DNA from: Sneathiella sp.
GTDB lineage: Bacteria > Pseudomonadota > Alphaproteobacteria > Sneathiellales > Sneathiellaceae
Length of the DNA stretch: 64,000 bases
Reading direction: 5' to 3'
Assembly: GCA_017643685.1 (NCBI GenBank)
Contig: JAEPMY010000005.1
Span: 1-64,000 of the forward strand
The position numbers and the translations under genes were made by a program. The notes below the pieces were generated by a model that did not search any database, had not been told where the DNA came from, and worked only from the letters and a program-made list of their open reading frames with translations. How positions within the stretch are numbered: position 1 is the stretch's first letter; each line of letters starts with the position of its first letter. Positions 1 through 64,000 of this stretch are shown here, in pieces.

Positions 1-165
1 AAGGGCACTTAATGAGATACGGATTTGTTCAACATTTGGGATGTTAATCTCAAATTGTTGGGAAGGGATCGTGCTCAACAGACAAAAATTAACGGCAAAA
101 GACAGGGCGAGAAAACCGCCCCATCTCTTGAAGTTAATTGGTTGTTCTGCGATCGCAGTTACCAT
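1..165 (-). CDS. TonB-like energy transducer, N-terminal part (cut by window edge)
   Basis: Reading the minus strand from an ATG at 165 gives 55 codons open to the window edge. The peptide has a short cytoplasmic start, one hydrophobic segment at about residues 15-33 (WGGFLALSFAVNF...) and then IRISLSAL, the layout of a TonB protein that anchors in the inner membrane and spans the periplasm. The ATG lies inside the last codons of the TonB-dependent receptor (overlap 159-165), so the two are probably translationally coupled. TonB next to a haem receptor is a common alphaproteobacterial arrangement. Only the N-terminus is visible, so the Pro-rich linker and C-terminal domain that would prove the call are missing; another single-pass envelope protein is possible. 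Confidence 0.55.
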   Translation of the reverse strand, partial: MVTAIAEQPINFKRWGGFLALSFAVNFCLLSTIPSQQFEINIPNVEQIRISLSAL

Positions 166-2198
166 TTATAGCTCGCTTTCACGTTGAAGCTACGGCCTTC
201 CTCAACCAGAACGGCATACCGTTTGGTGTATTTCTGGTCGAAGATATTGCTGATGCCGAAGTCGACAGTGACGTTCTGGAATGATCCATCGGTTGGGGCC
301 CAGCGATAATAAATGTCGTGGACGCCGTATCCGCCTGTACCTTCGTTGCCATCGCTCACACGGTCATTGCCTTTGGCATATCGGCTTTGGAAGCCAACAA
401 CTGATGAATATTCAGCAATTGTGTAGTTGAAATCGGTGGTCAGCGTCAGAGGCACATTATTGTCATTGTAATCGCCAGTATCCTTATCCTTTGCATGGAC
501 GTAGGAAAGACCCGCATTTGCTTCAAAGGCGCCAATTGCGTATGACGATGACATTTCGAAGCCGTACAGCTCTGCTTTGTCAATGTTGAGGAACTGCGTC
601 GTTCCCGCAAACACATTTACCTCTTGTGCGATGAAATCTTTACCTTCACTCAAGAAGACAGAACCTTTTACATTCAGGCTATCTTCGTCAGTGAAAAGTT
701 TATCGAAATCAACACCCGCACCCAGCTCATATGTTGTGACCTTTTCAGGTGCCAAATCCGGGTTTGGAATAAAGAAGTTGTTCGGGATCGGGCCACCGCC
801 TGGGAAGTGAAGGCCCGCGGCATATACTTCGGTCATGTTTGGCGCACGGAAAGCCTGTGCAATGCTACCAAAAATGACGAAGTTATCTGTCGGGTTATAG
901 CTCAGCGCCAATTTTGGTGAGAAAGCGCTTTCATCCTGTTCGTTGCCAACCTCATCTTCAGTTTGGTAGCGATCATAACGGAGGCCCGGAATAATTAGAA
1001 AGCGGCCAATACCTGTTTCAAATGCGATTTCATCTTGAATAAACGCGCCGTAGTTCAGCGTTTCCGCATTTGGGACACCGGGGCGTGTCCCGTCGCCGGT
1101 CGCCGTACTTTTACCGGTTTGCTTGTCCTGATAAATCTCAAATCCATAAGAAAGGGTATGTTTATGGGTATCGGAAATCTCAAAACGGCTTTGGTTATCT
1201 GCAGTAAAGCCTAGTGTTTTAATCGCGCGGCTTTGAACACGGCCGGCATTAGTTCCGGTGATGTCTGTTTCTTCAACATCTGTATCATTGAAGTAGAGAT
1301 GTAGTTTTGAATTCAGCAGGGTATCGCCGGGGTTTTCATAGGCGTATTTTAGGCTGTATTGCTTGTCATCAACGACTTTGTCCACGATAGGATTGGATGA
1401 TCCAATAGCACCCGCGCCGTTATTTGGCTCTTGTCCATCATTGTTCGATCCTTGGAATTCGGCTTTGAAAGTGTGCCAATCCCCAATGGTGAATGAGCCT
1501 TTCAAAAGGGCAGAGGCGACTTGATCATCTGTGTCCAGTTCGTCCTCGGGCGTGTTGATATCCCCAGAAGAGCGAAGTGCGAGACTACCAATGATATCAA
1601 GGTTTTCTGTCCGCCCATAACCTGTGAGAATAGAAGAAACCTCTTCATTTCCTGTGCGTCCGCCAAGGGAGAAGCTTGCGCCAGCCATCTCACCAGGCTC
1701 CAGAATGTCGGCTGCGTCTTTTGTTTCAAACGCAACTACCCCACCGATGGCGCCGCCGCCATAAATGGACGATGCCGCGCCCTTAACAACCTCAACCCGG
1801 CGAAGCAGGGAAGGGTCAATGAAGAAACGGCCGTCATGGGCAGACTCAAAATTCTGACGGCGACCATCTTTTAGGGTGATAATAGCTTCGGCATCAAATC
1901 CACGAATGGAAACCGTCTGTCCGTTGCGGCGCGGGCCGTTATCAACTTCAACACCTGGCGTGTGGTTCAGAAGATCTTTGGTACTACTGGAGAGAGCTTT
2001 ACCCGGTGCCTCTGTGTCAATAACATTAACGATTGCCGGCACATCAAACGTGGATTGCGCGCTTTTCGTCGCATAAACGGTTACTGCTTCCAGATTTTTA
2101 GTTTCTTTTTCCTGCTCAGCCGCGATAACCGGGCTTAAGCAAGTAGTTGTGAGCAGGGCACCAGCTAGTGCCACGCAAGACGCATGTCGCATAATCAT
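159..2198 (-). CDS. TonB-dependent haem/haemoglobin outer-membrane receptor
   Basis: A 679-residue outer-membrane receptor. Residues 1-26 are a signal peptide, followed by a short TonB-box region, a plug domain (about 40-160, with VSIRGFDAEAIITLKDGRR and VVKGAASSIYGGGAIGG) and a 22-strand-type barrel ending in the aromatic residue of NVKASYKW. The extracellular part carries QAFRAPNMTEVY and FIPNPDLAPEK, which match the FRAP and NPNL boxes of haem receptors such as HmuR and ShuA. It probably imports haem using TonB energy. It lies downstream of hemP and overlaps the TonB-like gene, forming a haem-uptake operon. Iron regulation is inferred from the site upstream of hemP. The family call is firm; the exact ligand (haem, haemoglobin) is inferred. 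Confidence 0.9.
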   Translation of the reverse strand: MIMRHASCVALAGALLTTTCLSPVIAAEQEKETKNLEAVTVYATKSAQSTFDVPAIVNVIDTEAPGKALSSSTKDLLNHTPGVEVDNGPRRNGQTVSIRGFDAEAIITLKDGRRQNFESAHDGRFFIDPSLLRRVEVVKGAASSIYGGGAIGGVVAFETKDAADILEPGEMAGASFSLGGRTGNEEVSSILTGYGRTENLDIIGSLALRSSGDINTPEDELDTDDQVASALLKGSFTIGDWHTFKAEFQGSNNDGQEPNNGAGAIGSSNPIVDKVVDDKQYSLKYAYENPGDTLLNSKLHLYFNDTDVEETDITGTNAGRVQSRAIKTLGFTADNQSRFEISDTHKHTLSYGFEIYQDKQTGKSTATGDGTRPGVPNAETLNYGAFIQDEIAFETGIGRFLIIPGLRYDRYQTEDEVGNEQDESAFSPKLALSYNPTDNFVIFGSIAQAFRAPNMTEVYAAGLHFPGGGPIPNNFFIPNPDLAPEKVTTYELGAGVDFDKLFTDEDSLNVKGSVFLSEGKDFIAQEVNVFAGTTQFLNIDKAELYGFEMSSSYAIGAFEANAGLSYVHAKDKDTGDYNDNNVPLTLTTDFNYTIAEYSSVVGFQSRYAKGNDRVSDGNEGTGGYGVHDIYYRWAPTDGSFQNVTVDFGISNIFDQKYTKRYAVLVEEGRSFNVKASYKW

Positions 2199-2276
2199 TC
2201 CTACAATGAAGTGGCGATGGCTTGCTGCCTTGCTGGTGCTTATGCACGTGGCTGGGTGGCTAGCTACTAACCGATA

Positions 2277-2480
2277 TTACTTGGTTAAAATCAGTTTTCC
2301 GTTTCCAGTCAGGCGAAGCTTATATTCGGAACCATCATGCAGAATGGACAGCTCGCGTCCGCCAACAAACAGGGCGGTACTTTCGATCTTGTGGTCCTTA
2401 ACTGCGATGTTCCAGTCCGACACTGCGGGAGCAGCGTTTCTATTCACCATAACCTTGGTACTCAACTGATTGTGATTCAT
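2277..2480 (-). CDS. hemP: Hemin uptake protein HemP
   Basis: A 67-residue protein whose second half (FVGGRELSILHDGSEYKLRL followed by TGNGKLILTK) matches the HemP family signature: a Gly-Gly-Arg turn, then a short beta hairpin ending in LTxxGKLILTK. HemP is a small protein that in several proteobacteria promotes expression of the adjacent haem receptor gene; here it is directly upstream of that receptor. The start is uncertain. An ATG at 2480 lacks a clear Shine-Dalgarno and lies only a few bases after the predicted transcription start. An ATG at 2450 (MVNRN) would give 57 residues with AAGG placed close in front. Confidence 0.85.
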   Translation of the reverse strand: MNHNQLSTKVMVNRNAAPAVSDWNIAVKDHKIESTALFVGGRELSILHDGSEYKLRLTGNGKLILTK

Positions 2481-2490
2481 AAGTTGTTAG

Positions 2491-2522
2491 GAATGATTAT
2501 CAATGGCGTTCGCAACTGTCAA
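2491..2522 (-). promoter_or_regulatory. Promoter of hemP with overlapping Fur-like site
   Basis: On the minus strand TTGACA (2517-2522) is followed after 17 bases by TAATCA (2494-2499), a good sigma-70-type promoter. The -10 is embedded in TTGATAATCATTC, which resembles half of a Fur box (GATAATGATAATCATTATC). Binding there would occlude RNA polymerase, as expected for iron repression of haem uptake. Alphaproteobacteria may use Fur, Irr or RirA, and which protein binds cannot be told from sequence. Confidence 0.6.
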
Positions 2523-2552
2523 CAGTAATTTGAAACCTTTATTTTCTAAGGC

Positions 2553-4130
2553 TTAGAGACAGTTTTTAAATTGAAGCAGGCCAAACCCAAAAAGAGGGTC
2601 TTTTCCCTCTGCACCTAAATCAATTGCTTCTGTGGCAAGTTGTGAGCGAATAAACTCCGGTGAGCGGTTTTTCCTGTCTTTCTCATCAGAGAGGATTAGT
2701 GCGGTTTTCAGTACCGCAAAAGGCACCGCAAAAGAGGTGCCGGACTGGTAACTGGCCCCTTCGCCTTTTCGGGCTGTCCATATACCAACACCGGGGGCGG
2801 CAATATCGATAAATGATCCACGATTGGCTTTGGAGTATAGGCTTTTGGTTGGGCCAACTGCAGTTACAGCGATAACTGAAGGATATGCTGCGGGGTAAAT
2901 CGGATGATCTTCTAAACCGCCATTTCCGGAAGCCGCAACGATAAGTATTCCCATTTGATCGATTTTTTCAATGGTGGACGCGACGGCGCGATTATAGGGC
3001 CCCTCCATTGAGATGCTGATAATTTCCGATTTAACTTTTATTAACCAGTTAAATGATTTTAATAGGGAAGTGCTGTTCCCGGTGCCCGTATCCTGTCCTA
3101 AAATATCTGCCACAAAAACGCGTGCGTTCGGCAATAAACCCCTAAGAGAAAGGGCGTTGTCCTGCCCTTTGAATAAAGCCGTAATCGCTGTTCCGTGGGC
3201 TGAGGCAATAGGAGGGGAGGGAGGGCCGTCGCCAAATCTGGCGATCCGAACATCTTTTGCCTTCTGTAATGCCGAGTGGCGCATATCCGGCGCTCCGTCG
3301 ATTATCCCGACCCGGATGTTATTCTCTTCGGCATCTTCGCAAATGTTTGGTGGTGTCGGCAGGCCGGTTAATTTCTGCGCGTAAGATTTTCGCCCGTTTG
3401 CTAATCGGCTGATGTGGTTGAAATCAATCTCCGCATCTGGATAATCAAGTCGAAGATTTTCGATCAATTCAGATAACTTCTGACCGCTTGGTGCTTTAAG
3501 ACGAAGCAGGTGAGTTTCTAAAAAATTTAGGGAGACATCTTCAAGAATGACATATCCTGCGGCAACCAAATCTGCACGGATTTGACTAATTCCGCCCGCG
3601 TCATATGCGCTTTGAGGAAGTAGTATCAATATCTCTGCAGGGAGATAATCCTGCGTATTATTATCCGTGTTAGGGTTTGCGCCCGCAGAAGCACATTTCT
3701 GAATGTTGATTGTGTTCCCTGTTCCTTCGATCAAGCGTTTATCAACTTTGATCTGGAAACGATAGTTTTTGTGTTCCTCCAGTTTTATCTGCTTTTGCAG
3801 GCGGCTGGTGATTAAGCCATCCCGCACAGATAAGATGGGCAGGGAGATACCGCCCGGTTCGAGTGTGATTTCCAACGCCGCCCGACGAGGTCTTGAAAAC
3901 CCCTTGCCAAGGAGGCGAATTAACTGTCCTTCTTCAAGGCAAGTTCCTTCAACTCGGTGAAAGGCATAAGAAGTTCCGCCACCTCTTCCCGGGTCGGTTG
4001 AATTTGTGGCGCCGGGCATTGGTGCCGTTCCGGGGGCACCAGTTGGTGTCCGGGGTGCGGTCTGCGCCAAGACGCTATGCCCATAGCAAAGGGTTGCTAT
4101 CGTTAGAAGCGCTACGAGAAGGCGTTTCAT
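2553..4130 (-). CDS. Secreted S8-family (subtilisin-like) serine peptidase
   Basis: A 525-residue exported protease. It has a signal peptide (1-22), a Pro/Gly/Thr-rich linker (23-55) and a beta-rich region (about 60-145) that looks like an IPT/TIG or pro-domain. A second pro-region precedes the subtilisin domain (about 265-520). The catalytic triad is visible as Asp278 (GIIDGAPD), His312 (ASAHGTA) and Ser466 (QSGTSFAVP), with the oxyanion Asn in AASGNGG. It is the last gene of a tight operon behind a sigma and anti-sigma factor, with GGAGG 5 bases before its ATG. The context suggests a role in envelope or surface-protein processing under that sigma factor, but the substrate is unknown. Confidence 0.9.
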   Translation of the reverse strand: MKRLLVALLTIATLCYGHSVLAQTAPRTPTGAPGTAPMPGATNSTDPGRGGGTSYAFHRVEGTCLEEGQLIRLLGKGFSRPRRAALEITLEPGGISLPILSVRDGLITSRLQKQIKLEEHKNYRFQIKVDKRLIEGTGNTINIQKCASAGANPNTDNNTQDYLPAEILILLPQSAYDAGGISQIRADLVAAGYVILEDVSLNFLETHLLRLKAPSGQKLSELIENLRLDYPDAEIDFNHISRLANGRKSYAQKLTGLPTPPNICEDAEENNIRVGIIDGAPDMRHSALQKAKDVRIARFGDGPPSPPIASAHGTAITALFKGQDNALSLRGLLPNARVFVADILGQDTGTGNSTSLLKSFNWLIKVKSEIISISMEGPYNRAVASTIEKIDQMGILIVAASGNGGLEDHPIYPAAYPSVIAVTAVGPTKSLYSKANRGSFIDIAAPGVGIWTARKGEGASYQSGTSFAVPFAVLKTALILSDEKDRKNRSPEFIRSQLATEAIDLGAEGKDPLFGFGLLQFKNCL

Positions 4131-4139
4131 AATCGCCTC

Positions 4140-4748
4140 CTATTCCGCGAGAGCTTCCTGAATAAGGGGGGATGCGTTTAAGCGTGCCAGCAGTTCTTGG
4201 CGGGTGTTGTTTGAGAGCTTTTCAATGGCCGCAACACGGTAATACCCAATTTCTGTCGGACCTTCGATGATTGTTAGCTTCTCAGCTGCTAGTAGGCTGC
4301 TAATCGCTCCTTGATTACCTTCGGCTTCAAAGAAAATCTGGAAAACCGGGCCTTCTACTTTTGTGGTGCCTGACGCAGTTACATAATCATCGGACCCCGT
4401 GATCGGCGCATATAGTTGGACGCTGAGGGCAAAGATAAGCGCAATGGTTGCGGCAATTGCTGCAATGCGCCAGAAACGGTTTTCATTGGCTGGTGGTTTT
4501 GGGAGGTTTCCGACGTTCGCATCAGCATCGATTGCTTTGTGCAAGCGAGCGAGGCCCAGCTCACCTGGACTTTGCCCCATATCTTCGGCTTTAATATTCG
4601 CTCGCAAGGCTTTTAAGTAATCAAGCTCTAACCGGAATGCTTCATCTTCCTGGAGGCGCTTCTCAACGGCTTCCTTCTCAATGCCTTCCAAAGTGCCGTT
4701 GGCGTAGAACGGCAGTAGCTGCTCAAGATCCTTTGCAGTATCAGTCAT
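4140..4748 (-). CDS. Membrane-anchored anti-sigma factor
   Basis: A 202-residue protein with an N-terminal cytoplasmic domain (LLPFYANGTLEGIEKEAVEK), one membrane segment at about residues 92-112 (WRIAAIAATIALIFALSVQL) and a periplasmic C-terminal domain. The layout is that of an ECF anti-sigma factor. No HxxxCxxC zinc motif is visible, so it is not a ZAS-type anti-sigma. Its start codon overlaps the stop of the ECF sigma gene by 4 bases (ATGA), the usual pairing. Release of the sigma factor could occur by proteolysis or ligand sensing in the periplasm. The neighbouring exported subtilisin is an attractive but unproven partner. Confidence 0.8.
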   Translation of the reverse strand: MTDTAKDLEQLLPFYANGTLEGIEKEAVEKRLQEDEAFRLELDYLKALRANIKAEDMGQSPGELGLARLHKAIDADANVGNLPKPPANENRFWRIAAIAATIALIFALSVQLYAPITGSDDYVTASGTTKVEGPVFQIFFEAEGNQGAISSLLAAEKLTIIEGPTEIGYYRVAAIEKLSNNTRQELLARLNASPLIQEALAE

Positions 4749-5314
4749 GATCTGTCTCCTGTGAATTTGGAGATGCAGAGTTTTAAAGCCTGTTTTGCAT
4801 GAAAGATGCGTGTTTTGACGGTGCCCTCTGGCCTGCCAATAATTTTAGCAATTTCCGGGTAGGACATATCTTCATAAAAAGCGAGTTGGACAACAGCGCG
4901 CTGTGTGGCCTTCAAGGCTTCGATGCATTTGGCGATTAATGTCGCCTCTTCTGTTGCGCCAACCAATTCCATGGGATTTAAAACCTCTTCATCGACAATA
5001 TCTTCGTTATCGTCTTCTGAAAACTGGTCCGGCATTTTTTTGCGGATCCGGTCGACGGTTTTATTAAAGGCTATTCCAAAAAACCAGGTACTGACTTTGG
5101 AGCGCCCTTCAAATCGATCGGCCTTTCGCCAGATTTCCATAAAGACTTCATGAAGTATGTCGTAGGCCTCGAAGGAATCGTTCAATTTTTTCTGAATAAA
5201 AAAGTAGATGTGCTTTTCATGGCGTTTGTAAAACAGATCAAAGGCCGCCCGGTCTTGCCGGGCGATCCTTTCTATCAGTTCTTCATCAGAAGGCTCTGTG
5301 ATCTGTGTTGCCAT
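4745..5314 (-). CDS. ECF RNA polymerase sigma factor
   Basis: A 189-residue ECF sigma factor. Region 2 runs from about residue 25 to 95 (DILHEVFMEIWRKADRF, then STWFFGIAFNKTVDRIRKK). Region 4 covers about 130-182 (QLAFYEDMSYPEIAKIIGRP then GTVKTRIFHAKQALK), a helix-turn-helix for the -35 element. An acidic linker (EDDNEDIVDEEV) joins them. It sits between the barrel/secreted-protein genes and its anti-sigma factor, all on one strand with gaps of 11 bases or less, so it is probably autoregulated. Its promoter sequence was not identified. Confidence 0.93.
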   Translation of the reverse strand: MATQITEPSDEELIERIARQDRAAFDLFYKRHEKHIYFFIQKKLNDSFEAYDILHEVFMEIWRKADRFEGRSKVSTWFFGIAFNKTVDRIRKKMPDQFSEDDNEDIVDEEVLNPMELVGATEEATLIAKCIEALKATQRAVVQLAFYEDMSYPEIAKIIGRPEGTVKTRIFHAKQALKLCISKFTGDRS

Positions 5315-5325
5315 GTATCACTTTC

Positions 5326-6504
5326 TTAAGGGTATCGGATTTTACGCAAGTCAGACTGGGCAATAACAGTGCCATTATCTGAGATGGCCCGAAGGCGCCA
5401 AAGGTACGTGCGGCCGTGCTCTAGATGTTGAAAGCTGGTTTGTTGCAAGGTTGCTGATGTCGCTGTTCCGGGAACAATCTTACCCGCAACTAATTTACCA
5501 TCGACATCCAAAGGGCCTACAATCAGAGGGGACTGGCTCAGATTTTCGGCGGGATTTGATGGAGCGCCTGAATTGAAAATCTCAATTTGATAAGCCGCGG
5601 CACCAGGAACAGAAAGCCATGTAAAGGCTTGATCTGTATTCAGTGCCGCATTGTCTTTTGGTTGCACAACCTCGACATTCAACAGGCGTCCACCACCCGG
5701 CAATGAAGACGGGCTCACATAGTAGCGCAGTGTTGGTTCCTCAAATCGTAAACCGGGATCAGTGATGACCAACCGAACCTGATGCAAACCGCTAAGATCT
5801 GTGGGCAGTTTAGGGCTTTTCAGTCGAATGCGACCATTGCCAGCTGCGCTCAGTTGGCGGCGAACAACGCCTAGAACCCGTTCGAACTGGCCTCCGCGGA
5901 TTGAATTACTATCAATTAAGCGCCATTCGGCTTGCAACAACCCTTTCGCCCGGAAATTAATGTCTGCAACAGCGAAAAGTTCGTTATTTTGCTCAATGAT
6001 GCGGGTTTTACTGCCATTTTCAAATGCCAGATCAATCCGGTTGATTGAGAGCGCACCTGCAGAACCCGCAACATTTAAGCGCGCAGTAGCTGTCTGCGGA
6101 CCACCAAAGCCATCACTGAACAGGCGGACAATAGTTGCCACGTTGTTGTTATCGGCAATACGAATTGCAAGAGCCGCAGAAACCGGAATTGTTTCTGTAA
6201 AGGTCAGTGTTTCAGGAACACCAGCCGGAATGGTTGTTGTTCGGCTGAGAGATTTTGTCACTGTTGCAAAAGGAACCCCGTTCACATTGATTGTATAATC
6301 AGGGGAAGAGGTTGTGACTGTACCCGGCGCCGTCACAGAATGTACAACACGCCAGGTAATATTCACCGCGCCCCCAGTGGGGGAGACGGAGACCTGTACT
6401 GGCACCGGGGTCGCTGAGCTTACAGTCGCCTGAGCGATATGCCCGGTTAAGGCCGTAGCGGCGAAGATTACAAGAGCCATAATGCCGAGGAATGTCTGTT
6501 TCAT
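5326..6504 (-). CDS. Exported beta-domain protein of unknown function
   Basis: From the ATG at 6504 this is 392 residues beginning MKQTFLGIMALVIFAATA, a signal peptide. Longer upstream starts would run into the preceding gene and lack a signal sequence. The rest is beta-rich: an N-terminal domain with PVQVSVSPTGGAVNITWRV, a central domain, and a C-terminal fibronectin-III-like domain (LSVPGAAAYQIEIF...YLWRLRAISDNGTVIAQS). The preceding barrel gene ends one base before this start, so the pair is surely co-translated and the products may work together at the cell surface. I do not recognise a named family. Confidence 0.7.
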   Translation of the reverse strand: MKQTFLGIMALVIFAATALTGHIAQATVSSATPVPVQVSVSPTGGAVNITWRVVHSVTAPGTVTTSSPDYTINVNGVPFATVTKSLSRTTTIPAGVPETLTFTETIPVSAALAIRIADNNNVATIVRLFSDGFGGPQTATARLNVAGSAGALSINRIDLAFENGSKTRIIEQNNELFAVADINFRAKGLLQAEWRLIDSNSIRGGQFERVLGVVRRQLSAAGNGRIRLKSPKLPTDLSGLHQVRLVITDPGLRFEEPTLRYYVSPSSLPGGGRLLNVEVVQPKDNAALNTDQAFTWLSVPGAAAYQIEIFNSGAPSNPAENLSQSPLIVGPLDVDGKLVAGKIVPGTATSATLQQTSFQHLEHGRTYLWRLRAISDNGTVIAQSDLRKIRYP

Positions 6505-6505
6505 A

Positions 6506-8554
6506 TCAATAAACCAGCGGCGCCTTGAATTTAAGGACGAAGAAGCCTTCATAGGCCGTATCGTCAAGGGAACTATCTGCATTACCATGTTCTTTCTCCA
6601 TTGCCCCTCGAAACGCGATAGCAACTCCTGCGCTATTGATTTCAGCGGGGATCAAAGTCCATTCCATCTCGGTTGTCACGAGATGCCTATCTGGTATGTC
6701 GCCGCTACCTGAAGAAAGGTTCATATTATAATCAACACGGGCATTTAAAACTTCGGGGACAATGGCTGCCTGCAGGCCTAAATTGCCAGTAACATTGTAA
6801 GAGCGTTCAGAATTTGTTTTTTCAACATACCGGTTAAACTGTGTTCCGGCGGAAAGGCTGACATCGTCCGTAACGTTCCAATAAGCGGACAGGTCAACCA
6901 TCTCGTTGATTGTGTCAGAGGTGACATCGGCATGATCGTTATAAAATGAGTGGGTATAACCAACCTGCCAGTTCCATGTATTGTAGCTGCTGCCAAAATT
7001 GACGTAGGCATTACCTGTATTGTTGTTGGTATCATCGCCAAGATAGCCGACAGGTGTTTCAACGCGGTCTGCCCCCATGTAATTAACACCAAACCCCATA
7101 TAAGGGGTGCCTAACCATCCTACATCACCATTTTCATCATAACTTGGATCAAAGCTGTAGCTACCATCTAGGGCCGCTGTGAAGACCTGATCTGTGGCAA
7201 TGTCGCTATTATCGTCTACGTTATTTTGTTCAAGGGAAGTATAGGCGTTGAGGGCAAAAGACCCCCAGTAAAGGTTTGCGAAGGCAGAATAACCATCTCG
7301 ATCCGTTGCTAGTCCTGTATTTGCAAGGCTATAGAAATAGGTATCTACCTTTTCGTATTTTGCCCCAACTTTTAGGGAGAGTGGGGTGTCACGTGTTCCG
7401 TCATCACGGATCAGATCGTAATCGATAGAGAATGATTGGGCGTCCGCATCATCTTTGGAAAGCAGGGCTTCATCTCCATCCAGATCCATATCTGAATAAG
7501 CATATTCCCCTCGAACTCGCAGGCGATCTTCATACCATAGCGTGTCTGCAATGAATGCAGCCCCTTGACCTTTGGGGGCAGCATCAACGCCTAGCCCTCC
7601 GCCACTGCCAAAATCAGCTTCGCCGCCTTTCGACGTAAAATAAAGCCCCGTCAGTTCAATTTTTGCATCTTCATTCCAGACGGGGCGCCCCGCAATGGCC
7701 CCACCGACGACATAGCCACCATCTTCTTTTTGGCCGACGATGTCGTCGACTCCGGCAATGCTATCGCTCGACAGACTGAAACCTGTGATTTGCAGTCGGT
7801 CATCTGCGATGCTGCTTTTCAGCGAAATACCACGTCGATTGAAACCGGAGAAACTTAAGCTTTCGATGCCAATATCATGGTGACCAATATTGGCTTCCGC
7901 CCCAAAATTATCGCCGCTATAGGCGAAGCGGGCGGTATATTCACCAATATCGAACTCGTTGCCCGTTTGGGAAATCTCAGGCTCGCTTTCGAGGAAGTAA
8001 TTGGTGTTAAAATCAATGCTCCAGCGGCCATTTTCGTATCTGGCCCCGACGGTGCCGGCACCGGATGCCGTGGTATCTCTCAGTGACCCGTCTATATTTG
8101 TTTCAAAAAGACGTTGAGAAATCTCAAGGTCATTGTCGCTTTCAGCCGTTAGGCTACCGCCCGTGTTTGAGCCTCCATCCGCACTGGTTGTTTGAAATTC
8201 ATATTCTGCCCGGAGGACATAGTCACCACTTTCATCAAGTTCATAAACTCTGAAAGTATGGCTACCGGGATCAAGAGGCTGAAGGGCTGTGTAGCTTAGG
8301 CCAGTTGCCTGGAAAGCGGTCATTTCCGTGATATCAAAATTGTCGATTTCAACAATATACTTCGAGGGATCTGCTGACCATTCTTCACCGTCTATAGGCA
8401 GGGTCAGAACAAGCTGTCCATCACTTGTTGATTGAGAAATGGCATCTGGCCATTCAACAGCCGCAGAAGCAGGCGCCGTTGCCACAATAAGCATGGACAG
8501 ACCAACAACAATTCCTGCACTTTTTAAAAACTTATATTGAGACAGAATTGCCAC
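6506..8554 (-). CDS. Large outer-membrane beta-barrel protein, function unknown
   Basis: A 682-residue protein with a signal peptide (1-32, ending APASAAVEWPD). An N-terminal beta domain (about 33-125) precedes a long run of alternating amphipathic strands rich in Tyr, Gly, Asp and Asn (for example GAKYEKVDTYFYSLANTG and WQVGYTHSFYNDHADV). It ends FFVLKFKAPLVY, with a C-terminal aromatic as in outer-membrane barrels. There is no plug domain or TonB box. As first gene of the operon with the ECF sigma factor and protease it may be an export pore, an anchor for the next gene's product, or a signalling barrel. No named family was recognised. Confidence 0.65.
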   Translation of the reverse strand: MAILSQYKFLKSAGIVVGLSMLIVATAPASAAVEWPDAISQSTSDGQLVLTLPIDGEEWSADPSKYIVEIDNFDITEMTAFQATGLSYTALQPLDPGSHTFRVYELDESGDYVLRAEYEFQTTSADGGSNTGGSLTAESDNDLEISQRLFETNIDGSLRDTTASGAGTVGARYENGRWSIDFNTNYFLESEPEISQTGNEFDIGEYTARFAYSGDNFGAEANIGHHDIGIESLSFSGFNRRGISLKSSIADDRLQITGFSLSSDSIAGVDDIVGQKEDGGYVVGGAIAGRPVWNEDAKIELTGLYFTSKGGEADFGSGGGLGVDAAPKGQGAAFIADTLWYEDRLRVRGEYAYSDMDLDGDEALLSKDDADAQSFSIDYDLIRDDGTRDTPLSLKVGAKYEKVDTYFYSLANTGLATDRDGYSAFANLYWGSFALNAYTSLEQNNVDDNSDIATDQVFTAALDGSYSFDPSYDENGDVGWLGTPYMGFGVNYMGADRVETPVGYLGDDTNNNTGNAYVNFGSSYNTWNWQVGYTHSFYNDHADVTSDTINEMVDLSAYWNVTDDVSLSAGTQFNRYVEKTNSERSYNVTGNLGLQAAIVPEVLNARVDYNMNLSSGSGDIPDRHLVTTEMEWTLIPAEINSAGVAIAFRGAMEKEHGNADSSLDDTAYEGFFVLKFKAPLVY

Positions 8555-8636
8555 TGACCCAACCCCACTTTTCTGCGGTTTACTACCCTGTATTCCCTGA
8601 AAGGGATGTATAGCATCGAAATTTACGAAACAATAA

Positions 8637-8656
8637 CCGTAATTTCTAAATTACGG
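8637..8656. promoter_or_regulatory. Inverted repeat upstream of the barrel-sigma operon
   Basis: CCGTAATT-TCTA-AATTACGG is a perfect 8-bp inverted repeat 83 to 102 bases before the barrel gene start. It is flanked by A/T-rich sequence and not followed by a T-tract, so it looks more like an operator than a terminator. Confidence 0.4.
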
Positions 8657-8687
8657 ATCAATTTTACAAATTGTTGCCAAACAGTCA

Positions 8688-8713
8688 TCAGGCGGCAAAT
8701 ACATGCCGCCTGA
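8688..8713 (-). terminator. Hairpin terminator-like structure after the 420-residue exported protein gene
   Basis: TCAGGCGGCA and TGCCGCCTGA form a perfect 10-bp stem with a 6-base loop, 9 bases downstream of the stop at 8722. The following tract on the minus strand (TGACTGTTTGG) is only weakly U-rich, so termination may be inefficient or bidirectional. Confidence 0.5.
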
Positions 8714-8721
8714 CTTGTTTC

Positions 8722-9984
8722 TTAGTTATTACTTTGCCGAGCAGGTTTTGGTGTTGGTGTAACCTGCTTTCTAATTTTTCCAAGGTCCGTTGATTGCGGG
8801 GATTGATCAAACGCTTTTTGACCATTATTCGCACTCGGTATAGCTAACTGAGGTGTACAGCGATGACGCCAGGTTGCAGAGCCGAAATCCTCCCAATCAC
8901 TCCAGCTATTCGCGTTTACATCTTTGACCTTTGCTTTGACCTGTAGCGGGTGATTGATTGTTTTGTTAATTTGACGCCAATCCGCACGCTGTGCCAGCTT
9001 CGCAATCAGTGGATATTCAAAATCCAGATGTTGGTTCAATTGCTGTTTTGAGTCGTAGGAAATCTCATTGGTTGAAAAAACAGGGCTTCCGTTGTCTTCG
9101 ACCATAAAGCGGATTTTACCTTTGCCATTACCTTTGTAGTTCACCCGAATAACAGGGTCCGTATCTGGGGCGCATTTACCGATATGATGTGGCATATTGG
9201 GTTGGAATTTGGCTTCATTAAGCTTGAGCGGGAGATTTTGGTTTATCTCGCTTTGGCCGCCGATCAGTCCAGCTTTTACCTGTGCTTTGTTGTGTATTTC
9301 GGGATCACCCGCATAGCGGAATGAGAAATTCACATCGATTGTTTTGTAGCCCCATTTCCGTTGATGATTGCCGGGCTCTAAGTATTTACGGCAGGCACTG
9401 GCCAGTGTAATCGGGCGGTTGATGCTAAAGAATTGCTCATTCTGGAGGAAGTCCAGTTTACTTTTACCACCATTTATATGGGCATTTAGTTTCTTGTTAA
9501 ACTCGGCAAGTGGATCAATTCGAATATCCTGAGATAGGTTTTTCAATTGGTTAATGTTGAATGTGACCGGATCAAAATTGCCAGCTTCACCGAACCATTT
9601 TGTCCCCGACCATTCTTCAAAGGAAGGTTTGTAATCACCTAATAAATGAGCACCTTGCTCATTAATTGTATCAACGAACAGGCTGACATTACCCAGATAA
9701 ACTTTCGAGGTTATATAATCGACCCTCTTGTTTTTTTGACAAATTACAACACCTCGGAAGTCAACATCAAAACTTGAGGTTTTGGGTTGAATATTGGCGA
9801 AATTGATATGTTTGTTATTGGATATATTTTCCAACACGACATCGATTTGGATACCTTGCCGTTCCAATGTGATCTTAGAAACATATTCAGAGTAGTCACT
9901 GCCCGCGGATAAGGCGGCAGTTGGCGCAAATACAGAAGAAGCCATCAAGCCGAACTGCAGAGTTTTTAAAATTATCTGTTTCAT
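8722..9984 (-). CDS. Exported protein of unknown function
   Basis: A 420-residue protein with a signal peptide (1-27, ending AALSAGSDY). The mature part is mixed alpha/beta, with scattered cysteines (VICQKN, ASACRKY, IGKCAPD, RHRCTPQ) that could form disulphides. A low-complexity Pro/Gln/Ser tail begins near residue 385. No membrane anchor, lipobox or catalytic motif was recognised. It stands alone: a hairpin follows it and 320 bases separate it from the divergent cydA. A periplasmic or secreted location is likely; the function is unknown. Confidence 0.65.
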   Translation of the reverse strand: MKQIILKTLQFGLMASSVFAPTAALSAGSDYSEYVSKITLERQGIQIDVVLENISNNKHINFANIQPKTSSFDVDFRGVVICQKNKRVDYITSKVYLGNVSLFVDTINEQGAHLLGDYKPSFEEWSGTKWFGEAGNFDPVTFNINQLKNLSQDIRIDPLAEFNKKLNAHINGGKSKLDFLQNEQFFSINRPITLASACRKYLEPGNHQRKWGYKTIDVNFSFRYAGDPEIHNKAQVKAGLIGGQSEINQNLPLKLNEAKFQPNMPHHIGKCAPDTDPVIRVNYKGNGKGKIRFMVEDNGSPVFSTNEISYDSKQQLNQHLDFEYPLIAKLAQRADWRQINKTINHPLQVKAKVKDVNANSWSDWEDFGSATWRHRCTPQLAIPSANNGQKAFDQSPQSTDLGKIRKQVTPTPKPARQSNN

Positions 9985-10304
9985 TTTGTATCTCCTGCCT
10001 GCGTCTCACAGGCGATTAAGCGATTAGATATCCTTTGGTCGCGCTTGGACGCAGTTCGGTTCAATTTTTTTTAGTATAACATACAAAATGAAAATCTAAT
10101 TTTCTATTCGATTGGTTTTGGTATTGTCGATAATCTCGGTTTTGATGTATTTTTGGAATGGTTCTAAAAGTTTAAGTCACTGATTTAAATCAATAAAAAT
10201 TCAATTTGTCGAAAATGTCGCGCGGCATAGTGTCCCACTGCTATGGATGAAGGCGTATCTCGGCGCTATTCTCTTGATAGTACTTACCCGCACGTGAGGC
10301 GCAC
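9985..10304. other. Divergent intergenic region between an exported-protein gene and cydA
   Basis: This 320-base gap has no credible gene. It must hold the leftward promoter of the exported protein and the rightward promoter of cydA. The only clear element is an FNR-type site at 10180-10193. The rest is A/T-rich. Confidence 0.7.
10180..10193 (+). promoter_or_regulatory. FNR/FixK-type box upstream of cydAB
   Basis: CTGAT-TTAA-ATCAA differs at one base from the FNR/Anr consensus TTGAT-N4-ATCAA and lies 112 bases before the cydA start. Control of bd-type oxidases by FNR-family regulators is well established, which supports the site. The regulator gene is not in the window. Confidence 0.55.
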
Positions 10305-11723
10305 ATGACGGACTTACCTCTTGCGATCGATCTTGCCCGTTGGCAATTTGCATTTACTGTATCGTTTCATATCATTTTCCCGGCTTTCTCTATCGGGCTT
10401 GCTTCCTTTCTCGCAGTGCTCGAGGGGTTATGGCTCTACACCAAAAAGCCGGTTTATCTGGCTCTCTTTAAATATTGGCTGAAAATTTTCGCGGTGGCCT
10501 TTGGTATGGGCGTCGTTTCCGGTCTGGTCATGAGTTACCAGTTTGGAACCAATTGGTCCGTATTCTCGGATAAAACGGGACCAATCCTGGGCCCCTTGAT
10601 GGGATACGAGGTTCTCTCTGCTTTCTTTTTGGAAGCTGGCTTTCTCGGCATTATGCTTTTTGGGATGAACAGGGTCGGCAAGGGGCTTCACTTTGCGGCC
10701 ACGTTGATGGTGGCGTTTGGAACCTTCTTCTCTGCCTTCTGGATTTTGTCCGTGAATAGCTGGATGCAAACACCTGTCGGATTTGCCATCAACGAGGTGG
10801 GGCAATTTATACCCGTCGATTGGTGGGAAATTGTTTTTAATCCGTCATTCCCTTACCGTCTGGTTCATATGTTGTTGGCCGCATATCTGACCACCGCATT
10901 TGTTGTCGGTGCTGTTGGGGGATGGCATCTATTAAAAGACAAAACCAATATTTCCGCCCGCAAAATGTTCTCTATGGCTATGTGGATGGCCGCAATTGTT
11001 GCCCCTGTTCAAATTATCGCAGGCGATTTTCATGGGCTTAATACGTTGGAGCATCAACCAGCTAAAGTTGCCGCTATGGAGGGGCATTTCGAAACTCACC
11101 AAGGCGCACCTTTGATCTTGTTCGGCTGGCCGGATATGGAAGCGGAAGAGACAAAATACGCGATTGAGATTCCAAAACTGGGGTCCATGATCCTCACCCA
11201 TGAATGGGAGGGAGAGTTGAAGGGTCTCAAAGAATGGCCACGAGAAGAGCGACCAAACGCGACCATTGTCTTTTGGTCATTCCGCATCATGGTTGGCATC
11301 GGTTTGTTGATGATGGCGCTGGGGGCGTGGTCTCTATGGCTGCGGTATCGAGGGCGTTTATATGATGCACGTTTTGCCCATATGTCTGCGATTTTGATGG
11401 GACCGTCTGGTTTTGTGGCTGTGCTGGCGGGCTGGGTTACAACTGAGGTTGGCCGTCAACCCTACACAGTTTATGGCCTTCTGACGACTGCAGACTCTGC
11501 ATCGCCGATCGCTGCGCCAGCCGTCGCCACGTCACTTGCCATATTCGCGGTCGTATATTTCTTCGTGTTCGGCGCAGGTGTTTTTTATCTCCTGCGTTTG
11601 ATGGGTAAACGCCCGGAAACAGATGAAGCTGGGCCCGAAGGTGGTGTTCCAACGCGCGCGGGCGGTGCCGCTGCTTATGGTGATATCGCAGAGACTTCAC
11701 CGCTAACAGGGAAGGAGGCGTGA
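10305..11723 (+). CDS. cydA: Cytochrome bd-type ubiquinol oxidase subunit I (cyanide-insensitive type)
   Basis: A 472-residue multi-span membrane protein and the catalytic subunit of bd oxidase, which oxidises ubiquinol and reduces oxygen to water. The haem ligand region at His22 (FHIIFPAFSIG), His188 (FPYRLVHMLL) and the Glu motif in GYEVLSAFFLE (about 100-110) are present. So are the Q-loop start DFHGLNTLEHQPAK and the family motif GWVTTEVGRQPYTVYGLL. The short Q-loop and length fit the CioA subgroup rather than E. coli CydA. It is the first gene of a three-gene operon. The upstream FNR-type box suggests control by low oxygen. Confidence 0.95.
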   Translation: MTDLPLAIDLARWQFAFTVSFHIIFPAFSIGLASFLAVLEGLWLYTKKPVYLALFKYWLKIFAVAFGMGVVSGLVMSYQFGTNWSVFSDKTGPILGPLMGYEVLSAFFLEAGFLGIMLFGMNRVGKGLHFAATLMVAFGTFFSAFWILSVNSWMQTPVGFAINEVGQFIPVDWWEIVFNPSFPYRLVHMLLAAYLTTAFVVGAVGGWHLLKDKTNISARKMFSMAMWMAAIVAPVQIIAGDFHGLNTLEHQPAKVAAMEGHFETHQGAPLILFGWPDMEAEETKYAIEIPKLGSMILTHEWEGELKGLKEWPREERPNATIVFWSFRIMVGIGLLMMALGAWSLWLRYRGRLYDARFAHMSAILMGPSGFVAVLAGWVTTEVGRQPYTVYGLLTTADSASPIAAPAVATSLAIFAVVYFFVFGAGVFYLLRLMGKRPETDEAGPEGGVPTRAGGAAAYGDIAETSPLTGKEA

Positions 11724-11725
11724 TC

Positions 11726-12730
11726 ATGGAGTTTGATGTTGCTTTTATCTGGGCGCTTCTGATCGCGGTTGCTGTTCTGGCGTATGTCATTCTGGATGGG
11801 TTTGATCTTGGAATTGGAATGTTGTTTCCATTCCTGGGGAGTGAGGCTAATCGGGCGCGGGCGATGAATACGGTTGCGCCTGTGTGGGATGGAAATGAAA
11901 CCTGGCTCATATTAGGGGGCGGTGGTCTTTTTGCAGTCTTTCCGCTTGCTTATGCGGTAATTATGCCGGCTCTTTATATGCCTGTAATGCTGATGTTGTT
12001 TGGTCTTGTTTTTCGGGGCGTAGCCTTTGAGTTCCGCTGGAGGACCGTTCGGTGGCAGAAAGCTTGGGATGCTTCGTTTTTTGGCGGCTCTCTTGTCGCA
12101 GCTTTCTCTCAAGGAATCATGCTGGGTGCCCTCATTCAGGGGATTGAGGTTGCAAACCGCCAGTATGCTGGTGGCTGGTGGGACTGGCTTACCCCATTTA
12201 GTGTTTTGACAGGTGGGGCGCTGGTGATTGGTTATGTTCTGCTTGGGGCTACATGGCTGGTTTTAAAAACGGATGGGGAACTACAAAACCGAGCTTATGG
12301 ATATTCCGCGGTTTTCACCGTCCTGACATTGGTGATGGTTGGGCTTGTCAGCTTGTGGACACCGTTCTTGGATGAAAGATTTGCAGTTCGTTGGTTCTCA
12401 TATCCATCCATATTATACACTTCCATTGTCCCGGTCTTACTGGTTGCTGTTTTTGTGGGGCTTTATGTGTCTCTTCGGCGCCGTCAGGATAAGTGGCCAT
12501 TTCCTCTCGCGATCAGTATTTTCCTGATCAGTTATGTTGGGCTTGCCATTAGTATTTTCCCCATGATGGTGCCACCATCTATTACTATTTGGCAGGCTGC
12601 AGGGCCAGAAGATAGTTTGATCTTCCTGTTGGTCGGTGCGTTGATCTTACTGCCCATCATTCTGGCTTATACTGCTTATTCATATTGGGTTTTCCGCGGT
12701 AAGGTGCGGGAAGGTGAGGGGTATCACTGA
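11726..12730 (+). CDS. cydB: Cytochrome bd-type ubiquinol oxidase subunit II
   Basis: The second membrane subunit of the bd oxidase, 334 residues from the ATG at 11726. A GTG at 11720 is in frame, but the ATG has GGAAGGAGG at optimal spacing. Family hallmarks are the start (AVLAYVILDGFDLGIGMLFPF), then VAPVWDGNETWLILGGGGLF and FRGVAFEFR. About nine membrane segments are visible. The ribosome-binding site lies inside the end of cydA, so the genes are coupled, and its stop overlaps the start of the small third gene. Confidence 0.95.
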   Translation: MEFDVAFIWALLIAVAVLAYVILDGFDLGIGMLFPFLGSEANRARAMNTVAPVWDGNETWLILGGGGLFAVFPLAYAVIMPALYMPVMLMLFGLVFRGVAFEFRWRTVRWQKAWDASFFGGSLVAAFSQGIMLGALIQGIEVANRQYAGGWWDWLTPFSVLTGGALVIGYVLLGATWLVLKTDGELQNRAYGYSAVFTVLTLVMVGLVSLWTPFLDERFAVRWFSYPSILYTSIVPVLLVAVFVGLYVSLRRRQDKWPFPLAISIFLISYVGLAISIFPMMVPPSITIWQAAGPEDSLIFLLVGALILLPIILAYTAYSYWVFRGKVREGEGYH

Positions 12731-12834
12731 TGAAAGCGCCCAAACTGACAGAATGGATGTGGTTTATCGCTTTATGGGCAGGGGGTGTTCTCTCCCTTGC
12801 CCTTATCGGCAGTGTGATTAAATGGTTCCTTTAA
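12730..12834 (+). CDS. DUF2474-type small subunit of the bd oxidase
   Basis: A 34-codon gene whose ATG overlaps the cydB stop by one base (TGATG). The peptide (MKAPKLTEWMWFIALWAGG, then VLSLALIGSVIKWFL) has one membrane helix with a basic start and an aromatic W-rich face, as in the DUF2474 proteins found directly after cydB in many proteobacteria. By analogy with CydX/YbgT it probably stabilises or assembles the oxidase. Confidence 0.8.
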   Translation: MKAPKLTEWMWFIALWAGGVLSLALIGSVIKWFL

Positions 12835-12896
12835 TATAAATCATTGATTTTACTTATGCAGTAATGAATAGTTGTGGTTGGGTAGATGTTTAAAAA

Positions 12897-12914
12897 AGAT
12901 TGATCAAACAATCT
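12897..12914. repeat. Small inverted repeat before the PAS gene
   Basis: AGATTG-ATCAAA-CAATCT is a 6-bp inverted repeat just ahead of the PAS-domain gene. It has no T-tract. It may be an operator or chance. Confidence 0.25.
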
Positions 12915-12920
12915 TAGAGT

Positions 12921-13475
12921 GTGAGCGTGAGCCGACCGCAATCTTTGAATTTGATCTCTTGGGAGAGGCGTTTGACAGGCGATAATCGGGAACTGCACGA
13001 ATATCATCAAAGCTATGTTAAAGGGCTGGAACTGCAAAAAAGTATCAGTCAATGGCAAGTGCGCGGCATTTTGGATTATTGGCTCAGCATTCACCCCAAA
13101 GATCGATTGCCATCCCGAAAAGACTTTGACCCGATCGCTATTCCCAAGCTTTTGCCATATGTGGTCATGACAGATGTGGAACATGATCCGTTTCGCCTTA
13201 AATTCCGTCTGCTGGGAACGGTTATCTCCAACGCTTTCACCAAAAATCTGACGGGGGCCTATTTTGATGAGGCTTTTGAGAATTTTCAGGAGTCCGAAGG
13301 ATATCAGCAGCGTAAAATTGTCGCTGAAACGAAAGAGCCGATCCATTTTCTAGGACGCGGTAAACTGCGGTATAATCTCGATTTTACATCCATAGAGTGG
13401 GTGCTTCTGCCGTTCGCCGATGACGGGGAGAATGTAAATATTATCCTCAGTACGATTTCTTATGGCGGCCAGTGA
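12921..13475 (+). CDS. PAS-domain protein (PAS_5-like) of unknown role
   Basis: A 184-residue soluble protein. From about residue 45 it shows the pattern of the alphaproteobacterial PAS_5 family: YWLSIHPKDRLPSRKDFDPI, then LLPYVVMTDVEHDPFRLKFR and LLGTVISNAFTKNLTGAYFDE, ending VLLPFADDGENVNIILSTISY. These are single-domain PAS proteins with no output domain. The start is a GTG at 12921 without a convincing ribosome-binding site; a downstream TTG near 12972 preceded by GGGAGAGG is an alternative. Ligand and partner are unknown. Confidence 0.7.
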   Translation: MSVSRPQSLNLISWERRLTGDNRELHEYHQSYVKGLELQKSISQWQVRGILDYWLSIHPKDRLPSRKDFDPIAIPKLLPYVVMTDVEHDPFRLKFRLLGTVISNAFTKNLTGAYFDEAFENFQESEGYQQRKIVAETKEPIHFLGRGKLRYNLDFTSIEWVLLPFADDGENVNIILSTISYGGQ

Positions 13476-13576
13476 TCTCCTTTTTTCTTCTGTTTTTCCA
13501 AAAATGTTAACAGTCCGTAAAAGATTAGGTATTAGCGTTTTTAAAAAGTGCTGATGTTTTTCTTGCCGAGGTATTT

Positions 13577-14329
13577 ATGGCGAACAAATCTGACAACCCA
13601 CCTGCTTCAAATGATCCGTTAAGCGCTGGTTTTGGCCATAATCGGCCAGATGTTCCCGATGATGAATTAGCAAAAGAGTTGGAAGAGCTTCGCGAGGCAG
13701 AGCTGAAATCCAGAGACCTCCCCGCGTTTGAGCCAAAACTTCAGGAATATGTATATGAGGTGCGCTTCTATCCAGGCGCAAATCTGATCCGCGGTGAATT
13801 GCAAGCCTTTGACATCCCTCATGCTGAGCGGGTTCTTCATGTTATTCTTGGGCTGACACGTCTGCCGGTTGATACCCGCATCGTCCTTAAAGTCGAAGAA
13901 GACGAGCGTCTTCGTCAATCACGTGTTGAGCGGAACCGCCGGGCGCTTCGAATGCTGACAAGTCATCACCATTGGCTGCAGGGTAGCAGCGACGGAAAAC
14001 GCGCTGACTTTGCCGGAGAGGATTTAAGCGATGCTGTGCTTGAGGGGCGTGACCTTAGTCATGTGAGCCTGACTAATGCGCGGCTCTCTGGTGCGAAACT
14101 TGCCGGAGCCAAGCTGGTAGGGGCCGATCTTTCCGGTGCAGATTTATCCGGCGCAGACCTGAGCGGGGCAGACCTGACCAACGCTACGCTGGCAGACGCA
14201 AATCTTATTGGGGCAATCCTGCTCGGTGCAAAAGTTGACGGCGCTGATGTGTGGCGGGCGAACTTGGCTCGTATGGTTATTTCACCGGAAGAGCTACACA
14301 AAATCCTTGGCTGCAAGAGTCAGACGTAA
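13577..14329 (+). CDS. Pentapeptide-repeat protein
   Basis: A 250-residue protein. The N-terminal 60 residues are charged and probably flexible. A middle domain (about 55-130) is not recognised. Residues about 145-235 are pentapeptide repeats of the A(D/N)LxG type (KLVGADLSGADLSGADLSGA is the clearest stretch), which fold as a right-handed quadrilateral beta-helix. There is no signal peptide or membrane segment, so it is cytoplasmic. The function is unknown; some pentapeptide proteins mimic DNA or act as scaffolds. It ends just before a terminator belonging to the opposite strand. Confidence 0.85.
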   Translation: MANKSDNPPASNDPLSAGFGHNRPDVPDDELAKELEELREAELKSRDLPAFEPKLQEYVYEVRFYPGANLIRGELQAFDIPHAERVLHVILGLTRLPVDTRIVLKVEEDERLRQSRVERNRRALRMLTSHHHWLQGSSDGKRADFAGEDLSDAVLEGRDLSHVSLTNARLSGAKLAGAKLVGADLSGADLSGADLSGADLTNATLADANLIGAILLGAKVDGADVWRANLARMVISPEELHKILGCKSQT

Positions 14330-14370
14330 AAAAAAGCACCTGCCACCAGGAAATGAACGGTGACAGGTGC
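14328..14370 (-). terminator. Rho-independent terminator of the fasciclin gene
   Basis: On the minus strand GCACCTGTCACC pairs with GGTGGCAGGTGC (one mismatch) around a short loop and is followed by eight T's (14328-14335). It lies about 60 bases after the fasciclin stop codon and almost abuts the convergent pentapeptide gene. Confidence 0.85.
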
Positions 14371-14433
14371 TCTCGGATGACAAAGGTACTTTGAACCTTG
14401 GGGGGCGTACCCTTGCCTCCAGCCGCTCTGTTC

Positions 14434-14964
14434 TTAGTTTGGCAGCAGCACTTTATCGATCACGTGGATCACGCCGTTGCTGCTTTCGACGTCAGCAGAG
14501 ATAACAGTGGCGTCGTTAATCATCACACCGCCGCCGGCGGCATCGATCATCAGATTGCTGCCTTCAACTGATCCTGCGTCCATCTTTTTGCCTGCGATAT
14601 CGGATGACATCACTTTTCCTGGTACTACGTGATAGGTCAGAATTTGGATCAGCTTGTCTTTGTTTTCTGGTTTCAGCAGAGTTTCAACCGTACCTGCTGG
14701 CAACTGATCAAATGCTGCATCAGTTGGTGCAAAAACGGTGAACGGACCCGGGCTTTTCAATGTTTCTACAAGGTCTGCGGCCTGTACAGCGGCGACCAGA
14801 GTATTAAATTTCCCTGCTGATACCGCGGTGTCCACGATATCTGCTTTCATAGCGCTTTCTTTCGCCATGCCGCTTTCACCCGCATTACTTTGGGCGCAGG
14901 CTGCAAGACCTGTTACGAGTGCGATCGCAGTGAATACCCCTGTCATTGACTTAAGTGATTTCAT
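14434..14964 (-). CDS. Fasciclin-domain lipoprotein
   Basis: A 176-residue lipoprotein. The signal peptide ends in a lipobox (TGLAAC-AQ, Cys23). A short Ser/Ala/Lys linker is followed by one FAS1 domain (about 40-175) with its H1 and H2 motifs: [14 protein letters not shown], then [14 protein letters not shown], and the end [16 protein letters not shown]1 domains mediate adhesion or surface interactions. It is divergent from the SDR gene and next to a singlet-oxygen regulon; a weak match to that regulon's promoter was seen upstream but not accepted. It is monocistronic, with its own terminator. Confidence 0.92.
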
Positions 14965-15126
14965 TTCTCTTTCCTCATGTGTCTAGATCGCCCCCTTTAG
15001 CGGCGAATATTGTCAGGGAACCGCGCGTGGTTCTGAGCATCTTTACGGCCGGTGAAAGGGCATAGATCACATATTTAAAAAAATAATATAAAAATAATTA
15101 CAATAACTTAGAGGGTAAAAATTTAG

Positions 15127-15156
15127 TGAACCATGTTCTAGTAAAGGGCGTATAAT
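15127..15156 (+). promoter_or_regulatory. RpoE (ChrR-type) promoter of the SDR-NTF2 operon
   Basis: TGAACC (15127-15132), an 18-base spacer and TATAAT (15151-15156) lie 28 bases before the SDR start. The same -35 and spacer recur at two other genes of this cluster (19784-19813 and 19827-19856), and they match the TGATCC-type -35 known for alphaproteobacterial singlet-oxygen RpoE. Confidence 0.75.
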
Positions 15157-15184
15157 TAAACTGGATTAAATAGGGAAGGGTGAT

Positions 15185-15931
15185 ATGAGTGAACTGATTT
15201 GGATCGTCGGTGCCAGCACAGGTATCGGTAACGAACTGACGAAACAGTTGTTGAAGGAAGGGCATCGTATAATTGCGAGTGCGCGGCACATTGAACCGCT
15301 TGAAGAGCTTCGAAAAGACTTCTCTACTCATCTAATCCCCCTTCGCCTTGATGTGTCTGATGCAGAAGAGGTCGCAAAAATCTGTCAGCAGCTTATTGAT
15401 CAGGGTGACCTGCCGGATCGGATTATCATGTGTGCAGGCATTTATTTTCCGGTTACTGCGACCAAGGTAAAAGAGGCATCAGTCGCAAAAGTGATGGATG
15501 TCAACTTTATGGGCTGTGTTCGCATTACTGAACATATGTTGCCCCATATGCAGTCTCGCGGGACCGGTCACTTGGTATATGTCTCATCAATTGCGGGATA
15601 TATCGGTCTTCCAAAAGCATTGGCATACGGCCCCAGTAAAGCCGCCCTTATCAATTTTGCGGAAGGGCTTCGGATCGAGTTGGCAAATACAGACATCAAA
15701 GTGCAACTGGTAAATCCGGGTTTTGTCAAAACCCCTTTGACCGAACAGAACACGTTCAAGATGCCGTTCTTGATGGAGGTTGAAGATGCTGCAGGTCGAA
15801 TGCGGCAGGGCATGAATTCATCCCAATTCGAGATTAAATTTCCAAAACGCTTCACCTATATGCTGAGAATGATCCAAATGCTGCCTTATGCCTTGTCCTT
15901 GAAATTATTAAGCGCGAGGACGAACCGATGA
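15185..15931 (+). CDS. Short-chain dehydrogenase/reductase
   Basis: A 248-residue SDR oxidoreductase. The Rossmann start is IWIVGASTGIGNEL (TGxxxGIG type). The catalytic residues are Ser in YVSSIAGYIG and the YxxxK motif in AYGPSKAALINFAEGL. GGGAAGGG precedes the ATG by 5 bases. It begins a two-gene operon behind a strong RpoE-type promoter and overlaps the NTF2-like gene by 4 bases. SDR, NTF2-like, flavoprotein, DUF1365 and CFA-synthase genes recur together with rpoE-chrR in many proteobacteria, so a role in lipid modification or repair under photo-oxidative stress is likely. Its substrate is unknown. Confidence 0.9.
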   Translation: MSELIWIVGASTGIGNELTKQLLKEGHRIIASARHIEPLEELRKDFSTHLIPLRLDVSDAEEVAKICQQLIDQGDLPDRIIMCAGIYFPVTATKVKEASVAKVMDVNFMGCVRITEHMLPHMQSRGTGHLVYVSSIAGYIGLPKALAYGPSKAALINFAEGLRIELANTDIKVQLVNPGFVKTPLTEQNTFKMPFLMEVEDAAGRMRQGMNSSQFEIKFPKRFTYMLRMIQMLPYALSLKLLSARTNR

Positions 15932-16371
15932 CGGTCTCAACTGAAGTGCAGGCGGGTTGCGCGGCTTATGCGACTTATTTTAGAGAATTATCCCGCGATA
16001 GAGTTGGTGAGCTTGAAGCGCTGGCGATTGCCGATTTTTATTTTGAGGATCCCTTTAATAAAATTACGGGGTGCGATCGGATCATCGCGATGTTTGATAA
16101 AATGTATGACCAGGTGGGAGAGCCGAAATTTGAAATCCTGTCCGTAAGTTGGGCAGATAAAGCACCAGTTGCAATTTTGAAATGGCGGTTTACTGGTGAC
16201 GGCGGCCGTCTTGGGAAAATTGATTTTCCGGGCATGTCGGAAGTGACGTTTAATGAACAAGGTCTTGCCACTCGCCATGTGGATTACTGGGATAGCGGCA
16301 CTTATTTCTATGCAAAGCTGCCGGTGCTCGGGCGGGTGATCAACTTTATAAAAACCAAAATGCACGCCTGA
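15928..16371 (+). CDS. NTF2-like (SnoaL-type) protein
   Basis: A 147-residue protein of the NTF2/SnoaL fold: FYFEDPFNKITGCDRIIAMF near the N-terminus, then central strands ending in ATRHVDYWDSGTYFYAKLP. Such proteins are small cone-shaped enzymes or binding proteins for hydrophobic ligands. The ATG overlaps the SDR stop (ATGA), and the pair shares the RpoE-type promoter. It is probably a partner or downstream step of the SDR enzyme; no catalytic assignment is possible. Confidence 0.8.
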   Translation: MTVSTEVQAGCAAYATYFRELSRDRVGELEALAIADFYFEDPFNKITGCDRIIAMFDKMYDQVGEPKFEILSVSWADKAPVAILKWRFTGDGGRLGKIDFPGMSEVTFNEQGLATRHVDYWDSGTYFYAKLPVLGRVINFIKTKMHA

Positions 16372-16387
16372 GGTCAGGCGTGCATTT
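16358..16387. terminator. Bidirectional terminator between the NTF2 and cfa genes
   Basis: AAATGCACGCCTGA and TCAGGCGTGCATTT form a perfect 14-bp stem with a 2-base gap at its tip, overlapping the NTF2 stop. On the minus strand it is followed by TTTTGGTTTTTAT, serving cfa. On the plus strand by ATTTAT, serving the SDR operon. Confidence 0.8.
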
Positions 16388-16395
16388 ATAGGTAA

Positions 16396-17646
16396 TCAGA
16401 CTTTTTCAATCTCGAAGATGACGACATCAATGCTGCCATGCTGAAAACCAGCTTCGCAGTATTTCAGGTAAAATTCCCATTTGCGTTTAAATCTTTCGTC
16501 AAACCCATTGGCCCGGATTTCTGGCCAATGCGCTAGGAACTCCTCGTGCCAGAGGCGGAGTGTCTTTGCATAATCGCGACCAAATTCAACGGCGGGTCTA
16601 ACTTTCAATCCAACAGCTTCAGCACTTTTGCAAAACGCGGTTTTGGAAGGCAGGAAACCACCGGGGAAAATATGCTTCTGGATATAATCCAGCTTCCCGC
16701 GGTAGGTGTCAAAACGATCTTCATCAATCGTGATGACCTGAATTGCGGCCCGGCCGCCGGGCTTCAGATTTTGGTGCAGTGCTGTAAAGTAGCTGGGCCA
16801 GTTTTTCTCGCCAACAGCTTCAAACATTTCAATAGAGATGATGGCATCATACTGTTCTTTGTGATCGCGATAATCCTGCAGCTTAAATTCAGCCTGATTG
16901 GATCTACCCAGATTTGAAAGACGCGCCTCTGCAAAGGCATGTTGCTCTTTTGAGAGGGTTAGCCCAACCACGGACACATCTTCTGTCTCGGTTGCTAGCT
17001 CCGCAAATCCACCCCAGCCACAGCCAATTTCAAGGACTTTGTCACCGGCCTCAATGTTTGCCAGATCATATATTTTTTGATATTTCGCCTTTTGGGCGTC
17101 CTGCAAAGACATGTCTGGCGCCTCAAACAGGGCTGATGAATAAGTCATGCTTGGGTCCAGCCATTTTTCATAAAAGCTGTTACCCAAATCATAATGAAAC
17201 TCGATATTGCGGCGGCTGCCGCGCCGGTTGTTTCTGTCTGCAAACTTCCGATAGAGCTGCTGAAGTTTGACGAGCCCACGCCGTACATATTTGTTGCTGA
17301 GATTGTCTTCATTTTGCAAAAACAGGGTCAGCAGTGCGTATATGTCAGGACTTGTCCATTCACCAAGGATATAGCTCTCCCCAAGGCCGATATCATCTTC
17401 TCGAAGGATACGTTTTGGGGCGTTGTAGGAATAGAATTGCCATTCAGCAGATATGTGCTCCTCAGACGGTGCGCCAAATGTCATGACATCCCCATCGGGC
17501 AGTATGACTTTCAATTCCCCATTTTTGATGCCTTTTAATCCGTGGAGGAGGGCGCTCATCCAGGGGTGAATGTGGAAATGTTCTCGTGCCAGGTCTGATG
17601 CTTTGGCGCTTGCGGAAACGGTTAGATTATCTTCCCTCATACTCAT
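16396..17646 (-). CDS. cfa: Cyclopropane-fatty-acyl-phospholipid synthase family methyltransferase
   Basis: A 416-residue SAM-dependent enzyme. SAM motif I is VLEIGCGWGGFAELA. Family motifs are FHYDLGNSFYEKWLDPSMTY (lipid-binding region), SIEMFEAVGEKNW, and the C-terminal YCEAGFQHGSIDVVIFE with the conserved Cys. CFA synthases methylate cis double bonds of membrane phospholipids. Close relatives in singlet-oxygen regulons of purple bacteria make methylated or furan fatty acids, so plain cyclopropanation is not certain. It is third in an operon with the flavoprotein and DUF1365 genes and overlaps the latter by 4 bases. It sits under an RpoE-type promoter. Confidence 0.92.
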   Translation of the reverse strand: MSMREDNLTVSASAKASDLAREHFHIHPWMSALLHGLKGIKNGELKVILPDGDVMTFGAPSEEHISAEWQFYSYNAPKRILREDDIGLGESYILGEWTSPDIYALLTLFLQNEDNLSNKYVRRGLVKLQQLYRKFADRNNRRGSRRNIEFHYDLGNSFYEKWLDPSMTYSSALFEAPDMSLQDAQKAKYQKIYDLANIEAGDKVLEIGCGWGGFAELATETEDVSVVGLTLSKEQHAFAEARLSNLGRSNQAEFKLQDYRDHKEQYDAIISIEMFEAVGEKNWPSYFTALHQNLKPGGRAAIQVITIDEDRFDTYRGKLDYIQKHIFPGGFLPSKTAFCKSAEAVGLKVRPAVEFGRDYAKTLRLWHEEFLAHWPEIRANGFDERFKRKWEFYLKYCEAGFQHGSIDVVIFEIEKV

Positions 17647-18422
17647 TTTGCTTTACCTTCCAACTGTTCCTTCAATTCTGGCTCGTCGTTTCTTGGAACG
17701 ATCTTGATCCCCTTTAGCCAAAGCTTCAGGGCCTCCCAATGAATGGCTGCGATTACCTTTACCCCGATCAGCGGGGTGCGGGCGTAACAGGCAAATAAAT
17801 TCTTCGCGGTTAAGGGGAGCTTTTCTCCGACAAACGAAGCGTTTAATGAATGTTGTCCTTCGCTCGTCAGTTTGATTGAAAGCGCCACATCATCCCCGGG
17901 CGGTTTCACCGCGAAATCGTAATGCCCCTTTTCTGGAAAGAAAGGAGAGACATAAAACTCTTTCGGGCAATCATGTTTTAAAACGGCCCTCTTGTCCCCT
18001 TGAGTGGGGATAACGTAGCGATGCTGCTCTGAAAATGTATTGTTGACTTCGTAAATCACACCGGCCAGCTCAGACTTCATATCCCAAAGAAAATATGTTG
18101 TGAGTGGGTTAAAGCTCTGTCCCCAAATTCTTGGGATATGGAGCATGGTCACAGAAGTGATATCAGATGTGATGCCGTTCAAATTCGCAAACTGGATAAC
18201 CTGGCTTTTTAAAGGGCTATCCTCTTCGTAACCCAGATCTTTAGTTCTCAGAGAGATCAGATTCCATTTATCTTTTGCAAAAAAACGAAGTTCTTTTTCA
18301 AGGTCTTCAATCTCATCCAGATCCAAATAACAATATGTCACTGCATATTGCAGCAGGTGCGCCCTGGGGTGCAGACGGCGATGAAGAACAGAACCTTTAT
18401 ACAGGGCACTTTTTGTTGGCAT
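17643..18422 (-). CDS. DUF1365 protein
   Basis: A 259-residue protein of the DUF1365 family. The start (ALYKGSVLHRRLHPRAHLLQ) and the internal LHIPRIWGQSFNPLTTYFLW and HDCPKEFYVSPFFPE are the family signatures. No signal peptide or clear membrane segment was seen. In nearly all genomes it lies between an amine-oxidase-like flavoprotein and a CFA-synthase, as here, overlapping both neighbours by 1 to 4 bases. It is presumed to act on the same fatty-acid modification; its biochemical activity is not established. Confidence 0.88.
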   Translation of the reverse strand: MPTKSALYKGSVLHRRLHPRAHLLQYAVTYCYLDLDEIEDLEKELRFFAKDKWNLISLRTKDLGYEEDSPLKSQVIQFANLNGITSDITSVTMLHIPRIWGQSFNPLTTYFLWDMKSELAGVIYEVNNTFSEQHRYVIPTQGDKRAVLKHDCPKEFYVSPFFPEKGHYDFAVKPPGDDVALSIKLTSEGQHSLNASFVGEKLPLTAKNLFACYARTPLIGVKVIAAIHWEALKLWLKGIKIVPRNDEPELKEQLEGKAK

Positions 18423-19753
18423 TAACCCACCCTTTCAACCCGCGCTTCTGTCCAGCTTTCGGGAAGCGAGATGCGTGTTTTTTGCGGATTGAAAGACCAT
18501 GGTCGTGATGCGCCTCCCAACGCTTCGGCTACCGCAAGCCCGGCTTGAATCCCATCTTCATGGAAACCATAACCGAAATAGCTACCGCAGAACCAGAGAT
18601 TGTTTTTCCCTTGTAGGTTCCACAGCATATGCTGCGCAGCGATGGATTGGCTATCAAATACGGGGTGATCGTATGGGAAAGACCGAAGCACCGTTCCTTC
18701 TTTTGGTGTTTCAGTGGGGTTCAATGTCACAATAAAGTTTTTGTCTGACTTGATATGTTGCAACTGGTTCATCCAGTAGGACACACACAGTTTCTGGCTG
18801 TTATCTGAGTTGTTATCATCAGCCAGATAATTCCAACTTGCCCAAGCTTTCTTGCGTTTAGGCAAGAAACTTTCATCGGTGTGAAGCACTGCCAGATTTT
18901 TCTCGTAAGGAAACGCGCCCAGCAATTTTACATATTGCGGGGATGGGTTTTCCAGCATGGACAGAGCTTGATCCGCATGGGTGGCGATAACCACGTCATC
19001 ATAGCGCTGAATATGACCATTGCGGCATTCCACAAAAACACCTTCCCGGCTTGGAGTGATTTTTGTAACCGCAGAGTTAAGGCGGATATTTTTATCGCCA
19101 ATTTCCTCTCGCACCTTATTCACATAGGTGCGGCTGCCACCGACAACTGTCCGCCATTGGGGGCGATCTTTAATTTGCAACAAGCCATGGTTTTCGCAAA
19201 AGCGGATAAATGTTTCCGCTGGGTAAGCCAGCATTTCGTCTGCAGGGGTTGACCAGATTGCAGCCCCCATCGGGATTAAATGCTTGTTAATGAAGGCTTT
19301 CGAGTATTCTCCCTCCCGCAGATACTCGCCCAGTGTCATATGCTTATATTTCGGGTCAAACCGCATTTCTGGCGCTTCTTTATAAAAACGTCGGATATCC
19401 AGAAGCATTTGAATGAAAGTAGGGCGGAGCATATTTCTTTTCTGGGCAAACAGTCCTCCAAGTGAGGTTCCTGAATATTCCCATGCGCCTTTATTAATGG
19501 AGACGCTGAAAGACATGTCAGTATCGCGGGAGGGGACGCCGATTTCGTCAAAAAATGCGATTAAGTTTGGGTAGTTTCTGTTGTTGAAAACAATGAAGCC
19601 GGTATCGATAGCGTGATCGCCAATCATCACTGTATTGCTATGACCGCCAAGACGGTCATCCTTTTCATACAACGTCACGCGGTGATTTTTGGAAAGAAGC
19701 CAGGCCGCGGACAAGCCAGAAATACCAGTTCCAATGACAGCAATAGATTTCAT
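18422..19753 (-). CDS. FAD-dependent oxidoreductase (amine-oxidase-like) of the lipid module
   Basis: A 443-residue flavoprotein from the ATG at 19753. A longer frame begins further upstream, but MKSIAVIGTGISGLSAAWLL puts the dinucleotide-binding motif at the true N-terminus. It is followed by LYEKDDRLGGHSNTV. The conserved C-terminal FAD motif is LWFCGSYFGYGFHEDGIQAG. It leads the operon with DUF1365 and cfa. An RpoE-type promoter lies 31 to 60 bases upstream. It probably oxidises or desaturates methylated acyl chains; the name of the reaction is inference from context. Confidence 0.88.
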   Translation of the reverse strand: MKSIAVIGTGISGLSAAWLLSKNHRVTLYEKDDRLGGHSNTVMIGDHAIDTGFIVFNNRNYPNLIAFFDEIGVPSRDTDMSFSVSINKGAWEYSGTSLGGLFAQKRNMLRPTFIQMLLDIRRFYKEAPEMRFDPKYKHMTLGEYLREGEYSKAFINKHLIPMGAAIWSTPADEMLAYPAETFIRFCENHGLLQIKDRPQWRTVVGGSRTYVNKVREEIGDKNIRLNSAVTKITPSREGVFVECRNGHIQRYDDVVIATHADQALSMLENPSPQYVKLLGAFPYEKNLAVLHTDESFLPKRKKAWASWNYLADDNNSDNSQKLCVSYWMNQLQHIKSDKNFIVTLNPTETPKEGTVLRSFPYDHPVFDSQSIAAQHMLWNLQGKNNLWFCGSYFGYGFHEDGIQAGLAVAEALGGASRPWSFNPQKTRISLPESWTEARVERVG

Positions 19754-19783
19754 CGAAAATCCCGTTAAAAAATCATTTGTATT

Positions 19784-19813
19784 TATATACGCCAATTAAG
19801 TTCTTTTGGTTCA
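19784..19813 (-). promoter_or_regulatory. RpoE (ChrR-type) promoter of the flavoprotein-DUF1365-cfa operon
   Basis: On the minus strand TGAACC (19808-19813), an 18-base spacer and TATATA (19784-19789) precede the flavoprotein start by 30 bases. It is back to back with the rpoE promoter, the two -35 elements being 13 bases apart. Confidence 0.72.
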
Positions 19814-19826
19814 ATGACCTTTTCGG

Positions 19827-19856
19827 TGATCCGAACTTTTATCCCCGGCGTAAACC
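19827..19856 (+). promoter_or_regulatory. Autoregulatory RpoE (ChrR-type) promoter of rpoE-chrR
   Basis: TGATCC (19827-19832), an 18-base spacer and TAAACC (19851-19856) lie 32 bases before the rpoE start. The -35 is the consensus reported for Rhodobacter-type RpoE, and positive autoregulation is known for that family. Confidence 0.75.
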
Positions 19857-19888
19857 TGTATGATGCGTAAATAGAAAAGAGTTTTCGT

Positions 19889-20491
19889 ATGCAACAGCAG
19901 AGAGCGCTGATGAAAAAGCTGGAAACCGACGAGGATACGCCACCGGTGAAAACAGATCTTGATATGCTGTTGACCCGCGTCGGAGAACAGGCAGACCGAC
20001 AGGCCTTTACAGACCTGTTTGAAAAAGTTGCGCCGCGATTGAAGTCCTTCCTTCGCGGGCAAAAACAAGCAGAAAGCGAGATCGAAGTGATCTTGCAGGA
20101 AACCATGCTGAAGGTCTGGCGACGCGCCAGTACATTCGACAGATCAAAATCTTCTGCCATCACATGGATCTATACGGTTGCTCGCAACGTAAAGATTGAC
20201 AGATTACGGAAAATGTCACGGCCGGAGCCGGATCCAAACGATCCGAGTTTTGTTCCAGCCCCTCCGGAAACGGGGGAGCAGGCCATGGACCGTCAACAAA
20301 GAAGCGATATCCTGAAAAGGGCTGTTTCTTTGCTGCCGGAAGATCAAAAAAAGATAATTATGTTGTCTTTTTTTGAAGAGAAGCCGCATTCGGAAATTGC
20401 AGAGGAGTTGGGGATTCCTCTGGGTACAGTTAAATCACGCATTCGACTGGCATTTGGTAAAATCCGGTCGGAATTGGAGAGTTTAAAATGA
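19889..20491 (+). CDS. rpoE: ECF sigma factor RpoE of the singlet-oxygen response
   Basis: A 200-residue ECF sigma factor. Region 2 is VILQETMLKVWRRASTF with ITWIYTVARNVKIDRLRKM; region 4 is LLPEDQKKIIMLSFFEEKPH and GIPLGTVKSRIRLAFGKIRS. The gene overlaps a ChrR-type zinc anti-sigma gene by 4 bases, which identifies the group (ECF11-like). A second in-frame Met eight codons in (MKKLE) is an alternative start. It should direct transcription from the TGA(A/T)CC-N18 promoters seen at three operons here in response to singlet oxygen or similar photo-oxidative stress. Confidence 0.92.
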   Translation: MQQQRALMKKLETDEDTPPVKTDLDMLLTRVGEQADRQAFTDLFEKVAPRLKSFLRGQKQAESEIEVILQETMLKVWRRASTFDRSKSSAITWIYTVARNVKIDRLRKMSRPEPDPNDPSFVPAPPETGEQAMDRQQRSDILKRAVSLLPEDQKKIIMLSFFEEKPHSEIAEELGIPLGTVKSRIRLAFGKIRSELESLK

Positions 20492-21150
20492 GCATCAAGC
20501 ATCATATCAACGATGATACCTTGCTGGCTTATGTGAATAATACGTTGCCGGAAACCCTGTCTGTTGTGGTGGCGACGCATCTTGCCATATGCCCGGAATG
20601 CCGTAAAACGGTTGAGCTGATGGAAGACATGGCGGCCATGTACATGCTGAATGCAGAGCCAGAGCCCCTCAGCCCGGCGGAGCGAGATATTCCCAAAATA
20701 CTGGATGATGGCTTCGTCCGTGAAGACAAGGAAGCCTCCTCTGCTGAGACGGTCGATAAAGGTGTTCCGTCCCCTCTTGCAGAGCGTTTGCCTGTTCATT
20801 TGGATGATATCCCTTGGCGCAGGCTTGTGCCGGGTGTCAGCCATTACCCGTTGAGTTTGTCTGGTGGAGACAAAACGAAAGGTGCTTTGCGCCTTCTGAA
20901 AATCTCCCCCGGGACCCCAATGCCGGAACACGGCCACACTGGGCAGGAACTGACCCTCATTTTAAGTGGTTCCTATATCGATGAAATGGGCCGGTTCCAA
21001 GTGGGGGATATTGCAGATCTGGACGATGATGTGATGCACCGACCTGTTTCTGATACCGAAAAGGATTGTATCTGTCTTATCGCGACGGACGCTCCGCTCC
21101 GTTTCAAGGGGCTGATCAGTCGAATGTTACAGCCAATCATCGGAATTTGA
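20488..21150 (+). CDS. chrR: ChrR-type zinc anti-sigma factor with cupin domain
   Basis: A 220-residue soluble anti-sigma factor. The N-terminal ASD domain has a HxxxCxxC zinc site (THLAICPECRKT) plus the early His of HHINDDTLLAY. The C-terminal cupin has a metal-binding pattern (PMPEHGHTGQELTLILSGSY then GDIADLDDDVMHRP). In the known system the ASD holds RpoE inactive and the cupin domain is needed to respond to singlet oxygen. It overlaps rpoE (ATGA) and is followed by a strong terminator. It contains no membrane segment. Confidence 0.93.
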   Translation: MSIKHHINDDTLLAYVNNTLPETLSVVVATHLAICPECRKTVELMEDMAAMYMLNAEPEPLSPAERDIPKILDDGFVREDKEASSAETVDKGVPSPLAERLPVHLDDIPWRRLVPGVSHYPLSLSGGDKTKGALRLLKISPGTPMPEHGHTGQELTLILSGSYIDEMGRFQVGDIADLDDDVMHRPVSDTEKDCICLIATDAPLRFKGLISRMLQPIIGI

Positions 21151-21159
21151 TCCTGATTT

Positions 21160-21186
21160 TGCCGGCCTTGTTGCCGGCATTTTTTT
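21160..21186 (+). terminator. Terminator after rpoE-chrR
   Basis: TGCCGGC and GCCGGCA form a 7-bp G/C-rich stem with a 6-base loop, followed by seven T's (21180-21186), 10 bases after the chrR stop. Confidence 0.9.
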
Positions 21187-21306
21187 GCTTATATAAATAA
21201 GCCTTTTGTCCCCAGGCCCAAAGCTTGCTACTCTGGAATGAATATTCCGGTATCCTGTAGTAGTGGTTTCTTAAATTTTTCAAGCTTTTGCCAACTTGGG
21301 GGCCTT

Positions 21307-23073
21307 ATGTCAGGACAAAAATCCTGGTTCAAATCGATTACTGCCAAGGCGCGTCCCTACTTTGTAGAGCTCGTTATTTATTCCTTTTTTGTCAATGTCT
21401 TGGCGTTGGTGATCCCTCTTTTTGTGTTGCAAACCTATAACCGCGTCGTGGCTTACGGAAATATCACCACTTTGCAGGGGTTGGTGATCGGCGTGTTTAT
21501 CGCGCTTGCTTTTGATTTTATTCTCCGCCAGCTCCGCTCTCGGCTATTGCAGCGGGCCGCTATGCGAGTAGAGCTGACATTAGCCGCAGCGCTTATGAAA
21601 AAATTCTGGGCACTGCCACTTCGCGTATTGGAAAATCGTAAAAGCGCTTATTGGCACGCTTTGTTCCGGGATGTGGATACAGTGCGAAACACCATCGCGG
21701 GACCACCTTTCCTGCTGTTGATTGATTTGCCCTTTGCGCTTCTCTTTATCCTGTTGATTTTCATTATCGCGCAACCGATCGCGTGGATTTTCCTAACCAT
21801 CCTGCCCATTTTCGTGGGCCTTGCTGCAGTCTCCAGCTATATGGTTCGAAAATCAGCAGATGCTGAAAAAGATAAGCAGCGGGCGCGGGATGGTCTTATC
21901 GCGGACATGGTGGGAAGCCGGGGAACCGTAAAGGCCTTGTCTCTTGATCAGGGCATTACCCCTTACTGGGAAGATTTGCAGGCCAGCACGGTTGAAGGCG
22001 CACTGCAGCGCGGCGCCCGGCAGGATGGCTTTATGAATGCGGGGACCGTTTTGACGCTGGCGACAACGGTGGTTATCACCGGTTTTGGGGCGGTGGCCAT
22101 CATTAATCAGGAACTTAGCATCGGTGCTTTGATCGCGGCAAATATGCTGTCCAGTCGGGTGGTGGGCCCCTTTAGCCAGCTCGTTGGGGCATGGCGAAAT
22201 TTTGCCAGTTATAAGCAATCACGTGACCGCTTGGATGAGGTTATGAGCCTGCCGACCGAACGGCAGGAAGCTGTGATTGATTTGGACAAACCCGATGGGG
22301 GGCTTAAAATTGATGAGATTACTTTCCGCTATCGCCCAGAGGGGGAGGCGGTCTTAGAGGGCTTAAGTGCAGATTTTGCGCCTAATAGCATTCACACGAT
22401 TATGGGGCCTAACGGCGGCGGTAAAAGTACGCTTTTGAAGCTTTTAAAGGGTCTTTATGCGCCAGAAAAGGGGCGGATTTTGCTGGGCGGTGCGGATATT
22501 GGGCAATTCACCCGCTTCCAGGTCGCCAGATGGATTGGGTATGTGCCGCAGGAAACAGTTCTAATCGGCGGCAGTATTAGGGATAATATATCTGGTAAAC
22601 GCGGCGATATTTCAGACGAGCAAGTGATCCATGCGGCAAAGCTTGCAAGTGTTCACAAAATCATATTGGATTTGCCAGATGGCTACGCGACAGATGTAGG
22701 AGAGGCGGGAAGTATGCTTTCCGGTGGGGTGCGCCAAAGGCTCAGCATTGCACGGGCCTTGGTATCTGATCCACCTTTTCTTATTTTGGATGAACCGTCT
22801 TCAAATCTCGACCGTCAGGCTGAACAGGCACTGAAAGATCTTCTGCAAAACTTGTCCAAGGACCATACGATTATTGTGGTTTCGCACAGTCCTATTCTGC
22901 TAGGGGCGACTGGGTATCTGCATTTACTGGATAAGAGCCGGTTTGTGCTCTCTGGGCCGCGGGATGTGGTCATGAAAGAACTGGAGGCTCGCGCAAATGC
23001 TTCCCCTAAATCAAAGTTGGGGGGGGGTGATAATATCTCCAACCTGAAAAAAGGGGAGGGGCGAGCGGGCTGA
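21307..23073 (+). CDS. Type I secretion ABC transporter (PrtD/HlyB-like permease-ATPase)
   Basis: A 588-residue half-size exporter from the ATG at 21307; an upstream ATG at 21238 would add 23 residues with no better ribosome-binding site. About six membrane helices occupy residues 25-290, followed by an ATPase domain with Walker [10 protein letters not shown], signature [15 protein letters not shown] and Walker [13 protein letters not shown]. There is no N-terminal C39 peptidase, so it is of the RTX-exporting type. It is the first gene of a run HlyD, cyclase, TolC. Its likely substrate is the FecR-RTX protein at 28597. Confidence 0.93.
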
Positions 23074-24359
23074 TGCAAACCTTTCAGAGCATAGAGAAAA
23101 AATACCCGATGCCCGCTTGGCGTCTGATCGGCTTGGTCATCATTGCTTTGATCGCAGGCTTTGTGATCTGGACGCAACTCGCCAAGTTGGAGGAAGTGTC
23201 TGTTCTGGCCGGTGAAGTGGTCCCTCAGGATCAGGTTAAGGTCATTCAGCATTTGGAAGGTGGTATCATCAAAAATGTCATGGTTCGCGAAGGGGCCATT
23301 GTCAAAGCGGGGGATCCGTTGATGCTGCTCGACCTTGCCGTCAATGCCATGAACGAGGAATCCTTACAAATCCAGTTGAAAGGGCTTGAGATCAAACGGG
23401 CCCGGCTTGAAGGGGAGAGTGAGGGGAAAACGCCCGCATACCCCGATGTTGAGCGATCTGAGGTGCAGCGTTTATTGCAGGCCGAGCAGAAAGTGCACGC
23501 CGCGCGGTTAGCACAGCTTGAATCGAAAACCAGAATTTTAAAGGAGAAATCCCGGCAGAAGCAGCTCGATGTTCAGCAGTTGGAAATTCAGGTTGCCGCG
23601 ATTACGTCTGACCTTAAGGTGCTGGAGCGAAAATTTGCGATGTCGACTGAGCTTTTGGCGTCAAAACTCACCCCGAAAATTGAGCATTTAGAACTTGAAA
23701 CAGAATTAACTCGATTGCAGGGAGAGCTTAAAGTTCTCCGCCCCTCGATCCCGCGTGCACGCGCCGCAGCAAAAGAGGCGGAGGAGACTATTAAAGAAGA
23801 AAAGCTCCTCTTCCAGCTAGATGCGCAAGAACAGCTTTCAGAGGTGGAGCGGGAAATCGCACGCATTCGAGAACTGTTGGTAACTGCAGGGGATCAGGTC
23901 ACCCGAACAACTGTGCGCTCCCCCATTGACGGGGTGGTGAAAAATCTTCGCTATAATACGATCGGCGGCATTGTCCGCCCAGGTGACGTTATTATGGATG
24001 TGGTACCCACTAGCGACCGATTGGTGGTTGAGGCGCGCTTAAGTCCATCTGATCGCGGGTTTGTTGAGGTCGGACAACCCGCAGTTATCAAGCTAACGGC
24101 ATATGATTTCTTCATTTACGGCGGGATAAAGGGACGGATTGCGACCATCGCGGCTGACTCGACCAATGATGGAGAAGGCCAGCCTTTCTATAAGGTCGTC
24201 ATCGAAACATTGGGGGAGAAGAACGAAAAAATGGAAGGGTTGCTCATCTCCCCCGGCATGCAGGCCATGGTAGATGTCCATACGGGCGAGAAAACGGTTA
24301 TGCAATATTTGCTGCAACCGGTTCTCAAGCTGCGTCATGAAAGCTTTCGAGAGAGGTAG
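23073..24359 (+). CDS. HlyD-family type I secretion adaptor
   Basis: A 428-residue membrane-fusion protein. One membrane helix at about 17-38 (RLIGLVIIALIAGFVIWTQL) is followed by a lipoyl-like half (VIQHLEGGIIKNVMVREG). A long coiled coil (about 105-275) precedes the second lipoyl half (TVRSPIDGVVKNLRYNTIGG), and the C-terminal HlyD signature region follows. It bridges the ABC exporter and the TolC channel. The start overlaps the ABC gene's stop by one base. Confidence 0.93.
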   Translation: MQTFQSIEKKYPMPAWRLIGLVIIALIAGFVIWTQLAKLEEVSVLAGEVVPQDQVKVIQHLEGGIIKNVMVREGAIVKAGDPLMLLDLAVNAMNEESLQIQLKGLEIKRARLEGESEGKTPAYPDVERSEVQRLLQAEQKVHAARLAQLESKTRILKEKSRQKQLDVQQLEIQVAAITSDLKVLERKFAMSTELLASKLTPKIEHLELETELTRLQGELKVLRPSIPRARAAAKEAEETIKEEKLLFQLDAQEQLSEVEREIARIRELLVTAGDQVTRTTVRSPIDGVVKNLRYNTIGGIVRPGDVIMDVVPTSDRLVVEARLSPSDRGFVEVGQPAVIKLTAYDFFIYGGIKGRIATIAADSTNDGEGQPFYKVVIETLGEKNEKMEGLLISPGMQAMVDVHTGEKTVMQYLLQPVLKLRHESFRER

Positions 24360-24370
24360 GCGGCGCAAAA

Positions 24371-26590
24371 ATGAAGGTCAAACGCGCATTCTTCCTAATT
24401 TATAGGCTGTTTTTTGGCTCGTTGGGGCAGAATATCTCGTGGATATTGTTGGTCGGGCTTTTATACGTGCAATACCTGAATACGCCTATAATTGAAGGGG
24501 TTCGGAACCGCGCATTTGATGTTTATCAGAAACTGGACCCACGAGATGAACTTCCGCAAAATCCCGTTATTGTTATTGATATCGATGAAAAAAGCCTCTC
24601 TCGGGTCGGGCAGTGGCCTTGGTCGCGTGATGTTATTGCTGATTTGATCACCAAGCTCACCCAGATGGGGGTTGTCGTCATCGGTTTTGATATTGTGTTT
24701 TCTGAACAGGATCGCCTCTCCCCGCCGCTGCTTGCAAAAACACTTCGTGATATTGATGCGGAAACACGTGAGAAACTGGCGAATATTCCCGGAAATGATC
24801 TGGTACTCGCCGAAGCCATGCGTAAATCGCGTGTTGTGTTGGGTGGGTTTATCAGTAACGAAGACGGGGTGACGGAAGGTCATACCGTAGATCGCCTACA
24901 TTCGGTCAACTGGCTTGGTCAGGATCCAGCGGGGTATATAAGATCTGCTGACTATTTTGTGGGAAACCTCCCCATTCTGGAGCGGTCGGCGGCTGGCTAT
25001 GCCAATTTCACACTGGATAATGATTACGATGGGATTGTGCGCCGGGTCCCCTTGTTCAGCCGGGTGAACGGTAAATTGATCCCGATACTGGGGCTCGAAA
25101 TGTTGCGGGTGGCGACCGGTCAAAATCTTCTGATTAAGGCCAATGAAGCAGGAGTTGAGGGCGTCATTGTTGCGAAAACTCTTCTCCCCACGGACGGGTA
25201 TGGGCGAATGTGGATCCGCTACTCCGAATTTAGTAATCAAAATTATATTCCGGCGGTGGATATTCTGGATGGGTCCGTTGATCCAAATCGTATTGCCGGA
25301 AAACTGGCGCTGGTGGGGACTTCTGCCACGGGTCTGAAAGATCTGCGCTCCAGCCCAGTGAACTCGATCATTCCGGGGGTTGAGGTTCATGCGCAAATGA
25401 TCCAAACCATTTTAAGTGGTCAGCATCTATTCCGCGGTGATTTAATGCGTGCGGTTGAATGGTTGGAGCTTGCCGTTGTTGGGGTGATGCTAATTGTCGG
25501 TTTGCCGCTCGCGGGGGCACGGACCATTTTTTTTGTACTGACCGCCATCGTCTGGAGTGTGATCGGAACCTCTGCCTATCTTTATTCTGAAAAATCCATC
25601 CTTCTGGATGTTTCGTATTTTCTGATCTCAACCACGATCCTGTTCATCATTCTTGTATACTCCAGTTTTCGTGCGACTGAGCGACAGCGGGGGGAGATCC
25701 GAAGTGCTTTCTCCCATTACCTCTCCCCGGCCATGGTGGACCAGCTCACGCACTCTCCCGATCAGCTAAAACTCGGCGGGGAGGTTCGGGATATGTCGTT
25801 CCTTTTCTGTGATGTCCGCGGTTTCACAAGTATATCGGAGCAGTTCAACGACGATCCAGAAGGTCTGACAAGCCTGATTAATGACTTCCTGACACCGATG
25901 ACGGATATCATCCTCTCCAATCGCGGGACGATCGATAAATATATGGGGGATTGCATCATGGCCTTTTGGAACGCGCCGCTTCGCGATCCGGATCATGCCC
26001 GTAATGCAGTTAAGGCTGCGCGGGAGATGATTGCAGGGCTTGAGGAAGTCAATAGAAAGCTACGCCAGCAAGCGAAGGAAGAGGGGCGACGCTTTATCCC
26101 GATTAAAGTTGGTGTTGGGGTTAATACCGGCCCCTGTGTTGTGGGGAATATGGGATCACAGCAGCGGTTTGATTACTCGGTACTGGGGGATGCCGTGAAT
26201 TTGGCCTCCCGCCTGGAAGGGCAATGCAAATACTATGGATTTGATATCATTCTCGGCCCGGAAACCGCAGCCAGCCAAAAGCCAGAGGATATGTTGGAGC
26301 TGGACCTGATCGCGGTGAAAGGGAAAAGCGAGGCAGTGCAGGTGTATGGTTATCTCCGCCCGGAGGAGCGGCGAACGGATACGACTGAGTGGCATAAAGC
26401 CCACCATGAGATGCTGGCCGCTTATCGATCCCGAAATTGGCCGCTGGCTGAGGAAAAAATCCGTTTGTGTCTGTCCGCCGCGCCGCATCGTCAGCATTTC
26501 TATGATCTGTATTTGGAACGCATAAGCGGGTATTGCAAACTTGATCCCGGAGAGGGATGGGATGGTGTTTATACATCTCTAACGAAATAA
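24371..26590 (+). CDS. CHASE2-domain class III adenylate/guanylate cyclase
   Basis: A 739-residue membrane cyclase embedded in the secretion operon. An N-terminal helix is followed by an extracytoplasmic CHASE2 domain (about 35-345, with NPVIVIDIDEKSLSRVGQWP and AGYANFTLDNDYDGIVRRVP). Three membrane helices (about 355-440) lead to the catalytic domain (about 470-650). The metal-binding aspartates are in LFCDVRGFTSIS and DKYMGDCIMAFW, and nucleotide-binding motifs are FDYSVLGDAVNLASRLEG and VGVNTGPCVVGN. The Lys of DKYMGD favours ATP as substrate. It should turn an extracellular or envelope signal into cyclic nucleotide. It lies 11 bases after HlyD. Confidence 0.92.
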   Translation: MKVKRAFFLIYRLFFGSLGQNISWILLVGLLYVQYLNTPIIEGVRNRAFDVYQKLDPRDELPQNPVIVIDIDEKSLSRVGQWPWSRDVIADLITKLTQMGVVVIGFDIVFSEQDRLSPPLLAKTLRDIDAETREKLANIPGNDLVLAEAMRKSRVVLGGFISNEDGVTEGHTVDRLHSVNWLGQDPAGYIRSADYFVGNLPILERSAAGYANFTLDNDYDGIVRRVPLFSRVNGKLIPILGLEMLRVATGQNLLIKANEAGVEGVIVAKTLLPTDGYGRMWIRYSEFSNQNYIPAVDILDGSVDPNRIAGKLALVGTSATGLKDLRSSPVNSIIPGVEVHAQMIQTILSGQHLFRGDLMRAVEWLELAVVGVMLIVGLPLAGARTIFFVLTAIVWSVIGTSAYLYSEKSILLDVSYFLISTTILFIILVYSSFRATERQRGEIRSAFSHYLSPAMVDQLTHSPDQLKLGGEVRDMSFLFCDVRGFTSISEQFNDDPEGLTSLINDFLTPMTDIILSNRGTIDKYMGDCIMAFWNAPLRDPDHARNAVKAAREMIAGLEEVNRKLRQQAKEEGRRFIPIKVGVGVNTGPCVVGNMGSQQRFDYSVLGDAVNLASRLEGQCKYYGFDIILGPETAASQKPEDMLELDLIAVKGKSEAVQVYGYLRPEERRTDTTEWHKAHHEMLAAYRSRNWPLAEEKIRLCLSAAPHRQHFYDLYLERISGYCKLDPGEGWDGVYTSLTK

Positions 26591-26709
26591 AATTTCTGAA
26601 ATGTTCGCTAATTGTTGTTAAGTTAATTTAAAATTGTTATAAACCGCACAGTTTATTACCCAGTTTCACCCGACGTTTTTGACCTATCATGCGCCTGATT
26701 GGGGGGCCG

Positions 26710-28041
26710 ATGAAAAAAGACACTCGACTGAAAAACCACTCTGCCAAGTGGTTCACTGGTCTGTTGGCTGGGGCCTCTATGGCGGTTATTTCGTCCTCTT
26801 CGGCCTTTGCAGGTCCGCTGGAAGAGGAACTTGCCTTCCTTTTGGAAACTCATCCACAGTTGAATATCAGCCGGCAGGGTATCATCGCTGCGGATAGCGG
26901 TATCGATGCTGCCAACTCGGGCTTTTTGCCCGTCGTCTCTTTAAACGGAGATCTTGGGTGGGAGCATACGGACAACGATGATCTTGTGGGCCCCTACGAT
27001 ACAGACAGATATAGCGCGAGCGTCGAGGTTCGGCAAAATCTCTATCGGGGCAATAAAACAACAGCGAGTGTGGAAGCGGCGGAAGCGCAGCGGAGCCTTG
27101 CTGATCTTGATCTGTCATATGTGCAGCAGCAGCTTTTGTTCGAAGGTATTGTCGCCTATCTGAATGTGGAACGTTTTGGTTTTCTGCAGTTGTTATCTGA
27201 AGATAACGAAAAGAACCTAAAGCAACAGCTTCGCCTTGAGGATGAGCGGGTGGAGCGCGGCGCCGGTATTGAGGTCGACGTCCTGCAAGCCAAATCCCGT
27301 CTGCAAAGAGCGGTGGAGCGCCGGGTCGCCGTTGAAGGTAGCCTGAAAGAAGCGCGTGCCCGTTACCTGCAAGTATTTGGAAAAACCCCTGACGAAAGCG
27401 GTGCGTTTGAAGCCGTTCCCCCGTTGGAGCGGTTGCCGCAAACATTGGACGATGCGCTTAAAATTGCTGGTGAAAATAATCTGCAATTGAAAAATAGCAA
27501 AGAGCAGGTTCGTGTAGCCGAGGCGCAGAAACAGGTTTATGAGGCAGATTATGCCCCAAGTCTGGATGCGGTCGCCCGATATAAATGGGAAAAGGACATT
27601 GATGGCACTGAAGGAACCGAGCGGAGTTTCTTCGGCGGCCTTGAAATGAAATGGGAAGTTTTCTCAGGCTTCCTGACCGATGCACAGGTCAATCAGGCCT
27701 CAGCCCGTCACAATGCAGCTCTCTCTTCTGTTCAGTATGCCACACAGAAGGTGGAGGAAGAGGTGCGTGTCGCTTGGCGCGCGCTCAAAACTGCGCAAGA
27801 GCGGGAAGCTCTTTTGGAAAATGCGGTGAATATCGCCGCTGAGGTTTTCATAGCGCGTCAAAAACTGCGTGAAGGCGGTAAAGAAACAGCCATTAATGTT
27901 CTGGATGCGGAAAACGAATTTTACGCCGCCAGAATTGCGCAAGTGTCCGCATCCTATGAGGCGCGAGCGGCGGTCTATCGCGTATTGCTCTCCGTTGGGG
28001 AGTTAACCCCTGACAATCTTGGGGTTGTGACCCCAAATTAA
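26710..28041 (+). CDS. TolC-family outer-membrane channel of the type I system
   Basis: A 443-residue outer-membrane efflux protein from the ATG at 26710, which has GGGGGG in front; an ATG at 26689 has none. The signal peptide ends SSSSAFA-GPLEEE. Two OEP repeats follow, with GIEVDVLQAKSRLQRAVERR and, in the second half, GKETAINVLDAENEFYAARI, the typical coiled-coil helices. It completes an ABC-HlyD-TolC export set. A 119-base gap before it may carry its own promoter. Confidence 0.92.
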   Translation: MKKDTRLKNHSAKWFTGLLAGASMAVISSSSAFAGPLEEELAFLLETHPQLNISRQGIIAADSGIDAANSGFLPVVSLNGDLGWEHTDNDDLVGPYDTDRYSASVEVRQNLYRGNKTTASVEAAEAQRSLADLDLSYVQQQLLFEGIVAYLNVERFGFLQLLSEDNEKNLKQQLRLEDERVERGAGIEVDVLQAKSRLQRAVERRVAVEGSLKEARARYLQVFGKTPDESGAFEAVPPLERLPQTLDDALKIAGENNLQLKNSKEQVRVAEAQKQVYEADYAPSLDAVARYKWEKDIDGTEGTERSFFGGLEMKWEVFSGFLTDAQVNQASARHNAALSSVQYATQKVEEEVRVAWRALKTAQEREALLENAVNIAAEVFIARQKLREGGKETAINVLDAENEFYAARIAQVSASYEARAAVYRVLLSVGELTPDNLGVVTPN

Positions 28042-28071
28042 CCATATTACGAAAATGTGATTCGATAATTA

Positions 28072-28098
28072 CGCCCCTTGGTAGCGATGCCAAGGGCG
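28072..28098 (+). terminator. Hairpin downstream of the TolC gene
   Basis: CGCCCCTTGG and CCAAGGGCG pair with one bulged C around an 8-base loop, 30 bases after the TolC stop. No T-tract follows, so termination is uncertain. Confidence 0.4.
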
Positions 28099-28454
28099 TG
28101 CATGCACGCATTTATAAGGGATCAGGCGGGGAAAAGTTCATTTTAGCTATGCTAACCGGAGCTTTTGATTTCGCTTTTATGGTTAATTTTTAAGAGGCAG
28201 CGCGCCCATAAAGGTCAGCAACACCCCTTGTTTGAGGGGGCGTTTTGTCTAACTCTCGCTGCAGTTTCGTAAGATACGTAAAAAAGTGATTTATTTTCAA
28301 TAGCTTGAAAAGTGATGAAGGAAAATCAGAATTAAACGCAATCCATCCCCCAAATGGTGGATGTAAAATGATCAGTATGCTTGGTAATTATAAAGCTGAT
28401 TAGTCTGCTGTTTGTGAAAAAGGCCCAAAAACCTTTATTTTTTTGGGAAAAAAG

Positions 28455-28468
28455 CGTAAAATTTTACG
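28455..28468. promoter_or_regulatory. Palindrome CGTAAAATTTTACG upstream of the RTX gene
   Basis: A perfect 14-bp palindrome 129 to 142 bases before the RTX start. It shares CGTA...TTTTACG with the second palindrome at 28571, suggesting a pair of binding sites for one regulator. Confidence 0.4.
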
Positions 28469-28570
28469 TAAATTAATCAGAAATTATCTGAAAATGTCCA
28501 AGGCCTGCTGCAGGGCTAGCCGAGTGTAGAAGTAGTAGCTGTCCAAAACGAACTTTAATTGACCTATTCA

Positions 28571-28585
28571 AACGTATTTTACGTT
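28571..28585. promoter_or_regulatory. Palindrome AACGTA-TTT-TACGTT at the RTX ribosome-binding site
   Basis: A 6-bp inverted repeat with a 3-base centre, directly before the Shine-Dalgarno GAGGGGG of the RTX gene. Being so close to the start it could act as a repressor site or an mRNA hairpin. Confidence 0.4.
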
Positions 28586-28596
28586 GAGGGGGAATA

Positions 28597-31500
28597 ATGG
28601 CACTCCGTACTGAATTCGAAAGCACGAACTCAACAAATGAAGGCGCATCGGGGCAGGCGGCGATTGTTGAGACGGCTGATGGGCCTGTATATGAAATTCC
28701 CCTCGGGTCGTTCATTATGGATGCTGACTATGCTCGCAATGGTCAAGACCTCGTTCTTAAAGATACTTACGGCCGTGAGGTCACTTTAGATGGTTACTTC
28801 CAACATTCTGAGCTGCCGCCTCTACAAAATGAGTTTGGCGCGAAGGTCCTCGGTTCCTTTGCTGCTAAATTGGCAGGTCCAGGGCAATATGCCCAAAGCA
28901 CAGAAACGGCCTCAACTCTTGGAGAGCCGGTAGGCGCCGTTGAGAATATCTCTGGCAATGCAACAGTTTTACATAAAGATGGCACCAGTGAAAAGCTGGA
29001 GCCGGGTTCTGATATCTATCAGGATGATGTGATCGAGACAGATGGTACCGGTAATGTTGGTATTCTGTTAAAAGATGGTGCGATTATGGGGGTTGGCCCC
29101 GGATCGCGAATGACCATTGATAGCTTCGTTTACGACGCAGGCACAGATGACGGAAATATTGGTCTTTCCTTCCTGAAGGGGGCAGTGTCTTTTGTTTCCG
29201 GTAAAATTGCGAAAAACGATTATGAAGACGTAAATATCAAGGTGCCATATGGCTCTATCGGTATTCGCGGCACCGAATTTGTAGTGGACACCGCAGATAG
29301 CGGGATTGCGACTGTGTTCGTCCTTGGGGGGCGCGTCATTACCTTTACCGGTAATCAGGAGGTTATCCTCACCCCCGGTCAATTGATCAGTATTGCGGCA
29401 ACGGGGCTCACACCTGTTCAGATCCAAACCCTTCAGCAGATCCAACAGCAATTTAAATCTGTGATTGAGGTGCAGGAAAATACACGAACCATTCGCGATG
29501 GCCGCGGCGAAGCAGATGACGGTGTCAATGCGTCTCCTGCTGCTGGAGGCCAGAATAACGGTGAAGCTGCTGAAGGTGAGGGGGAAGACACCGCGCAAGA
29601 GAGCCGTGAAGAAGACTTGGGTGTGAATTTCTTTGATCCAAATCTGGTGACGACCAATGTCGGTGATCTTGATATCGCGGTCCCTTTTGATGTGCCACCG
29701 GATTTCAACTCCCCTTTTGGCACCAATTCAGATGATTTTTTGCAGACGCCATCCGGCGGTATTATCTTTCAGGGAACCGAAGGCCCTGACGTATTCGATG
29801 GGACAAGCTTTAACGATCAGGCATTCGGCTACGGCGGGAATGATACTCTCTCCGGCAGCAAAGGTGATGATCTGATCGATGGCGGCGATGGCGATGACTA
29901 TCTGCAAGGCGGTGAGGGAAGTGTTGACTATCTGCTTGGTGGTGATGGCGATGATGTGATGTTTGGCGATAATGCTGAAGATCCAGATCCGACAACTGGC
30001 GACGATGACACCATGTTGGGTGATGGCGGTAACGATCGCATGTTCGGTGGGGGCGGCCAGGACAGCATGTTTGGCGGTACCGGAAATGACCTGCTCTCAG
30101 GTGAATTTGGAAATGACAGCCTCTATGGCGGTGACGGTCGGGATACGCTGCTTGGCGGCGACGGGGATGATTTACTTTCCGGTGAGGACGGGGATGACTT
30201 CTTCTATGGCGGCGATGGCATGGATAGCCTTTCCGGCGGCGCTGGGAACGACCGCATTATGGGGGATGATGGCAACGATCTCCTTTATGGTGACGGGGGC
30301 GATGATGTCCTCTCAGGTGGGCGAGGTGAAGATCTTCTATTTGGTGGTTTAGCTAACGATGTGCTCTTGGGGCATGCTGGTAGCGATACCCTGTCTGGAG
30401 ATGAGGGCAATGACCTCATGTTCGGTGGTGATGATAATGATATGCTCTTGGGCGGCAGTGGCAGTGATGCCATGTATGGCGGTGAAGGGCAGGATATTTT
30501 GCTGGGCGGCGCCGGCAATGATTTCATGGATGGCCAATGGGGAGATGATTTCCTAAGTGGCGGCGATGGTATTGATATTGCGCAGTTCGTCGGTAATTTC
30601 GCAGATTTTGATATTCAGGTTTTTGGTGACCAGTTTACAGTTCGAAATTCTTCGTCCGGTGATATCGATATTTTGGACAGTATCGAAAAACTTCATTTTA
30701 ACGACGGTGAGTTCTCGCTCGTCAGTTTCTCTCTAAGTGGTGACGCAGAGGTGTCCGAGGAAGGCAGCGCCTCATACCGCATCGAATTGGGCGGTGCTGA
30801 ACTGGAAACGGGGCAGAGTGCGACAATCGAAATTGCCTTAACCGATATCGACACCACGTCTGGTGACTATCAAACGCTGATAAGCGCACTGCAGGAGGCA
30901 AGCGAAAGCACGCCAGGTGTCAGCTTTAGTGTGGTTGAAGGGGCTTATTTGCTGACATTCGATGGTGGCGCAGGTAATGCCACAGCGTTGGAGTTTTCTC
31001 TCGACATCCCGAATGACTATCTGGTTGAAGGGCTTGAGAGCTTTGGCCTTTCCATCGGATCCCCATCGGGCGATGGTCCGGTTGGTAACGGTGTTATCGC
31101 CGTTGTCGGCACAGCGGCTGTGGTGACTGAAATTACAGATGGTGTTTTGCCAACACCTGATTGGCAACTGAGTGAGCTTAGCGGTGATCCGATAGCTGAA
31201 GGTGGGGCCGCGCAGTTTGAAATTTCTTTCACTGGGGCGGATATTGTCTCGGGCAGCAACTTCTCCATTGATGTGGGGTTGGATCTAGGCGATACGGATG
31301 CTGGTGATTTTAACGAGGGACTTGCGGATGCATTGTCTCTTGCCGCTGGATTGGTTGATGGGGTAACCGCTGTGGGCACCCGTCTTTATTTCGATGAAAA
31401 CGCTCCGGCCAGTTTCAGCTTTGATTTAACCACTCTCCTTGATGGTCTCTCTGAAGCTTCTGAGACATTTACAGTCACCATTCAGGATCCGCAGATTAAT

Positions 31501-33390
31501 GACGTTGCGACTGGCACTGTGTCGGTTGGGGAGCAGCAGTCCACCATCACTGATGGGGATGAACTTACCGTTGCGCTGACGGGAGATGCTATCGCGCCAG
31601 AAGGTGGATCTGCGGACTATACAATATCGCTTGATGGTGCGATCCCTGCAGGAGAGACCGTCTCTGTTGATGTGTCTGTCTTAAATAACGGGACAAGTTC
31701 CGCGGATTATGCAGATCTGGAAGCAGCCTTGGCAACGGCGGCTGCGGGTACATCCGGGGTGACGGTCGTTGGGAATACGGTGACATTCGACAGCACCGCA
31801 ACGGACTTTACCTTTGCGTTGGATATCACCTCTGGTGATGGGGTTGAGGCGGCGGAGCAATTCTCCGTTGAGATTGGAAACCCCGTGATCAGCAATGGGG
31901 CGGCTGTATCTATTGATGGCTCAGGCGAGGTCAGCACAGACATTACCGAAGGCGATAGCCTAACTGTTGGATTTACTCAAAGTTTGGTCAGCCGGACGGA
32001 AGGTCAATCTGCTGCCTATACGATCTTACTCAGTGGGCTTGCCGTTGGTATGACGGCCCTTCCTGCTGGGGCTGAGATTTCTTTTGATCTTGATCTAAGC
32101 CATGTGACAACAGATGAGGATGACCTCTCTGAAAGCCTGATTGCGGCTTTGAGTTCGCTTCCCGCTGGTGTGACGGCCGAAGTTGGGGATAGCGGAGTTA
32201 CGATTAGTATAACGGATGCCGCGGTTTTTGATGGCGGTGAGTTGGCTCTCAATTTTGATCTAGGCCTCGTCGCGGCTGATGAATTGGAACCAACAGAGAG
32301 TTTTAATATTGATATCTCTGGACTGAGTGGCACTGATATCAATGTCTCCGGGGGGACAACACGGGTTGTCACCGAAGTTCAGGATGACGGGATTAATCCT
32401 AATATTGCAACAACTGGCGATGATGATTTGTCAGGTGATGATGAGGCTGAAGAGATTGATGCGTTATCAGGTAACGATCTTGTCCACGGGCTAGATGGTG
32501 ATGACACCTTATTAGGTAGTGAAGGTGCTGACACTCTTTATGGCGACGGCGGTTTTGACAGTATGTTTGGCGGTACCGGCAATGATAGTCTGTTTGGCGG
32601 TGACGGCAATGACCAGATTTTGGGTGGTACCGGCGACGATTACCTAAATGGGGGCAACGATAACGACTGGCTCGATGGTGAAAATGGCGCTGACACCATG
32701 CTCGGCGGTGATGGCGATGACCAGATGTATGGCAGCCAAGGTGCTGATGAAATCTACGGTGAAGCTGGATTTGACAGGTTGTATGGCGGTGACCAGAGCG
32801 ACTTGATGAGTGGTGGCATGGGCAATGACACCCTGCAAGGGGCCGATGGGGCCGATACGCTGTATGGCAATGAGGATGAGGACGTTCTTATTGGCGGCAG
32901 CGGGGGTGATTTGCTTGATGGCGGTACTGGTCATGACCAACTTTTCGGCGATAGCGGTAATGATACCCTGATCGGTGGCAACGGGTTTGATAGAATGACC
33001 GGCGGCGCAGATGTGGACGTCTTTGCGTATGAAACCCAAGGCGACGGTACCATTGTCAGCAATGACGATACTTTCTCGGGTCAACATGATGAAATTACGG
33101 ATTTCCAGACGGGTCAGGATATCTTGCAACTGGCGAGTGAGGCTTTTGGATTTGATGGTGGATACACTGCAAGTGATGACTTTGTAACGACCATTGGCGG
33201 TCAGGCATATGACGGCACTAACGCGGACCTCTCTGGTGGGCAGAATACAGGGGAAGCCAAACTGATCTTTGACGGCACCTATCTCTATTATGATAACGAC
33301 CCAGAAAGCGATGGATATACCGTGATCGCTGAAGTGTCATCCGGAACGGTATCGGGGGATGATGTGGTGGTCGCAGGTAGTGGCGGTTAA
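28597..33390 (+). CDS. FecR-domain RTX surface protein, probable type I secretion substrate
   Basis: A very large acidic protein of 1,597 residues without a signal peptide. In order: an N-terminal region (1-105); a FecR domain (about 110-266, with LEPGSDIYQDDVIETDGTGN and VPYGSIGIRGTEFVV); an acidic linker with PAAG at 314-317; and a first block of GGxGxDxLx calcium-binding nonapeptides (about 396-660). Then come four Calx-beta/Ig-like repeats (about 711-1261), a second RTX block (about 1268-1468), and a C-terminal segment rich in Asp, Gly, Tyr and Thr (to 1597) fitting an uncleaved type I signal. GAGGGGG precedes the ATG. The ABC-HlyD-TolC genes directly upstream are its probable exporter. 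An adhesin or matrix role is inferred. Confidence 0.9.
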   Translation: MALRTEFESTNSTNEGASGQAAIVETADGPVYEIPLGSFIMDADYARNGQDLVLKDTYGREVTLDGYFQHSELPPLQNEFGAKVLGSFAAKLAGPGQYAQSTETASTLGEPVGAVENISGNATVLHKDGTSEKLEPGSDIYQDDVIETDGTGNVGILLKDGAIMGVGPGSRMTIDSFVYDAGTDDGNIGLSFLKGAVSFVSGKIAKNDYEDVNIKVPYGSIGIRGTEFVVDTADSGIATVFVLGGRVITFTGNQEVILTPGQLISIAATGLTPVQIQTLQQIQQQFKSVIEVQENTRTIRDGRGEADDGVNASPAAGGQNNGEAAEGEGEDTAQESREEDLGVNFFDPNLVTTNVGDLDIAVPFDVPPDFNSPFGTNSDDFLQTPSGGIIFQGTEGPDVFDGTSFNDQAFGYGGNDTLSGSKGDDLIDGGDGDDYLQGGEGSVDYLLGGDGDDVMFGDNAEDPDPTTGDDDTMLGDGGNDRMFGGGGQDSMFGGTGNDLLSGEFGNDSLYGGDGRDTLLGGDGDDLLSGEDGDDFFYGGDGMDSLSGGAGNDRIMGDDGNDLLYGDGGDDVLSGGRGEDLLFGGLANDVLLGHAGSDTLSGDEGNDLMFGGDDNDMLLGGSGSDAMYGGEGQDILLGGAGNDFMDGQWGDDFLSGGDGIDIAQFVGNFADFDIQVFGDQFTVRNSSSGDIDILDSIEKLHFNDGEFSLVSFSLSGDAEVSEEGSASYRIELGGAELETGQSATIEIALTDIDTTSGDYQTLISALQEASESTPGVSFSVVEGAYLLTFDGGAGNATALEFSLDIPNDYLVEGLESFGLSIGSPSGDGPVGNGVIAVVGTAAVVTEITDGVLPTPDWQLSELSGDPIAEGGAAQFEISFTGADIVSGSNFSIDVGLDLGDTDAGDFNEGLADALSLAAGLVDGVTAVGTRLYFDENAPASFSFDLTTLLDGLSEASETFTVTIQDPQINDVATGTVSVGEQQSTITDGDELTVALTGDAIAPEGGSADYTISLDGAIPAGETVSVDVSVLNNGTSSADYADLEAALATAAAGTSGVTVVGNTVTFDSTATDFTFALDITSGDGVEAAEQFSVEIGNPVISNGAAVSIDGSGEVSTDITEGDSLTVGFTQSLVSRTEGQSAAYTILLSGLAVGMTALPAGAEISFDLDLSHVTTDEDDLSESLIAALSSLPAGVTAEVGDSGVTISITDAAVFDGGELALNFDLGLVAADELEPTESFNIDISGLSGTDINVSGGTTRVVTEVQDDGINPNIATTGDDDLSGDDEAEEIDALSGNDLVHGLDGDDTLLGSEGADTLYGDGGFDSMFGGTGNDSLFGGDGNDQILGGTGDDYLNGGNDNDWLDGENGADTMLGGDGDDQMYGSQGADEIYGEAGFDRLYGGDQSDLMSGGMGNDTLQGADGADTLYGNEDEDVLIGGSGGDLLDGGTGHDQLFGDSGNDTLIGGNGFDRMTGGADVDVFAYETQGDGTIVSNDDTFSGQHDEITDFQTGQDILQLASEAFGFDGGYTASDDFVTTIGGQAYDGTNADLSGGQNTGEAKLIFDGTYLYYDNDPESDGYTVIAEVSSGTVSGDDVVVAGSGG
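29785..30570 (+). repeat. First RTX nonapeptide array
   Basis: Degenerate 27-base repeats encode GGxGxDxLx calcium-binding nonapeptides, for example GGDGDDLLSGEDGDDFFYGG. The DNA repeats (GGCGGTGATGGCGATGA types) are diverged, so recombination by slippage is possible but not evident. Confidence 0.9.
32400..33000 (+). repeat. Second RTX nonapeptide array
   Basis: A second block of calcium-binding nonapeptide repeats (LLGSEGADTLYGDGGFDSMF, GGNDNDWLDGENGADTML) near the C-terminus, separated from the first by the four Calx-beta-like domains. Confidence 0.9.
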
Positions 33391-33413
33391 TGGGTTGTTT
33401 GATAAGACATATG

Positions 33414-33441
33414 AAAGGCGGCTGAATTAGCCGCCTTTTTT
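33414..33441 (+). terminator. Terminator after the RTX gene
   Basis: AAAGGCGGCT and AGCCGCCTTT form a 10-bp stem with a 5-base loop, followed by T's through 33441. It lies just past the convergent gene's stop at 33443 and may serve both strands weakly. Confidence 0.9.
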
Positions 33442-33442
33442 G

Positions 33443-34294
33443 TTACCAGAGATTTTTAGGAAGCCACCTGTTTCGGGCTGTTGTCGGGATGCCGAGCCTC
33501 ACAATCTCTGCTATGGCGAGATTTAAGTTCGGCATGAAATCACCAGCCCATTCCCCTTTGGAACAGCCGACATATAGCGATGCTCTTTTAAGATTACCCT
33601 GTATCCGATACATACTTATCTGATCGGTAACACCTTGTTGAACGGCTTGATAATAGGTCTCTAGCCCATGTGTTAAGGTGGCTTCCACGCGTCCAAGGCC
33701 GATTAACTTGATGGTTTTTTCCGCATCATTCATGCCGCTATTCACCCGGACAGATGGATGAAATGTCGCCTCATCAAGCTTGATTAGACCATCTACATAT
33801 TCGCCAAAGGAACGGCCTGCAGAAATATCTAAGGTGATCATTCCTTCAGCTAACAGCTTTCGAAGATCTACATACCCTTTTTCATCGAGATATTGGGGAA
33901 TCTGCTCATCGACTGCTTCGGCGGTGATGAGCAGGGCTGGCGCACCCGTCGAAAACTGCTCAGAGAAGGCTATGAACTTTTCCCGTTCAGCTGTTTTAAA
34001 AAGACCGGCAAAGCAAATTTGTGTTCCCGACTTCATCTCTGTCATTAAGCGGGACAGACTGAGCGGCAGTGTTTGGTGATTGTAGTCAGGTAGTCTTTCT
34101 CGAAGGGCATTCACGACGATATCAATCATACCCTGATTTTTATCCGGTCCATTTTGTATGAAAATAGGGGGGTAATGAACCTGCCCCCAATAGACAGTTT
34201 TCTGCGCATCTGCGGCAGCATTGTTCACTGTGAACAATATACTCGCGAAGAGAAGGATGGGCGTTAGAAATTTTAACATGGACTGACTACTCAA
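33443..34294 (-). CDS. Periplasmic substrate-binding-like protein (SBP family 3 type)
   Basis: A 283-residue exported protein: signal peptide (1-28, ending NNAAADA), then a bilobal binding-protein pattern (VYWGQVHYPPIFIQNG, ICFAGLFKTAEREKFIAFSE, and the C-terminal lobe). It resembles the TIGR02285-like group of stand-alone family 3 binding proteins. No permease or ATPase gene is adjacent, so it may feed a distant transporter or act as a sensor. It is convergent with the RTX gene. Ligand unknown. Confidence 0.75.
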   Translation of the reverse strand: MSSQSMLKFLTPILLFASILFTVNNAAADAQKTVYWGQVHYPPIFIQNGPDKNQGMIDIVVNALRERLPDYNHQTLPLSLSRLMTEMKSGTQICFAGLFKTAEREKFIAFSEQFSTGAPALLITAEAVDEQIPQYLDEKGYVDLRKLLAEGMITLDISAGRSFGEYVDGLIKLDEATFHPSVRVNSGMNDAEKTIKLIGLGRVEATLTHGLETYYQAVQQGVTDQISMYRIQGNLKRASLYVGCSKGEWAGDFMPNLNLAIAEIVRLGIPTTARNRWLPKNLW

Positions 34295-34396
34295 AAAAAC
34301 ATGTGCGAGCTTAACCTGTAAATGCTAAAAAATTAATAAAAATGTGCATCTACTGGATGCCTTTTGTCGCATAAAATTAAAAAGAAGAGATGACAG

Positions 34397-35068
34397 ATGA
34401 ATATAGATGAGGCGATCACAAGCCGCCGTTCCGTTCGGGCTTTTACGGACCAGCCAGTAGAAAAAGAGAAAATCGACCATATCCTTCAAATTTCTCAGCG
34501 CGCGCCAAGTGGCACCAATACACAGCCTTGGTATACGTATGTTTGTGCAGGAGAGGTGCGGGATGGGATCTGTAATGATGTTTGCGATCTGTTTGATCAG
34601 GGAAAAGCCTCAAAATATGAAGATTTTGACTATTACCCGCCTATTTGGGAAGACAAGCATCGCAAGCGCCGTCAAGGCGTCGGATGGGGGCTTTATGGTC
34701 TTCTGGGAATTGAAAAAGGCGACCGTGCGGGCAGCGCCCGGCAGGCAAAGCGAAACTTCAAACTTTTTGATGCACCTGTCGGCCTGTTTTTCACAACAGA
34801 CGCCTATCTTGGCCGGGGTAGCTGGTTGGATATGGGGCTCTATATTCAAACCATTATGTTGGCCGCACGGGGGCAGGGCCTGCATACCTGTCCGCAAGCT
34901 GCCTGGATTTCATTTCAGGACCCCATTTACAAGCATCTGAACATTCCAAAAGATCAGGTTCTGGTTTGCGGAATGGCCCTCGGATACGAAGATACATCCG
35001 CCATTGAAAACACGTTGGTCAGCGAACGAGAAGACAAAGATCATATTGTGAGCTATCATGGCTTCTAA
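34397..35068 (+). CDS. Nitroreductase-family flavoprotein
   Basis: A 223-residue FMN-dependent nitroreductase-like enzyme. The N-terminus EAITSRRSVRAFTDQPVEKE and QRAPSGTNTQPWYTYV hold the FMN phosphate-binding Arg and the usual P-S-G-x-N-x-Q-P-W motif. The C-terminal region VLVCGMALGYED completes the fold. It is cytoplasmic and reduces nitro-aromatics, quinones or similar compounds with NAD(P)H; the physiological substrate is unknown. It is followed after about 50 bases by a periplasmic binding protein gene. Confidence 0.9.
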   Translation: MNIDEAITSRRSVRAFTDQPVEKEKIDHILQISQRAPSGTNTQPWYTYVCAGEVRDGICNDVCDLFDQGKASKYEDFDYYPPIWEDKHRKRRQGVGWGLYGLLGIEKGDRAGSARQAKRNFKLFDAPVGLFFTTDAYLGRGSWLDMGLYIQTIMLAARGQGLHTCPQAAWISFQDPIYKHLNIPKDQVLVCGMALGYEDTSAIENTLVSEREDKDHIVSYHGF

Positions 35069-35116
35069 TATTTGGGGATAAAGAGATGGGCGGAAGGTAA
35101 TCTCTTCCGGGCACAA

Positions 35117-35887
35117 ATGCAGAAGTGGTTGAAGTCAGGCCTAACGGGGGTTTTTGGCCTTTTTCTGTCAGTTTCAGTGACGCAAAATGCTTCTGCAGTT
35201 TGTGAAAAGGTTCGTGTTTCCTACACGACAAACTGGATCCCCGTTGCCTACGATTCTTCGAATGGCGAGCCGAGCGGTATCGCCATTCAACTTCATCGCG
35301 AGATTTTTAAACGGCTTAACATCCCCGTTGAATTTGTCAGCGGCCTTCCCTGGCGGCGTCAGATGCAGATGCTGGATCAAGGGGATATTGATGCCATTGC
35401 CGCGATCCACCATAATCCAGAACGGGCCGAACGGTTGGCGCTTACTGACGCCTTTACCGAAAGTATTGTGCATGTATATCGGAATAAAGAAACGAGCCTT
35501 CGCTATTCCAAGCTGGAGGACCTGAAGAAATATACAGGTGTTTTGATTAAGGATGCCAGCTACGGCAAAGAGTTCGATAATTACCGGAGGGAAAATCTGG
35601 CAATTCTGGAATTTACGGAATTGTCCCGCATTATGGAATTGTTGTTGAAACGGCGGGCGGATTACATGATCCTACCGACCAATATTTCCGATTTCATGAT
35701 TCAGAATTATGGCGGCGAAGGAGAAGTAATAAAATCAGGTCCGCCCGTTTTGGTTCAACCCATTCATATGGGCTTTTCTCGTAAATCATCTTGCCGATTT
35801 ATGGTTGAAGCTGTGAATGAACAAATTACGTCCATGAAACGCGATGGCCTGATTAATCGGCTGGAGCTGACGAAATATACCAATTAA
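35117..35887 (+). CDS. Periplasmic amino-acid-type substrate-binding protein
   Basis: A 256-residue SBP family 3 protein from the ATG at 35117. This choice gives a clean signal peptide (MQKWLKSGLTGVFGLFLSVS, cleavage near QNASA-V); a TTG at 35072 in the same frame would mask it. The mature part has VSYTTNWIPVAYDSSNGEPS, AIAAIHHNPERAERLALTDA and the closing lobe. No transporter genes adjoin. Like the protein at 33443 it may be an orphan binding or sensor protein; the two differ clearly in sequence. Confidence 0.78.
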   Translation: MQKWLKSGLTGVFGLFLSVSVTQNASAVCEKVRVSYTTNWIPVAYDSSNGEPSGIAIQLHREIFKRLNIPVEFVSGLPWRRQMQMLDQGDIDAIAAIHHNPERAERLALTDAFTESIVHVYRNKETSLRYSKLEDLKKYTGVLIKDASYGKEFDNYRRENLAILEFTELSRIMELLLKRRADYMILPTNISDFMIQNYGGEGEVIKSGPPVLVQPIHMGFSRKSSCRFMVEAVNEQITSMKRDGLINRLELTKYTN

Positions 35888-35895
35888 GAGTGCGT

Positions 35896-35920
35896 TATCA
35901 CAAAAGTGATCCATTTTTTT
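35896..35920 (+). terminator. Weak terminator after the binding protein gene
   Basis: ATCAC-AAAA-GTGAT followed by CCA and seven T's (about 35914-35920), close after the stop. The stem is only 5 bp, so strength is doubtful. Confidence 0.35.
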
Positions 35921-36052
35921 GATTTATATTTTCAAAAATGTATCATATTAATCTGTGATGATCTTGTGCCCCTGACGCAAGGGGCGTAAAACGATAGGCA
36001 CGAAAGTGATCGTGTGTGAACAAAACTAAAGAAAATAAACCGGAGTGGCGGA

Positions 36053-37489
36053 ATGTTAGATAAGAGAAAATTCTATATCAATGGTGAGTGGGTAAACCCA
36101 TCCAAGCCAAATGACCTTGAGGTGATCAACCCATCCACGGAAGAGGCTTGTGCCGTTATCTCCCTCGGTTCCGAAGCGGATACAAATGCTGCTGTTGCTG
36201 CCGCGAAAGACGCGTTTGATAGCTGGAGCCAGACGCCATTGGAAGAGCGGATTGCCCTCGTTGAGAAGGTAATGGAAATCTATAAAAACCGGTCTGCTGA
36301 AATGGGTGAGGCGATTTCCACAGAGATGGGCGCGCCGGTATCTTTGGCGAACACAGCGCAGGCAGGCAGTGGGTATGCACATATCAAAGCTTTCGTTCGC
36401 GCTCTGAAAAACTTCCAGTTTGATCGTCCGCTCGGTGATCATGCACCAAACGATCGTATCCTTTACGAGCCAGTTGGCGTTTGTGGTCTGATTACACCTT
36501 GGAACTGGCCAATGAACCAGGTCACACTGAAGGTAATCCCTGCGGTTGCTGTTGGTTGTACGGTTGTTCTGAAGCCATCTGAAATTGCACCTCTCTCTTC
36601 CATGCTCTTTGCTGAGATGATGGACGAAGCTGGCTTCCCTAAAGGTGTTTTCAACCTTGTGAACGGTGATGGCATGGGTGTCGGTACTCAGCTTTCCGGC
36701 CACGAAGATGTTGATATGATCTCCTTCACCGGCTCTACACGTGCTGGTATCGCAATTTCCAAAAACGCTGCTGATACAGTTAAGCGTGTTGCGCTTGAGC
36801 TGGGTGGCAAGGGTGCGAATATCGTATTTGCGGACGCTGACGAGAAAGCTGTGAAGCGCGGTGTTCTACAGGTTATGAATAACTCCGGTCAGTCCTGTAA
36901 CGCGCCAACTCGGATGTTGGTACAGCGTGATATTTATGATCAAGCTGTTGAAACTGCGAAAGCAACTGCTGAAGCCACTCAGGTTGGCCTCTCTTCTGAA
37001 GAAGGTCGTCACATTGGCCCAGTTGTCTCCGAAGCTCAGTTCAATAAAATTCAGGGCCTGATCGAAAAAGGTATCGACGAAGGAGCTCGCCTGTTGGCTG
37101 GTGGCCTGGGTCGTCCAGAAGGGTTCAATAAGGGCTACTTTGTTCGTCCAACGGTATTTGCCGATGTGACCAACGAAATGACAATCGCCCGTGAAGAAAT
37201 CTTCGGTCCGGTTCTGTCCATGATCCCGTTCGATAGCGAAGAAGACGCTGTTAAGATCGCAAACGATACTGTTTATGGTCTGACAAACTACGTTCAGACG
37301 CAGGACAATGACAAAGCCAAGCGCGTTGCCCGTCGTATGCGTTCCGGTATGGTTGAAATGAACGGTAATCCACGTGGCGCAGGCGCACCATTTGGTGGCT
37401 ACAAGCAGTCCGGTAATGGCCGTGAGGCTGGCGTTTGGGGCATCGAGGACTTCCTCGAAGTTAAATCCGTCAGTGGCTGGGAAGACTAA
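36053..37489 (+). CDS. NAD(P)-dependent aldehyde dehydrogenase
   Basis: A 478-residue aldehyde dehydrogenase. The catalytic Cys is in NSGQSCNAPTRMLV and the general base Glu in ALELGGKGANIV. The cofactor-fold motif is SFTGSTRAGIAIS, and PWNWPMNQVTLKVIPA is also typical. It oxidises an aldehyde to the acid. Codon use is strongly biased (CGT, GGT, AAC), suggesting high expression. A haloalkane dehalogenase and an iron alcohol dehydrogenase follow on the other strand. The three together would convert a haloalkane through alcohol and aldehyde to an acid. A CCGGAG-type ribosome-binding site precedes the ATG. Confidence 0.93.
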   Translation: MLDKRKFYINGEWVNPSKPNDLEVINPSTEEACAVISLGSEADTNAAVAAAKDAFDSWSQTPLEERIALVEKVMEIYKNRSAEMGEAISTEMGAPVSLANTAQAGSGYAHIKAFVRALKNFQFDRPLGDHAPNDRILYEPVGVCGLITPWNWPMNQVTLKVIPAVAVGCTVVLKPSEIAPLSSMLFAEMMDEAGFPKGVFNLVNGDGMGVGTQLSGHEDVDMISFTGSTRAGIAISKNAADTVKRVALELGGKGANIVFADADEKAVKRGVLQVMNNSGQSCNAPTRMLVQRDIYDQAVETAKATAEATQVGLSSEEGRHIGPVVSEAQFNKIQGLIEKGIDEGARLLAGGLGRPEGFNKGYFVRPTVFADVTNEMTIAREEIFGPVLSMIPFDSEEDAVKIANDTVYGLTNYVQTQDNDKAKRVARRMRSGMVEMNGNPRGAGAPFGGYKQSGNGREAGVWGIEDFLEVKSVSGWED

Positions 37490-37510
37490 GTCTGACCGAT
37501 CCTGAAAAAG

Positions 37511-37541
37511 AAAAGCCCCGCAAGTTGCGGGGCTTTTTTTT
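37511..37541. terminator. Bidirectional terminator between aldehyde dehydrogenase and haloalkane dehalogenase
   Basis: AAGCCCCGCAA and TTGCGGGGCTT form an 11-bp stem. Eight T's follow on the plus strand (37534-37541) and TTTTCTTTTTC on the minus strand. Confidence 0.92.
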
Positions 37542-37546
37542 GTGGC

Positions 37547-38419
37547 TTAAAGGTCTGCTAAAAACTCTTTGACCGCGCCGCCAATTTCGGTTGGGCTGTC
37601 TTCCTGAATGAAGTGCAGTCCTTTCACGGTGACCTCTTTCTGGTTCGGCCAGCTGCGGCAAAATTCCCGCTGTGGCCCGATCAGGATGGAGCCGGGCTCT
37701 GCATTGATAAACAGCTTTGGCAGGCTCGCATCAGTGCTCAGCCAGTTGGCATATGATTGCACGAGATCCGCAATTTCTTTTGGCTCCCCGTCAATGGGGA
37801 TTTGCCGTGGCCAGTTCAGGGTTGTTTGGCGATCTTCTTCCTTAGTAAAGGGCGCGCGATAGGCGTTCATCTCTTCTTCGGATAGGTCACGGATAATGGA
37901 ATTTGGCAGGACTTTCTCGATGAAGGCATTGCGCTTCAGGACTAGATCTTCGCCTTTTTCTGATCGGAACCCTTGGAAGATGCCGCGGGCGGCTTCGGGC
38001 CAGTCGGTCCAGTTCACAGGCCGGACAATCCCTTCCATATAGGCGATGGATTTTACTTTATCTTTGTGGTTTTGCGCCCAATGAAAACCAAGGGCACTGC
38101 CCCAATCATGGATCACGAGCGTGACATTTTCCGTTACCCCAAGGGCTTCAAGCGTTGCTTCCAGATAGTCGTAATGGCTTTGAAAATTATAGCGGTTGAC
38201 CCCTTCGGACGCTGGTAGTTTTTCACTATCCCCCATCCCCAAAAGATCAGGGGCAATGCAGCGCCCGGTGCTTTCAAGTTCGGGAATAACATTTCGCCAA
38301 AGGTAGCTGGATGTTGGGTTGCCGTGCAGGAAAACAACCGGGTCTTTAGATTTATCGCCCGCTTCGATATAGGCGATCTCTTTGCCCATCACACTGATTT
38401 TTTCTTTTGTATATTTCAT
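37547..38419 (-). CDS. Haloalkane dehalogenase (DhaA/LinB-like)
   Basis: A 290-residue alpha/beta-hydrolase from the ATG at 38419, which has AGGAGG in front. The nucleophile is Asp105 in VIHDWGSALGFHWA, with the halide-stabilising pair Asn34 (LHGNPTSSYLW) and Trp106. The catalytic acid is probably Glu of INAEPGSIL and the base His of GLHFIQED, the HLD-II pattern. It hydrolyses carbon-halogen bonds of alkyl halides to alcohol plus halide; an epoxide hydrolase is less likely because of the DW motif and Asn. A TetR-type palindrome lies 10 bases upstream of its start. Confidence 0.9.
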   Translation of the reverse strand: MKYTKEKISVMGKEIAYIEAGDKSKDPVVFLHGNPTSSYLWRNVIPELESTGRCIAPDLLGMGDSEKLPASEGVNRYNFQSHYDYLEATLEALGVTENVTLVIHDWGSALGFHWAQNHKDKVKSIAYMEGIVRPVNWTDWPEAARGIFQGFRSEKGEDLVLKRNAFIEKVLPNSIIRDLSEEEMNAYRAPFTKEEDRQTTLNWPRQIPIDGEPKEIADLVQSYANWLSTDASLPKLFINAEPGSILIGPQREFCRSWPNQKEVTVKGLHFIQEDSPTEIGGAVKEFLADL

Positions 38420-38428
38420 GTTTCCTCC

Positions 38429-38454
38429 TTTCATATGATGGTTATCATATGAAA
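38429..38454. promoter_or_regulatory. TetR operator 1, upstream of the haloalkane dehalogenase
   Basis: TTTCATATGAT-GGTT-ATCATATGAAA: an 11-bp perfect inverted repeat with a 4-base centre, abutting the dehalogenase ribosome-binding site. The same arms occur at 39104-39129. Confidence 0.85.
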
Positions 38455-38501
38455 ATTTAAAAGGATGGGTTTGCGCCCCATATTGGCAAAAAAGATTGCG
38501 G

Positions 38502-39086
38502 TTAGCGGATTTCCTTTTTCAGAAAGGCGCGGCAGGATTTGAGGATATAGTTGGAGTAATCCTCATCCGCGACAGATCGCGCAAGAAGCATCCCTCCCAC
38601 CATCGTGGCGAAGGTCGCAACGGTTTCGGCGTCAGCCGCTTCAGGGGAGAGATGCCGCGCTTGCGCAACAGACGGTTTTGCCCGGTGAATGGATGTTCTC
38701 AGGGCTTGTTCTGCCTCAGTGGCGCAAAGGCCTTCTTTCTCTAACTCCCCCAAAAGTGCAGGCATAGGGCAGCCTTCGTCCGGATTGTCCCGGTGATCCC
38801 GGCTGAGATATCGGTTGATCAAAAGGCGCAGCGCTTCTTCGGGTTCGTGTTCGATAATATCTTCGAACCATTCCTCGCGGGAGCTATCCATCGCGGCGGT
38901 ATAACTATGGGCGAGGAGATCTTCTTTGTTTTTGAAATGGGCATAAAACCCGCCATGGGTCAGCCCAGCTTCGGTCATGATGTCAGTCAGACTGGTTCCG
39001 GCAACCCCTTGGGTTCGAAACAGATCAGCGGCACACTCCAGAATATGTTGCCTTGTTTGTTCTTTTTGATCGGTGCGGCTTGTCAT
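38502..39086 (-). CDS. TetR-family regulator of the dehalogenase gene
   Basis: A 194-residue TetR repressor with the N-terminal helix-turn-helix (LFRTQGVAGTSLTDIMTEAG, then LTHGGFYAHFKNKEDLL) and an AcrR/YxaF-like C-terminal ligand domain. It sits between two identical palindromes, one before its own start and one before the dehalogenase. It therefore very probably represses both and is released by a substrate or product of the pathway. Confidence 0.92.
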   Translation of the reverse strand: MTSRTDQKEQTRQHILECAADLFRTQGVAGTSLTDIMTEAGLTHGGFYAHFKNKEDLLAHSYTAAMDSSREEWFEDIIEHEPEEALRLLINRYLSRDHRDNPDEGCPMPALLGELEKEGLCATEAEQALRTSIHRAKPSVAQARHLSPEAADAETVATFATMVGGMLLARSVADEDYSNYILKSCRAFLKKEIR

Positions 39087-39103
39087 AATCTCATCTTCTA
39101 TCG

Positions 39104-39129
39104 TTTCATATGATGACTATCATATGAAA
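39104..39129. promoter_or_regulatory. TetR operator 2, upstream of the tetR gene
   Basis: TTTCATATGAT-GACT-ATCATATGAAA: arms identical to operator 1, different centre, 18 bases before the tetR start. This is the classic autoregulation arrangement. Confidence 0.85.
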
Positions 39130-39173
39130 TCAAAAAGATCAACAAACCGCGCCGTAAGAAACACTAATGTGAC

Positions 39174-40307
39174 TTATTGGGTTAAAGCTTCGCGGTACAT
39201 GTCCATATACTGATCCACCGTCGGCTGGACCGGATTGGCAAAATGGCACGGGTCGGTCATGCAATGTTCTGAAAAATGCAGAAGCATATCTTCCGTTACC
39301 CCCAGTGCCGCCAAATTACGAGGAAGACCGATAGAGACGCTATAACCCAAAATCCAATCAGAAATATCCTGGTCCGGGGAAAGCCCCATTGCGGATTTCA
39401 GCTTCTCCACTTTCTCACCGATATGAGGGCTGTTAAAGCGGACGACCGTTGGCAACAGGATCGCGTTTAGCGTTCCATGATGAGCTTTCAAAACAGGGTC
39501 GGCCCCAACAGCATGGCTCATGGAATGAACGCAGCCAAGCCCCTTGGAAAAAGCCATTGCGCCCTCGCTCGCGGCCATCATCATATGCCAGCGGGCTTCT
39601 TTATCATGGCCATCGTCAACTGCGCGTTTCAGGTAAGTGACAACCCGCTCCAACCCATCAAGGGCGATGGCCGCCGCAGGCGGATTTACAGCATTGGTGG
39701 AATAAGCCTCAATACAATGGGCCATGGCATCCATGCCCGTTGCAGCCGTTAAGTATTTCGGCAGATCAAGGGTTAAATCTGGATCGCAAATAGCCATTTT
39801 CGGCAGTAGATGCGGGCTGGAGATGACAATTTTCTGCCCCTCTTCGGTGATGATGACGGAACCGCCGCCCACCTCGCTGCCCGTACCGGCAGTTGTTGGA
39901 ATGGCGATAATTGGCGCACAGGCCCCAACGCCGTCACGCCCCACATTCATAACGGACCAGTTGCCAATTGACCCATCATGGGTGGAGCAGAGCGCGACTC
40001 CCTTGCCCAAATCGATGGAGGAGCCACCACCAATGGAAATGATCCCGTCGCAGTCATTTTCCTTATAGATTTTCAGGGCATCTTTAACCGCAACTTCGGT
40101 CGGATTGCCCGGGGTTTCATCAAACAGAAAATAGTCAATGTCATTGGGTAATGCCCGCCGGAGTATGTCATAAAGTCCGGCCTCCACTATTCCCTTATCG
40201 GTGCAGATCAGCGGCCGTTTGATGTTGTTCTTTTCAAGCGCCATGCCGATTTTGCTGATCGCCCCATGATCGATTTCCATGTGATTTGGATATAGGATGG
40301 TTGCCAT
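39174..40307 (-). CDS. Iron-containing alcohol dehydrogenase
   Basis: A 377-residue group III alcohol dehydrogenase. NAD-binding region: ISIGGGSSIDLGKGVAL and IPTTAGTGSEVGGGSVI. The metal ligands sit in TGMDAMAHCIEAYS (Asp and His) and in CVHSMSHAVGADPVLKAHHG (two His). It oxidises primary alcohols with NAD. In this neighbourhood it would take the alcohol released by the dehalogenase to the aldehyde, to be finished by the aldehyde dehydrogenase at 36053. No copy of the TetR operator was found before it, so its control may differ. Confidence 0.93.
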   Translation of the reverse strand: MATILYPNHMEIDHGAISKIGMALEKNNIKRPLICTDKGIVEAGLYDILRRALPNDIDYFLFDETPGNPTEVAVKDALKIYKENDCDGIISIGGGSSIDLGKGVALCSTHDGSIGNWSVMNVGRDGVGACAPIIAIPTTAGTGSEVGGGSVIITEEGQKIVISSPHLLPKMAICDPDLTLDLPKYLTAATGMDAMAHCIEAYSTNAVNPPAAAIALDGLERVVTYLKRAVDDGHDKEARWHMMMAASEGAMAFSKGLGCVHSMSHAVGADPVLKAHHGTLNAILLPTVVRFNSPHIGEKVEKLKSAMGLSPDQDISDWILGYSVSIGLPRNLAALGVTEDMLLHFSEHCMTDPCHFANPVQPTVDQYMDMYREALTQ

Positions 40308-40411
40308 CGTCTCCCCCTCAGAATTTTGTTTTTGGTTTTTATTCTGTGGAGGAGCTTAGCTTAAGCAGGTAAATCTAATCCAGAATTATCTAACCTTTGG
40401 GGCGGTGAAAT

Positions 40412-40462
40412 CTGTCATCAAATTTTTATAATCCCATAACAGCACTGTAAGATGCCTGTCAT
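40412..40462 (+). promoter_or_regulatory. Pho-box-like array upstream of the 5'-nucleotidase
   Basis: CTGTCAT (40412), CTGTAAG (40445) and CTGTCAT (40456) are spaced 33 and 11 bases apart, i.e. in the 11-base phase of PhoB half-sites. The last two, CTGTAAG-ATGC-CTGTCAT, form a good Pho box. Phosphate-starvation control of a nucleotidase fits. Confidence 0.65.
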
Positions 40463-40472
40463 CTAAAGCCGG

Positions 40473-40496
40473 ATATTGTTTGTGCTTAAACAATAT
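40473..40496. promoter_or_regulatory. Inverted repeat just before the 5'-nucleotidase start
   Basis: ATATTGTTT-GTGCTT-AAACAATAT, a perfect 9-bp inverted repeat ending 14 bases before the preferred start at 40511. It may be an operator or an mRNA hairpin in the leader. Confidence 0.4.
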
Positions 40497-40510
40497 TTAT
40501 GGGTGCTATC

Positions 40511-42442
40511 ATGTTACGCAAAATACTTCTCACAAGTGCGTTGGGGTGCGCGCTTTTCCTGCCATCTATCGGGTCGGCTGAGACACTGGCTATTCGGCCA
40601 GCAACACCAAACCCGCTGGGGGCGCTTGAAAAACTTTATGTGCTGAACGGGAACGCAACTGCCGATGAGGCGTTGTCACTGGACGCTGCGCCATCCGAAA
40701 CATCCCTGAAAAGGGGCGAGACCAAAAAGGTTCGCATCCTCCATATCAACGATATTCATAATCGGCTGGTGGAGTTTCACCGTAAAGGGGATACCCACCG
40801 TATGGCACAGATTGCGAAAATCGTGAATGACGCCCGCGCAGAAGCCGCGGCCACTGGCGAAAAGGTTCTGTTCCTCAGCATTGGGGATGAGCATATCGGC
40901 ACCGCATGGGACGAGTTGATGGGGGCGAGCGCGGATGAGTTTCAGATGAGCGCGCCTTATCATGCGTTGTCCAAGGCTGGACTTGATATGGCAGCGGTGG
41001 GGAACCACGAGCTGGACAAAGGATCCGCCGTCTTGGCACGGATGATTGAGCAGGATGCTGATTTCCCGGTTCTGACGGCAAATTTGAGCGGCTCTAAATT
41101 CAATATGCCTTGGGCGCCGGCCGCGATTGGTGTGGTGAACGGCGTGCGTATTGGCTTTATTGGCCTGACATCCGTCATTGATACCTATCTTGAGACTGAA
41201 GCCGACCCGAACCTGAAAGGCTATAATCCGGCAGAAGTGGCAGGCCGTCTGGCCGCGGCAATGAATGATCATGTGGATATGATCCTGATCGCCAGCCATG
41301 TTGGATATAACGGCAAGCTTGGGGATGGTCAGATCGCGAAATATGATCTGGAAATGGGGGATGTCCAAATCGCTGAAGCGGTTGCCAAGGTGGCCAAGAA
41401 GCCGGCGTTACTGCTGGGTGGTCATACCCATACGGTTTTGAACAAAAACGGTTTTTCCGACGATACCATCATTTCTGGTGTGCCTGTTGCGCAAGCTGGT
41501 GAATATGGCCGTTATGTCGGTGATACAACGGTTGCCCTGACGCTGAAAGAGGGCGGTAAAATTGAAGCGGCATACGAGACCAAACTGATCGCGACCAAAG
41601 GCCGCAAAGATGAAACCGAAGCCGATTATGATGTGGCCTATCAGAAGAATGTTCTGGACCCGATCAAAGCGGTTTTGGATAAGCGTCTTGAAGCCCCAAT
41701 CGGTAAAGTGATCCCGTCAAAAGCGCTTGAGCAGGCAGAGGTTGTTGAGAAGCGCTATATCGGCGAGACGGCCATTGCCAACTTTATGAATGACGCAATT
41801 GTGGAGCGGAGTAAAAACTGGACCACAGGTAAGGTGGATTTTGCAGCCTTTAACGCGACCGGTATGGGCGGCGTTGATATGGAAGGGGATCTGACCTACG
41901 CAGAATGGTATAACGTGATGCCATATGCGGATGAGATTTTGGTTTATGAACTGACCGGTGCGGATCTGAAAGAGATTATTGAAGATAATGCCCGCCGGGT
42001 GTTACGCCCAGAAGAGCTGAAGAAAAATGGCGGTCCGCTTGATCCTTCCAAATTTATCTCCCGCGGTTTCCAGCATTATTCAGCTGGCGTTCGCTATGAG
42101 ATTGAGCTTGGGTCAAATGCGTTGGAGACCAAAGCGGTGAATATAACCCTGAACGGTGAGCCAGTTGAGACGGTTCTGGATCGGAAATATAAGGTGGTTT
42201 TCAATTCTTATGTGTCTAATGGCCGCGAAGGGTATGACGGCGGCGCGATCAAAGGTCTGCCACCTGAGATCAAAGGCTACAATATGGAAGCCAAGCGCAA
42301 AGAAGTCGCGAAAAATACATATTTGCTCTACCGCGGGCAGATCATCGACTTTATCCAAAACGAAGCCAAGGGCATCGTTGGAGAGAAAACCGGCGCCAAA
42401 TATGACCAACGTGTGGTGGTTCGGGGACCCGGTGTAAATTAG
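40511..42442 (+). CDS. 5'-nucleotidase / 2',3'-cyclic phosphodiesterase family metallophosphatase
   Basis: A 643-residue exported enzyme (start at 40511; an ATG at 40499 adds four residues). The signal peptide ends PSIGSA-ETL. The metallophosphatase domain has ILHINDIHNRL, LSIGDEHIGTAWDE, VGNHELDKG and LLLGGHTHTV, the two-metal site. The C-terminal nucleotidase domain has FNATGMGGVDMEGDLTYAEW and YNVMPYADEILVYELTG. It should release phosphate from extracellular or periplasmic nucleotides. The Pho-box-like array upstream and a strong terminator after it suggest a single-gene, phosphate-starvation unit. Confidence 0.92.
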   Translation: MLRKILLTSALGCALFLPSIGSAETLAIRPATPNPLGALEKLYVLNGNATADEALSLDAAPSETSLKRGETKKVRILHINDIHNRLVEFHRKGDTHRMAQIAKIVNDARAEAAATGEKVLFLSIGDEHIGTAWDELMGASADEFQMSAPYHALSKAGLDMAAVGNHELDKGSAVLARMIEQDADFPVLTANLSGSKFNMPWAPAAIGVVNGVRIGFIGLTSVIDTYLETEADPNLKGYNPAEVAGRLAAAMNDHVDMILIASHVGYNGKLGDGQIAKYDLEMGDVQIAEAVAKVAKKPALLLGGHTHTVLNKNGFSDDTIISGVPVAQAGEYGRYVGDTTVALTLKEGGKIEAAYETKLIATKGRKDETEADYDVAYQKNVLDPIKAVLDKRLEAPIGKVIPSKALEQAEVVEKRYIGETAIANFMNDAIVERSKNWTTGKVDFAAFNATGMGGVDMEGDLTYAEWYNVMPYADEILVYELTGADLKEIIEDNARRVLRPEELKKNGGPLDPSKFISRGFQHYSAGVRYEIELGSNALETKAVNITLNGEPVETVLDRKYKVVFNSYVSNGREGYDGGAIKGLPPEIKGYNMEAKRKEVAKNTYLLYRGQIIDFIQNEAKGIVGEKTGAKYDQRVVVRGPGVN

Positions 42443-42466
42443 GCCAGTAGGCCTGCGAGGGGGAGA

Positions 42467-42491
42467 GGGCGGCCATGTGCCGCCCTTTTTT
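42467..42491 (+). terminator. Terminator after the 5'-nucleotidase
   Basis: GGGCGGC-CATGT-GCCGCCC followed by six T's (42486-42491), 25 bases after the stop. Confidence 0.92.
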
Positions 42492-42519
42492 GTTGTGCAG
42501 ATGTATTTGTTCGTTTAAG

Positions 42520-42540
42520 TTAGTTTAAAAAATAAACTAA
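42520..42540. promoter_or_regulatory. Inverted repeat upstream of the MATE transporter
   Basis: TTAGTTTA-AAAAA-TAAACTAA, an 8-bp perfect inverted repeat 23 bases before the transporter start. It is a plausible repressor operator; no regulator gene is adjacent. Confidence 0.45.
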
Positions 42541-42562
42541 TAATAAAAACAATGAGAAGGAT

Positions 42563-43957
42563 ATGGCATCTGCAGATATTAAATCGGTATCCACGCCAAA
42601 CAGAATGGCCACCCTGATCGAACAGCCGATTATTCCCACCCTTTGTCGGATGGCGGCCCCCAACGCGTTGGGCTTCTTCGTGGCCTCCTGCGTTTCAATT
42701 GCAGAGATGTGGTTTGTCGGGCAGCTAGGCACTGCTTCGTTAGCCGGACTGGCGCTTGCCTTTCCGTTGGTGATGTTAATGCAGATGCAAAGCAACGGAT
42801 CCGTGGGCGGGGTCATTGCGGCCATGGTGGCCCGCGCCATGGGGGCGGGAGATATTGGCCGCGCCAATGGCATTTTGTGGCATGCCATTGGTGTCGGGAG
42901 CATCCTATCGGCGGTCTACGCGGGGCTTTATTTTCTGTTTGGGGAAATGCTGTTTCAGTTTCTTGGGGGGAATTCGGAAGCCCTTAAAGAAGCCCTCACA
43001 TACGGGAATTTTGTTTTTGCCCTGATTTTCTGTCTTTGGATGTTCAATATGTGCGGCAGCGTTCTTCGCGGGGCCGGGGATATGCAAAGTCCCGCCACGG
43101 GGATGGTGGTTGTCGCCGCCGTACAGGTAACGTTATCAGGCCTTTTATGTCTTGGGGGGCTAGGGCTTCCCGCGCTCGGGATTAAGGGGATTGCGATCGG
43201 CACGATCGTCGCACAGGCGACGGGATGGGCGTTTCTAACGCTGCGCCTTCGTTCTGGTCGGAGCTCTGTTCGTTTTACGCGCCACGCCTTGAAACTGGAT
43301 GGGGACATTATTCGGGCGATTTTGAAAAATGGTATGATCGCAACCGTGAACCCGTTCCTGACGGTTATCTCCATCATTGTGATTACTGCATTTGTTGGCC
43401 GATATGGGGTGGCCGCCATCGCGGGATATGGCATTGGGACACGGCTTGAATTTATCCTGATCCCGATCGTGTTTGGATTTGGCGCAGCGATGATTTCACT
43501 TGTGGGGTCCAACATTGGGGCGGGGCGGATCGTCAAAGCGGAACAGGTGGGTTGGACTGGTGCCGGGATCAGCGCGGTGATTTGCGGCTTGATCGGCTTG
43601 ACAGTGGCGCTCTTCCCGATGGTGTGGGCCGATCATTTCAGCCAATCGGCTGAGGTGTTAAATGTCAGCTATAATTATCTGAAAATCGTTGGGCCGTTCT
43701 ATTTCTTTTTCGGGCTTGGGCTATCACTGTTCTTTGCATCGCAGGGGGCACATGCGCTCACCTGGCCAGTGATTGCAAACCTGATCAGGCTTGGGATTGC
43801 CGTGGGCGGTGGATATGTGGCCATCCAATATTTCAAAGTGGAACTGGATGGCCTGATGGGGGTTGTCTCTGCCAGCCTTGCAGCTTATGGCATCATCGTC
43901 GCATTGGCGCTCAAATTTGGGGCGTGGCGCCGTGCAAACCCGGATGTCATGCCTTAA
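42563..43957 (+). CDS. MATE-family multidrug/cation efflux transporter
   Basis: A 464-residue membrane protein with about twelve helices in two similar halves. MATE features are PTLCRMAAPNALGFFVASCV, EMWFVGQLGTASLAGLALAF, SNGSVGGVIAAMVARAMGAG in the first half and GYGIGTRLEFILIPIVFGFG in the second. It exports drugs or metabolites using a sodium or proton gradient. AGAAGGA precedes the ATG. Its specificity cannot be read from sequence. Confidence 0.93.
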   Translation: MASADIKSVSTPNRMATLIEQPIIPTLCRMAAPNALGFFVASCVSIAEMWFVGQLGTASLAGLALAFPLVMLMQMQSNGSVGGVIAAMVARAMGAGDIGRANGILWHAIGVGSILSAVYAGLYFLFGEMLFQFLGGNSEALKEALTYGNFVFALIFCLWMFNMCGSVLRGAGDMQSPATGMVVVAAVQVTLSGLLCLGGLGLPALGIKGIAIGTIVAQATGWAFLTLRLRSGRSSVRFTRHALKLDGDIIRAILKNGMIATVNPFLTVISIIVITAFVGRYGVAAIAGYGIGTRLEFILIPIVFGFGAAMISLVGSNIGAGRIVKAEQVGWTGAGISAVICGLIGLTVALFPMVWADHFSQSAEVLNVSYNYLKIVGPFYFFFGLGLSLFFASQGAHALTWPVIANLIRLGIAVGGGYVAIQYFKVELDGLMGVVSASLAAYGIIVALALKFGAWRRANPDVMP

Positions 43958-43961
43958 GCTA

Positions 43962-44468
43962 TTAGCCTTGCAGGCGTTTCAACCAGTTCATTACACGGGC
44001 CTTGTTCGCACCAAGGTCTGAATGCCCGTAAATGGAACGGCTATAAATTCTGATGGTCGATTTTCCCTCTTCTAGCGGGACGACCTGAACGGAGATTATG
44101 TCAGGCCAGCGCATGACAGGGGTGCGCACCAGAATATCCATCTGATTGTTCTGGTCCATTCGCACTTCGGTATTCGGCATTTCCAGAAGCAGGGCATCCA
44201 AACGGCCCTTCAGCTCATCCGCAGATCGATCAAATAACGGCGGTGCGGCGCTTGCAGGTGTGCCCTTGCACACATCATCTTCGCATAGCAGGAACCAGTT
44301 AGGCTTGTTCGGTGCCTCGACGGTTGTGAAATCAATCAGCCCGGCAGGTTTAGCCGACAGCATATTGTCCCAGATCGGCGTGAGACGTAACAGTGCCACA
44401 AGGATGATAAGTGAAATTAGTCCATACAGAATGATTTGCAGCATTTTTCGAATGCCCCCATTTGCCAT
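43962..44468 (-). CDS. DUF1499 membrane-anchored protein
   Basis: A 168-residue protein with an N-terminal helix (LQIILYGLISLIILVALLRL) and a soluble domain containing PNTEVRMDQNNQMDILVRTP, IISVQVVPLEEGKSTIRIYS and RSIYGHSDLGANKARVMNWL, the DUF1499 signature. The start may be 44468 or, with GGGGG in front, 44444. It is convergent with the MATE gene, ending 5 bases from it. Function unknown, probably at the cytoplasmic membrane. Confidence 0.8.
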   Translation of the reverse strand: MANGGIRKMLQIILYGLISLIILVALLRLTPIWDNMLSAKPAGLIDFTTVEAPNKPNWFLLCEDDVCKGTPASAAPPLFDRSADELKGRLDALLLEMPNTEVRMDQNNQMDILVRTPVMRWPDIISVQVVPLEEGKSTIRIYSRSIYGHSDLGANKARVMNWLKRLQG

Positions 44469-44705
44469 TATTTAAATCACCACTTCTTTGTTCGGTCGGG
44501 GTTTCATCACTACAGATATGATAGAATGCCCGTCCCATCAAGGCTCCCCCACCGCCGACATATATGATAGATCACTGGAATGTGATGTTCACATTTTTGT
44601 GAGCGGGGGTGCAAGCCGCGCACGCGCAGCATGACACATATGCAGTTATCCGATTTGCGGTGCCGCAGATATGCGGTAGATTAGAGGGGGTAGTGTTGAT
44701 GCATT

Positions 44706-44721
44706 AATTAACCGGTTAATT
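44706..44721. promoter_or_regulatory. Perfect 16-bp palindrome before the TRIC-type channel gene
   Basis: AATTAACCGGTTAATT lies 12 bases before the GTG start. Its length and position suggest an operator over the promoter or leader. Confidence 0.45.
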
Positions 44722-44732
44722 TAATTATAGGT

Positions 44733-45368
44733 GTGTTTTTGAATATCTCTCAGATGATCAGCATTCTGGATTTGGCCGGGGTCGCCGTTTTCGCCGCCAG
44801 CGGGAGCCTTGTGGCAAGCCGTAAGGAAATGGACTTAATCGGTTTCGGCTTGATGGCTGCGCTCACCGGAATGGGAGGCGGGACAATTCGCGACCTGATC
44901 CTCGGCCGGGAGGTGTTCTGGCTGCAATCTCAATCGCACGTTTTTGTCTGCCTTGTCGTGGCGGTTCTGGTGTTCTTTATCGCCCCTATGTTACAGCGCC
45001 GATTTACCGCGCTCCTTTGGGCGGATGCAGTTGGGCTATCGGTTTTTGCCGTCATGGGCACCCACATCGCCATGGTGGAAGGGGTCTATTGGCTGCAGGC
45101 GATTATCTTTGGCATGATGACCGCAACCTTTGGCGGCTTGATGCGAGATGTGATCGCAGGGGAAGCCTCCCTGTTTCTAAAGCCGGAGGTGTATGTCACC
45201 GCAACGTTAATTGGCGGGGCGGTCTATATGTTGCTGTTGCAATTTGCAATTTTCCAACCACTTGCGGCTGTACTTGCTGTTTTCGCAGCCTTCATCGTGC
45301 GCGCGGGCGGGATCATCTGGAAATGGGAGCTACCTAAATACAAACCACGTCCGGGCCGGGAATATTAA
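44733..45368 (+). CDS. TRIC/UPF0126-type membrane channel protein
   Basis: A 211-residue protein with about seven membrane helices in two similar halves, each with the family motif: FAASGSLVASRKEMDLIGFG with MGGGTIRDLILGREVFW, and VMGTHIAMVEGVYWLQAIIF with ATFGGLMRDVIAGE. The family covers trimeric cation channels and some glycine-transport-annotated proteins. The start is a GTG at 44733; an ATG at 44754 is possible. Its end overlaps the convergent lipoprotein gene by 4 bases. Confidence 0.9.
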   Translation: MFLNISQMISILDLAGVAVFAASGSLVASRKEMDLIGFGLMAALTGMGGGTIRDLILGREVFWLQSQSHVFVCLVVAVLVFFIAPMLQRRFTALLWADAVGLSVFAVMGTHIAMVEGVYWLQAIIFGMMTATFGGLMRDVIAGEASLFLKPEVYVTATLIGGAVYMLLLQFAIFQPLAAVLAVFAAFIVRAGGIIWKWELPKYKPRPGREY

Positions 45369-45829
45369 GTCGCGGGCGCTGGGCTCAGGCAGTTTTTGAT
45401 AATCTCATAACATTGACCACTGGTTACTTCGCTACCGTCATTGGTTCGGTAAGTAACGGCGGTGATCCGGGAATTTTCAAATGAAAATGTCGCGGTGCAT
45501 TGCCGTTTTTTCGGGATGGTCACCGGATAAGAGTAATAACCGCCGAACCAATGACCACGCGTTCCATATCCAAAGCTTGGGTAAAAACCAGGGCCCGGAT
45601 AAGGACCAGGTTCGTGTGTAATCCGCTCCGTATCATAGGCGGCATATTGACCGCCTTTTTCATCTTCCGTTTCCCGATCAGGTGCCCCCGCGCACATATA
45701 TAGCTCTGATTTGGTCATGCCAATCAGATCCGTTTTGGCACGTTCTGCCTCCAGCAAAGAGGTGTTGGCGCAGGCGGATAATAGCAAAATCGCTGGTAGA
45801 AGTGAGAGTTTGAGCGGATCGGAAACCAT
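45365..45829 (-). CDS. Small lipoprotein, function unknown
   Basis: A 154-residue lipoprotein with the lipobox LLLSAC-AN (Cys20). GMTKSELYMCAGAPDRETED resembles the first part of SmpA/BamE-like folds, followed by a Gly/Tyr/Pro-rich stretch (GPYPGPGFYPSFGYGTRGHW) and a closing beta region with Cys residues (RQCTATFSF, SGQCYEIIKNC) that may pair. It is probably in the outer membrane or periplasm. The role is unknown. Confidence 0.75.
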   Translation of the reverse strand: MVSDPLKLSLLPAILLLSACANTSLLEAERAKTDLIGMTKSELYMCAGAPDRETEDEKGGQYAAYDTERITHEPGPYPGPGFYPSFGYGTRGHWFGGYYSYPVTIPKKRQCTATFSFENSRITAVTYRTNDGSEVTSGQCYEIIKNCLSPAPAT

Positions 45830-45847
45830 AGATAGCCTTTCCTTGGG

Positions 45848-45882
45848 CGCGTTATCTCCTCACAACTTAAGGAGATAACGCG
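45848..45882 (-). terminator. Strong hairpin after the crotonase gene
   Basis: CGCGTTATCTCCT and AGGAGATAACGCG form a perfect 13-bp stem with a 9-base loop, 21 bases beyond the crotonase stop. There is no T-tract, so it may be a Rho-assisted or RNA-stabilising structure. Confidence 0.5.
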
Positions 45883-45902
45883 GCAAGAACAAGGCGGGGG
45901 GA

Positions 45903-46673
45903 TTACTTTTCAAACTCCCCGTGACGGCCTTCACCTTTTGAAAATTTGGCAGCGCCTGTGCTGGCTTCTTTTATAATAGCAGCGCGGGCACCATGCCATT
46001 CTTCCAATAATGCGGTTTTCTCATCCTTCCCATCCTGACTGTAGATGGTGTCGCGATCAGACATCATGGCAAGCGGTGGGAAGTTTGCTATTCGCTCCGC
46101 CAACTCAAAAGCATCGGAGAGTAATTGATCCGAGCTTGTGAGCCGGGTGATGAGACCAAGCTCCAATGCCTTCTGGGCGGAGACAGCCTCCCCCGTTAGC
46201 ATCATGTCCATTGCGGGACCTGCGCCAATAAGGCGGGGCAGGCGGGTCGGGGTGCCGTCACTCATGGGGACACCCCAGCGACGACAAAAGACCCCGAAAA
46301 CAGCCGTTTCGTCCGCCATACGAATATCACAATAAAGCGCAACGCCAAGACCACCAGCCACGGCATGACCGGAGATGGCGCCGATCAAAGGCTTGGAAAG
46401 GTGTTGATGGAGGGGGCCTTCAGGATGGCCAGCCCACGGAATATAGTCAGCCTTTTCAGAGACTTCTTTCAAATCGGCCCCAGCACAAAAACTGCCGCCG
46501 CTACCGGTGAGAATCGCCACCTTCTGGTTGTCATCCTGATCAAATTGCCGAAAAGCTTCTGCAAGCTGACAGGTAGCTTCTTTATCAAGCGCATTTCGGC
46601 TGTCAGTGCGGTTAATGGTGATCAGGCTAACCGCCCCCGTTGTCTCTGTCAGGATTTTGGATTGATCTGACAT
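45903..46673 (-). CDS. Crotonase-fold (enoyl-CoA hydratase/isomerase-like) protein lacking the usual Glu
   Basis: A 256-residue crotonase-superfamily protein. The oxyanion-hole regions are present: GSGGSFCAGADLKEVSEKAD and GAISGHAVAGGLGVALYCDI. Where typical hydratases have GxPE, this one reads VFGVFCRRWGVPMSDGTPTR, and the second catalytic Glu is Asp (PAMDMMLTG). Water addition to enoyl-CoA is therefore doubtful; isomerase, hydrolase or other CoA chemistry is possible. It lies 11 bases after the ABM monooxygenase gene and probably shares its promoter. Confidence 0.85.
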   Translation of the reverse strand: MSDQSKILTETTGAVSLITINRTDSRNALDKEATCQLAEAFRQFDQDDNQKVAILTGSGGSFCAGADLKEVSEKADYIPWAGHPEGPLHQHLSKPLIGAISGHAVAGGLGVALYCDIRMADETAVFGVFCRRWGVPMSDGTPTRLPRLIGAGPAMDMMLTGEAVSAQKALELGLITRLTSSDQLLSDAFELAERIANFPPLAMMSDRDTIYSQDGKDEKTALLEEWHGARAAIIKEASTGAAKFSKGEGRHGEFEK

Positions 46674-46684
46674 GTGAGCTGGTT

Positions 46685-46996
46685 TTAGGAAGCGGATGTC
46701 AGAATGTGGATAGCTTTATCTTCAACCAAATCTTTGGTTTTCTTGCCATATTCCTTCATATGATCAGAGACGGCATGTGCCATCAGATCTTCTTTGCTTT
46801 CCCATTTTTCAATAACGGCAAAGCTGTCTTCACCAAGCTGCGTTTGAAACGGACCCATGTCCGGTGCATCAACAACAGCCGCATACTCAATGCAGCCTTT
46901 TTCCGCGTGAACCGCAGGCACATTGGCGTTGAAGATATCCAAAACTTCGGCACGTTTTCCAGGTTTTGTGGTGATAATGGCGACAATATTCAGCAT
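46685..46996 (-). CDS. ABM-family (YgiN-like) monooxygenase
   Basis: A 103-residue ferredoxin-like dimeric protein from the ATG at 46996, with AAAGGA 7 bases upstream; a longer frame further up lacks this. The pattern LNIVAIITTKPGKRAEVLDI, then GCIEYAAVVDAP and FAVIEKWESKEDLMAHAVSD, is the antibiotic biosynthesis monooxygenase domain. Family members oxidise quinols or degrade haem, among other reactions. It pairs with the crotonase gene. Substrate unknown. Confidence 0.85.
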   Translation of the reverse strand: MLNIVAIITTKPGKRAEVLDIFNANVPAVHAEKGCIEYAAVVDAPDMGPFQTQLGEDSFAVIEKWESKEDLMAHAVSDHMKEYGKKTKDLVEDKAIHILTSAS

Positions 46997-47120
46997 GACG
47001 CGTCCTTTCATTTCTTGGTTTTTATCATTTGAAAGACTTGTGCTCAAGTGTGCCCCAATTCAATTCATTTATCTATCATAAAATCCTAAACCCCTGAGCT
47101 GATTAGAGTCTTTGAGCTTC

Positions 47121-47201
47121 TTTCATATGCAAAATTGATGTTTCATTTGCTTAAAGGAACTGAAAAATAACTTTCATAAAAACGTCATTTGCTTTCATTT
47201 G
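47121..47201. promoter_or_regulatory. Phased TTTCAT repeats upstream of the DeoR regulator
   Basis: TTTCAT occurs at 47121, 47141, 47172 and 47193, that is 20, 31 and 21 bases apart, close to whole helical turns. Two copies extend to TTTCATTTG. DeoR/GlpR-family repressors bind similar TTTCrTTT-type direct repeats, so this is a likely autoregulatory operator for the downstream regulator-transporter operon. Confidence 0.55.
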
Positions 47202-47238
47202 AAAATTTTCTTACCTTATTTGGCAAGGGAGAGGAACA

Positions 47239-48015
47239 ATGAAACCCGAAGAGCGAAAAGCCGAAATAGCGGATTTGGTCCGCCGCGAAGGATTTATGTC
47301 TGTCGATGATCTGGCAGAAAAATTCGACGTTACGACCCAGACAATTCGCAAAGATATCAATCAGTTATCCGAGGCTGGGCTGGTGTTTCGCCGCCACGGT
47401 GGCGTGGAGCCGATTACGGTAATGGCCAACCTGGCTTATGGAGTTCGCCAAGTTCTTAATCTGGATTTGAAGCGTCGCCTTGCCAGCTTGGCGGCTGATT
47501 ATATCGAAGATGGGGCCGTTCTCGCGTTCAGCATTGGAACAACCCCAGAGCTTGTGGCGCAGTCATTGGCCGCCAAAGAAGATCTGACCGTGATTACCAA
47601 CAACCTTGGGGTTGGCATGGCATGCCTTAGCTACAAAGGGTGCCGCGTGTTTATTGCAGGCGGAGAAATTCGCACATCTGATCGGGATATTGTTGGGCCA
47701 GAGGCCGCAAACTTCTTCGCCAAATACAAGGTTGATATCGGTATTTTCGGCATCGGCGGATTGGACCCTGAGGGGCATTTGCTCGACTTCCATGAGGAAG
47801 AGGTCATGGCCCGTCATTCGATTCTAGAAAACTGCCGCACCTCATTTCTGGTGATGGACCACACGAAGCTGAGCCGTCCGGCCCATGTGCGCGGCGGCCA
47901 TATCACAGATGTGGATTATGTCTTTTGCGACAAACCTTTGCCGGAAAACATCACGCGCCTGCTCGCGCAATCAAATACAAAATTTATCTGTCCCGAAGAG
48001 AAGGAAAGAGTATGA
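47239..48015 (+). CDS. DeoR/GlpR-family transcriptional regulator
   Basis: A 258-residue regulator with an N-terminal helix-turn-helix (MSVDDLAEKFDVTTQTIRKD, INQLSEAGLVFRRHGG) and a C-terminal phosphosugar-sensing domain (DGAVLAFSIGTTPELVAQSL, GGEIRTSDRDIVGPEA, VDIGIFGIGGLDPEGHL). It overlaps the following ABC ATPase gene by 4 bases, so the regulator and importer form one operon. The effector is probably a phosphorylated glycerol or sugar compound derived from the imported substrate. Confidence 0.93.
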   Translation: MKPEERKAEIADLVRREGFMSVDDLAEKFDVTTQTIRKDINQLSEAGLVFRRHGGVEPITVMANLAYGVRQVLNLDLKRRLASLAADYIEDGAVLAFSIGTTPELVAQSLAAKEDLTVITNNLGVGMACLSYKGCRVFIAGGEIRTSDRDIVGPEAANFFAKYKVDIGIFGIGGLDPEGHLLDFHEEEVMARHSILENCRTSFLVMDHTKLSRPAHVRGGHITDVDYVFCDKPLPENITRLLAQSNTKFICPEEKERV

Positions 48016-49076
48016 GCCGCATTGTCGTTGAAAATCTTGTAAAGCAGTTCGGGGATGCGGCCCCAGTGGTCAATGGTGTCTCCTTCGAGGTGGAAGAGGG
48101 CACATTGACGGTACTTCTGGGTGGCTCTGGCTGCGGTAAATCCACAATTCTGCGAATGATTTCAGGTCTTGAGGATATCACGTCTGGTTCCGTCAAGATC
48201 GGGGAGCGTGAAGTGGCAAATGTGGATGCCTCAAAACGGGGCGTCTCCATGGTGTTTCAGAACTACGCGTTGTTTCCACATCTTAGCGTTGCTGAAAACA
48301 TCCTGTTTGGTCTGAAAGTTCGGAAAGTCCCAACGGAAGAGCGCAATAAACGCTTGATGGATGCTGCTGAACTGGTGGGATTGGATGAATTGCTGGAGCG
48401 CAAACCAGCGCAGCTTTCCGGTGGTCAACGACAGCGTGTTGCCTTGGCCCGTACCATCGTGGCGCAGCAGCCTGTTTGCCTGATGGATGAGCCATTGTCC
48501 AATCTGGATGCGAAGCTCCGGGCCTCCATGCGGGCGGAAATCAGGGGGCTGCAGCAGCGCCTCGGTCTGACCATGATTTACGTGACTCACGATCAGGTGG
48601 AAGCCATGACCATGGCCGATCAGGTGGTGCTGCTGAATGAGGGTAAAGTGGCGCAAATGGCGTCCCCTGCTGATCTCTATGATTGGCCAGCGAGCACATA
48701 TGTAGCGAAATTCGTCGGTAGCCCCCCGATGAATGTGTTGAAAAGATCCGCAAATGCCCCTGCATTTTTGAAAAATTGGGAAGCAGGCTGGCGCGCCGGT
48801 GTTCGGGCTGAGGATGTGATCCTCGCCGATGAAGGATTATCAGGAGTAGTTGATAGCGTGGATTATCTGGGATCTGAGACCATTTTATGGGTGGCCGTTG
48901 GAGATCAGACAATTGCTTGCAAAATGCCGGGTCGGTCTACCGTGAAGGTGGGCGATGATGTGACCTGTGCATGGCAGGTAGAGAAGACACACTGGTTTGA
49001 TGAAACCGGGGTCCGGCGAGACGGTGTGCAGACCGCCTCGCCAACATCACAAGGGAGTGTTTCCCAAGGGATGTAA
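48012..49076 (+). CDS. ABC importer ATPase (UgpC/MalK-like)
   Basis: A 354-residue ATPase from the ATG at 48012, which overlaps the regulator's stop; an in-frame upstream extension lies within the regulator gene. Walker A GGSGCGKST, signature LSGGQRQRVALART, Walker B CLMDEPLSNLD and the H-loop IYVTHDQVEAMTM are followed by a TOBE-like regulatory domain (about 235-345). It is the energising subunit of the glycerol-phosphate or sugar importer encoded downstream. Confidence 0.93.
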   Translation: MSRIVVENLVKQFGDAAPVVNGVSFEVEEGTLTVLLGGSGCGKSTILRMISGLEDITSGSVKIGEREVANVDASKRGVSMVFQNYALFPHLSVAENILFGLKVRKVPTEERNKRLMDAAELVGLDELLERKPAQLSGGQRQRVALARTIVAQQPVCLMDEPLSNLDAKLRASMRAEIRGLQQRLGLTMIYVTHDQVEAMTMADQVVLLNEGKVAQMASPADLYDWPASTYVAKFVGSPPMNVLKRSANAPAFLKNWEAGWRAGVRAEDVILADEGLSGVVDSVDYLGSETILWVAVGDQTIACKMPGRSTVKVGDDVTCAWQVEKTHWFDETGVRRDGVQTASPTSQGSVSQGM

Positions 49077-49134
49077 CCTGATGGTGCGCGAGGTCGCATT
49101 GTCAAACACCAAACAGGAAGAAGGATTATAAACC

Positions 49135-50415
49135 ATGTCATTTCTGAAGCCTAAGAATTTGCTGGGCCTCGCAGTTGGTGCCACCATGGCATTGGGTGCA
49201 GGCGTCGCAAGCGCCAAAACAAACCTTACAATGTATTATCCGGTCGCCGTTGGCGGTGCCCTGACCAAAGTTGTCGACAGCATTGTTGCCGATTTTGAAA
49301 AACAGAACCCGGATATCGATGTTGAAGCGATTTACGCCGGTAACTATAACGATGCGCGGATTAAAGCGCTGGCAGCTCTTAAAAGCGGCGAGCCAGCTCA
49401 GCTTTCCGTTATGTTCTCTATCGATATTTATGATCTGATTGAACAGGATGCTATTGTTTCTTTTGACGATGTTGCGACATCTGCAGAAGACAAAGAGTGG
49501 CTGAAATCATTCTACCCAGCGCTGATGGAAAATGGTCAGACATTGGGTAAAACATGGGGCATTCCATTCCAGCGGTCTACCATTGTTATGTATTATAACA
49601 AAGATGCATTCCGCGCAGCTGGCCTGGATCCAGAAAACCCACCAAAAACATGGGATGAGTTTGTTGCTGCTGGTAAGAAACTGACCAAAAAAGACGGCTC
49701 TCAGTGGGGGATGATGATCCCGTCCACAGGCTATCCTTACTGGATGTTTGGGGCGCTGACAAAGCAGAACGGTCAGGTTCTGATGAACGCAGATGGCACC
49801 GAAACATATTTCAATAATCCAAAAGTTGTTGAAGCGCTGCAGTTCTGGAAAGACCTGTCCCAGAAACACGAAGTGATGCCAAAAGGCGCCATTGAGTGGG
49901 GCACACTGCGTCAGAACTTCCTGGAAGGTAAGACGGCTATGATGTGGCATTCCACAGGGAACCTGACAACCGTTAAGAAAAACGCCAAGTTTGATTTCGG
50001 TGTGGCGATGCTGCCGGGTAATCCAGAGCGTGGTACGCCAACAGGCGGCGGTAACTTCTACATCTTCAAGAAGTCCTCTGCAGAAGAAAAGCAGGCAGCC
50101 CTGAAACTGATTAAATTCATGACCAGCCCAAAACAGGCGGCTAAATGGTCCATGGAAACAGGTTATATCGGTGTTAGCCCGGACGCTTATAAAGTCGAAG
50201 AACTGGTTGAGTATGCCAAATCTTTCCCACCGGCAGCGGTTGCACGTGACCAGCTGAAATTTGCAACGGCTGAGCTGTCTACATATCAGACAGGTCGTGT
50301 TCGTAAGCTTCTGGATGATGCCCTGCAGGCCGCAATTGCAGGTGATCAAGACCCTAAAGAAGTTCTGGAAGATGCACAGGCACGGGCAACACAGCTTCTG
50401 AAGCCATACAAATAA
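49135..50415 (+). CDS. Extracellular solute-binding protein of the Ugp-like importer
   Basis: A 426-residue family 1 binding protein: signal peptide (1-27, ending GAGVASA-KTNLT), then the UgpB-like pattern TKVVDSIVADFEKQNPDIDV, YAGNYNDARIKALAALKSGE, GIPFQRSTIVMYYNKDAFRA and the closing WSMETGYIGVSPDAY. Its gene is highly codon-biased (GGT, CGT, AAA), suggesting abundant product. An sn-glycerol-3-phosphate-type ligand is suggested by similarity and by the DeoR regulator; a sugar or polyol is also possible. Confidence 0.9.
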   Translation: MSFLKPKNLLGLAVGATMALGAGVASAKTNLTMYYPVAVGGALTKVVDSIVADFEKQNPDIDVEAIYAGNYNDARIKALAALKSGEPAQLSVMFSIDIYDLIEQDAIVSFDDVATSAEDKEWLKSFYPALMENGQTLGKTWGIPFQRSTIVMYYNKDAFRAAGLDPENPPKTWDEFVAAGKKLTKKDGSQWGMMIPSTGYPYWMFGALTKQNGQVLMNADGTETYFNNPKVVEALQFWKDLSQKHEVMPKGAIEWGTLRQNFLEGKTAMMWHSTGNLTTVKKNAKFDFGVAMLPGNPERGTPTGGGNFYIFKKSSAEEKQAALKLIKFMTSPKQAAKWSMETGYIGVSPDAYKVEELVEYAKSFPPAAVARDQLKFATAELSTYQTGRVRKLLDDALQAAIAGDQDPKEVLEDAQARATQLLKPYK

Positions 50416-50434
50416 AAATAAGAAAAGTTACAAC

Positions 50435-50467
50435 GCTGGAGCGGCATCGGTCGCTCCAGCTATTTTT
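50435..50467 (+). terminator. Intra-operon hairpin between binding protein and permease genes
   Basis: GCTGGAGCG and CGCTCCAGC form a 9-bp stem with an 8-base loop, followed by TATTTTT. Such partial terminators typically make the binding protein more abundant than the permeases. Confidence 0.7.
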
Positions 50468-50478
50468 GGGAGTGATAT

Positions 50479-51357
50479 ATGCGGATTTTCGGTAATCGTC
50501 ATGTTCTCGGGTGGTTGTTAATATCACCAGCGGTCATTCTGCTGGTGACGTTTACCCATTATCCGTCTATTTCGAGTTTTATCTCCAGTCTGTTCAGCCG
50601 CGGTAATCCCATTCGCCCTGCGCAATTCGTCGGGACGGATCAGTATACGGCCATGATGCAGGATCCCGTTTTTTGGACGGTTCTGGAAAATAATATGATT
50701 TATGCTGCGGGCACCATTCCAGCCTCGATTGGATTGGCGCTGTTAATGGCGGTTTTGGTGGATCAGATGTTGCCGGGGCGGGCGTTTTTGCGCTTGGCCT
50801 ATTTCACGCCGACTATCCTACCGATGATCGCAGTCGCCAATATCTGGCTGTTTTTCTATACCCCGGAAATTGGTCTTCTGGATCAGGTGCTACGTCCGCT
50901 GGGTATTGATACGCCAAACTGGCTGGGCGATCCGGATACGGCATTATGGGCGATTATCTTTATTACCATCTGGAAAGAAGCTGGATTTTTCATGATTTTT
51001 TATCTGGCGGCGCTTCAGACCCAGTCACCAGAGTTGAAAGAGGCTGCAAAGCTGGAAGGGGCGAGCCCGTTCACTTTCTTCTGGCGCATTACATTCCCGC
51101 TGTTGATGCCAACAACTTTGTTCGTGCTGGTGAACGCGGTTTTGAACTCTTTCAAGCTGGTGGACCATATTTTCATCCTGACAAAGGGTGGCCCAAACAA
51201 CGCCAGTAGCTTGATCCTTTATTACATCTACGAAACGGCTTTCTCCTTCTTTGATACGCCATATGCAGCGGCGCTGACGATTGTGTTGTTGGCCTTCCTT
51301 GCGCTTCTGGCCTTGATACAGTTTGGTGTGCTGGAGAAAAGGATCCATTACAGATGA
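50479..51357 (+). CDS. ABC importer permease (UgpA-like)
   Basis: A 292-residue permease with six membrane helices. The EAA loop is AALQTQSPELKEAAKLEGAS followed by PFTFFWRITFPLLMP. It overlaps the next permease gene by 4 bases. It forms the membrane channel with the UgpE-like subunit. GGGAGTG precedes the ATG. Confidence 0.92.
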   Translation: MRIFGNRHVLGWLLISPAVILLVTFTHYPSISSFISSLFSRGNPIRPAQFVGTDQYTAMMQDPVFWTVLENNMIYAAGTIPASIGLALLMAVLVDQMLPGRAFLRLAYFTPTILPMIAVANIWLFFYTPEIGLLDQVLRPLGIDTPNWLGDPDTALWAIIFITIWKEAGFFMIFYLAALQTQSPELKEAAKLEGASPFTFFWRITFPLLMPTTLFVLVNAVLNSFKLVDHIFILTKGGPNNASSLILYYIYETAFSFFDTPYAAALTIVLLAFLALLALIQFGVLEKRIHYR

Positions 51358-52166
51358 GCAAGTATTTTTCTTTCACCCTGACGTCCATTGGGGCGTGGAT
51401 CCTCGCGCTTCTGTGGATTTCGCCGTTGATTTTTGCCTTCTGGGCTGCGTTTCATTCGTCTTCAGATGCGATCAACTTTGATCTGTTTTCGCCCCTCACC
51501 CTCGATAATTTTATAGAGGTATGGCAGCAGGCGCCGTTCCCGCAATATATGTGGAACACCTTTATTCTTGTGACAGGGTTGTTGATTTCACAATGTGTGT
51601 TGGCAACACTCGCGGCTTTTGCTTTTGCGCGCATGAATTTTATTGGCGGCGGTGTGGCCTTTGCTCTTGTGCTCATGCAATTGATGGTGACACCAGAAAT
51701 TCTGATCGTGGAAAACTATGCCACCGTTGCGGCCATGGGGTTTGCCGATAGTCTGGTCGGGATCGGTCTGCCATATGCGGCCTCTGCGTTTGGTATTTTT
51801 CTGCTCCGTCAGAGTTTTAAATCCATCCCAAAAGAACTGGATGATGCGGCGCGGATGGAAGGGTGCTCAACCCTTGGTATCTTGTGGCGGGTTTATGTGC
51901 CGTTGGCGATTCCGACATATCTGGCCTATGGACTGGTTTCTATCAGTCACCATTGGAATAATTTTCTGTGGCCATTGGTCATTGCCAACTCAGTGGAGAC
52001 GCGGCCATTAACAGTTGGTTTGGCGATCTTTGGTGCCCCTGAATCCGGTGTGGAATGGTCCCAGATTTCGGCGGCTACATTGATCTCCGTCGCACCGCTG
52101 TTAATCGCGTTTTTGCTGTTCCAACGCCAGTTCATCAAATCCTTTATGGCGTCCGGTATTAAATAA
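51354..52166 (+). CDS. ABC importer permease (UgpE-like)
   Basis: A 270-residue permease with six membrane helices and the EAA loop RQSFKSIPKELDDAARMEGC then STLGILWRVYVPLAIP. It is the last gene of the regulator-C-B-A-E operon, whose order differs from the enteric ugpBAEC. No terminator was seen after it. Confidence 0.92.
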   Translation: MSKYFSFTLTSIGAWILALLWISPLIFAFWAAFHSSSDAINFDLFSPLTLDNFIEVWQQAPFPQYMWNTFILVTGLLISQCVLATLAAFAFARMNFIGGGVAFALVLMQLMVTPEILIVENYATVAAMGFADSLVGIGLPYAASAFGIFLLRQSFKSIPKELDDAARMEGCSTLGILWRVYVPLAIPTYLAYGLVSISHHWNNFLWPLVIANSVETRPLTVGLAIFGAPESGVEWSQISAATLISVAPLLIAFLLFQRQFIKSFMASGIK

Positions 52167-52319
52167 TCTGTTTGAAGGGAAGCATTTTTCCGAAAAGTTA
52201 ATTACTAAGCAACCTTTTGCGCCTAAATGTTACCATTAATTAAGTAGTACTATAACGATATAAGTTTCTACTAATGATGGGCGCCGGTGTCAGGCGTTTT
52301 GGGGTGTGCTAGGGATCAA

Positions 52320-54224
52320 ATGGTTGTCGGTGAGATAATTCTCTTTTCGTGTCTGTTTATCGCATTTCTGGTGCTGCTTCGGCAGCGCCTGAAGTTTACG
52401 CGCGTTCACATTGGGCCTCAGCTGGTGATCATCGGGCTTGGTCTGGTATCGCTAACGGCGTTTGTCGATATGATGATTGTTGGACCGAACCATATCTGGC
52501 CGCAAGGGATCAATGATCCCGAATTTATCGAGATTTGGCGGATCTATGGATATGTGCCGGGAATGATTTCGATCCTGCTGGGGATGTTAGGTTTTATCCC
52601 CTCTATGGGGGCTCTCAATAAAGCCTATGAAGCGCGTGAAGCATCTGAGCATAAATTGCTTCAGCAGACAAAAGACCTGACGGAGGCCAAGCACAGAGCA
52701 GAGAAGGCGGAAGCAATCCTGACGGAGGCCCTTGAATCTATCTCTGATGCTTTTGTGATTTTTGATCATGACGACAAGCTGGTCGCCTTTAACAGTCAAT
52801 ATAAGAACCTGTTCCCCGATGTAGCCGATATCCTGACGCCGGGCGTTCAGTTTGAAGAATTGATCCGATATCAGGCGAACCAGTCCAGCCTTCTGAAAAG
52901 CAAAGATGATGAAGAGGATTGGGTGCGCCAGCGGTTGCAGGAACATCAGGAGCCTGGCGGCGTTAAAGAACAGGTGTTCGATGATGGCAAAATCTATCGC
53001 CTCACCGAGTTTAAGACCAAAACCGGTGGCACGGTTGCCATTCGAACGGACATCACCGATTTACGAGCGCGTGAGCGGGCGCTGATCCTGCTGAATGAGC
53101 GCTTGGAAGAGGCACAATCTGTCGCCCGTATTGGTCATTGGTCCAAAGATTTGGTGCATGGTGAGCACGAGTGGTCAGATGAAGTTAGCCGGATCATGGG
53201 ATATGATCCGTCAGAAGTAAGCTTTGACTACAGCGATTATACCAGTCGTCTGCATCCGGACGATTTGGAAGACATGCGGAAGCTGGTTCGATCATGTGTT
53301 GAAAAGCAGGATGATTATCAGGTGGAATATCGAATGATCCACCCGGATGGAAAACTTGTCTTCGTGCGTGAAATTGGCCGTGTGGTGAAAAATACGGCCG
53401 GTGAGACGGTCGGCATTCGCGGCACCATGCAGGACATCACCGCTGAGCAAGAGGCTGAACAAGAGCTGATTGAAGCCAAGATGCGGGCCGAAGAGGGAAC
53501 AAAGGCCAAGTCCATGTTCCTCGCCAATATGAGCCATGAACTGCGAACTCCACTCAATGCGATTATCGGATTTGCCGAGGTGATTTCGAAAGAAATCTTT
53601 GGTGAAGTAAGCAATCCTAAATACAAAGAATATTCCGGTAATATTTTGGCCTCTGGCCAACATTTGTTGTCGTTGATTAATGACATCCTCGACTATTCCA
53701 GGTTTGAAGCGGGTAAGTTTGATCTGGATGAAGGGCAGGAGGAGTTATCACGTATCCTGTCCTGGACGGAACTGCTTCTGCGTCCGAGAGCGCAGGAGAA
53801 AAATCTCACTCTGACCGTTAAGCCTTGCGATGATATTATCTTCTCAGGTGATGAGCGTAAATTGAAACAGGTTCTGATCAATCTGGTGAATAACGCCGTT
53901 AAATTCACCCCATCCGGTGGGACGGTTGATCTTTATGTGGATATGAGCCGTGAAGATTATGTGCGGATCGCCATTGAAGATACGGGCTATGGAATCAATG
54001 AAGAAGATTTAACGCAAATCATGCGTCCATTTGTTCGGACAGCCAACTCTTTAACCCGCTCTGTCGAGGGGACGGGCCTCGGATTACCACTCTCTAAATC
54101 CATTGTTGAAATGCATGGAGGAAAGCTTGAAATTGAGAGTAGCCCTGGGGTTGGGACCCGTGTAGATGTATTGCTGCCACGGGAGCGTTTCGAAAAATTT
54201 GAGCCTATGAAAAAAAAGGCTTGA
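52320..54224 (+). CDS. Orphan membrane PAS-PAS sensor histidine kinase
   Basis: A 634-residue kinase from the ATG at 52320, with AGGGA in front; an in-frame GTG at 52287 is weaker. Three membrane helices (about 5-100) are followed by a first PAS (about 125-240, ISDAFVIFDHDDKLVAFNSQ) and a second PAS/PAC (about 260-385, ARIGHWSKDLVHGEHEWSDE). HisKA holds His406 (LANMSHELRTPLNAIIGF), and the HATPase has NLVNNAVKFTPSGG and GTGLGLPLSKSIVEMHGG. No response regulator is adjacent and there is no receiver domain. The signal is unknown. Confidence 0.93.
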   Translation: MVVGEIILFSCLFIAFLVLLRQRLKFTRVHIGPQLVIIGLGLVSLTAFVDMMIVGPNHIWPQGINDPEFIEIWRIYGYVPGMISILLGMLGFIPSMGALNKAYEAREASEHKLLQQTKDLTEAKHRAEKAEAILTEALESISDAFVIFDHDDKLVAFNSQYKNLFPDVADILTPGVQFEELIRYQANQSSLLKSKDDEEDWVRQRLQEHQEPGGVKEQVFDDGKIYRLTEFKTKTGGTVAIRTDITDLRARERALILLNERLEEAQSVARIGHWSKDLVHGEHEWSDEVSRIMGYDPSEVSFDYSDYTSRLHPDDLEDMRKLVRSCVEKQDDYQVEYRMIHPDGKLVFVREIGRVVKNTAGETVGIRGTMQDITAEQEAEQELIEAKMRAEEGTKAKSMFLANMSHELRTPLNAIIGFAEVISKEIFGEVSNPKYKEYSGNILASGQHLLSLINDILDYSRFEAGKFDLDEGQEELSRILSWTELLLRPRAQEKNLTLTVKPCDDIIFSGDERKLKQVLINLVNNAVKFTPSGGTVDLYVDMSREDYVRIAIEDTGYGINEEDLTQIMRPFVRTANSLTRSVEGTGLGLPLSKSIVEMHGGKLEIESSPGVGTRVDVLLPRERFEKFEPMKKKA

Positions 54225-54575
54225 TTTTATAGCTCATAAAGAGCAGAACGGCGCCAAGACGTAACAGCGCACGTGCCACGACGCATGTCTCCTGTATGAA
54301 TGGATAGTACGGGTAACGACGCAAATCGTCCTTTTTTGGTTTACTGGTCATGAAGAGGCCAGTGGGATTAAACGAGGGGTTTGCCGACATGTTTTGAACA
54401 ACCGTATTATATTTCCCCTATTGATGTTTTTTTGCCGTTACATAACGGCTGTCAACTGCGACGGAAAACGGGGTGAACCTGCAGGCTTTATAAGAGTTTG
54501 ACAGGCTTTATTTGGCACTCGAAAACGAGCGATGAGGTGCCAGTAATTTGACCAGCTATTTTTTGGAATACGCCC
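54225..54575. other. Intergenic region and leader of the ornithine decarboxylase operon
   Basis: A 351-base stretch. Its first part contains only a weak minus-strand frame, not accepted. From about 54430 it holds several structured elements: hairpin GCCGTT-ACAT-AACGGC (54434-54449), CCTGCAGG, a 10-base direct repeat CAGGCTTTAT (54482 and 54502), and a nested hairpin TGGCAC/GTGCCA (54513-54542) enclosing TCG-AAAA-CGA. This looks like a structured mRNA leader. Confidence 0.6.
54434..54542 (+). ncRNA. Candidate structured leader RNA (speF-leader-like position)
   Basis: Two hairpins (54434-54449 and 54513-54542) and a duplicated CAGGCTTTAT lie 34 to 142 bases before the decarboxylase start. Alphaproteobacterial ornithine decarboxylase genes are known to carry the conserved speF leader motif. 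Position and structure fit that idea, but I cannot confirm the consensus from memory. Confidence 0.4.
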
Positions 54576-55772
54576 ATGCAAATTGCTCATTCACAAAATG
54601 AAAAAGAAGTAATTGTTCAGTCTGACTTTCTCTCTGGCCTGCGCGCCTATGCGTCTGAGGAAACCGCACTCGATATGGAGAGTTGCGACGACGCGGTGCA
54701 TTTTCTGTACCCAGAGCGTCTGATTGAAAACGCTACAAAATTCGTCTCCGGCTTCGGCGGCGCGACCCTATACGCTATTAAGGCAAATCCAAACCCATCC
54801 TTGATCAAACTGTTCTGGGATGCAGGTATTCGCCGGTTTGAAACAGCATCCATTCGTGAGATTGAAATGCTGAGTGCGATGCTGCCTGAGGCGGAAATTT
54901 ATTTCATGCACCCTGTTAAAAGCCGCCGTGCAATTGCCCGCGCTTATGAGCTTGGTGTTCGGAATTTTGCATTCGATTGCGCCGAAGAGCTGCGTAAAAT
55001 CGAAGAAGAAACAGGACACGCGGATGACCTGCGTCTTTTCCTGCGCTTGCATATGGAGCAGACGGACGCGCTGCATCCACTGAATGATAAATTCGGTGTT
55101 CCAATGCAGGAAGCCCCACTGGTATTGCAGCGGATGGCCGGTTTTGGTCATAAGCTGGGTGTTACCTTCCATGTGGGCTCTCAATGTATGGATCCAACTG
55201 CCTACCGGACGGCGCTTGCGAAAGTCCGTGCTATTGTAGATCAGGCTGGTGTGGAGCTGGATGCTGTTGATGTTGGCGGTGGTTTCCCTGTGTTCTACCC
55301 AGGTATGGAGCCAGCCCCGCTGGAGACATATTTTGGTCAGATCAATGCCGCGCTGGAAGAGTTCGGCTTTAGCGATCTGGACATTATGTGCGAGCCAGGC
55401 CGGGCGCTTGTTGCCAATGCTGGCACAGTTGCTGTTCGTGTCGAGATGCGTAAATCCAACCGTCTGTATCTGAATGACGGCACATATGGTGCGCTGTTTG
55501 ATGCGGGTATTTCTAAATGGCCTTATCCACTGGAAGTGATTTCCGGCCAAGGGGTTGAAGTCAAAGGTGAGGGCGCCAAGTTTAAGTTTTATGGCCCAAC
55601 TTGCGATAGCCTTGATGTGATGGAAGGTCCATTTGAACTGCCAGACTCAATTGAGGAAGGGGACTGGATCCTGTTCCATCATCTGGGCGCTTATGGCTTT
55701 GCCATGCAGACAAAATTTAACGGATTTTATTCAGACACTGTTGTGTCTATTGAAGCGCCTAAGGCGCGCTGA
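54576..55772 (+). CDS. Ornithine (or ornithine/lysine) decarboxylase, fold III
   Basis: A 398-residue PLP enzyme of the alanine-racemase-fold decarboxylases. The PLP Lys is Lys69 (ATLYAIKANPNPSL). Phosphate-binding and substrate motifs are VDVGGGFPVFYPG, IMCEPGRALVANAGT and the active-site Cys in YGPTCDSLDVM. It makes putrescine from ornithine, possibly cadaverine from lysine. Strong codon bias suggests high expression. It leads a three-gene operon with a DHS-like enzyme and a ureohydrolase. Confidence 0.92.
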   Translation: MQIAHSQNEKEVIVQSDFLSGLRAYASEETALDMESCDDAVHFLYPERLIENATKFVSGFGGATLYAIKANPNPSLIKLFWDAGIRRFETASIREIEMLSAMLPEAEIYFMHPVKSRRAIARAYELGVRNFAFDCAEELRKIEEETGHADDLRLFLRLHMEQTDALHPLNDKFGVPMQEAPLVLQRMAGFGHKLGVTFHVGSQCMDPTAYRTALAKVRAIVDQAGVELDAVDVGGGFPVFYPGMEPAPLETYFGQINAALEEFGFSDLDIMCEPGRALVANAGTVAVRVEMRKSNRLYLNDGTYGALFDAGISKWPYPLEVISGQGVEVKGEGAKFKFYGPTCDSLDVMEGPFELPDSIEEGDWILFHHLGAYGFAMQTKFNGFYSDTVVSIEAPKAR

Positions 55773-55783
55773 AAGTAAACGGA

Positions 55784-56833
55784 ATGCTGAAAATGACTGA
55801 CAAAGAAATGAGCGCGGCAAAAGCTGAGCTGCTGTCTCAAAAAGTAGAACATATCGACATCAAATCCTTCGATGCGCGGCCACTGGTCGAAGCAATGGGC
55901 AAGATGTCATTCACCTCTCGTGATCTGGCACGGGCAACAGAGATCTTCAATCTGGCGGTTAATGACCCAGATTGTGCCGTGATCCTGACACTGGCGGGCT
56001 CCACATCCGCAGGCGGTTGCATGCATGTTTACCGTGACCTGGTAGAAGCAGGCATGGTTGATGCGATTGTGTCCACAGGCGCCTCCATCGTTGATATGGA
56101 TTTCTTCGAGGCGCTGGGCTATTCCCATTATCAGGGCGATGCCTTTATGGATGATGGTAAGCTCCGCGATATGTATATCGATCGCATTTACGATACATAT
56201 ATTGACGAAGAAGAGCTTCAGTCCTGTGACGAGACAATCAAAGTCATCGCAGATAGCCTTGAGCGCCGTCCTTATTCATCCCGTGAGTTTATCTGGGAAA
56301 TGGGCCGCTGGCTGAAAGAAAACTCTGTGAAAAAAGGCAGCCTTATTGAGACCTGCTATGATCACAATGTGCCGATTTTCGTGCCTGCATTCTCAGACTG
56401 TTCCGCAGGTTTCGGTCTGGTAAAGCACCAGGTTGAAAACCCAGGTAACTACATGAGCATCGACAGCGTTGCGGATTTCCGCGAGCTGACAGATATCAAA
56501 CTGAACTCAAAAGCTTCTGGTCTTCTGATGATTGGCGGCGGCGTGCCTAAAAATTTCGTGCAGGACACTGTTGTCTGCGCGGAAATTCTGGGTCACGAAG
56601 CAGAAATGCATAAATACGCCATTCAGATCACGGTTGCCGATGTGCGCGATGGTGCATGTTCTTCCTCTACCCTGAAAGAAGCTTCAAGCTGGGGAAAAGT
56701 GGACACTGTTTATGAGCAGATGGTTTATGCAGAAGCAACAACTGTTGTGCCACTTTTGGCATCTGATGCCTATCACCGCGGGGCATGGAAAGACCGCCCA
56801 CGTCGTAACTTTGCCAAGCTTTTCGAAAAATGA
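55784..56833 (+). CDS. Deoxyhypusine-synthase-family enzyme (bacterial DHS-like)
   Basis: A 349-residue homologue of deoxyhypusine synthase. The catalytic Lys equivalent is Lys305 in KEASSWGKVDTVYEQ, matching the SWGK motif of eukaryotic DHS. NAD-site features include TLAGSTSAGGCMHVYRD and VSTGASIVDMDF. Bacteria have no eIF5A substrate, so it must act on something else; plant homospermidine synthase arose from DHS, which makes polyamine transfer likely. It lies 11 bases after the decarboxylase gene and overlaps the ureohydrolase gene by 4 bases. Confidence 0.9.
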   Translation: MLKMTDKEMSAAKAELLSQKVEHIDIKSFDARPLVEAMGKMSFTSRDLARATEIFNLAVNDPDCAVILTLAGSTSAGGCMHVYRDLVEAGMVDAIVSTGASIVDMDFFEALGYSHYQGDAFMDDGKLRDMYIDRIYDTYIDEEELQSCDETIKVIADSLERRPYSSREFIWEMGRWLKENSVKKGSLIETCYDHNVPIFVPAFSDCSAGFGLVKHQVENPGNYMSIDSVADFRELTDIKLNSKASGLLMIGGGVPKNFVQDTVVCAEILGHEAEMHKYAIQITVADVRDGACSSSTLKEASSWGKVDTVYEQMVYAEATTVVPLLASDAYHRGAWKDRPRRNFAKLFEK

Positions 56834-57741
56834 GCCTAAAGCCTCTTAAAGTTCTGAAATCTGATGACGCCTTCCTCGGCTTGCCCGAGGAAGATGCGGT
56901 TTCTATTGAAGATGCCAAAGCGGTTATCGTTCCTTTCGGTCTGGAAGCTTCTGTCAGCTATGGCGGGGGAACAGCAAACGGGCCGCAGGCAATGATCGAA
57001 GCCAGTCATCAGGTTGAGCTATTCGATGAAGAATTTTGGTGTGAGCCATTTCGTCAATATGGGGTTGTAACCCTTGAAAACGAAGCGGTGGATGGCAGCG
57101 ATATTCCCGCGGCCCTTGACCAGTTGGAGGCTAAGACCAGTGCTATCCTTGGTGCAGGTAAGTTTCCGCTTGTCTTTGGGGGGGAGCATTCGATTACACC
57201 GGGTGCCATTCGGCCATTTTTGAAGCAGTTTCCGGATCTGGCTATTCTGCATTTTGATGCCCATGCCGATTTGCGAGATGGTTATGAAGGAGAGCATTTC
57301 TCCCATGCAGCGGCCATCCGTCGGGTTCTGGATCATCCAACAGTGCCGATTGTCTCTCTTGGTATTCGGAATATCTCTGCTGAGGAAATTCCGTTTCTGG
57401 ATGCCAATAAGGATCGCATTCATATTCACTGGGCTTATCAGCGGGCGGAATGGGATCTGGAAGCGATCATGGCCCCGCTTGACGGGCGTCCAATTTATCT
57501 GACGTTCGATCTCGATGGGTTTGATAGCTCTTTGATGCCGGCAACGGGGACACCTGAACCGGGCGGGATTTTCTGGGATGATGCAATGAAAGTCATTCGG
57601 GAAGCCGCCAAGCGCTGCAACATTGTTGGGGCGGATATCAATGAGCTGGCCCCAATGGAAAATTTCCATGCACCAGATTTTATGGCGGCAAAGCTTGCTT
57701 ATAAAATTCTGAATTTCACACTGGCAAAACCGTCGCGCTAA
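56830..57741 (+). CDS. Agmatinase/ureohydrolase-family enzyme
   Basis: A 303-residue manganese ureohydrolase. The binuclear metal ligands are in VFGGEHSITPG, LHFDAHADLRDGY and TFDLDGFDSSLMPATGTPEP. It removes urea from agmatine or another guanidino compound. Its start overlaps the DHS-like gene's stop (ATGA), suggesting it acts on that enzyme's product or substrate. No arginine decarboxylase is in the window, so the source of agmatine is unclear. Confidence 0.9.
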   Translation: MSLKPLKVLKSDDAFLGLPEEDAVSIEDAKAVIVPFGLEASVSYGGGTANGPQAMIEASHQVELFDEEFWCEPFRQYGVVTLENEAVDGSDIPAALDQLEAKTSAILGAGKFPLVFGGEHSITPGAIRPFLKQFPDLAILHFDAHADLRDGYEGEHFSHAAAIRRVLDHPTVPIVSLGIRNISAEEIPFLDANKDRIHIHWAYQRAEWDLEAIMAPLDGRPIYLTFDLDGFDSSLMPATGTPEPGGIFWDDAMKVIREAAKRCNIVGADINELAPMENFHAPDFMAAKLAYKILNFTLAKPSR

Positions 57742-57753
57742 CGCGGCGGTTTT
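57726..57753 (+). terminator. Terminator at the end of the polyamine operon
   Basis: AAAACCGTCGCG and CGCGGCGGTTTT form a 12-bp stem with one G-T pair around a 4-base loop; the ureohydrolase stop codon lies in the loop. Few T's follow, beyond those in the stem. Confidence 0.65.
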
Positions 57754-57831
57754 GTTGCCTGCCTCAAAATCGCCTTAAAATTTCCTGCTTTCGGATAAAA
57801 AAAAGCCCATATTGCCTGACAATCTGCCAAT

Positions 57832-58098
57832 ATGGACAGATATGACAGTCAAAATAGCCGGAAAACAGGCGCTGATTACAGCAGCGGACTAGAGCATTCA
57901 ACGCTTCTGGATCCGTCTGTCTGGGGTTGGCGTTTGCTGGTCAGAACATTGATTGTTCTGAATATTTTGGGTGTTTTGGGAATTGCCGTGATCTCCTACC
58001 GGGCGGATAAGGCTCCGTCTGTCGCGGCAACTTCCTGCCCACCTTGCATCTATGCCCCCTCTTTTCTAACAATCAAGCATTGGGAAATTCGCATATAA
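57832..58098 (+). CDS. Small single-pass membrane protein, hypothetical
   Basis: An 88-residue frame. A polar N-terminal 30 residues are followed by one membrane helix (LLVRTLIVLNILGVLGIAVI, about 35-55) and a short tail with Cys-Pro-Pro-Cys (ATSCPPCIYAP). No clear ribosome-binding site and no family recognised. It fills the gap between two known genes on the same strand, and the membrane helix supports it being real. Confidence 0.4.
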   Translation: MDRYDSQNSRKTGADYSSGLEHSTLLDPSVWGWRLLVRTLIVLNILGVLGIAVISYRADKAPSVAATSCPPCIYAPSFLTIKHWEIRI

Positions 58099-58223
58099 TT
58101 CCCTGCGCTTGGGAGTTGTTTAACATTTTTCCCATAATGTCTGGAAATGCGTCTTGAATCTGCCATTGTTACGCAATAGCGTAGCGCGCATCCTGATAGC
58201 CAAAATATCAAAGAGGGTTCCTG

Positions 58224-59030
58224 TTGGCTTTCTTCCATTTGCTCATTCTCTCAATCGTGCAGGGAATTACAGAATTTCTGCCGATCTCATCCAGTGGCCA
58301 TCTGGCGCTGGTGCCGATCCTGACACATTGGCAGGATCAGGGTTTGAAGCTGGATATTGCCACTCATGTGGGCTCTCTCTTTGCGGTGCTGATCTACTTC
58401 CGTAGTGATATTTTTTTCATGTTGAAAAGCCTGCTTGGGCGGGGAAGTGCCAAAGAAGTGATTTTCGGGCGGCAGCTTTTCTTCCATATGGTGATCGGGT
58501 CTATCCCTGTCGTGTTGGCGGGGGCGGCGATTTATTTCATTCTAGGCACGGATTTCCGCTCTCTTCTAATGATTGCGGTCATGACACTTTTCTTTGGTGT
58601 TGTACTGGGAGCGGCCGATTATTACTTCAAAGGTCAGCGGAAATTAGAGGATATGAACAGTTGGGATGCGCTGTTTATCGGTGTGTTTCAGATTTTCGCT
58701 TTGTTCCCGGGGACCAGTCGATCAGGTGTTACAATGGCGGCGGCCCTGTTCCGGGGGCTTGATCGCCGAGCCAGCGCGCATTTCTCGATGTTATTGTCCA
58801 TTCCGGTGATTGTTGGGGCCGGGGCTGCACTTTCTGCCAAAGTCATGTCGGAAGAGAATTTCGAAATCGGGCATGATGCTCTCATCGCTGCAGGGGCTGC
58901 TTTTGTGGTCGCTTATTTGGTGATTAAGCTGCTGATGGATTGGATCAACAAAATTGGATATATGCCGTTTGTGATCTACCGCATGCTGCTAGGTGTGTTT
59001 TTGTTATGGCTATATTTCTCTGCTGCCTAG
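58224..59030 (+). CDS. uppP: Undecaprenyl-diphosphatase UppP (BacA)
   Basis: A 268-residue membrane phosphatase. The family motifs are QGITEFLPISSSGHLALVP near the N-terminus and FPGTSRSGVTMAAALFRGLD in the second half. It recycles the undecaprenyl lipid carrier for peptidoglycan synthesis and can confer bacitracin resistance. The start is a TTG at 58224, chosen because AGAGGG lies 7 bases upstream and the frame begins exactly at the conserved N-terminus; no ATG is available nearby. Confidence 0.93.
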   Translation: MAFFHLLILSIVQGITEFLPISSSGHLALVPILTHWQDQGLKLDIATHVGSLFAVLIYFRSDIFFMLKSLLGRGSAKEVIFGRQLFFHMVIGSIPVVLAGAAIYFILGTDFRSLLMIAVMTLFFGVVLGAADYYFKGQRKLEDMNSWDALFIGVFQIFALFPGTSRSGVTMAAALFRGLDRRASAHFSMLLSIPVIVGAGAALSAKVMSEENFEIGHDALIAAGAAFVVAYLVIKLLMDWINKIGYMPFVIYRMLLGVFLLWLYFSAA

Positions 59031-59091
59031 CATTGAAAAATCAGCATTCTAGCTTACATATAAGGCTTATCTAAAGAGGGATTGAGGGGTT

Positions 59092-59904
59092 ATGAAACTC
59101 TGTATGTCATCAATCGGGTTGGGCTTGGTTTCTGCGGCGATGCTGACGAGCAACGCCTCTGCGGAGAACTTGACGCTGACCCATTCTGTATATCTGGGCG
59201 GTATGTATATGGGGTCCTTTGAGACAGAAGTAATTCAGTCCAACGAGGGATACCAAATTGCCTCTACCGCTAATAGCAACAGCTCACTTGACTGGTTTTT
59301 CTCATGGAATGCCAAGGCCGTAAGTGAGGGAAAACTGGACGGCGCGACCTTACGTCCGGCCAAGCACTACTACACAAGCAAATGGAAAGACGAGACCCGT
59401 AGCGCCGAGATTAACTTCGTGCCGGGCGAGGTACCTGAATATTCGGTCACCGGAAAAAGATCCAATAATCCCAATAAATATACCCCGATCCACAAGGAAG
59501 CTCTGCGCGGGGCGCTGGATCCGCTAACCACGGTAATCGCGGCCTCCATGAAGATGGAACGAGATGGGACCTGCAATAGTCAATATCCGGTTTTTGATGG
59601 TCGCCGCCATCTGTCGCTGACCTTGAGTGATATTGAGCCGAAACTGTTTAAAAAATCCAATTACAATGTTTTCTCTGGTGAGGCAAAAGGCTGCCGCATC
59701 ACCTATGAGGAACTTGGTGGATTTAAAAAAGGTAAAGGCTACGAGCTTGAGGACGATCTGGATATCTATCTTGCATCACCGGTGCCGGGGGGGCGGGTTG
59801 TTCCGGTTCGAATGCATGTGGATACACAGCTAGGCGGTTTTGAATTGCATCTTGAGAAATACAAGGATCAGGATGTTCAGCTCGCTAGCCGAAACGCGCG
59901 CTAA
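59092..59904 (+). CDS. DUF3108 exported protein
   Basis: A 270-residue protein with a signal peptide (1-24, ending SNASA-ENLTL). The mature part is a beta-rich DUF3108-type domain with YLGGMYMGSFETEVIQSNEG, SSLDWFFSWNAKAVSEGKLD and LDPLTTVIAASMKM. Two Cys (GTCNSQYPVF, KGCRITYEEL) probably form a disulphide. Periplasmic or envelope location; function unknown. It is followed after 32 bases by the M15 peptidase gene. Confidence 0.8.
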   Translation: MKLCMSSIGLGLVSAAMLTSNASAENLTLTHSVYLGGMYMGSFETEVIQSNEGYQIASTANSNSSLDWFFSWNAKAVSEGKLDGATLRPAKHYYTSKWKDETRSAEINFVPGEVPEYSVTGKRSNNPNKYTPIHKEALRGALDPLTTVIAASMKMERDGTCNSQYPVFDGRRHLSLTLSDIEPKLFKKSNYNVFSGEAKGCRITYEELGGFKKGKGYELEDDLDIYLASPVPGGRVVPVRMHVDTQLGGFELHLEKYKDQDVQLASRNAR

Positions 59905-59936
59905 GACCAAGCTTCACAATTAAGGAGGGGGAAGGG

Positions 59937-60389
59937 GTGCAGCTCTCTGATCATTTTACATTGGGGGAATTGGTCCATAGTGATGTCGCCAGCCGCAAGG
60001 GCATCGACAACACACCTGATGCAGATCTAATCCCAAATCTAAAAGACGTATCCACTCATATTCTGGAGCCTGTCCGGCTGCATTTTGATCAGGCGTTTGC
60101 TCCGACAAGCGGGTTTCGCTGTCTGGAGCTCAACCGGCTTATCGGATCTGGTGATAACTCCCAACATGTGAAGGGAGAGGCCGTGGATTTCGTGATCCCG
60201 GGTGTGGATAATTTCACCATCGCGGAATGGGTTTATCGTAACCTCACCTTTGATCAATTGATTTTGGAATGTTATCGCCCGGGAGAGCCTTCCAGTGGAT
60301 GGGTGCATTGTTCTTTCGTGGCTGATAATCCGCGGGGGGAGGTGCTTACTTACACTGGAAAAGAATATCTGAATGGGCTCGTTAGCTAG
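59937..60389 (+). CDS. M15-family peptidase (D-Ala-D-Ala carboxypeptidase-like)
   Basis: A 150-residue protein of the Peptidase_M15 fold. Metal ligands are His and Asp in SQHVKGEAVDFVIPG and the later His in WVHCSF. TLGELVHSDVASRKGIDNTP at the N-terminus is typical of small phage-like or cell-wall M15 members. The start is a GTG with AAGGAGGGGG just upstream. There is no signal peptide, so it may be exported by another route or act in the cytoplasm. Peptidoglycan is the probable substrate. Confidence 0.87.
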   Translation: MQLSDHFTLGELVHSDVASRKGIDNTPDADLIPNLKDVSTHILEPVRLHFDQAFAPTSGFRCLELNRLIGSGDNSQHVKGEAVDFVIPGVDNFTIAEWVYRNLTFDQLILECYRPGEPSSGWVHCSFVADNPRGEVLTYTGKEYLNGLVS

Positions 60390-60846
60390 TCCGGAGCGGC
60401 AACTTGGCCGTACTTTTGATGTCTTTTAGAACGATGTTGGATTTAACGTTAGCAACGCCGGGCAAACGAAATAAAAATCCATCCAGAAAGCTGTTAAATT
60501 CGGTGATGTCCCTCACGACGACCCGCAAATGGTAATCCGCATCCCCGGTTGTCGCATAACATTCCAGAACTTCATCCCGTCCTGTAATGGCTGCTTCGAA
60601 CGTTTCGACATTCTCAGCGCGCTGCCGTGACAGGCTCACATGCAGAATAGCCGAGAAATGGTAGCCAGCGGCCTGCCGGTCTAGTTCGGCCCTATATTCC
60701 TTGATCAAGCCAATTTCTTCGAGGCTTTTAACCCGTCGCCAGCAGGATGATGGGGAAATGGAAAGCGCTTGTGCAAGCTGCGCATTGGTGATGCGGCAAT
60801 CTTCCTGCAGTAGTGTTAGAAGTTTAAGATCTGTTGGGTCAAGCAT
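60382..60846 (-). CDS. Lrp/AsnC-family transcriptional regulator
   Basis: A 154-residue regulator from the ATG at 60846 (MLDPTDLKLLTLLQEDCRIT), the usual Lrp length. A longer frame reaches into the divergent gene's promoter. The helix-turn-helix is NAQLAQALSISPSSCWRRVK; the RAM domain follows (AILHVSLSRQRAENVETFEA, YATTGDADYHLRVVVRDITE). It is divergent from the indolepyruvate ferredoxin oxidoreductase and probably controls it in response to an amino acid. It overlaps the convergent M15 gene by 8 bases. Confidence 0.92.
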   Translation of the reverse strand: MLDPTDLKLLTLLQEDCRITNAQLAQALSISPSSCWRRVKSLEEIGLIKEYRAELDRQAAGYHFSAILHVSLSRQRAENVETFEAAITGRDEVLECYATTGDADYHLRVVVRDITEFNSFLDGFLFRLPGVANVKSNIVLKDIKSTAKLPLRTS

Positions 60847-60878
60847 TTCGGTATATTTTCCATAATAGGAATTATTAT

Positions 60879-60896
60879 CCATATATTGATATATGG
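60879..60896. promoter_or_regulatory. Palindrome in the Lrp-oxidoreductase intergenic region
   Basis: CCATATAT-TG-ATATATGG, a perfect 8-bp inverted repeat, 33 bases before the Lrp start. The A/T-rich dyad fits an Lrp-type operator that could control both divergent genes. Confidence 0.5.
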
Positions 60897-61008
60897 TGGA
60901 ATATTTATCCAAAACGATATCATTTGGCGATATAGGATGAAAAGAGATTTCACATTGAATTTGATAAAATAACAAATGGTCTGAAGATGGAGTTGGGATA
61001 CATTTGTT

Positions 61009-64000
61009 ATGACGGACAATCGCAAAATCGAAATCCGCGAATATGAGCTGAAAGATAGATATGTTCAAAAGAGCGGACGGGTCTTCCTGACAGGGACGCA
61101 AGCGCTTGTGCGGATCCCGTTGATGCAGAAAGAGCGGGATAAGGCCGCCGGACTTAAAACCGCTGGATTTATTAGCGGGTATCGTGGCTCCCCGCTTGCG
61201 ACTTTGGATAAGGAATTATGGTCCGTCAAAGACACCCTTAAGCAAGAGCAGATCGAATTCGTTCCAGCCGTTAATGAAGAGTTGGCGGCTACTGCTGTTT
61301 TGGGGTCTCAGCAGGTAGAGACCGACCCGGATAAAGAAGTCACCGGCGTTTTTGGGATGTGGTACGGCAAGGGGCCGGGGGTTGACCGCGCCGGCGATGC
61401 CCTGAAACACGGCAATGCCTATGGATCGTCACCTACCGGCGGTGTGTTGGTTGTCGCAGGTGATGATCACGGCAGCGTGTCGTCTTCCATGCCGCATCAA
61501 TCTGACGTGGCCTTTCTCACTTTCTTTATGCCCATCCTGAACCCGGCCAATGTGGCGGAGTATCTGGAATATGGGGAGTATGGATATGCCCTGTCCCGTT
61601 ATAGCGGCATGTGGGTTGGGTTTAAGGCCGCGACAGAAACCGTTGAAAGCGCTATGAGCGTTGATTTGAAGTCGCCTCGTGAGTTTAACGCGCCCGATTT
61701 CACGCCGCCTCCCTCTGGCTTGCATTACCGCTGGCCAGATTTGCCTGGCCCGCAAATTGAAGAACGATTGGAAGCCAAGAAACATGCCGTTCTTGCTTTT
61801 GCGGATGCAAACCCGATTGATCGTCACATTTATGATGTTGAGCATGCAAAATTTGGCATCGTAACCACAGGTAAAGCCCATCTAGATACGATGGAAGCCC
61901 TTCGCCTTTTAGGTGTTGGGGAGGCAGAGGCGCGAAGCCTCGGCATTGATATCTATAAAATAGGTATGGTCTGGCCGCTTGCCCGAAAGTCATCTCTTGA
62001 GTTTGTGACGGGAAAGCAGGAAGTGCTGGTGATCGAGGAAAAACGCGGCATCATTGAGAGCCAGTTCAAAGAGTATTTCTATGATTATCCGGGATCGAAA
62101 CCAAGCCGGATGGTGGGTAAAAATGACGAGCATGGCAATCGTTTGATCCCTTGGGTGGGCGAGTTGAGCCCGCGGCAGTTGGCCGTCATTATTGCTAAGC
62201 GTTTAGACGGCGTCTTTGGCGGAACGACATTTGAAGAGCGCGCAAAAAACCTAATGGCAGAGGATGCCGTATGTTTGCAGGTGGAAGGGGCAACACGAAG
62301 CCCTTATTTTTGCTCAGGGTGTCCCCATAACAGATCAACAAAAGTACCAGAAGGATCAAAAGCCCTCGCCGGTATCGGCTGTCATTTTATGGCAAGCTGG
62401 ATGGATCGCGATACTAACTACCTGATCCAAATGGGTGGTGAAGGTGTCAACTGGGTCGCTAATTCCAAATTTAATGGTGAAAAGCATGTTTTCCAGAATT
62501 TGGGTGATGGCACTTATTACCATTCCGGTATTCTCGCTATTCGTCAGGCCATCGCGGCAGGGACCAATATTACCTATAAAATTCTGTTTAATGATGTAAC
62601 CGCGATGACAGGCGGTCAGCCAGCAGATGGCCCTGTTGATGTTCGCTCCATCGCGCATTCCCTTCGTGCGGAGGGGATAACGCGGATTGCACTTTTGTCT
62701 GATGATATTGATAAATTTGATCCGGCAGATTTTCCAAAAGGTGTGACATTTAACGATCGAACATCTCTAGATTCAATCCAGCGGGAACTGAGGGAAATAC
62801 CGGGTGTGACTGCACTGATTTATGATCAGGCATGTGCCACGGAAAAGCGTCGCCGCCGGAAACGAGGCCTATTGGAAGATCCGAAGAAATTTGCCTTTAT
62901 CAACCAAGCGGTTTGTGAAGGATGTGGGGATTGTTCTGTCGCCTCAAACTGCTTGTCTGTGGAGCCGGTGGAAACTGAGTTTGGGCGGAAACGTCAGATC
63001 AATCAAAATGCCTGCAACAAGGATTTCTCTTGCGTTGAGGGCTTTTGCCCCAGCTTTGTGACCATCGAAGGGGGAATGCGGCGAAAGCCAAAAGTTGCTG
63101 ATCAATCCGCAGTTCTGGAAGGATATGCAAAAAATCTGGTCGCGCCAGTGATGCCCCCACTCGATAGGCCTCATAATATTGTGGTGACCGGGGTTGGCGG
63201 TACAGGTGTCATTACCGTTGGTCAGTTGATCACAATGGCCGCTCATCTGGAGAATAAAGGCACATCTGTTCTTGATTTTATGGGCTTTGCTCAGAAATTT
63301 GGACCTGTTATCAGCTATGTCCGGATTGCCGAAAGCCCAACTGATATCAATCAGGTTCGGATTGATGACAATGCGGCTGATGCTGTGATCGGCTGCGATA
63401 TTGTGGTGAGTAGTTCCCCAAAAGCGTCCGCAACATATCGGCGCGGACAGACAAAAGGGGCGATCAACCTAGCTGAAATGCCAACAGGGGATTTCACCTT
63501 GAACCCGGATGCAGACTTAAAAGCTGATCAGCGCCTAAATTTGCTGGCAAGTACACTCGGGGACGCACATCTTCACCATATTGACGCGAACAAAGCGGCA
63601 GAATTTTTCTTAGGGGATAGCGTTTTCGCCAATGTATTAATGCTGGGGTTTGCGTGGCAGCAGGGGGTGGTTCCTTTGAGCGAGCGCGCCTTAATGCGAG
63701 CAATTGAGCTGAACGGGGTTGCTATTGAGGCAAATAAACAAGCATTTGCATGGGGACGCGTTCTTTTTGAAAAACCTTCACTTCTGGCGGATATGAAATC
63801 AGCACCAAAATCTGCGGAACTGAGCCTTGGTGATTTGATTGCGCGAAATAGCCGTTTCTTAGAGCAGTATCAGAATAAGACCTGGGCAGAGCGCTACGAA
63901 CAAAGGGTCGGAAATTTCGCGAAGTCTGTTCGGAATGATGAAGAGCTTGTCACTGCTTTTGCCAAGAACTTGTTTAAATTGATGAGCTATAAAGACGAGT
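61009..64000 (+). CDS. Fused indolepyruvate ferredoxin oxidoreductase (cut by window edge)
   Basis: An open frame of 997 codons from the ATG at 61009 to the window end; the family is about 1,150 residues, so the C-terminus is missing. The N-terminus FISGYRGSPLATLDKELW starts the pyrimidine-binding domain. FCSGCPHNRSTKVPEG belongs to the TPP-binding half, VCEGCGDCSVASNCLSVEP with later Cys of NACNKDFSCVEGFCPSF suggests an iron-sulphur region, and VVTGVGGTGVITVGQL starts the gamma-type domain. It oxidatively decarboxylates aryl- or branched 2-oxo acids to acyl-CoA, feeding amino-acid breakdown. Divergent from an Lrp regulator. Confidence 0.92.
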   Translation, partial: MTDNRKIEIREYELKDRYVQKSGRVFLTGTQALVRIPLMQKERDKAAGLKTAGFISGYRGSPLATLDKELWSVKDTLKQEQIEFVPAVNEELAATAVLGSQQVETDPDKEVTGVFGMWYGKGPGVDRAGDALKHGNAYGSSPTGGVLVVAGDDHGSVSSSMPHQSDVAFLTFFMPILNPANVAEYLEYGEYGYALSRYSGMWVGFKAATETVESAMSVDLKSPREFNAPDFTPPPSGLHYRWPDLPGPQIEERLEAKKHAVLAFADANPIDRHIYDVEHAKFGIVTTGKAHLDTMEALRLLGVGEAEARSLGIDIYKIGMVWPLARKSSLEFVTGKQEVLVIEEKRGIIESQFKEYFYDYPGSKPSRMVGKNDEHGNRLIPWVGELSPRQLAVIIAKRLDGVFGGTTFEERAKNLMAEDAVCLQVEGATRSPYFCSGCPHNRSTKVPEGSKALAGIGCHFMASWMDRDTNYLIQMGGEGVNWVANSKFNGEKHVFQNLGDGTYYHSGILAIRQAIAAGTNITYKILFNDVTAMTGGQPADGPVDVRSIAHSLRAEGITRIALLSDDIDKFDPADFPKGVTFNDRTSLDSIQRELREIPGVTALIYDQACATEKRRRRKRGLLEDPKKFAFINQAVCEGCGDCSVASNCLSVEPVETEFGRKRQINQNACNKDFSCVEGFCPSFVTIEGGMRRKPKVADQSAVLEGYAKNLVAPVMPPLDRPHNIVVTGVGGTGVITVGQLITMAAHLENKGTSVLDFMGFAQKFGPVISYVRIAESPTDINQVRIDDNAADAVIGCDIVVSSSPKASATYRRGQTKGAINLAEMPTGDFTLNPDADLKADQRLNLLASTLGDAHLHHIDANKAAEFFLGDSVFANVLMLGFAWQQGVVPLSERALMRAIELNGVAIEANKQAFAWGRVLFEKPSLLADMKSAPKSAELSLGDLIARNSRFLEQYQNKTWAERYEQRVGNFAKSVRNDEELVTAFAKNLFKLMSYKDE

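Follow-up and report, generated by a model that had tools for sequence, protein, structure and literature searches.

A widespread and apparently undescribed operon joins an ECF sigma factor to a subtilase, with an anti-sigma factor that likely carries a relative of subtilase prodomains

A 64,000-nucleotide stretch of Sneathiella DNA (the window, by which we mean the whole of the stretch analysed) carries an operon that is widespread but apparently undescribed, in which an ECF sigma factor and a membrane-anchored anti-sigma factor are encoded together with a subtilase. The periplasmic domain of the anti-sigma factor is likely homologous to subtilase prodomains, and the arrangement suggests a brake built to meet the protease of its own operon. 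We propose, with a probability of roughly 45%, that the operon encodes an ECF sigma/anti-sigma switch that reinforces itself and is linked to a subtilase, either periplasmic or secreted, which would dock on the anti-sigma factor and cut it.

An earlier note on this DNA had described a five-gene operon lying on one strand with gaps of at most 11 bases, and the ORF listing of the window bears it out: all five ORFs are present on the minus strand with the coordinates that it gave (Table 1). They encode, in order, a 682-aa probable barrel, a 392-aa protein, the ECF sigma factor, the anti-sigma factor and the subtilase, with spacings of 1, 11, −4, and 9 bases. Searches against Pfam and NCBIfam identified an ECF sigma factor, a class-I-like anti-sigma factor and a Peptidase_S8 protein. 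The sigma factor has region 2 and region 4 domains only and adjoins a membrane anti-sigma factor with an N-terminal helical sigma-binding domain, so that the two can be classed by their domains as a probable ECF sigma factor/class I anti-sigma pair. In the protease, D278, N403, and S466 are invariant in 54 of 54 relatives and H312 is found in 53, the remaining sequence reading X at this position, consistent with the Asp/His/Ser triad and oxyanion Asn of an S8 subtilase. The 682-aa protein has a signal peptide, is rich in beta structure and ends in ...KAPLVY, a C-terminus kept as ...KAP..Y in an alignment of six relatives; an outer-membrane barrel is thus a plausible assignment. It has no Pfam family match, the 392-aa protein has none over the cut-off, and PDB sequence searches with the profiles of both returned no meaningful matches. 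A reading of the operon as a defence system was discarded, PADLOC giving no convincing match.

Table 1 Features of the operon in the window
Feature	Position	Strand	Basis or remark
P1, ECF-type promoter TTGAACC-N16-CGAC	~10035..10064	(-)	~54 nt before first-gene ATG
Sixth gene, 420-aa secreted protein, head of unit	8722..9984	(-)	homologs upstream of barrel
682-aa probable outer-membrane barrel, N-terminal Ig-like stretch	6506..8554	(-)	ORF, GTG start, 6-relative alignment
P2, putative promoter copy in 3' end of barrel gene	6698..6723	(-)	~194 nt before 392-aa gene
392-aa secreted beta-rich protein	5326..6504	(-)	ORF; position conserved among named loci
P3, promoter-like TTGAACGAT..CGACATA in sigma gene	5159..5184	(-)	upstream of anti-sigma and protease
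ECF sigma factor	4745..5314	(-)	Pfam Sigma70_r2 and Sigma70_r4_2
Membrane-anchored anti-sigma factor, 202 aa	4140..4748	(-)	NF052375 3e-8; AF2 model
Transmembrane helix of anti-sigma factor, ~aa 91-113	4410..4478	(-)	sequence; model helix H90-112
Juxtamembrane A-[GS]-G, aa 125-127, candidate cleavage site	4368..4376	(-)	linker conservation
Periplasmic subtilase-prodomain-like domain, ~aa 134-202	4143..4349	(-)	Pfam, fold, profile comparison
S8 subtilase, signal peptide, 525 aa	2553..4130	(-)	PF00082 1e-22; Foldseek subtilisins E ~1e-21
Subtilase prodomain, ~aa 162-239	3414..3647	(-)	beta-alpha-beta-beta-alpha-beta, 10-residue-block mean pLDDT 84-97
Subtilase catalytic domain, aa 271-517	2580..3320	(-)	Pfam match 271-517

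The earlier note had made its proposal depend on the gene order being kept in relatives. We collected 80 loci in a scan of named genomes seeded with the sigma factor; being picked by similarity to this sigma factor, they describe its clade rather than ECF factors overall. Sigma factor, anti-sigma factor and subtilase genes are adjacent in 77 of the 80, the remaining three being broken by contig ends. Of these intact triads, 37 are accompanied by both the barrel and the 392-aa genes, 34 stand alone and six have one of the two, so that the triad forms the core and can do without the barrel and the 392-aa protein. The loci cover Alpha- and Gammaproteobacteria, Micavibrio and one Nitrosomonadales bin. 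Within Sneathiella the same order recurs in six genomes (G004, G005, G006, G010, G013, and G016) and partially in G008, amid flanking genes that differ from genome to genome. Its retention across the genus and in some 77 named loci is not a matter of chance, and is far removed from the refuting case named in the earlier note, an order kept in no relative. The distribution is nevertheless patchy, with the barrel in 8 of 385 genomes of the class and the anti-sigma domain in 8 of 25 members of the genus. In a quick sigma factor tree, G006 and S. glossodoripedis group with Kiloniella, apart from the group of the window, a split that suggests either transfer or two old lineages. Close homologs also occur in named isolates of Kiloniella, Pelagibius, Nioella, and Roseovarius.

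While the five genes of the earlier description stand, their extent as an operon does not. Directly upstream of the barrel gene, 17 loci from Alpha- and Gammaproteobacteria and Micavibrio carry homologs of a sixth gene, encoding a 420-aa secreted protein, and this gene family is present in 8 of 8 operon-bearing members of the genus vs 1 of 17 others. From gene neighbourhoods, then, the unit comprises six genes with the 420-aa gene at its head, and the five-gene description is incomplete: it leaves out this conserved gene, which lies beyond positions 2553 to 8554, as well as the promoters and the regulon.

The presence of a probable outer-membrane protein in the same operon invites comparison with surface signalling of the FecA/FecR kind, in which the barrel would sense an external ligand and contact the anti-sigma factor, the protease being accessory. 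This is very improbable in our view: Pfam found in the operon genes none of the Plug, TonB_dep_Rec or FecR matches to be expected of a FecI/FecR/FecA system, and the barrel is absent by profile in the 34 solitary triads, where the anti-sigma domain is kept.

That domain is the element to which we attach most weight. The AF2 model of the anti-sigma factor (computed without Met1 and built on eight sequences) comprises a cytoplasmic helical part, the membrane helix and a C-terminal beta-alpha-beta-beta-alpha-beta domain (pLDDT ~75–86), a predicted fold like that of solved prodomains. Foldseek matched it to the prodomains of PCSK1 (9fie_B, 9fid_D) and subtilisin BPN' (1spb_P) with target-normalised TM-scores of 0.63–0.67 and rmsd of 2.2–2.9; the prodomains have the top target-normalised TM-scores of the list and rmsd values among the lowest. 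The E-values are weak (none below 0.001, the best for a prodomain being 0.026), the top match is another ferredoxin-like fold and ACT-type folds also figure among the matches. Sequence families lead to the same group: PF22148, the fervidolysin prodomain, matches 16 of 49 anti-sigma domains (best E 4.3e-6) as well as two of the subtilase prodomains, and one full-length anti-sigma factor passes its curated cut-off (21.9 vs 21 bits). The anti-sigma factor of the window itself falls below the PF22148 threshold in present Pfam which, together with the weak Foldseek E-values, means that its homology rests on its relatives and on profiles. In profile–profile alignments, the anti-sigma domain and the prodomain of the operon subtilase scored 20–24 (P ~0.0003–0.001), whereas 60 column shuffles did not exceed 16.3 and windows of other genes did not exceed 16.1, and the best match of the domain along the whole subtilase profile was the prodomain. 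The comparison was not significant with only eight sequences (E 0.097), so that deeper alignments were needed, and PDB sequence searches with the anti-sigma-domain and prodomain profiles gave no meaningful matches. Taken together, we consider it likely that the periplasmic domain of the anti-sigma factor is homologous to subtilase prodomains, which supports the suspicion of the earlier note that the protease is linked to the periplasmic part of the anti-sigma factor. The other option of that note, in which the protease would process a surface protein associated with the barrel, gained no support here.

The domain resembles subtilase prodomains (PF22148, 1spb_P, 9fie_B) in fold and, in relatives, in sequence family membership, but it is fused to an anti-sigma factor on a separate polypeptide and differs from them at its C-terminus. 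Canonical subtilase prodomains have a C-terminal tail that enters and blocks the active site. The 49 anti-sigma factors end 0–7 residues (median 2) past the last strand and are hence devoid of such a tail. In an otherwise variable linker between the membrane and the domain, the tripeptide A-[GS]-G is conserved (A in 47/49, G or S in 46/49, G in 38/49). Since no extracytoplasmic partner other than the subtilase recurs in every complete locus, and the domain is a prodomain relative without the plug, docking followed by cutting is the simplest reading. The domain would dock the mature subtilase of the same operon without blocking its active site; the docked protease would then cut the anti-sigma factor near A-[GS]-G in a site-1-like cleavage, and further proteolysis would free the sigma factor, which would transcribe a regulon of envelope proteins. 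As the signal one would expect any event that releases the protease from its prodomain or alters its periplasmic amount, perhaps relayed by the barrel, the 392-aa, and the first-gene proteins. Still more tentatively, we suggest that this tailless prodomain acts as the receptor of the anti-sigma factor for mature subtilase, with the presence or maturation state of the protease as the transcription signal and with sigma-dependent promoters inside the sigma and outer-membrane genes. One caution is that the subtilase model aligns with pro-subtilisins over ~400 columns only at an rmsd of ~21, its own prodomain not being modelled docked in the classical pose.

Classical prodomains are both inhibitors and chaperones, and the prodomain relative of the anti-sigma factor could likewise inhibit the protease or help it fold rather than be its substrate. 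In this main alternative, which we judge rather unlikely, the domain is a membrane-anchored subtilase inhibitor or folding helper, the subtilase matures the secreted proteins of the regulon, free protease, under too much substrate, titrates the anti-sigma factor, and another protease carries out the site-1 cleavage. The abundance of secreted proteins in the regulon, all plausible substrates, and the presence of the domain in all complete triads agree with it; the missing active-site-blocking tail, the fact that the subtilase already has a prodomain of its own and the conserved A-[GS]-G, which it leaves unexplained, do not. Docking with cleavage and inhibition with titration both predict binding and differ on the effect of deleting the protease. 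It is less probable again that a domain of prodomain descent has turned from the subtilase to another partner, be it a small ligand or one of the 392-aa and first-gene proteins. Evolution has often made ligand sensors out of ferredoxin-like folds, as the ACT-type Foldseek matches recall, and the divergence between the anti-sigma domain and the subtilase prodomain is large; yet 34 of the 80 loci consist of sigma factor, anti-sigma factor, and subtilase alone, leaving the subtilase as the only constant partner, and its prodomain is the best internal profile match.

Docking and cutting of the anti-sigma factor would become self-reinforcing through the promoters of the operon (P1–P3), the internal ones supplying more anti-sigma factor and protease in a positive feedback. 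The window copy of P1 reads TTGAACCGAACTGCGTCCAAGCGCGAC, at about 10064–10038. In 15 of 16 loci the pattern TGAAC-N17-CG[AT]C precedes the homolog of the first gene, any other spacing occurring in at most one locus, and a slightly longer motif gave, over 77 loci, 94 plus-strand matches at spacing 17 against 0–6 at the other spacings tested, with 10 matches on the minus strand. A different candidate just upstream of the barrel gene, GGCAAC-N17-CGTAA, is not conserved and gave way to P1, which precedes the sixth gene. P2 has a copy in 28 of the 32 barrel genes listed, and in Pelagibius an intergenic copy of the motif separates two 392-type genes. The P3 motif is found in 70 of 74 sigma genes; among loci below 50% GC it is kept in 18 of 19, though GAC accounts for only 29% of the Asp codons of the sigma genes. 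A scan of synonymous conservation at third codon positions, made blind to the motif, placed its codons first among the 175 columns of the sigma gene (z 6.5, 6.3, 6.1, and 5.6) and in four of the top five places in the barrel gene, overturning the idea that the TGAAC..CGAC of the sigma gene is a coincidence of coding. We therefore read P2 and P3 as probable sigma-dependent promoters within coding sequence. No promoter stands directly upstream of the sigma gene in the three-gene loci of Rhodobacteraceae (0/36), so the internal copy may be autoregulatory there. Sigma-type promoters upstream of and inside the operon thus lend support to the feedback of the sigma/anti-sigma circuit on its own operon that the earlier note had surmised.

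The same promoter marks other genes. Across eight Sneathiella genomes the exact pattern has 36 matches vs 10 for a reversed control pattern, and many of them lie 50–200 bases ahead of genes for secreted proteins. The genes behind the motif encode paralogs of the 420-aa protein, CARDB proteins and a beta-lactamase-family protein, among others. The CARDB protein is present in 7 of 8 operon-bearing vs 0 of 17 other Sneathiella genomes (p=1.7e-5), and its clear copies carry the promoter. In many three-gene loci a promoter is situated just 3' of the subtilase gene, and in those read, L073 and L104 among them, the subtilase gene and this promoter are followed by a gene for a small secreted protein.

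The anti-sigma factor resembles those of the RpoE/RseA and SigW/RsiW pairs in having one membrane helix between a cytoplasmic sigma-binding part and an extracytoplasmic part, and the cleavage cascade proposed here is modelled on their regulated intramembrane proteolysis. To our knowledge, the site-1 proteases of these systems are not S8 subtilases and their anti-sigma factors are without a subtilase-prodomain domain. The view that no described system has this exact set of genes holds for the literature examined, with the qualification that serine proteases or subtilases have been published as neighbours of ECF26 and ECF54 sigma factors (PMC6180224, PMC8999054). The rpoE6-ecfR6/SMa0142 system of S. 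meliloti comprises an ECF26 sigma factor with a divergent serine protease (PMC6180224). As here, an ECF sigma factor and a membrane anti-sigma factor adjoin a serine protease gene which is among the targets, and there too a promoter has been proposed within the sigma gene; by contrast, the ECF26 protease is divergent instead of third in a triad on one strand, the −35 element is GGAATA instead of TTGAACC, and the periplasmic part of the anti-sigma factor is said to resemble RsiW (PMC6180224). The single Sneathiella locus of ECF26 type (L026) has a different sigma factor and anti-sigma factor. Lacking the divergent protease and the GGAATA −35 element, our operon appears to lie outside the ECF26-with-protease module. 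ECF54 genes are found with subtilases, carboxypeptidases, and CHAT proteins (PMC8999054) and so share a subtilase in the conserved neighbourhood, but this group is described without an anti-sigma factor and with proteolysis of the sigma factor itself proposed (PMC8999054), whereas an anti-sigma factor is encoded in all complete loci here, which would place the operon outside ECF54 too. The domains of class I anti-sigma factors have been surveyed with Pfam 31 (PMC7406223). Our literature search found no paper joining an anti-sigma factor with a subtilisin prodomain; the ECF reclassification may already tabulate the gene context.

Many ECF systems are without a known signal. With a brake that bears a domain of a protease-binding family, a presumed protease encoded next to it, a mapped promoter, part of a regulon and isolates that have homologs, the signal of this sigma factor becomes directly testable. 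If our reading is true, the operon would clearly exemplify how an anti-sigma factor can take up a protease-prodomain fold and how coding sequence can harbour conserved autoregulatory promoters.

The gene for a TonB-dependent heme receptor and a short ORF that we take to be HemP-like, both downstream of the subtilase gene, probably constitute a heme-uptake unit separate from the subtilase operon. The window holds one more copy of the promoter pattern, which could be due to chance (0.79 expected). Elsewhere in the window's genome, a second 420-aa-family gene and a CARDB gene each have the promoter upstream (see table).

In Pelagibius and related bacteria, the 392-aa gene occurs as tandem copies (loci L042, L045, L048, L052, L054, L056, L058, and L061), with the promoter between them. 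In Rhodobacteraceae, small secreted Cys-containing proteins are encoded 3' of the triad, and in L073 and L104 the promoter motif lies between their genes and that of the subtilase. In the S. glossodoripedis draft genome, frame splits or stop codons break up both the CARDB target and the periplasmic domain of the anti-sigma, reflecting either sequencing error or decay. In genome G022, the gene for a paralog of the S8 protease, whose prodomain is similar, is oriented divergently from another sigma/anti-sigma pair that is ECF26-like, the layout published for S. meliloti rpoE6/SMa0142 (PMC6180224).

Coordinates of the features (L, locus; G, genome; C, contig; G000, the window's genome)
Feature	Position	Strand	Remark
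TonB-dependent heme receptor	159-2198	(-)	
HemP-like ORF (presumed)	2277-2480	(-)	
Promoter-pattern match	22791-22816	(+)	
Second 420-aa-family gene	G000:C114:1369-2199 (L165)		promoter upstream
CARDB gene	G000:C158:14496-15053 (L127)		promoter upstream
Small secreted Cys-containing proteins	L073:10492-10896, L104:10573-10917, L076:10388-10885		Rhodobacteraceae
Interrupted anti-sigma domain and CARDB target	G010:C12:868267-868511, G010:C9:9711-10219 (L016 / L064)		S. glossodoripedis
Paralogous S8 protease	L026:8205-11110 (G022)

Follow-up and report, generated by a model that had tools for sequence, protein, structure and literature searches.

The window that we analysed, a stretch of 64,000 nucleotides from a Sneathiella species, contains between positions 15,127 and 19,856 three promoter-like sites that share a TGA(A/T)CC hexamer and an identical distance to a downstream TA. 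This arrangement raises the question of which sigma factor the sites would serve, which genes they would control and which stress they would answer. The most probable answer, to which we assign a probability of about 0.9, is that we are dealing with an RpoE-ChrR locus of group ECF11 that serves the photo-oxidative stress response. A sequence-only reading had described it as a compact singlet-oxygen regulon. Its observation was right and well supported; its interpretation was right in outline, is partly supported by our analysis, and is corrected here.

Promoter sites of the locus

The three sites are present in the sequence, with 18 bases from the -35 hexamer to TA in each. The predicted promoter of the SDR-SnoaL operon lies at 15127-15152 on the forward strand (TGAACC-N16-CGTA; -35 TGAACC at 15127-15132), that of the candidate ufaD-ufaO-ufaM operon at 19788-19813 on the reverse strand (TGAACC-N16-CGTA; -35 TGAACC at 19813-19808), and that of rpoE-chrR at 19827-19852 on the forward strand (TGATCC-N16-CGTA; -35 TGATCC at 19827-19832). 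The rpoE-chrR site is a perfect match, and the TGAACC of the other two is one base off the TGATCC consensus. The sequences that start 18 bases after the -35 hexamers, TATAAT (SDR), TATATA (flavoprotein) and TAAACC (rpoE), had been quoted as the -10 hexamers. All three sites have GGCG directly before the TA, and the -10 element is CGTA; since its CG falls within the supposed 18 spacer bases, the quoted hexamers are out of frame. TGATCC-N16-CGTA, known from the literature as the ECF11 RpoE promoter, is the conserved element by sequence comparison. The P. syringae PSPTO_1043 promoter is given as TGATCC-N16-CGTA from ChIP-seq, the R. sphaeroides RpoE promoter as TGATCC-N15-GCGTA, and the Shewanella RpoE2 promoters, with mapped starts, as TGATCC with CGTATT or CGTAAT. 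The designation as RpoE-type promoters therefore holds, in that the sites are of the ECF11 type, lie at rpoE-chrR and its neighbours and carry the published motif, while the -10 element and the spacing first given for them do not.

A fourth site of this type, TGATCT-N16-CGTA at 15044-15069 on the reverse strand, had been missed. It stands 57 bases away from the -35 hexamer of the SDR promoter and precedes a gene for a fasciclin (FAS1) domain protein with a lipoprotein-like signal (LAAC; 14434-14964, reverse strand; Pfam Fasciclin, 5e-40). The predicted co-induction of seven genes thus becomes one of eight genes from four promoters in the window, the fasciclin gene having been overlooked. A further match at 14626-14651 was rejected as a promoter because it is inside the fasciclin coding region.

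How far these sites exceed chance depends on the motif used. The pattern TGAWCC-N18-TA had 8 matches in the window against 3.4 expected, a number reached by 2 of 100 shuffles, and 229 matches genome-wide against 99 for the reversed control. It is therefore weak by itself, and TGA(A/T)CC-N18-TA, which had been proposed for finding the rest of the regulon, is too loose for that use. The whole 3.43-Mb assembly has three matches to TGAWCC-N14-GGCGTA and no more, one at each of the three original sites (reversed pattern, 2), and TGAWCC-N15-GCGTA gave the same three matches. Given these few matches and the GGCG common to the three sites, the element to use is TGATCC-N16-CGTA. Its relaxed form TGAWCY-N16-CGTA had 5 matches in the window against 0.15 expected, with none of 100 shuffles reaching 5; genome-wide it had 19 matches against 12 for the reversed control, 5 of them on the contig of the locus. 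Four intergenic matches fall within 14962-19856 where 0.02 would be expected (Poisson P about 7e-9, computed with the region already known). The three original sites are not chance occurrences.

Genes and proteins under the promoters

The ECF sigma factor gene rpoE (19889-20491, forward strand) and chrR (20488-21150, forward strand), which encodes a zinc anti-sigma factor with a cupin-like domain, overlap by 4 bases. Their products align with the R. sphaeroides RpoE and ChrR chains of the crystal structures 2q1z and 2z2s (RpoE to 2q1z_A, E = 9e-37; ChrR to 2z2s_B, E = 1e-41), and ChrR scores 180 bits against the NCBIfam model TIGR02451, above its cut-off of 124.5. In the alignment to 2z2s_B, residues H6, H31, C35 and C38, which we take to be the N-terminal zinc ligands, and the counterparts of H141, H143, E147 and H177 are all identical, and ChrR is accordingly predicted to combine the zinc anti-sigma domain with the cupin-like domain. 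The His2Cys2 type of the N-terminal zinc ligands is supported by the title and abstract of PMC6432622, and the review PMC6852236 describes E147 and H177 of R. sphaeroides ChrR as required for the response. The position of one of the promoters before rpoE itself points to autoregulation. Just 3' of chrR, a terminator-like hairpin with a T run (21160-21179, forward strand) precedes type I secretion genes, which are therefore probably separate.

Divergent from rpoE, a single unit on the reverse strand holds genes that Pfam assigns to the flavin amine-oxidase family (18422-19753; Amino_oxidase, 7e-29), to DUF1365 (17643-18422; 2e-69) and to the CMAS methyltransferase family (16396-17646; CMAS, 2e-88). 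We placed the start of the first gene at ATG 19753 rather than at TTG 19795 of the open reading frame list, because a reading frame starting at the latter would take in the -10 element; relatives of this protein are 44-74% identical. Judged by family and gene order alone, the trio is a candidate set of UfaD (desaturase), UfaO (the O2-dependent furan-forming step) and UfaM (step 1 of furan fatty acid synthesis). In the published accounts, UfaD, UfaO and UfaM make furan fatty acids, and UfaO belongs to the DUF1365 family; in R. palustris these lipids require RPA2571-2570-2569, and the three genes suffice for making them. The tested R. sphaeroides proteins are RSP1091, RSP1090 and RSP2144. The genes follow each other here in the order ufaD-ufaO-ufaM, consistent with the R. 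palustris locus numbers RPA2571-2569. R. sphaeroides differs: its ufaM (RSP2144) is described as lying elsewhere, whereas here ufaM is within the ufaD-ufaO operon.

Convergent with this unit are the gene for a short-chain dehydrogenase (SDR; 15185-15931, forward strand; Pfam adh_short, 3e-42), likely the counterpart of RSP_1087 in the R. sphaeroides regulon table, and the gene for a SnoaL-like protein (15928-16371, forward strand; Pfam SnoaL_2, 3e-11), which overlaps it by 4 bases. A 13-bp hairpin at 16358-16387 between the SDR-SnoaL and ufaD-ufaO-ufaM operons is the probable shared terminator of both. Together with the sigma/anti-sigma pair, the motif, and the ufa genes beside rpoE, the counterparts of the SDR, fasciclin and CMAS genes make the locus resemble the R. 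sphaeroides RpoE-ChrR system.

Conservation in relatives and the regulon beyond the locus

Twenty loci were fetched from relatives, and two were omitted from the count, one in which ufaD and rpoE are not divergent (L082) and one with no ufaD match (L083), whose rpoE site is nevertheless a perfect match. Among the resulting 19 divergent loci (the window and 18 relatives), a site matching at least 9 of 10 positions with a 16-base spacer was found upstream of rpoE in 18, the exception being L074, and likewise upstream of ufaD in 18; spacers of 12-15 and 17-21 gave 0-1 sites. The -35 hexamers of ufaD and rpoE are 13 bases apart in the window, as had been stated (gap at 19814-19826). No meaning attaches to this exact distance, which is unconstrained and ranges from 13 to 111 bases in the 19 loci including the window. 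In the named ufaD loci, which are the best 80 of 585 confirmed relatives and were picked for similarity, the spacer-16 motif (at least 9 of 10) occurred in 57 and was missing from 23, and other spacers from 12 to 20 gave 0-2. Near these 80 loci we found rpoE in 64, chrR in 62, the DUF1365 gene in 77 and the CMAS gene in 65. By this comparison, layout and motif recur across Proteobacteria.

The loci of Thalassospira, Kordiimonas and other Sneathiella share the gene order, the convergent and divergent layout and the promoters. Many of them differ from the window locus in having a GPH symporter gene after ufaM; a full or near full-length homologue lies 3' of ufaM in 8 of the 20 relative loci and a partial one in two more. 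The SDR promoter stands directly before the SDR in four relatives (L064, L069, L072 and L073), and in five others the site of the SDR operon stands before a gene preceding the SDR; a leading conserved gene of this kind is found in several Sneathiella relatives, in contrast to the window locus. Ten extra sites in relatives were picked by eye; 5 of the 10 were outside a longest-start open reading frame or had a plausible downstream gene, and the other 5 carry no information. Shewanella RpoE2 and P. syringae PSPTO_1043 use the same motif, TGATCC-N16-CGTA, but there cfa-type genes lie with a photolyase at a separate locus and not opposite rpoE.

The fasciclin gene was followed through 30 of 47 matches, namely those for which loci were given. 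Within the genus, an upstream site of at least 9 of 10 positions was present in 12 of 14 scanned loci, with 11 of these sites 97-132 bases ahead of the match start and the remaining one at -195; L123 and L126, the loci without a site, hold more diverged copies. In the wider class, 5 of 16 loci had the site and 11 had none. Several of the fasciclin genes in the genus are on other contigs than rpoE, and in one genome (G011) the two are about 670 kb apart, so linkage alone does not account for the retention of the site. A fasciclin protein, RSP_1409, is also listed in the RpoE regulon table of R. sphaeroides (PMC7074977); in R. sphaeroides the gene is not linked to the locus as it is here. We tentatively propose, at somewhat less than even odds, that in Sneathiella RpoE directly and invariably targets the fasciclin lipoprotein gene, whose own TGATCY-N16-CGTA promoter is kept both where the gene faces the SDR operon and where it is on another contig or hundreds of kilobases from rpoE.

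Beyond the locus contig, most of the 14 matches to TGAWCY-N16-CGTA fall within coding regions. The best of them precedes a GPH-family symporter gene on contig C177, apparently in a short gap between two divergent genes. It lies about 10 bases 5' of the start codon, so that the transcript would be nearly leaderless. This symporter is a candidate further target, and the R. sphaeroides regulon table (PMC7074977) lists the GPH symporter RSP_1089. Possible targets are an AhpC-type gene on contig C151 and a BTAD gene on contig C138, with sites 188 and 263 bases upstream, respectively. The same table lists rpoHII in R. sphaeroides, whereas here the two best RpoH-family genes lack an RpoE-type promoter, their best sites within 400 bases matching 8 of 10 positions at -358 and 6 of 10, and rpoH was rejected as a target. 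The only photolyase-adjacent match among the genome matches, on contig C8, was rejected because it lies in a divergent coding region; unlike in R. sphaeroides, there is thus no convincing photolyase site among the genome matches. Of the parts expected of an ECF11 core regulon, the promoter was seen here at rpoE-chrR, at the candidate furan-fatty-acid genes and at the SDR, with photolyase considered only where it adjoins a genome match. Since the assembly is 92.8% complete, these absences are soft. The description of the regulon as compact is partly right: it fits the two best RpoH-family genes and the rejected match near the photolyase, but not the symporter, whose candidate site lies on another contig.

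Proposed response, alternatives and meaning

In the mechanism that we propose, ChrR would keep RpoE inactive via its zinc-binding N-terminal domain until a lipid- or oxygen-derived signal leads to the loss of ChrR; for R. sphaeroides, the review PMC6852236 names singlet oxygen or organic hydroperoxides as this signal. Freed RpoE would then transcribe from the TGAWCY-N16-CGTA promoters of rpoE-chrR, the divergent candidate ufaD-ufaO-ufaM operon, SDR-SnoaL and, facing the SDR, the gene of the fasciclin lipoprotein. According to the same review, ChrR turnover in R. sphaeroides needs furan fatty acids, and singlet oxygen destroys them. By analogy, they would drive ChrR turnover in Sneathiella and close an amplifying loop, and the divergent pairing would then couple autoregulation with the amplifying output. 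The sequences themselves establish the sites and their spacing, the conservation, the gene families and the retained ChrR residues; from the analogy with known systems we infer RpoE dependence, the enzyme activities and the feedback of the locus, as well as its induction by singlet oxygen.

Three other accounts differ from this one at the promoter, the product or the trigger. The sites might be ordinary sigma-70 promoters whose A+T-rich -10 regions only look matched and whose shared TGA-CC is coincidental, as the perfect TATAAT at the end of the SDR site could suggest. Such a coincidence is highly improbable: a sigma-70-type promoter was found at none of the sites (region total 6 against a shuffle mean of 8.6), and relatives keep CGTA and the 16-base spacer, but the bases that follow are not TATAAT. 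It is also improbable, though less so, that ordinary cyclopropane fatty acids are the product of the methyltransferase and that the flavoprotein and DUF1365 protein are otherwise employed, with no furan fatty acids formed. The NCBIfam models closest to the methyltransferase are indeed cyclopropane synthases, but the protein scores far below every CFA-synthase cut-off (286 bits where 600 are needed, and 265 where 400 are), and the gene order agrees with that of RPA2571-2569, the set that proved on testing to be both required and enough for furan fatty acids.

The identity of the trigger leaves the most room. The locus may depend on RpoE and yet respond in nature to organic hydroperoxide, to light acting with endogenous pigments or to another stress, given that the system also answers to organic hydroperoxides and is carried by non-photosynthetic species (review PMC6852236). 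We regard this as unlikely, if considerably less so than the two accounts above, for the same review connects the response of R. sphaeroides to singlet oxygen with the furan-fatty-acid genes and the cupin residues E147/H177, which are conserved here. A photo-oxidative ECF11 RpoE-ChrR locus remains our preferred reading.

The system itself is already known and its overall picture is unchanged. The review PMC6852236 describes the core ECF11 regulon as conserved across photosynthetic and non-photosynthetic bacteria. Sneathiella is named nowhere among the literature matches listed, though published work on it may still exist. For this genus, the comparison defines the ECF11 promoter cleanly, with its motif, its spacing and its constrained and free features; the search motif is corrected, and the locus gains the fasciclin gene. 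If the fasciclin protein is a true target, the photo-oxidative response would have a surface or envelope protein as a general effector arm, a role that does not appear in the literature consulted. The candidate ufaD-ufaO-ufaM operon suggests that this little-studied genus may make furan fatty acids under stress.

Surroundings of the SDR operon

Where the SDR-SnoaL operon (15185-16371, plus strand) converges on the candidate furan-fatty-acid operon ufaD-ufaO-ufaM, the two stress operons have in common a 13-bp hairpin (16358-16387), which is likely a bidirectional terminator. At the other end of the SDR operon, the SDR operons of the relatives' loci L067, L068, L070, L074 and L066 begin with a conserved gene whose product looks secreted, and this leading gene is preceded by an RpoE-type site. 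The window lacks this gene at the corresponding position.

The fasciclin gene (14434-14964, minus strand) is neighbored by the gene for a pentapeptide-repeat protein with C-terminal repeats (13577-14329), and this position is retained in the sister genome G015.

Sites elsewhere in the genome

On contig C151 (locus L096), the ECF11 RpoE promoter motif TGATCC-N16-CGTA is followed 188 bases downstream by an AhpC/TSA peroxiredoxin gene. The variant TGATCT-N16-CGTA on contig C177 (locus L098) apparently lies within the short space separating a GPH-family symporter gene from a divergent gene, with the symporter start codon ~10 bases past the site.

Sites in Sneathiella relatives

In the relative G022, a TGATCC-N16-CGTA site on contig C2 (locus L237) stands 50 bases upstream of a catalase-like gene. 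The same motif occurs 107-108 bases upstream of a LysR-type regulator gene in three Sneathiella relatives (L231 in G022, L232 in G018 and L233 in G001), where this regulator is a candidate member of the extended regulon.
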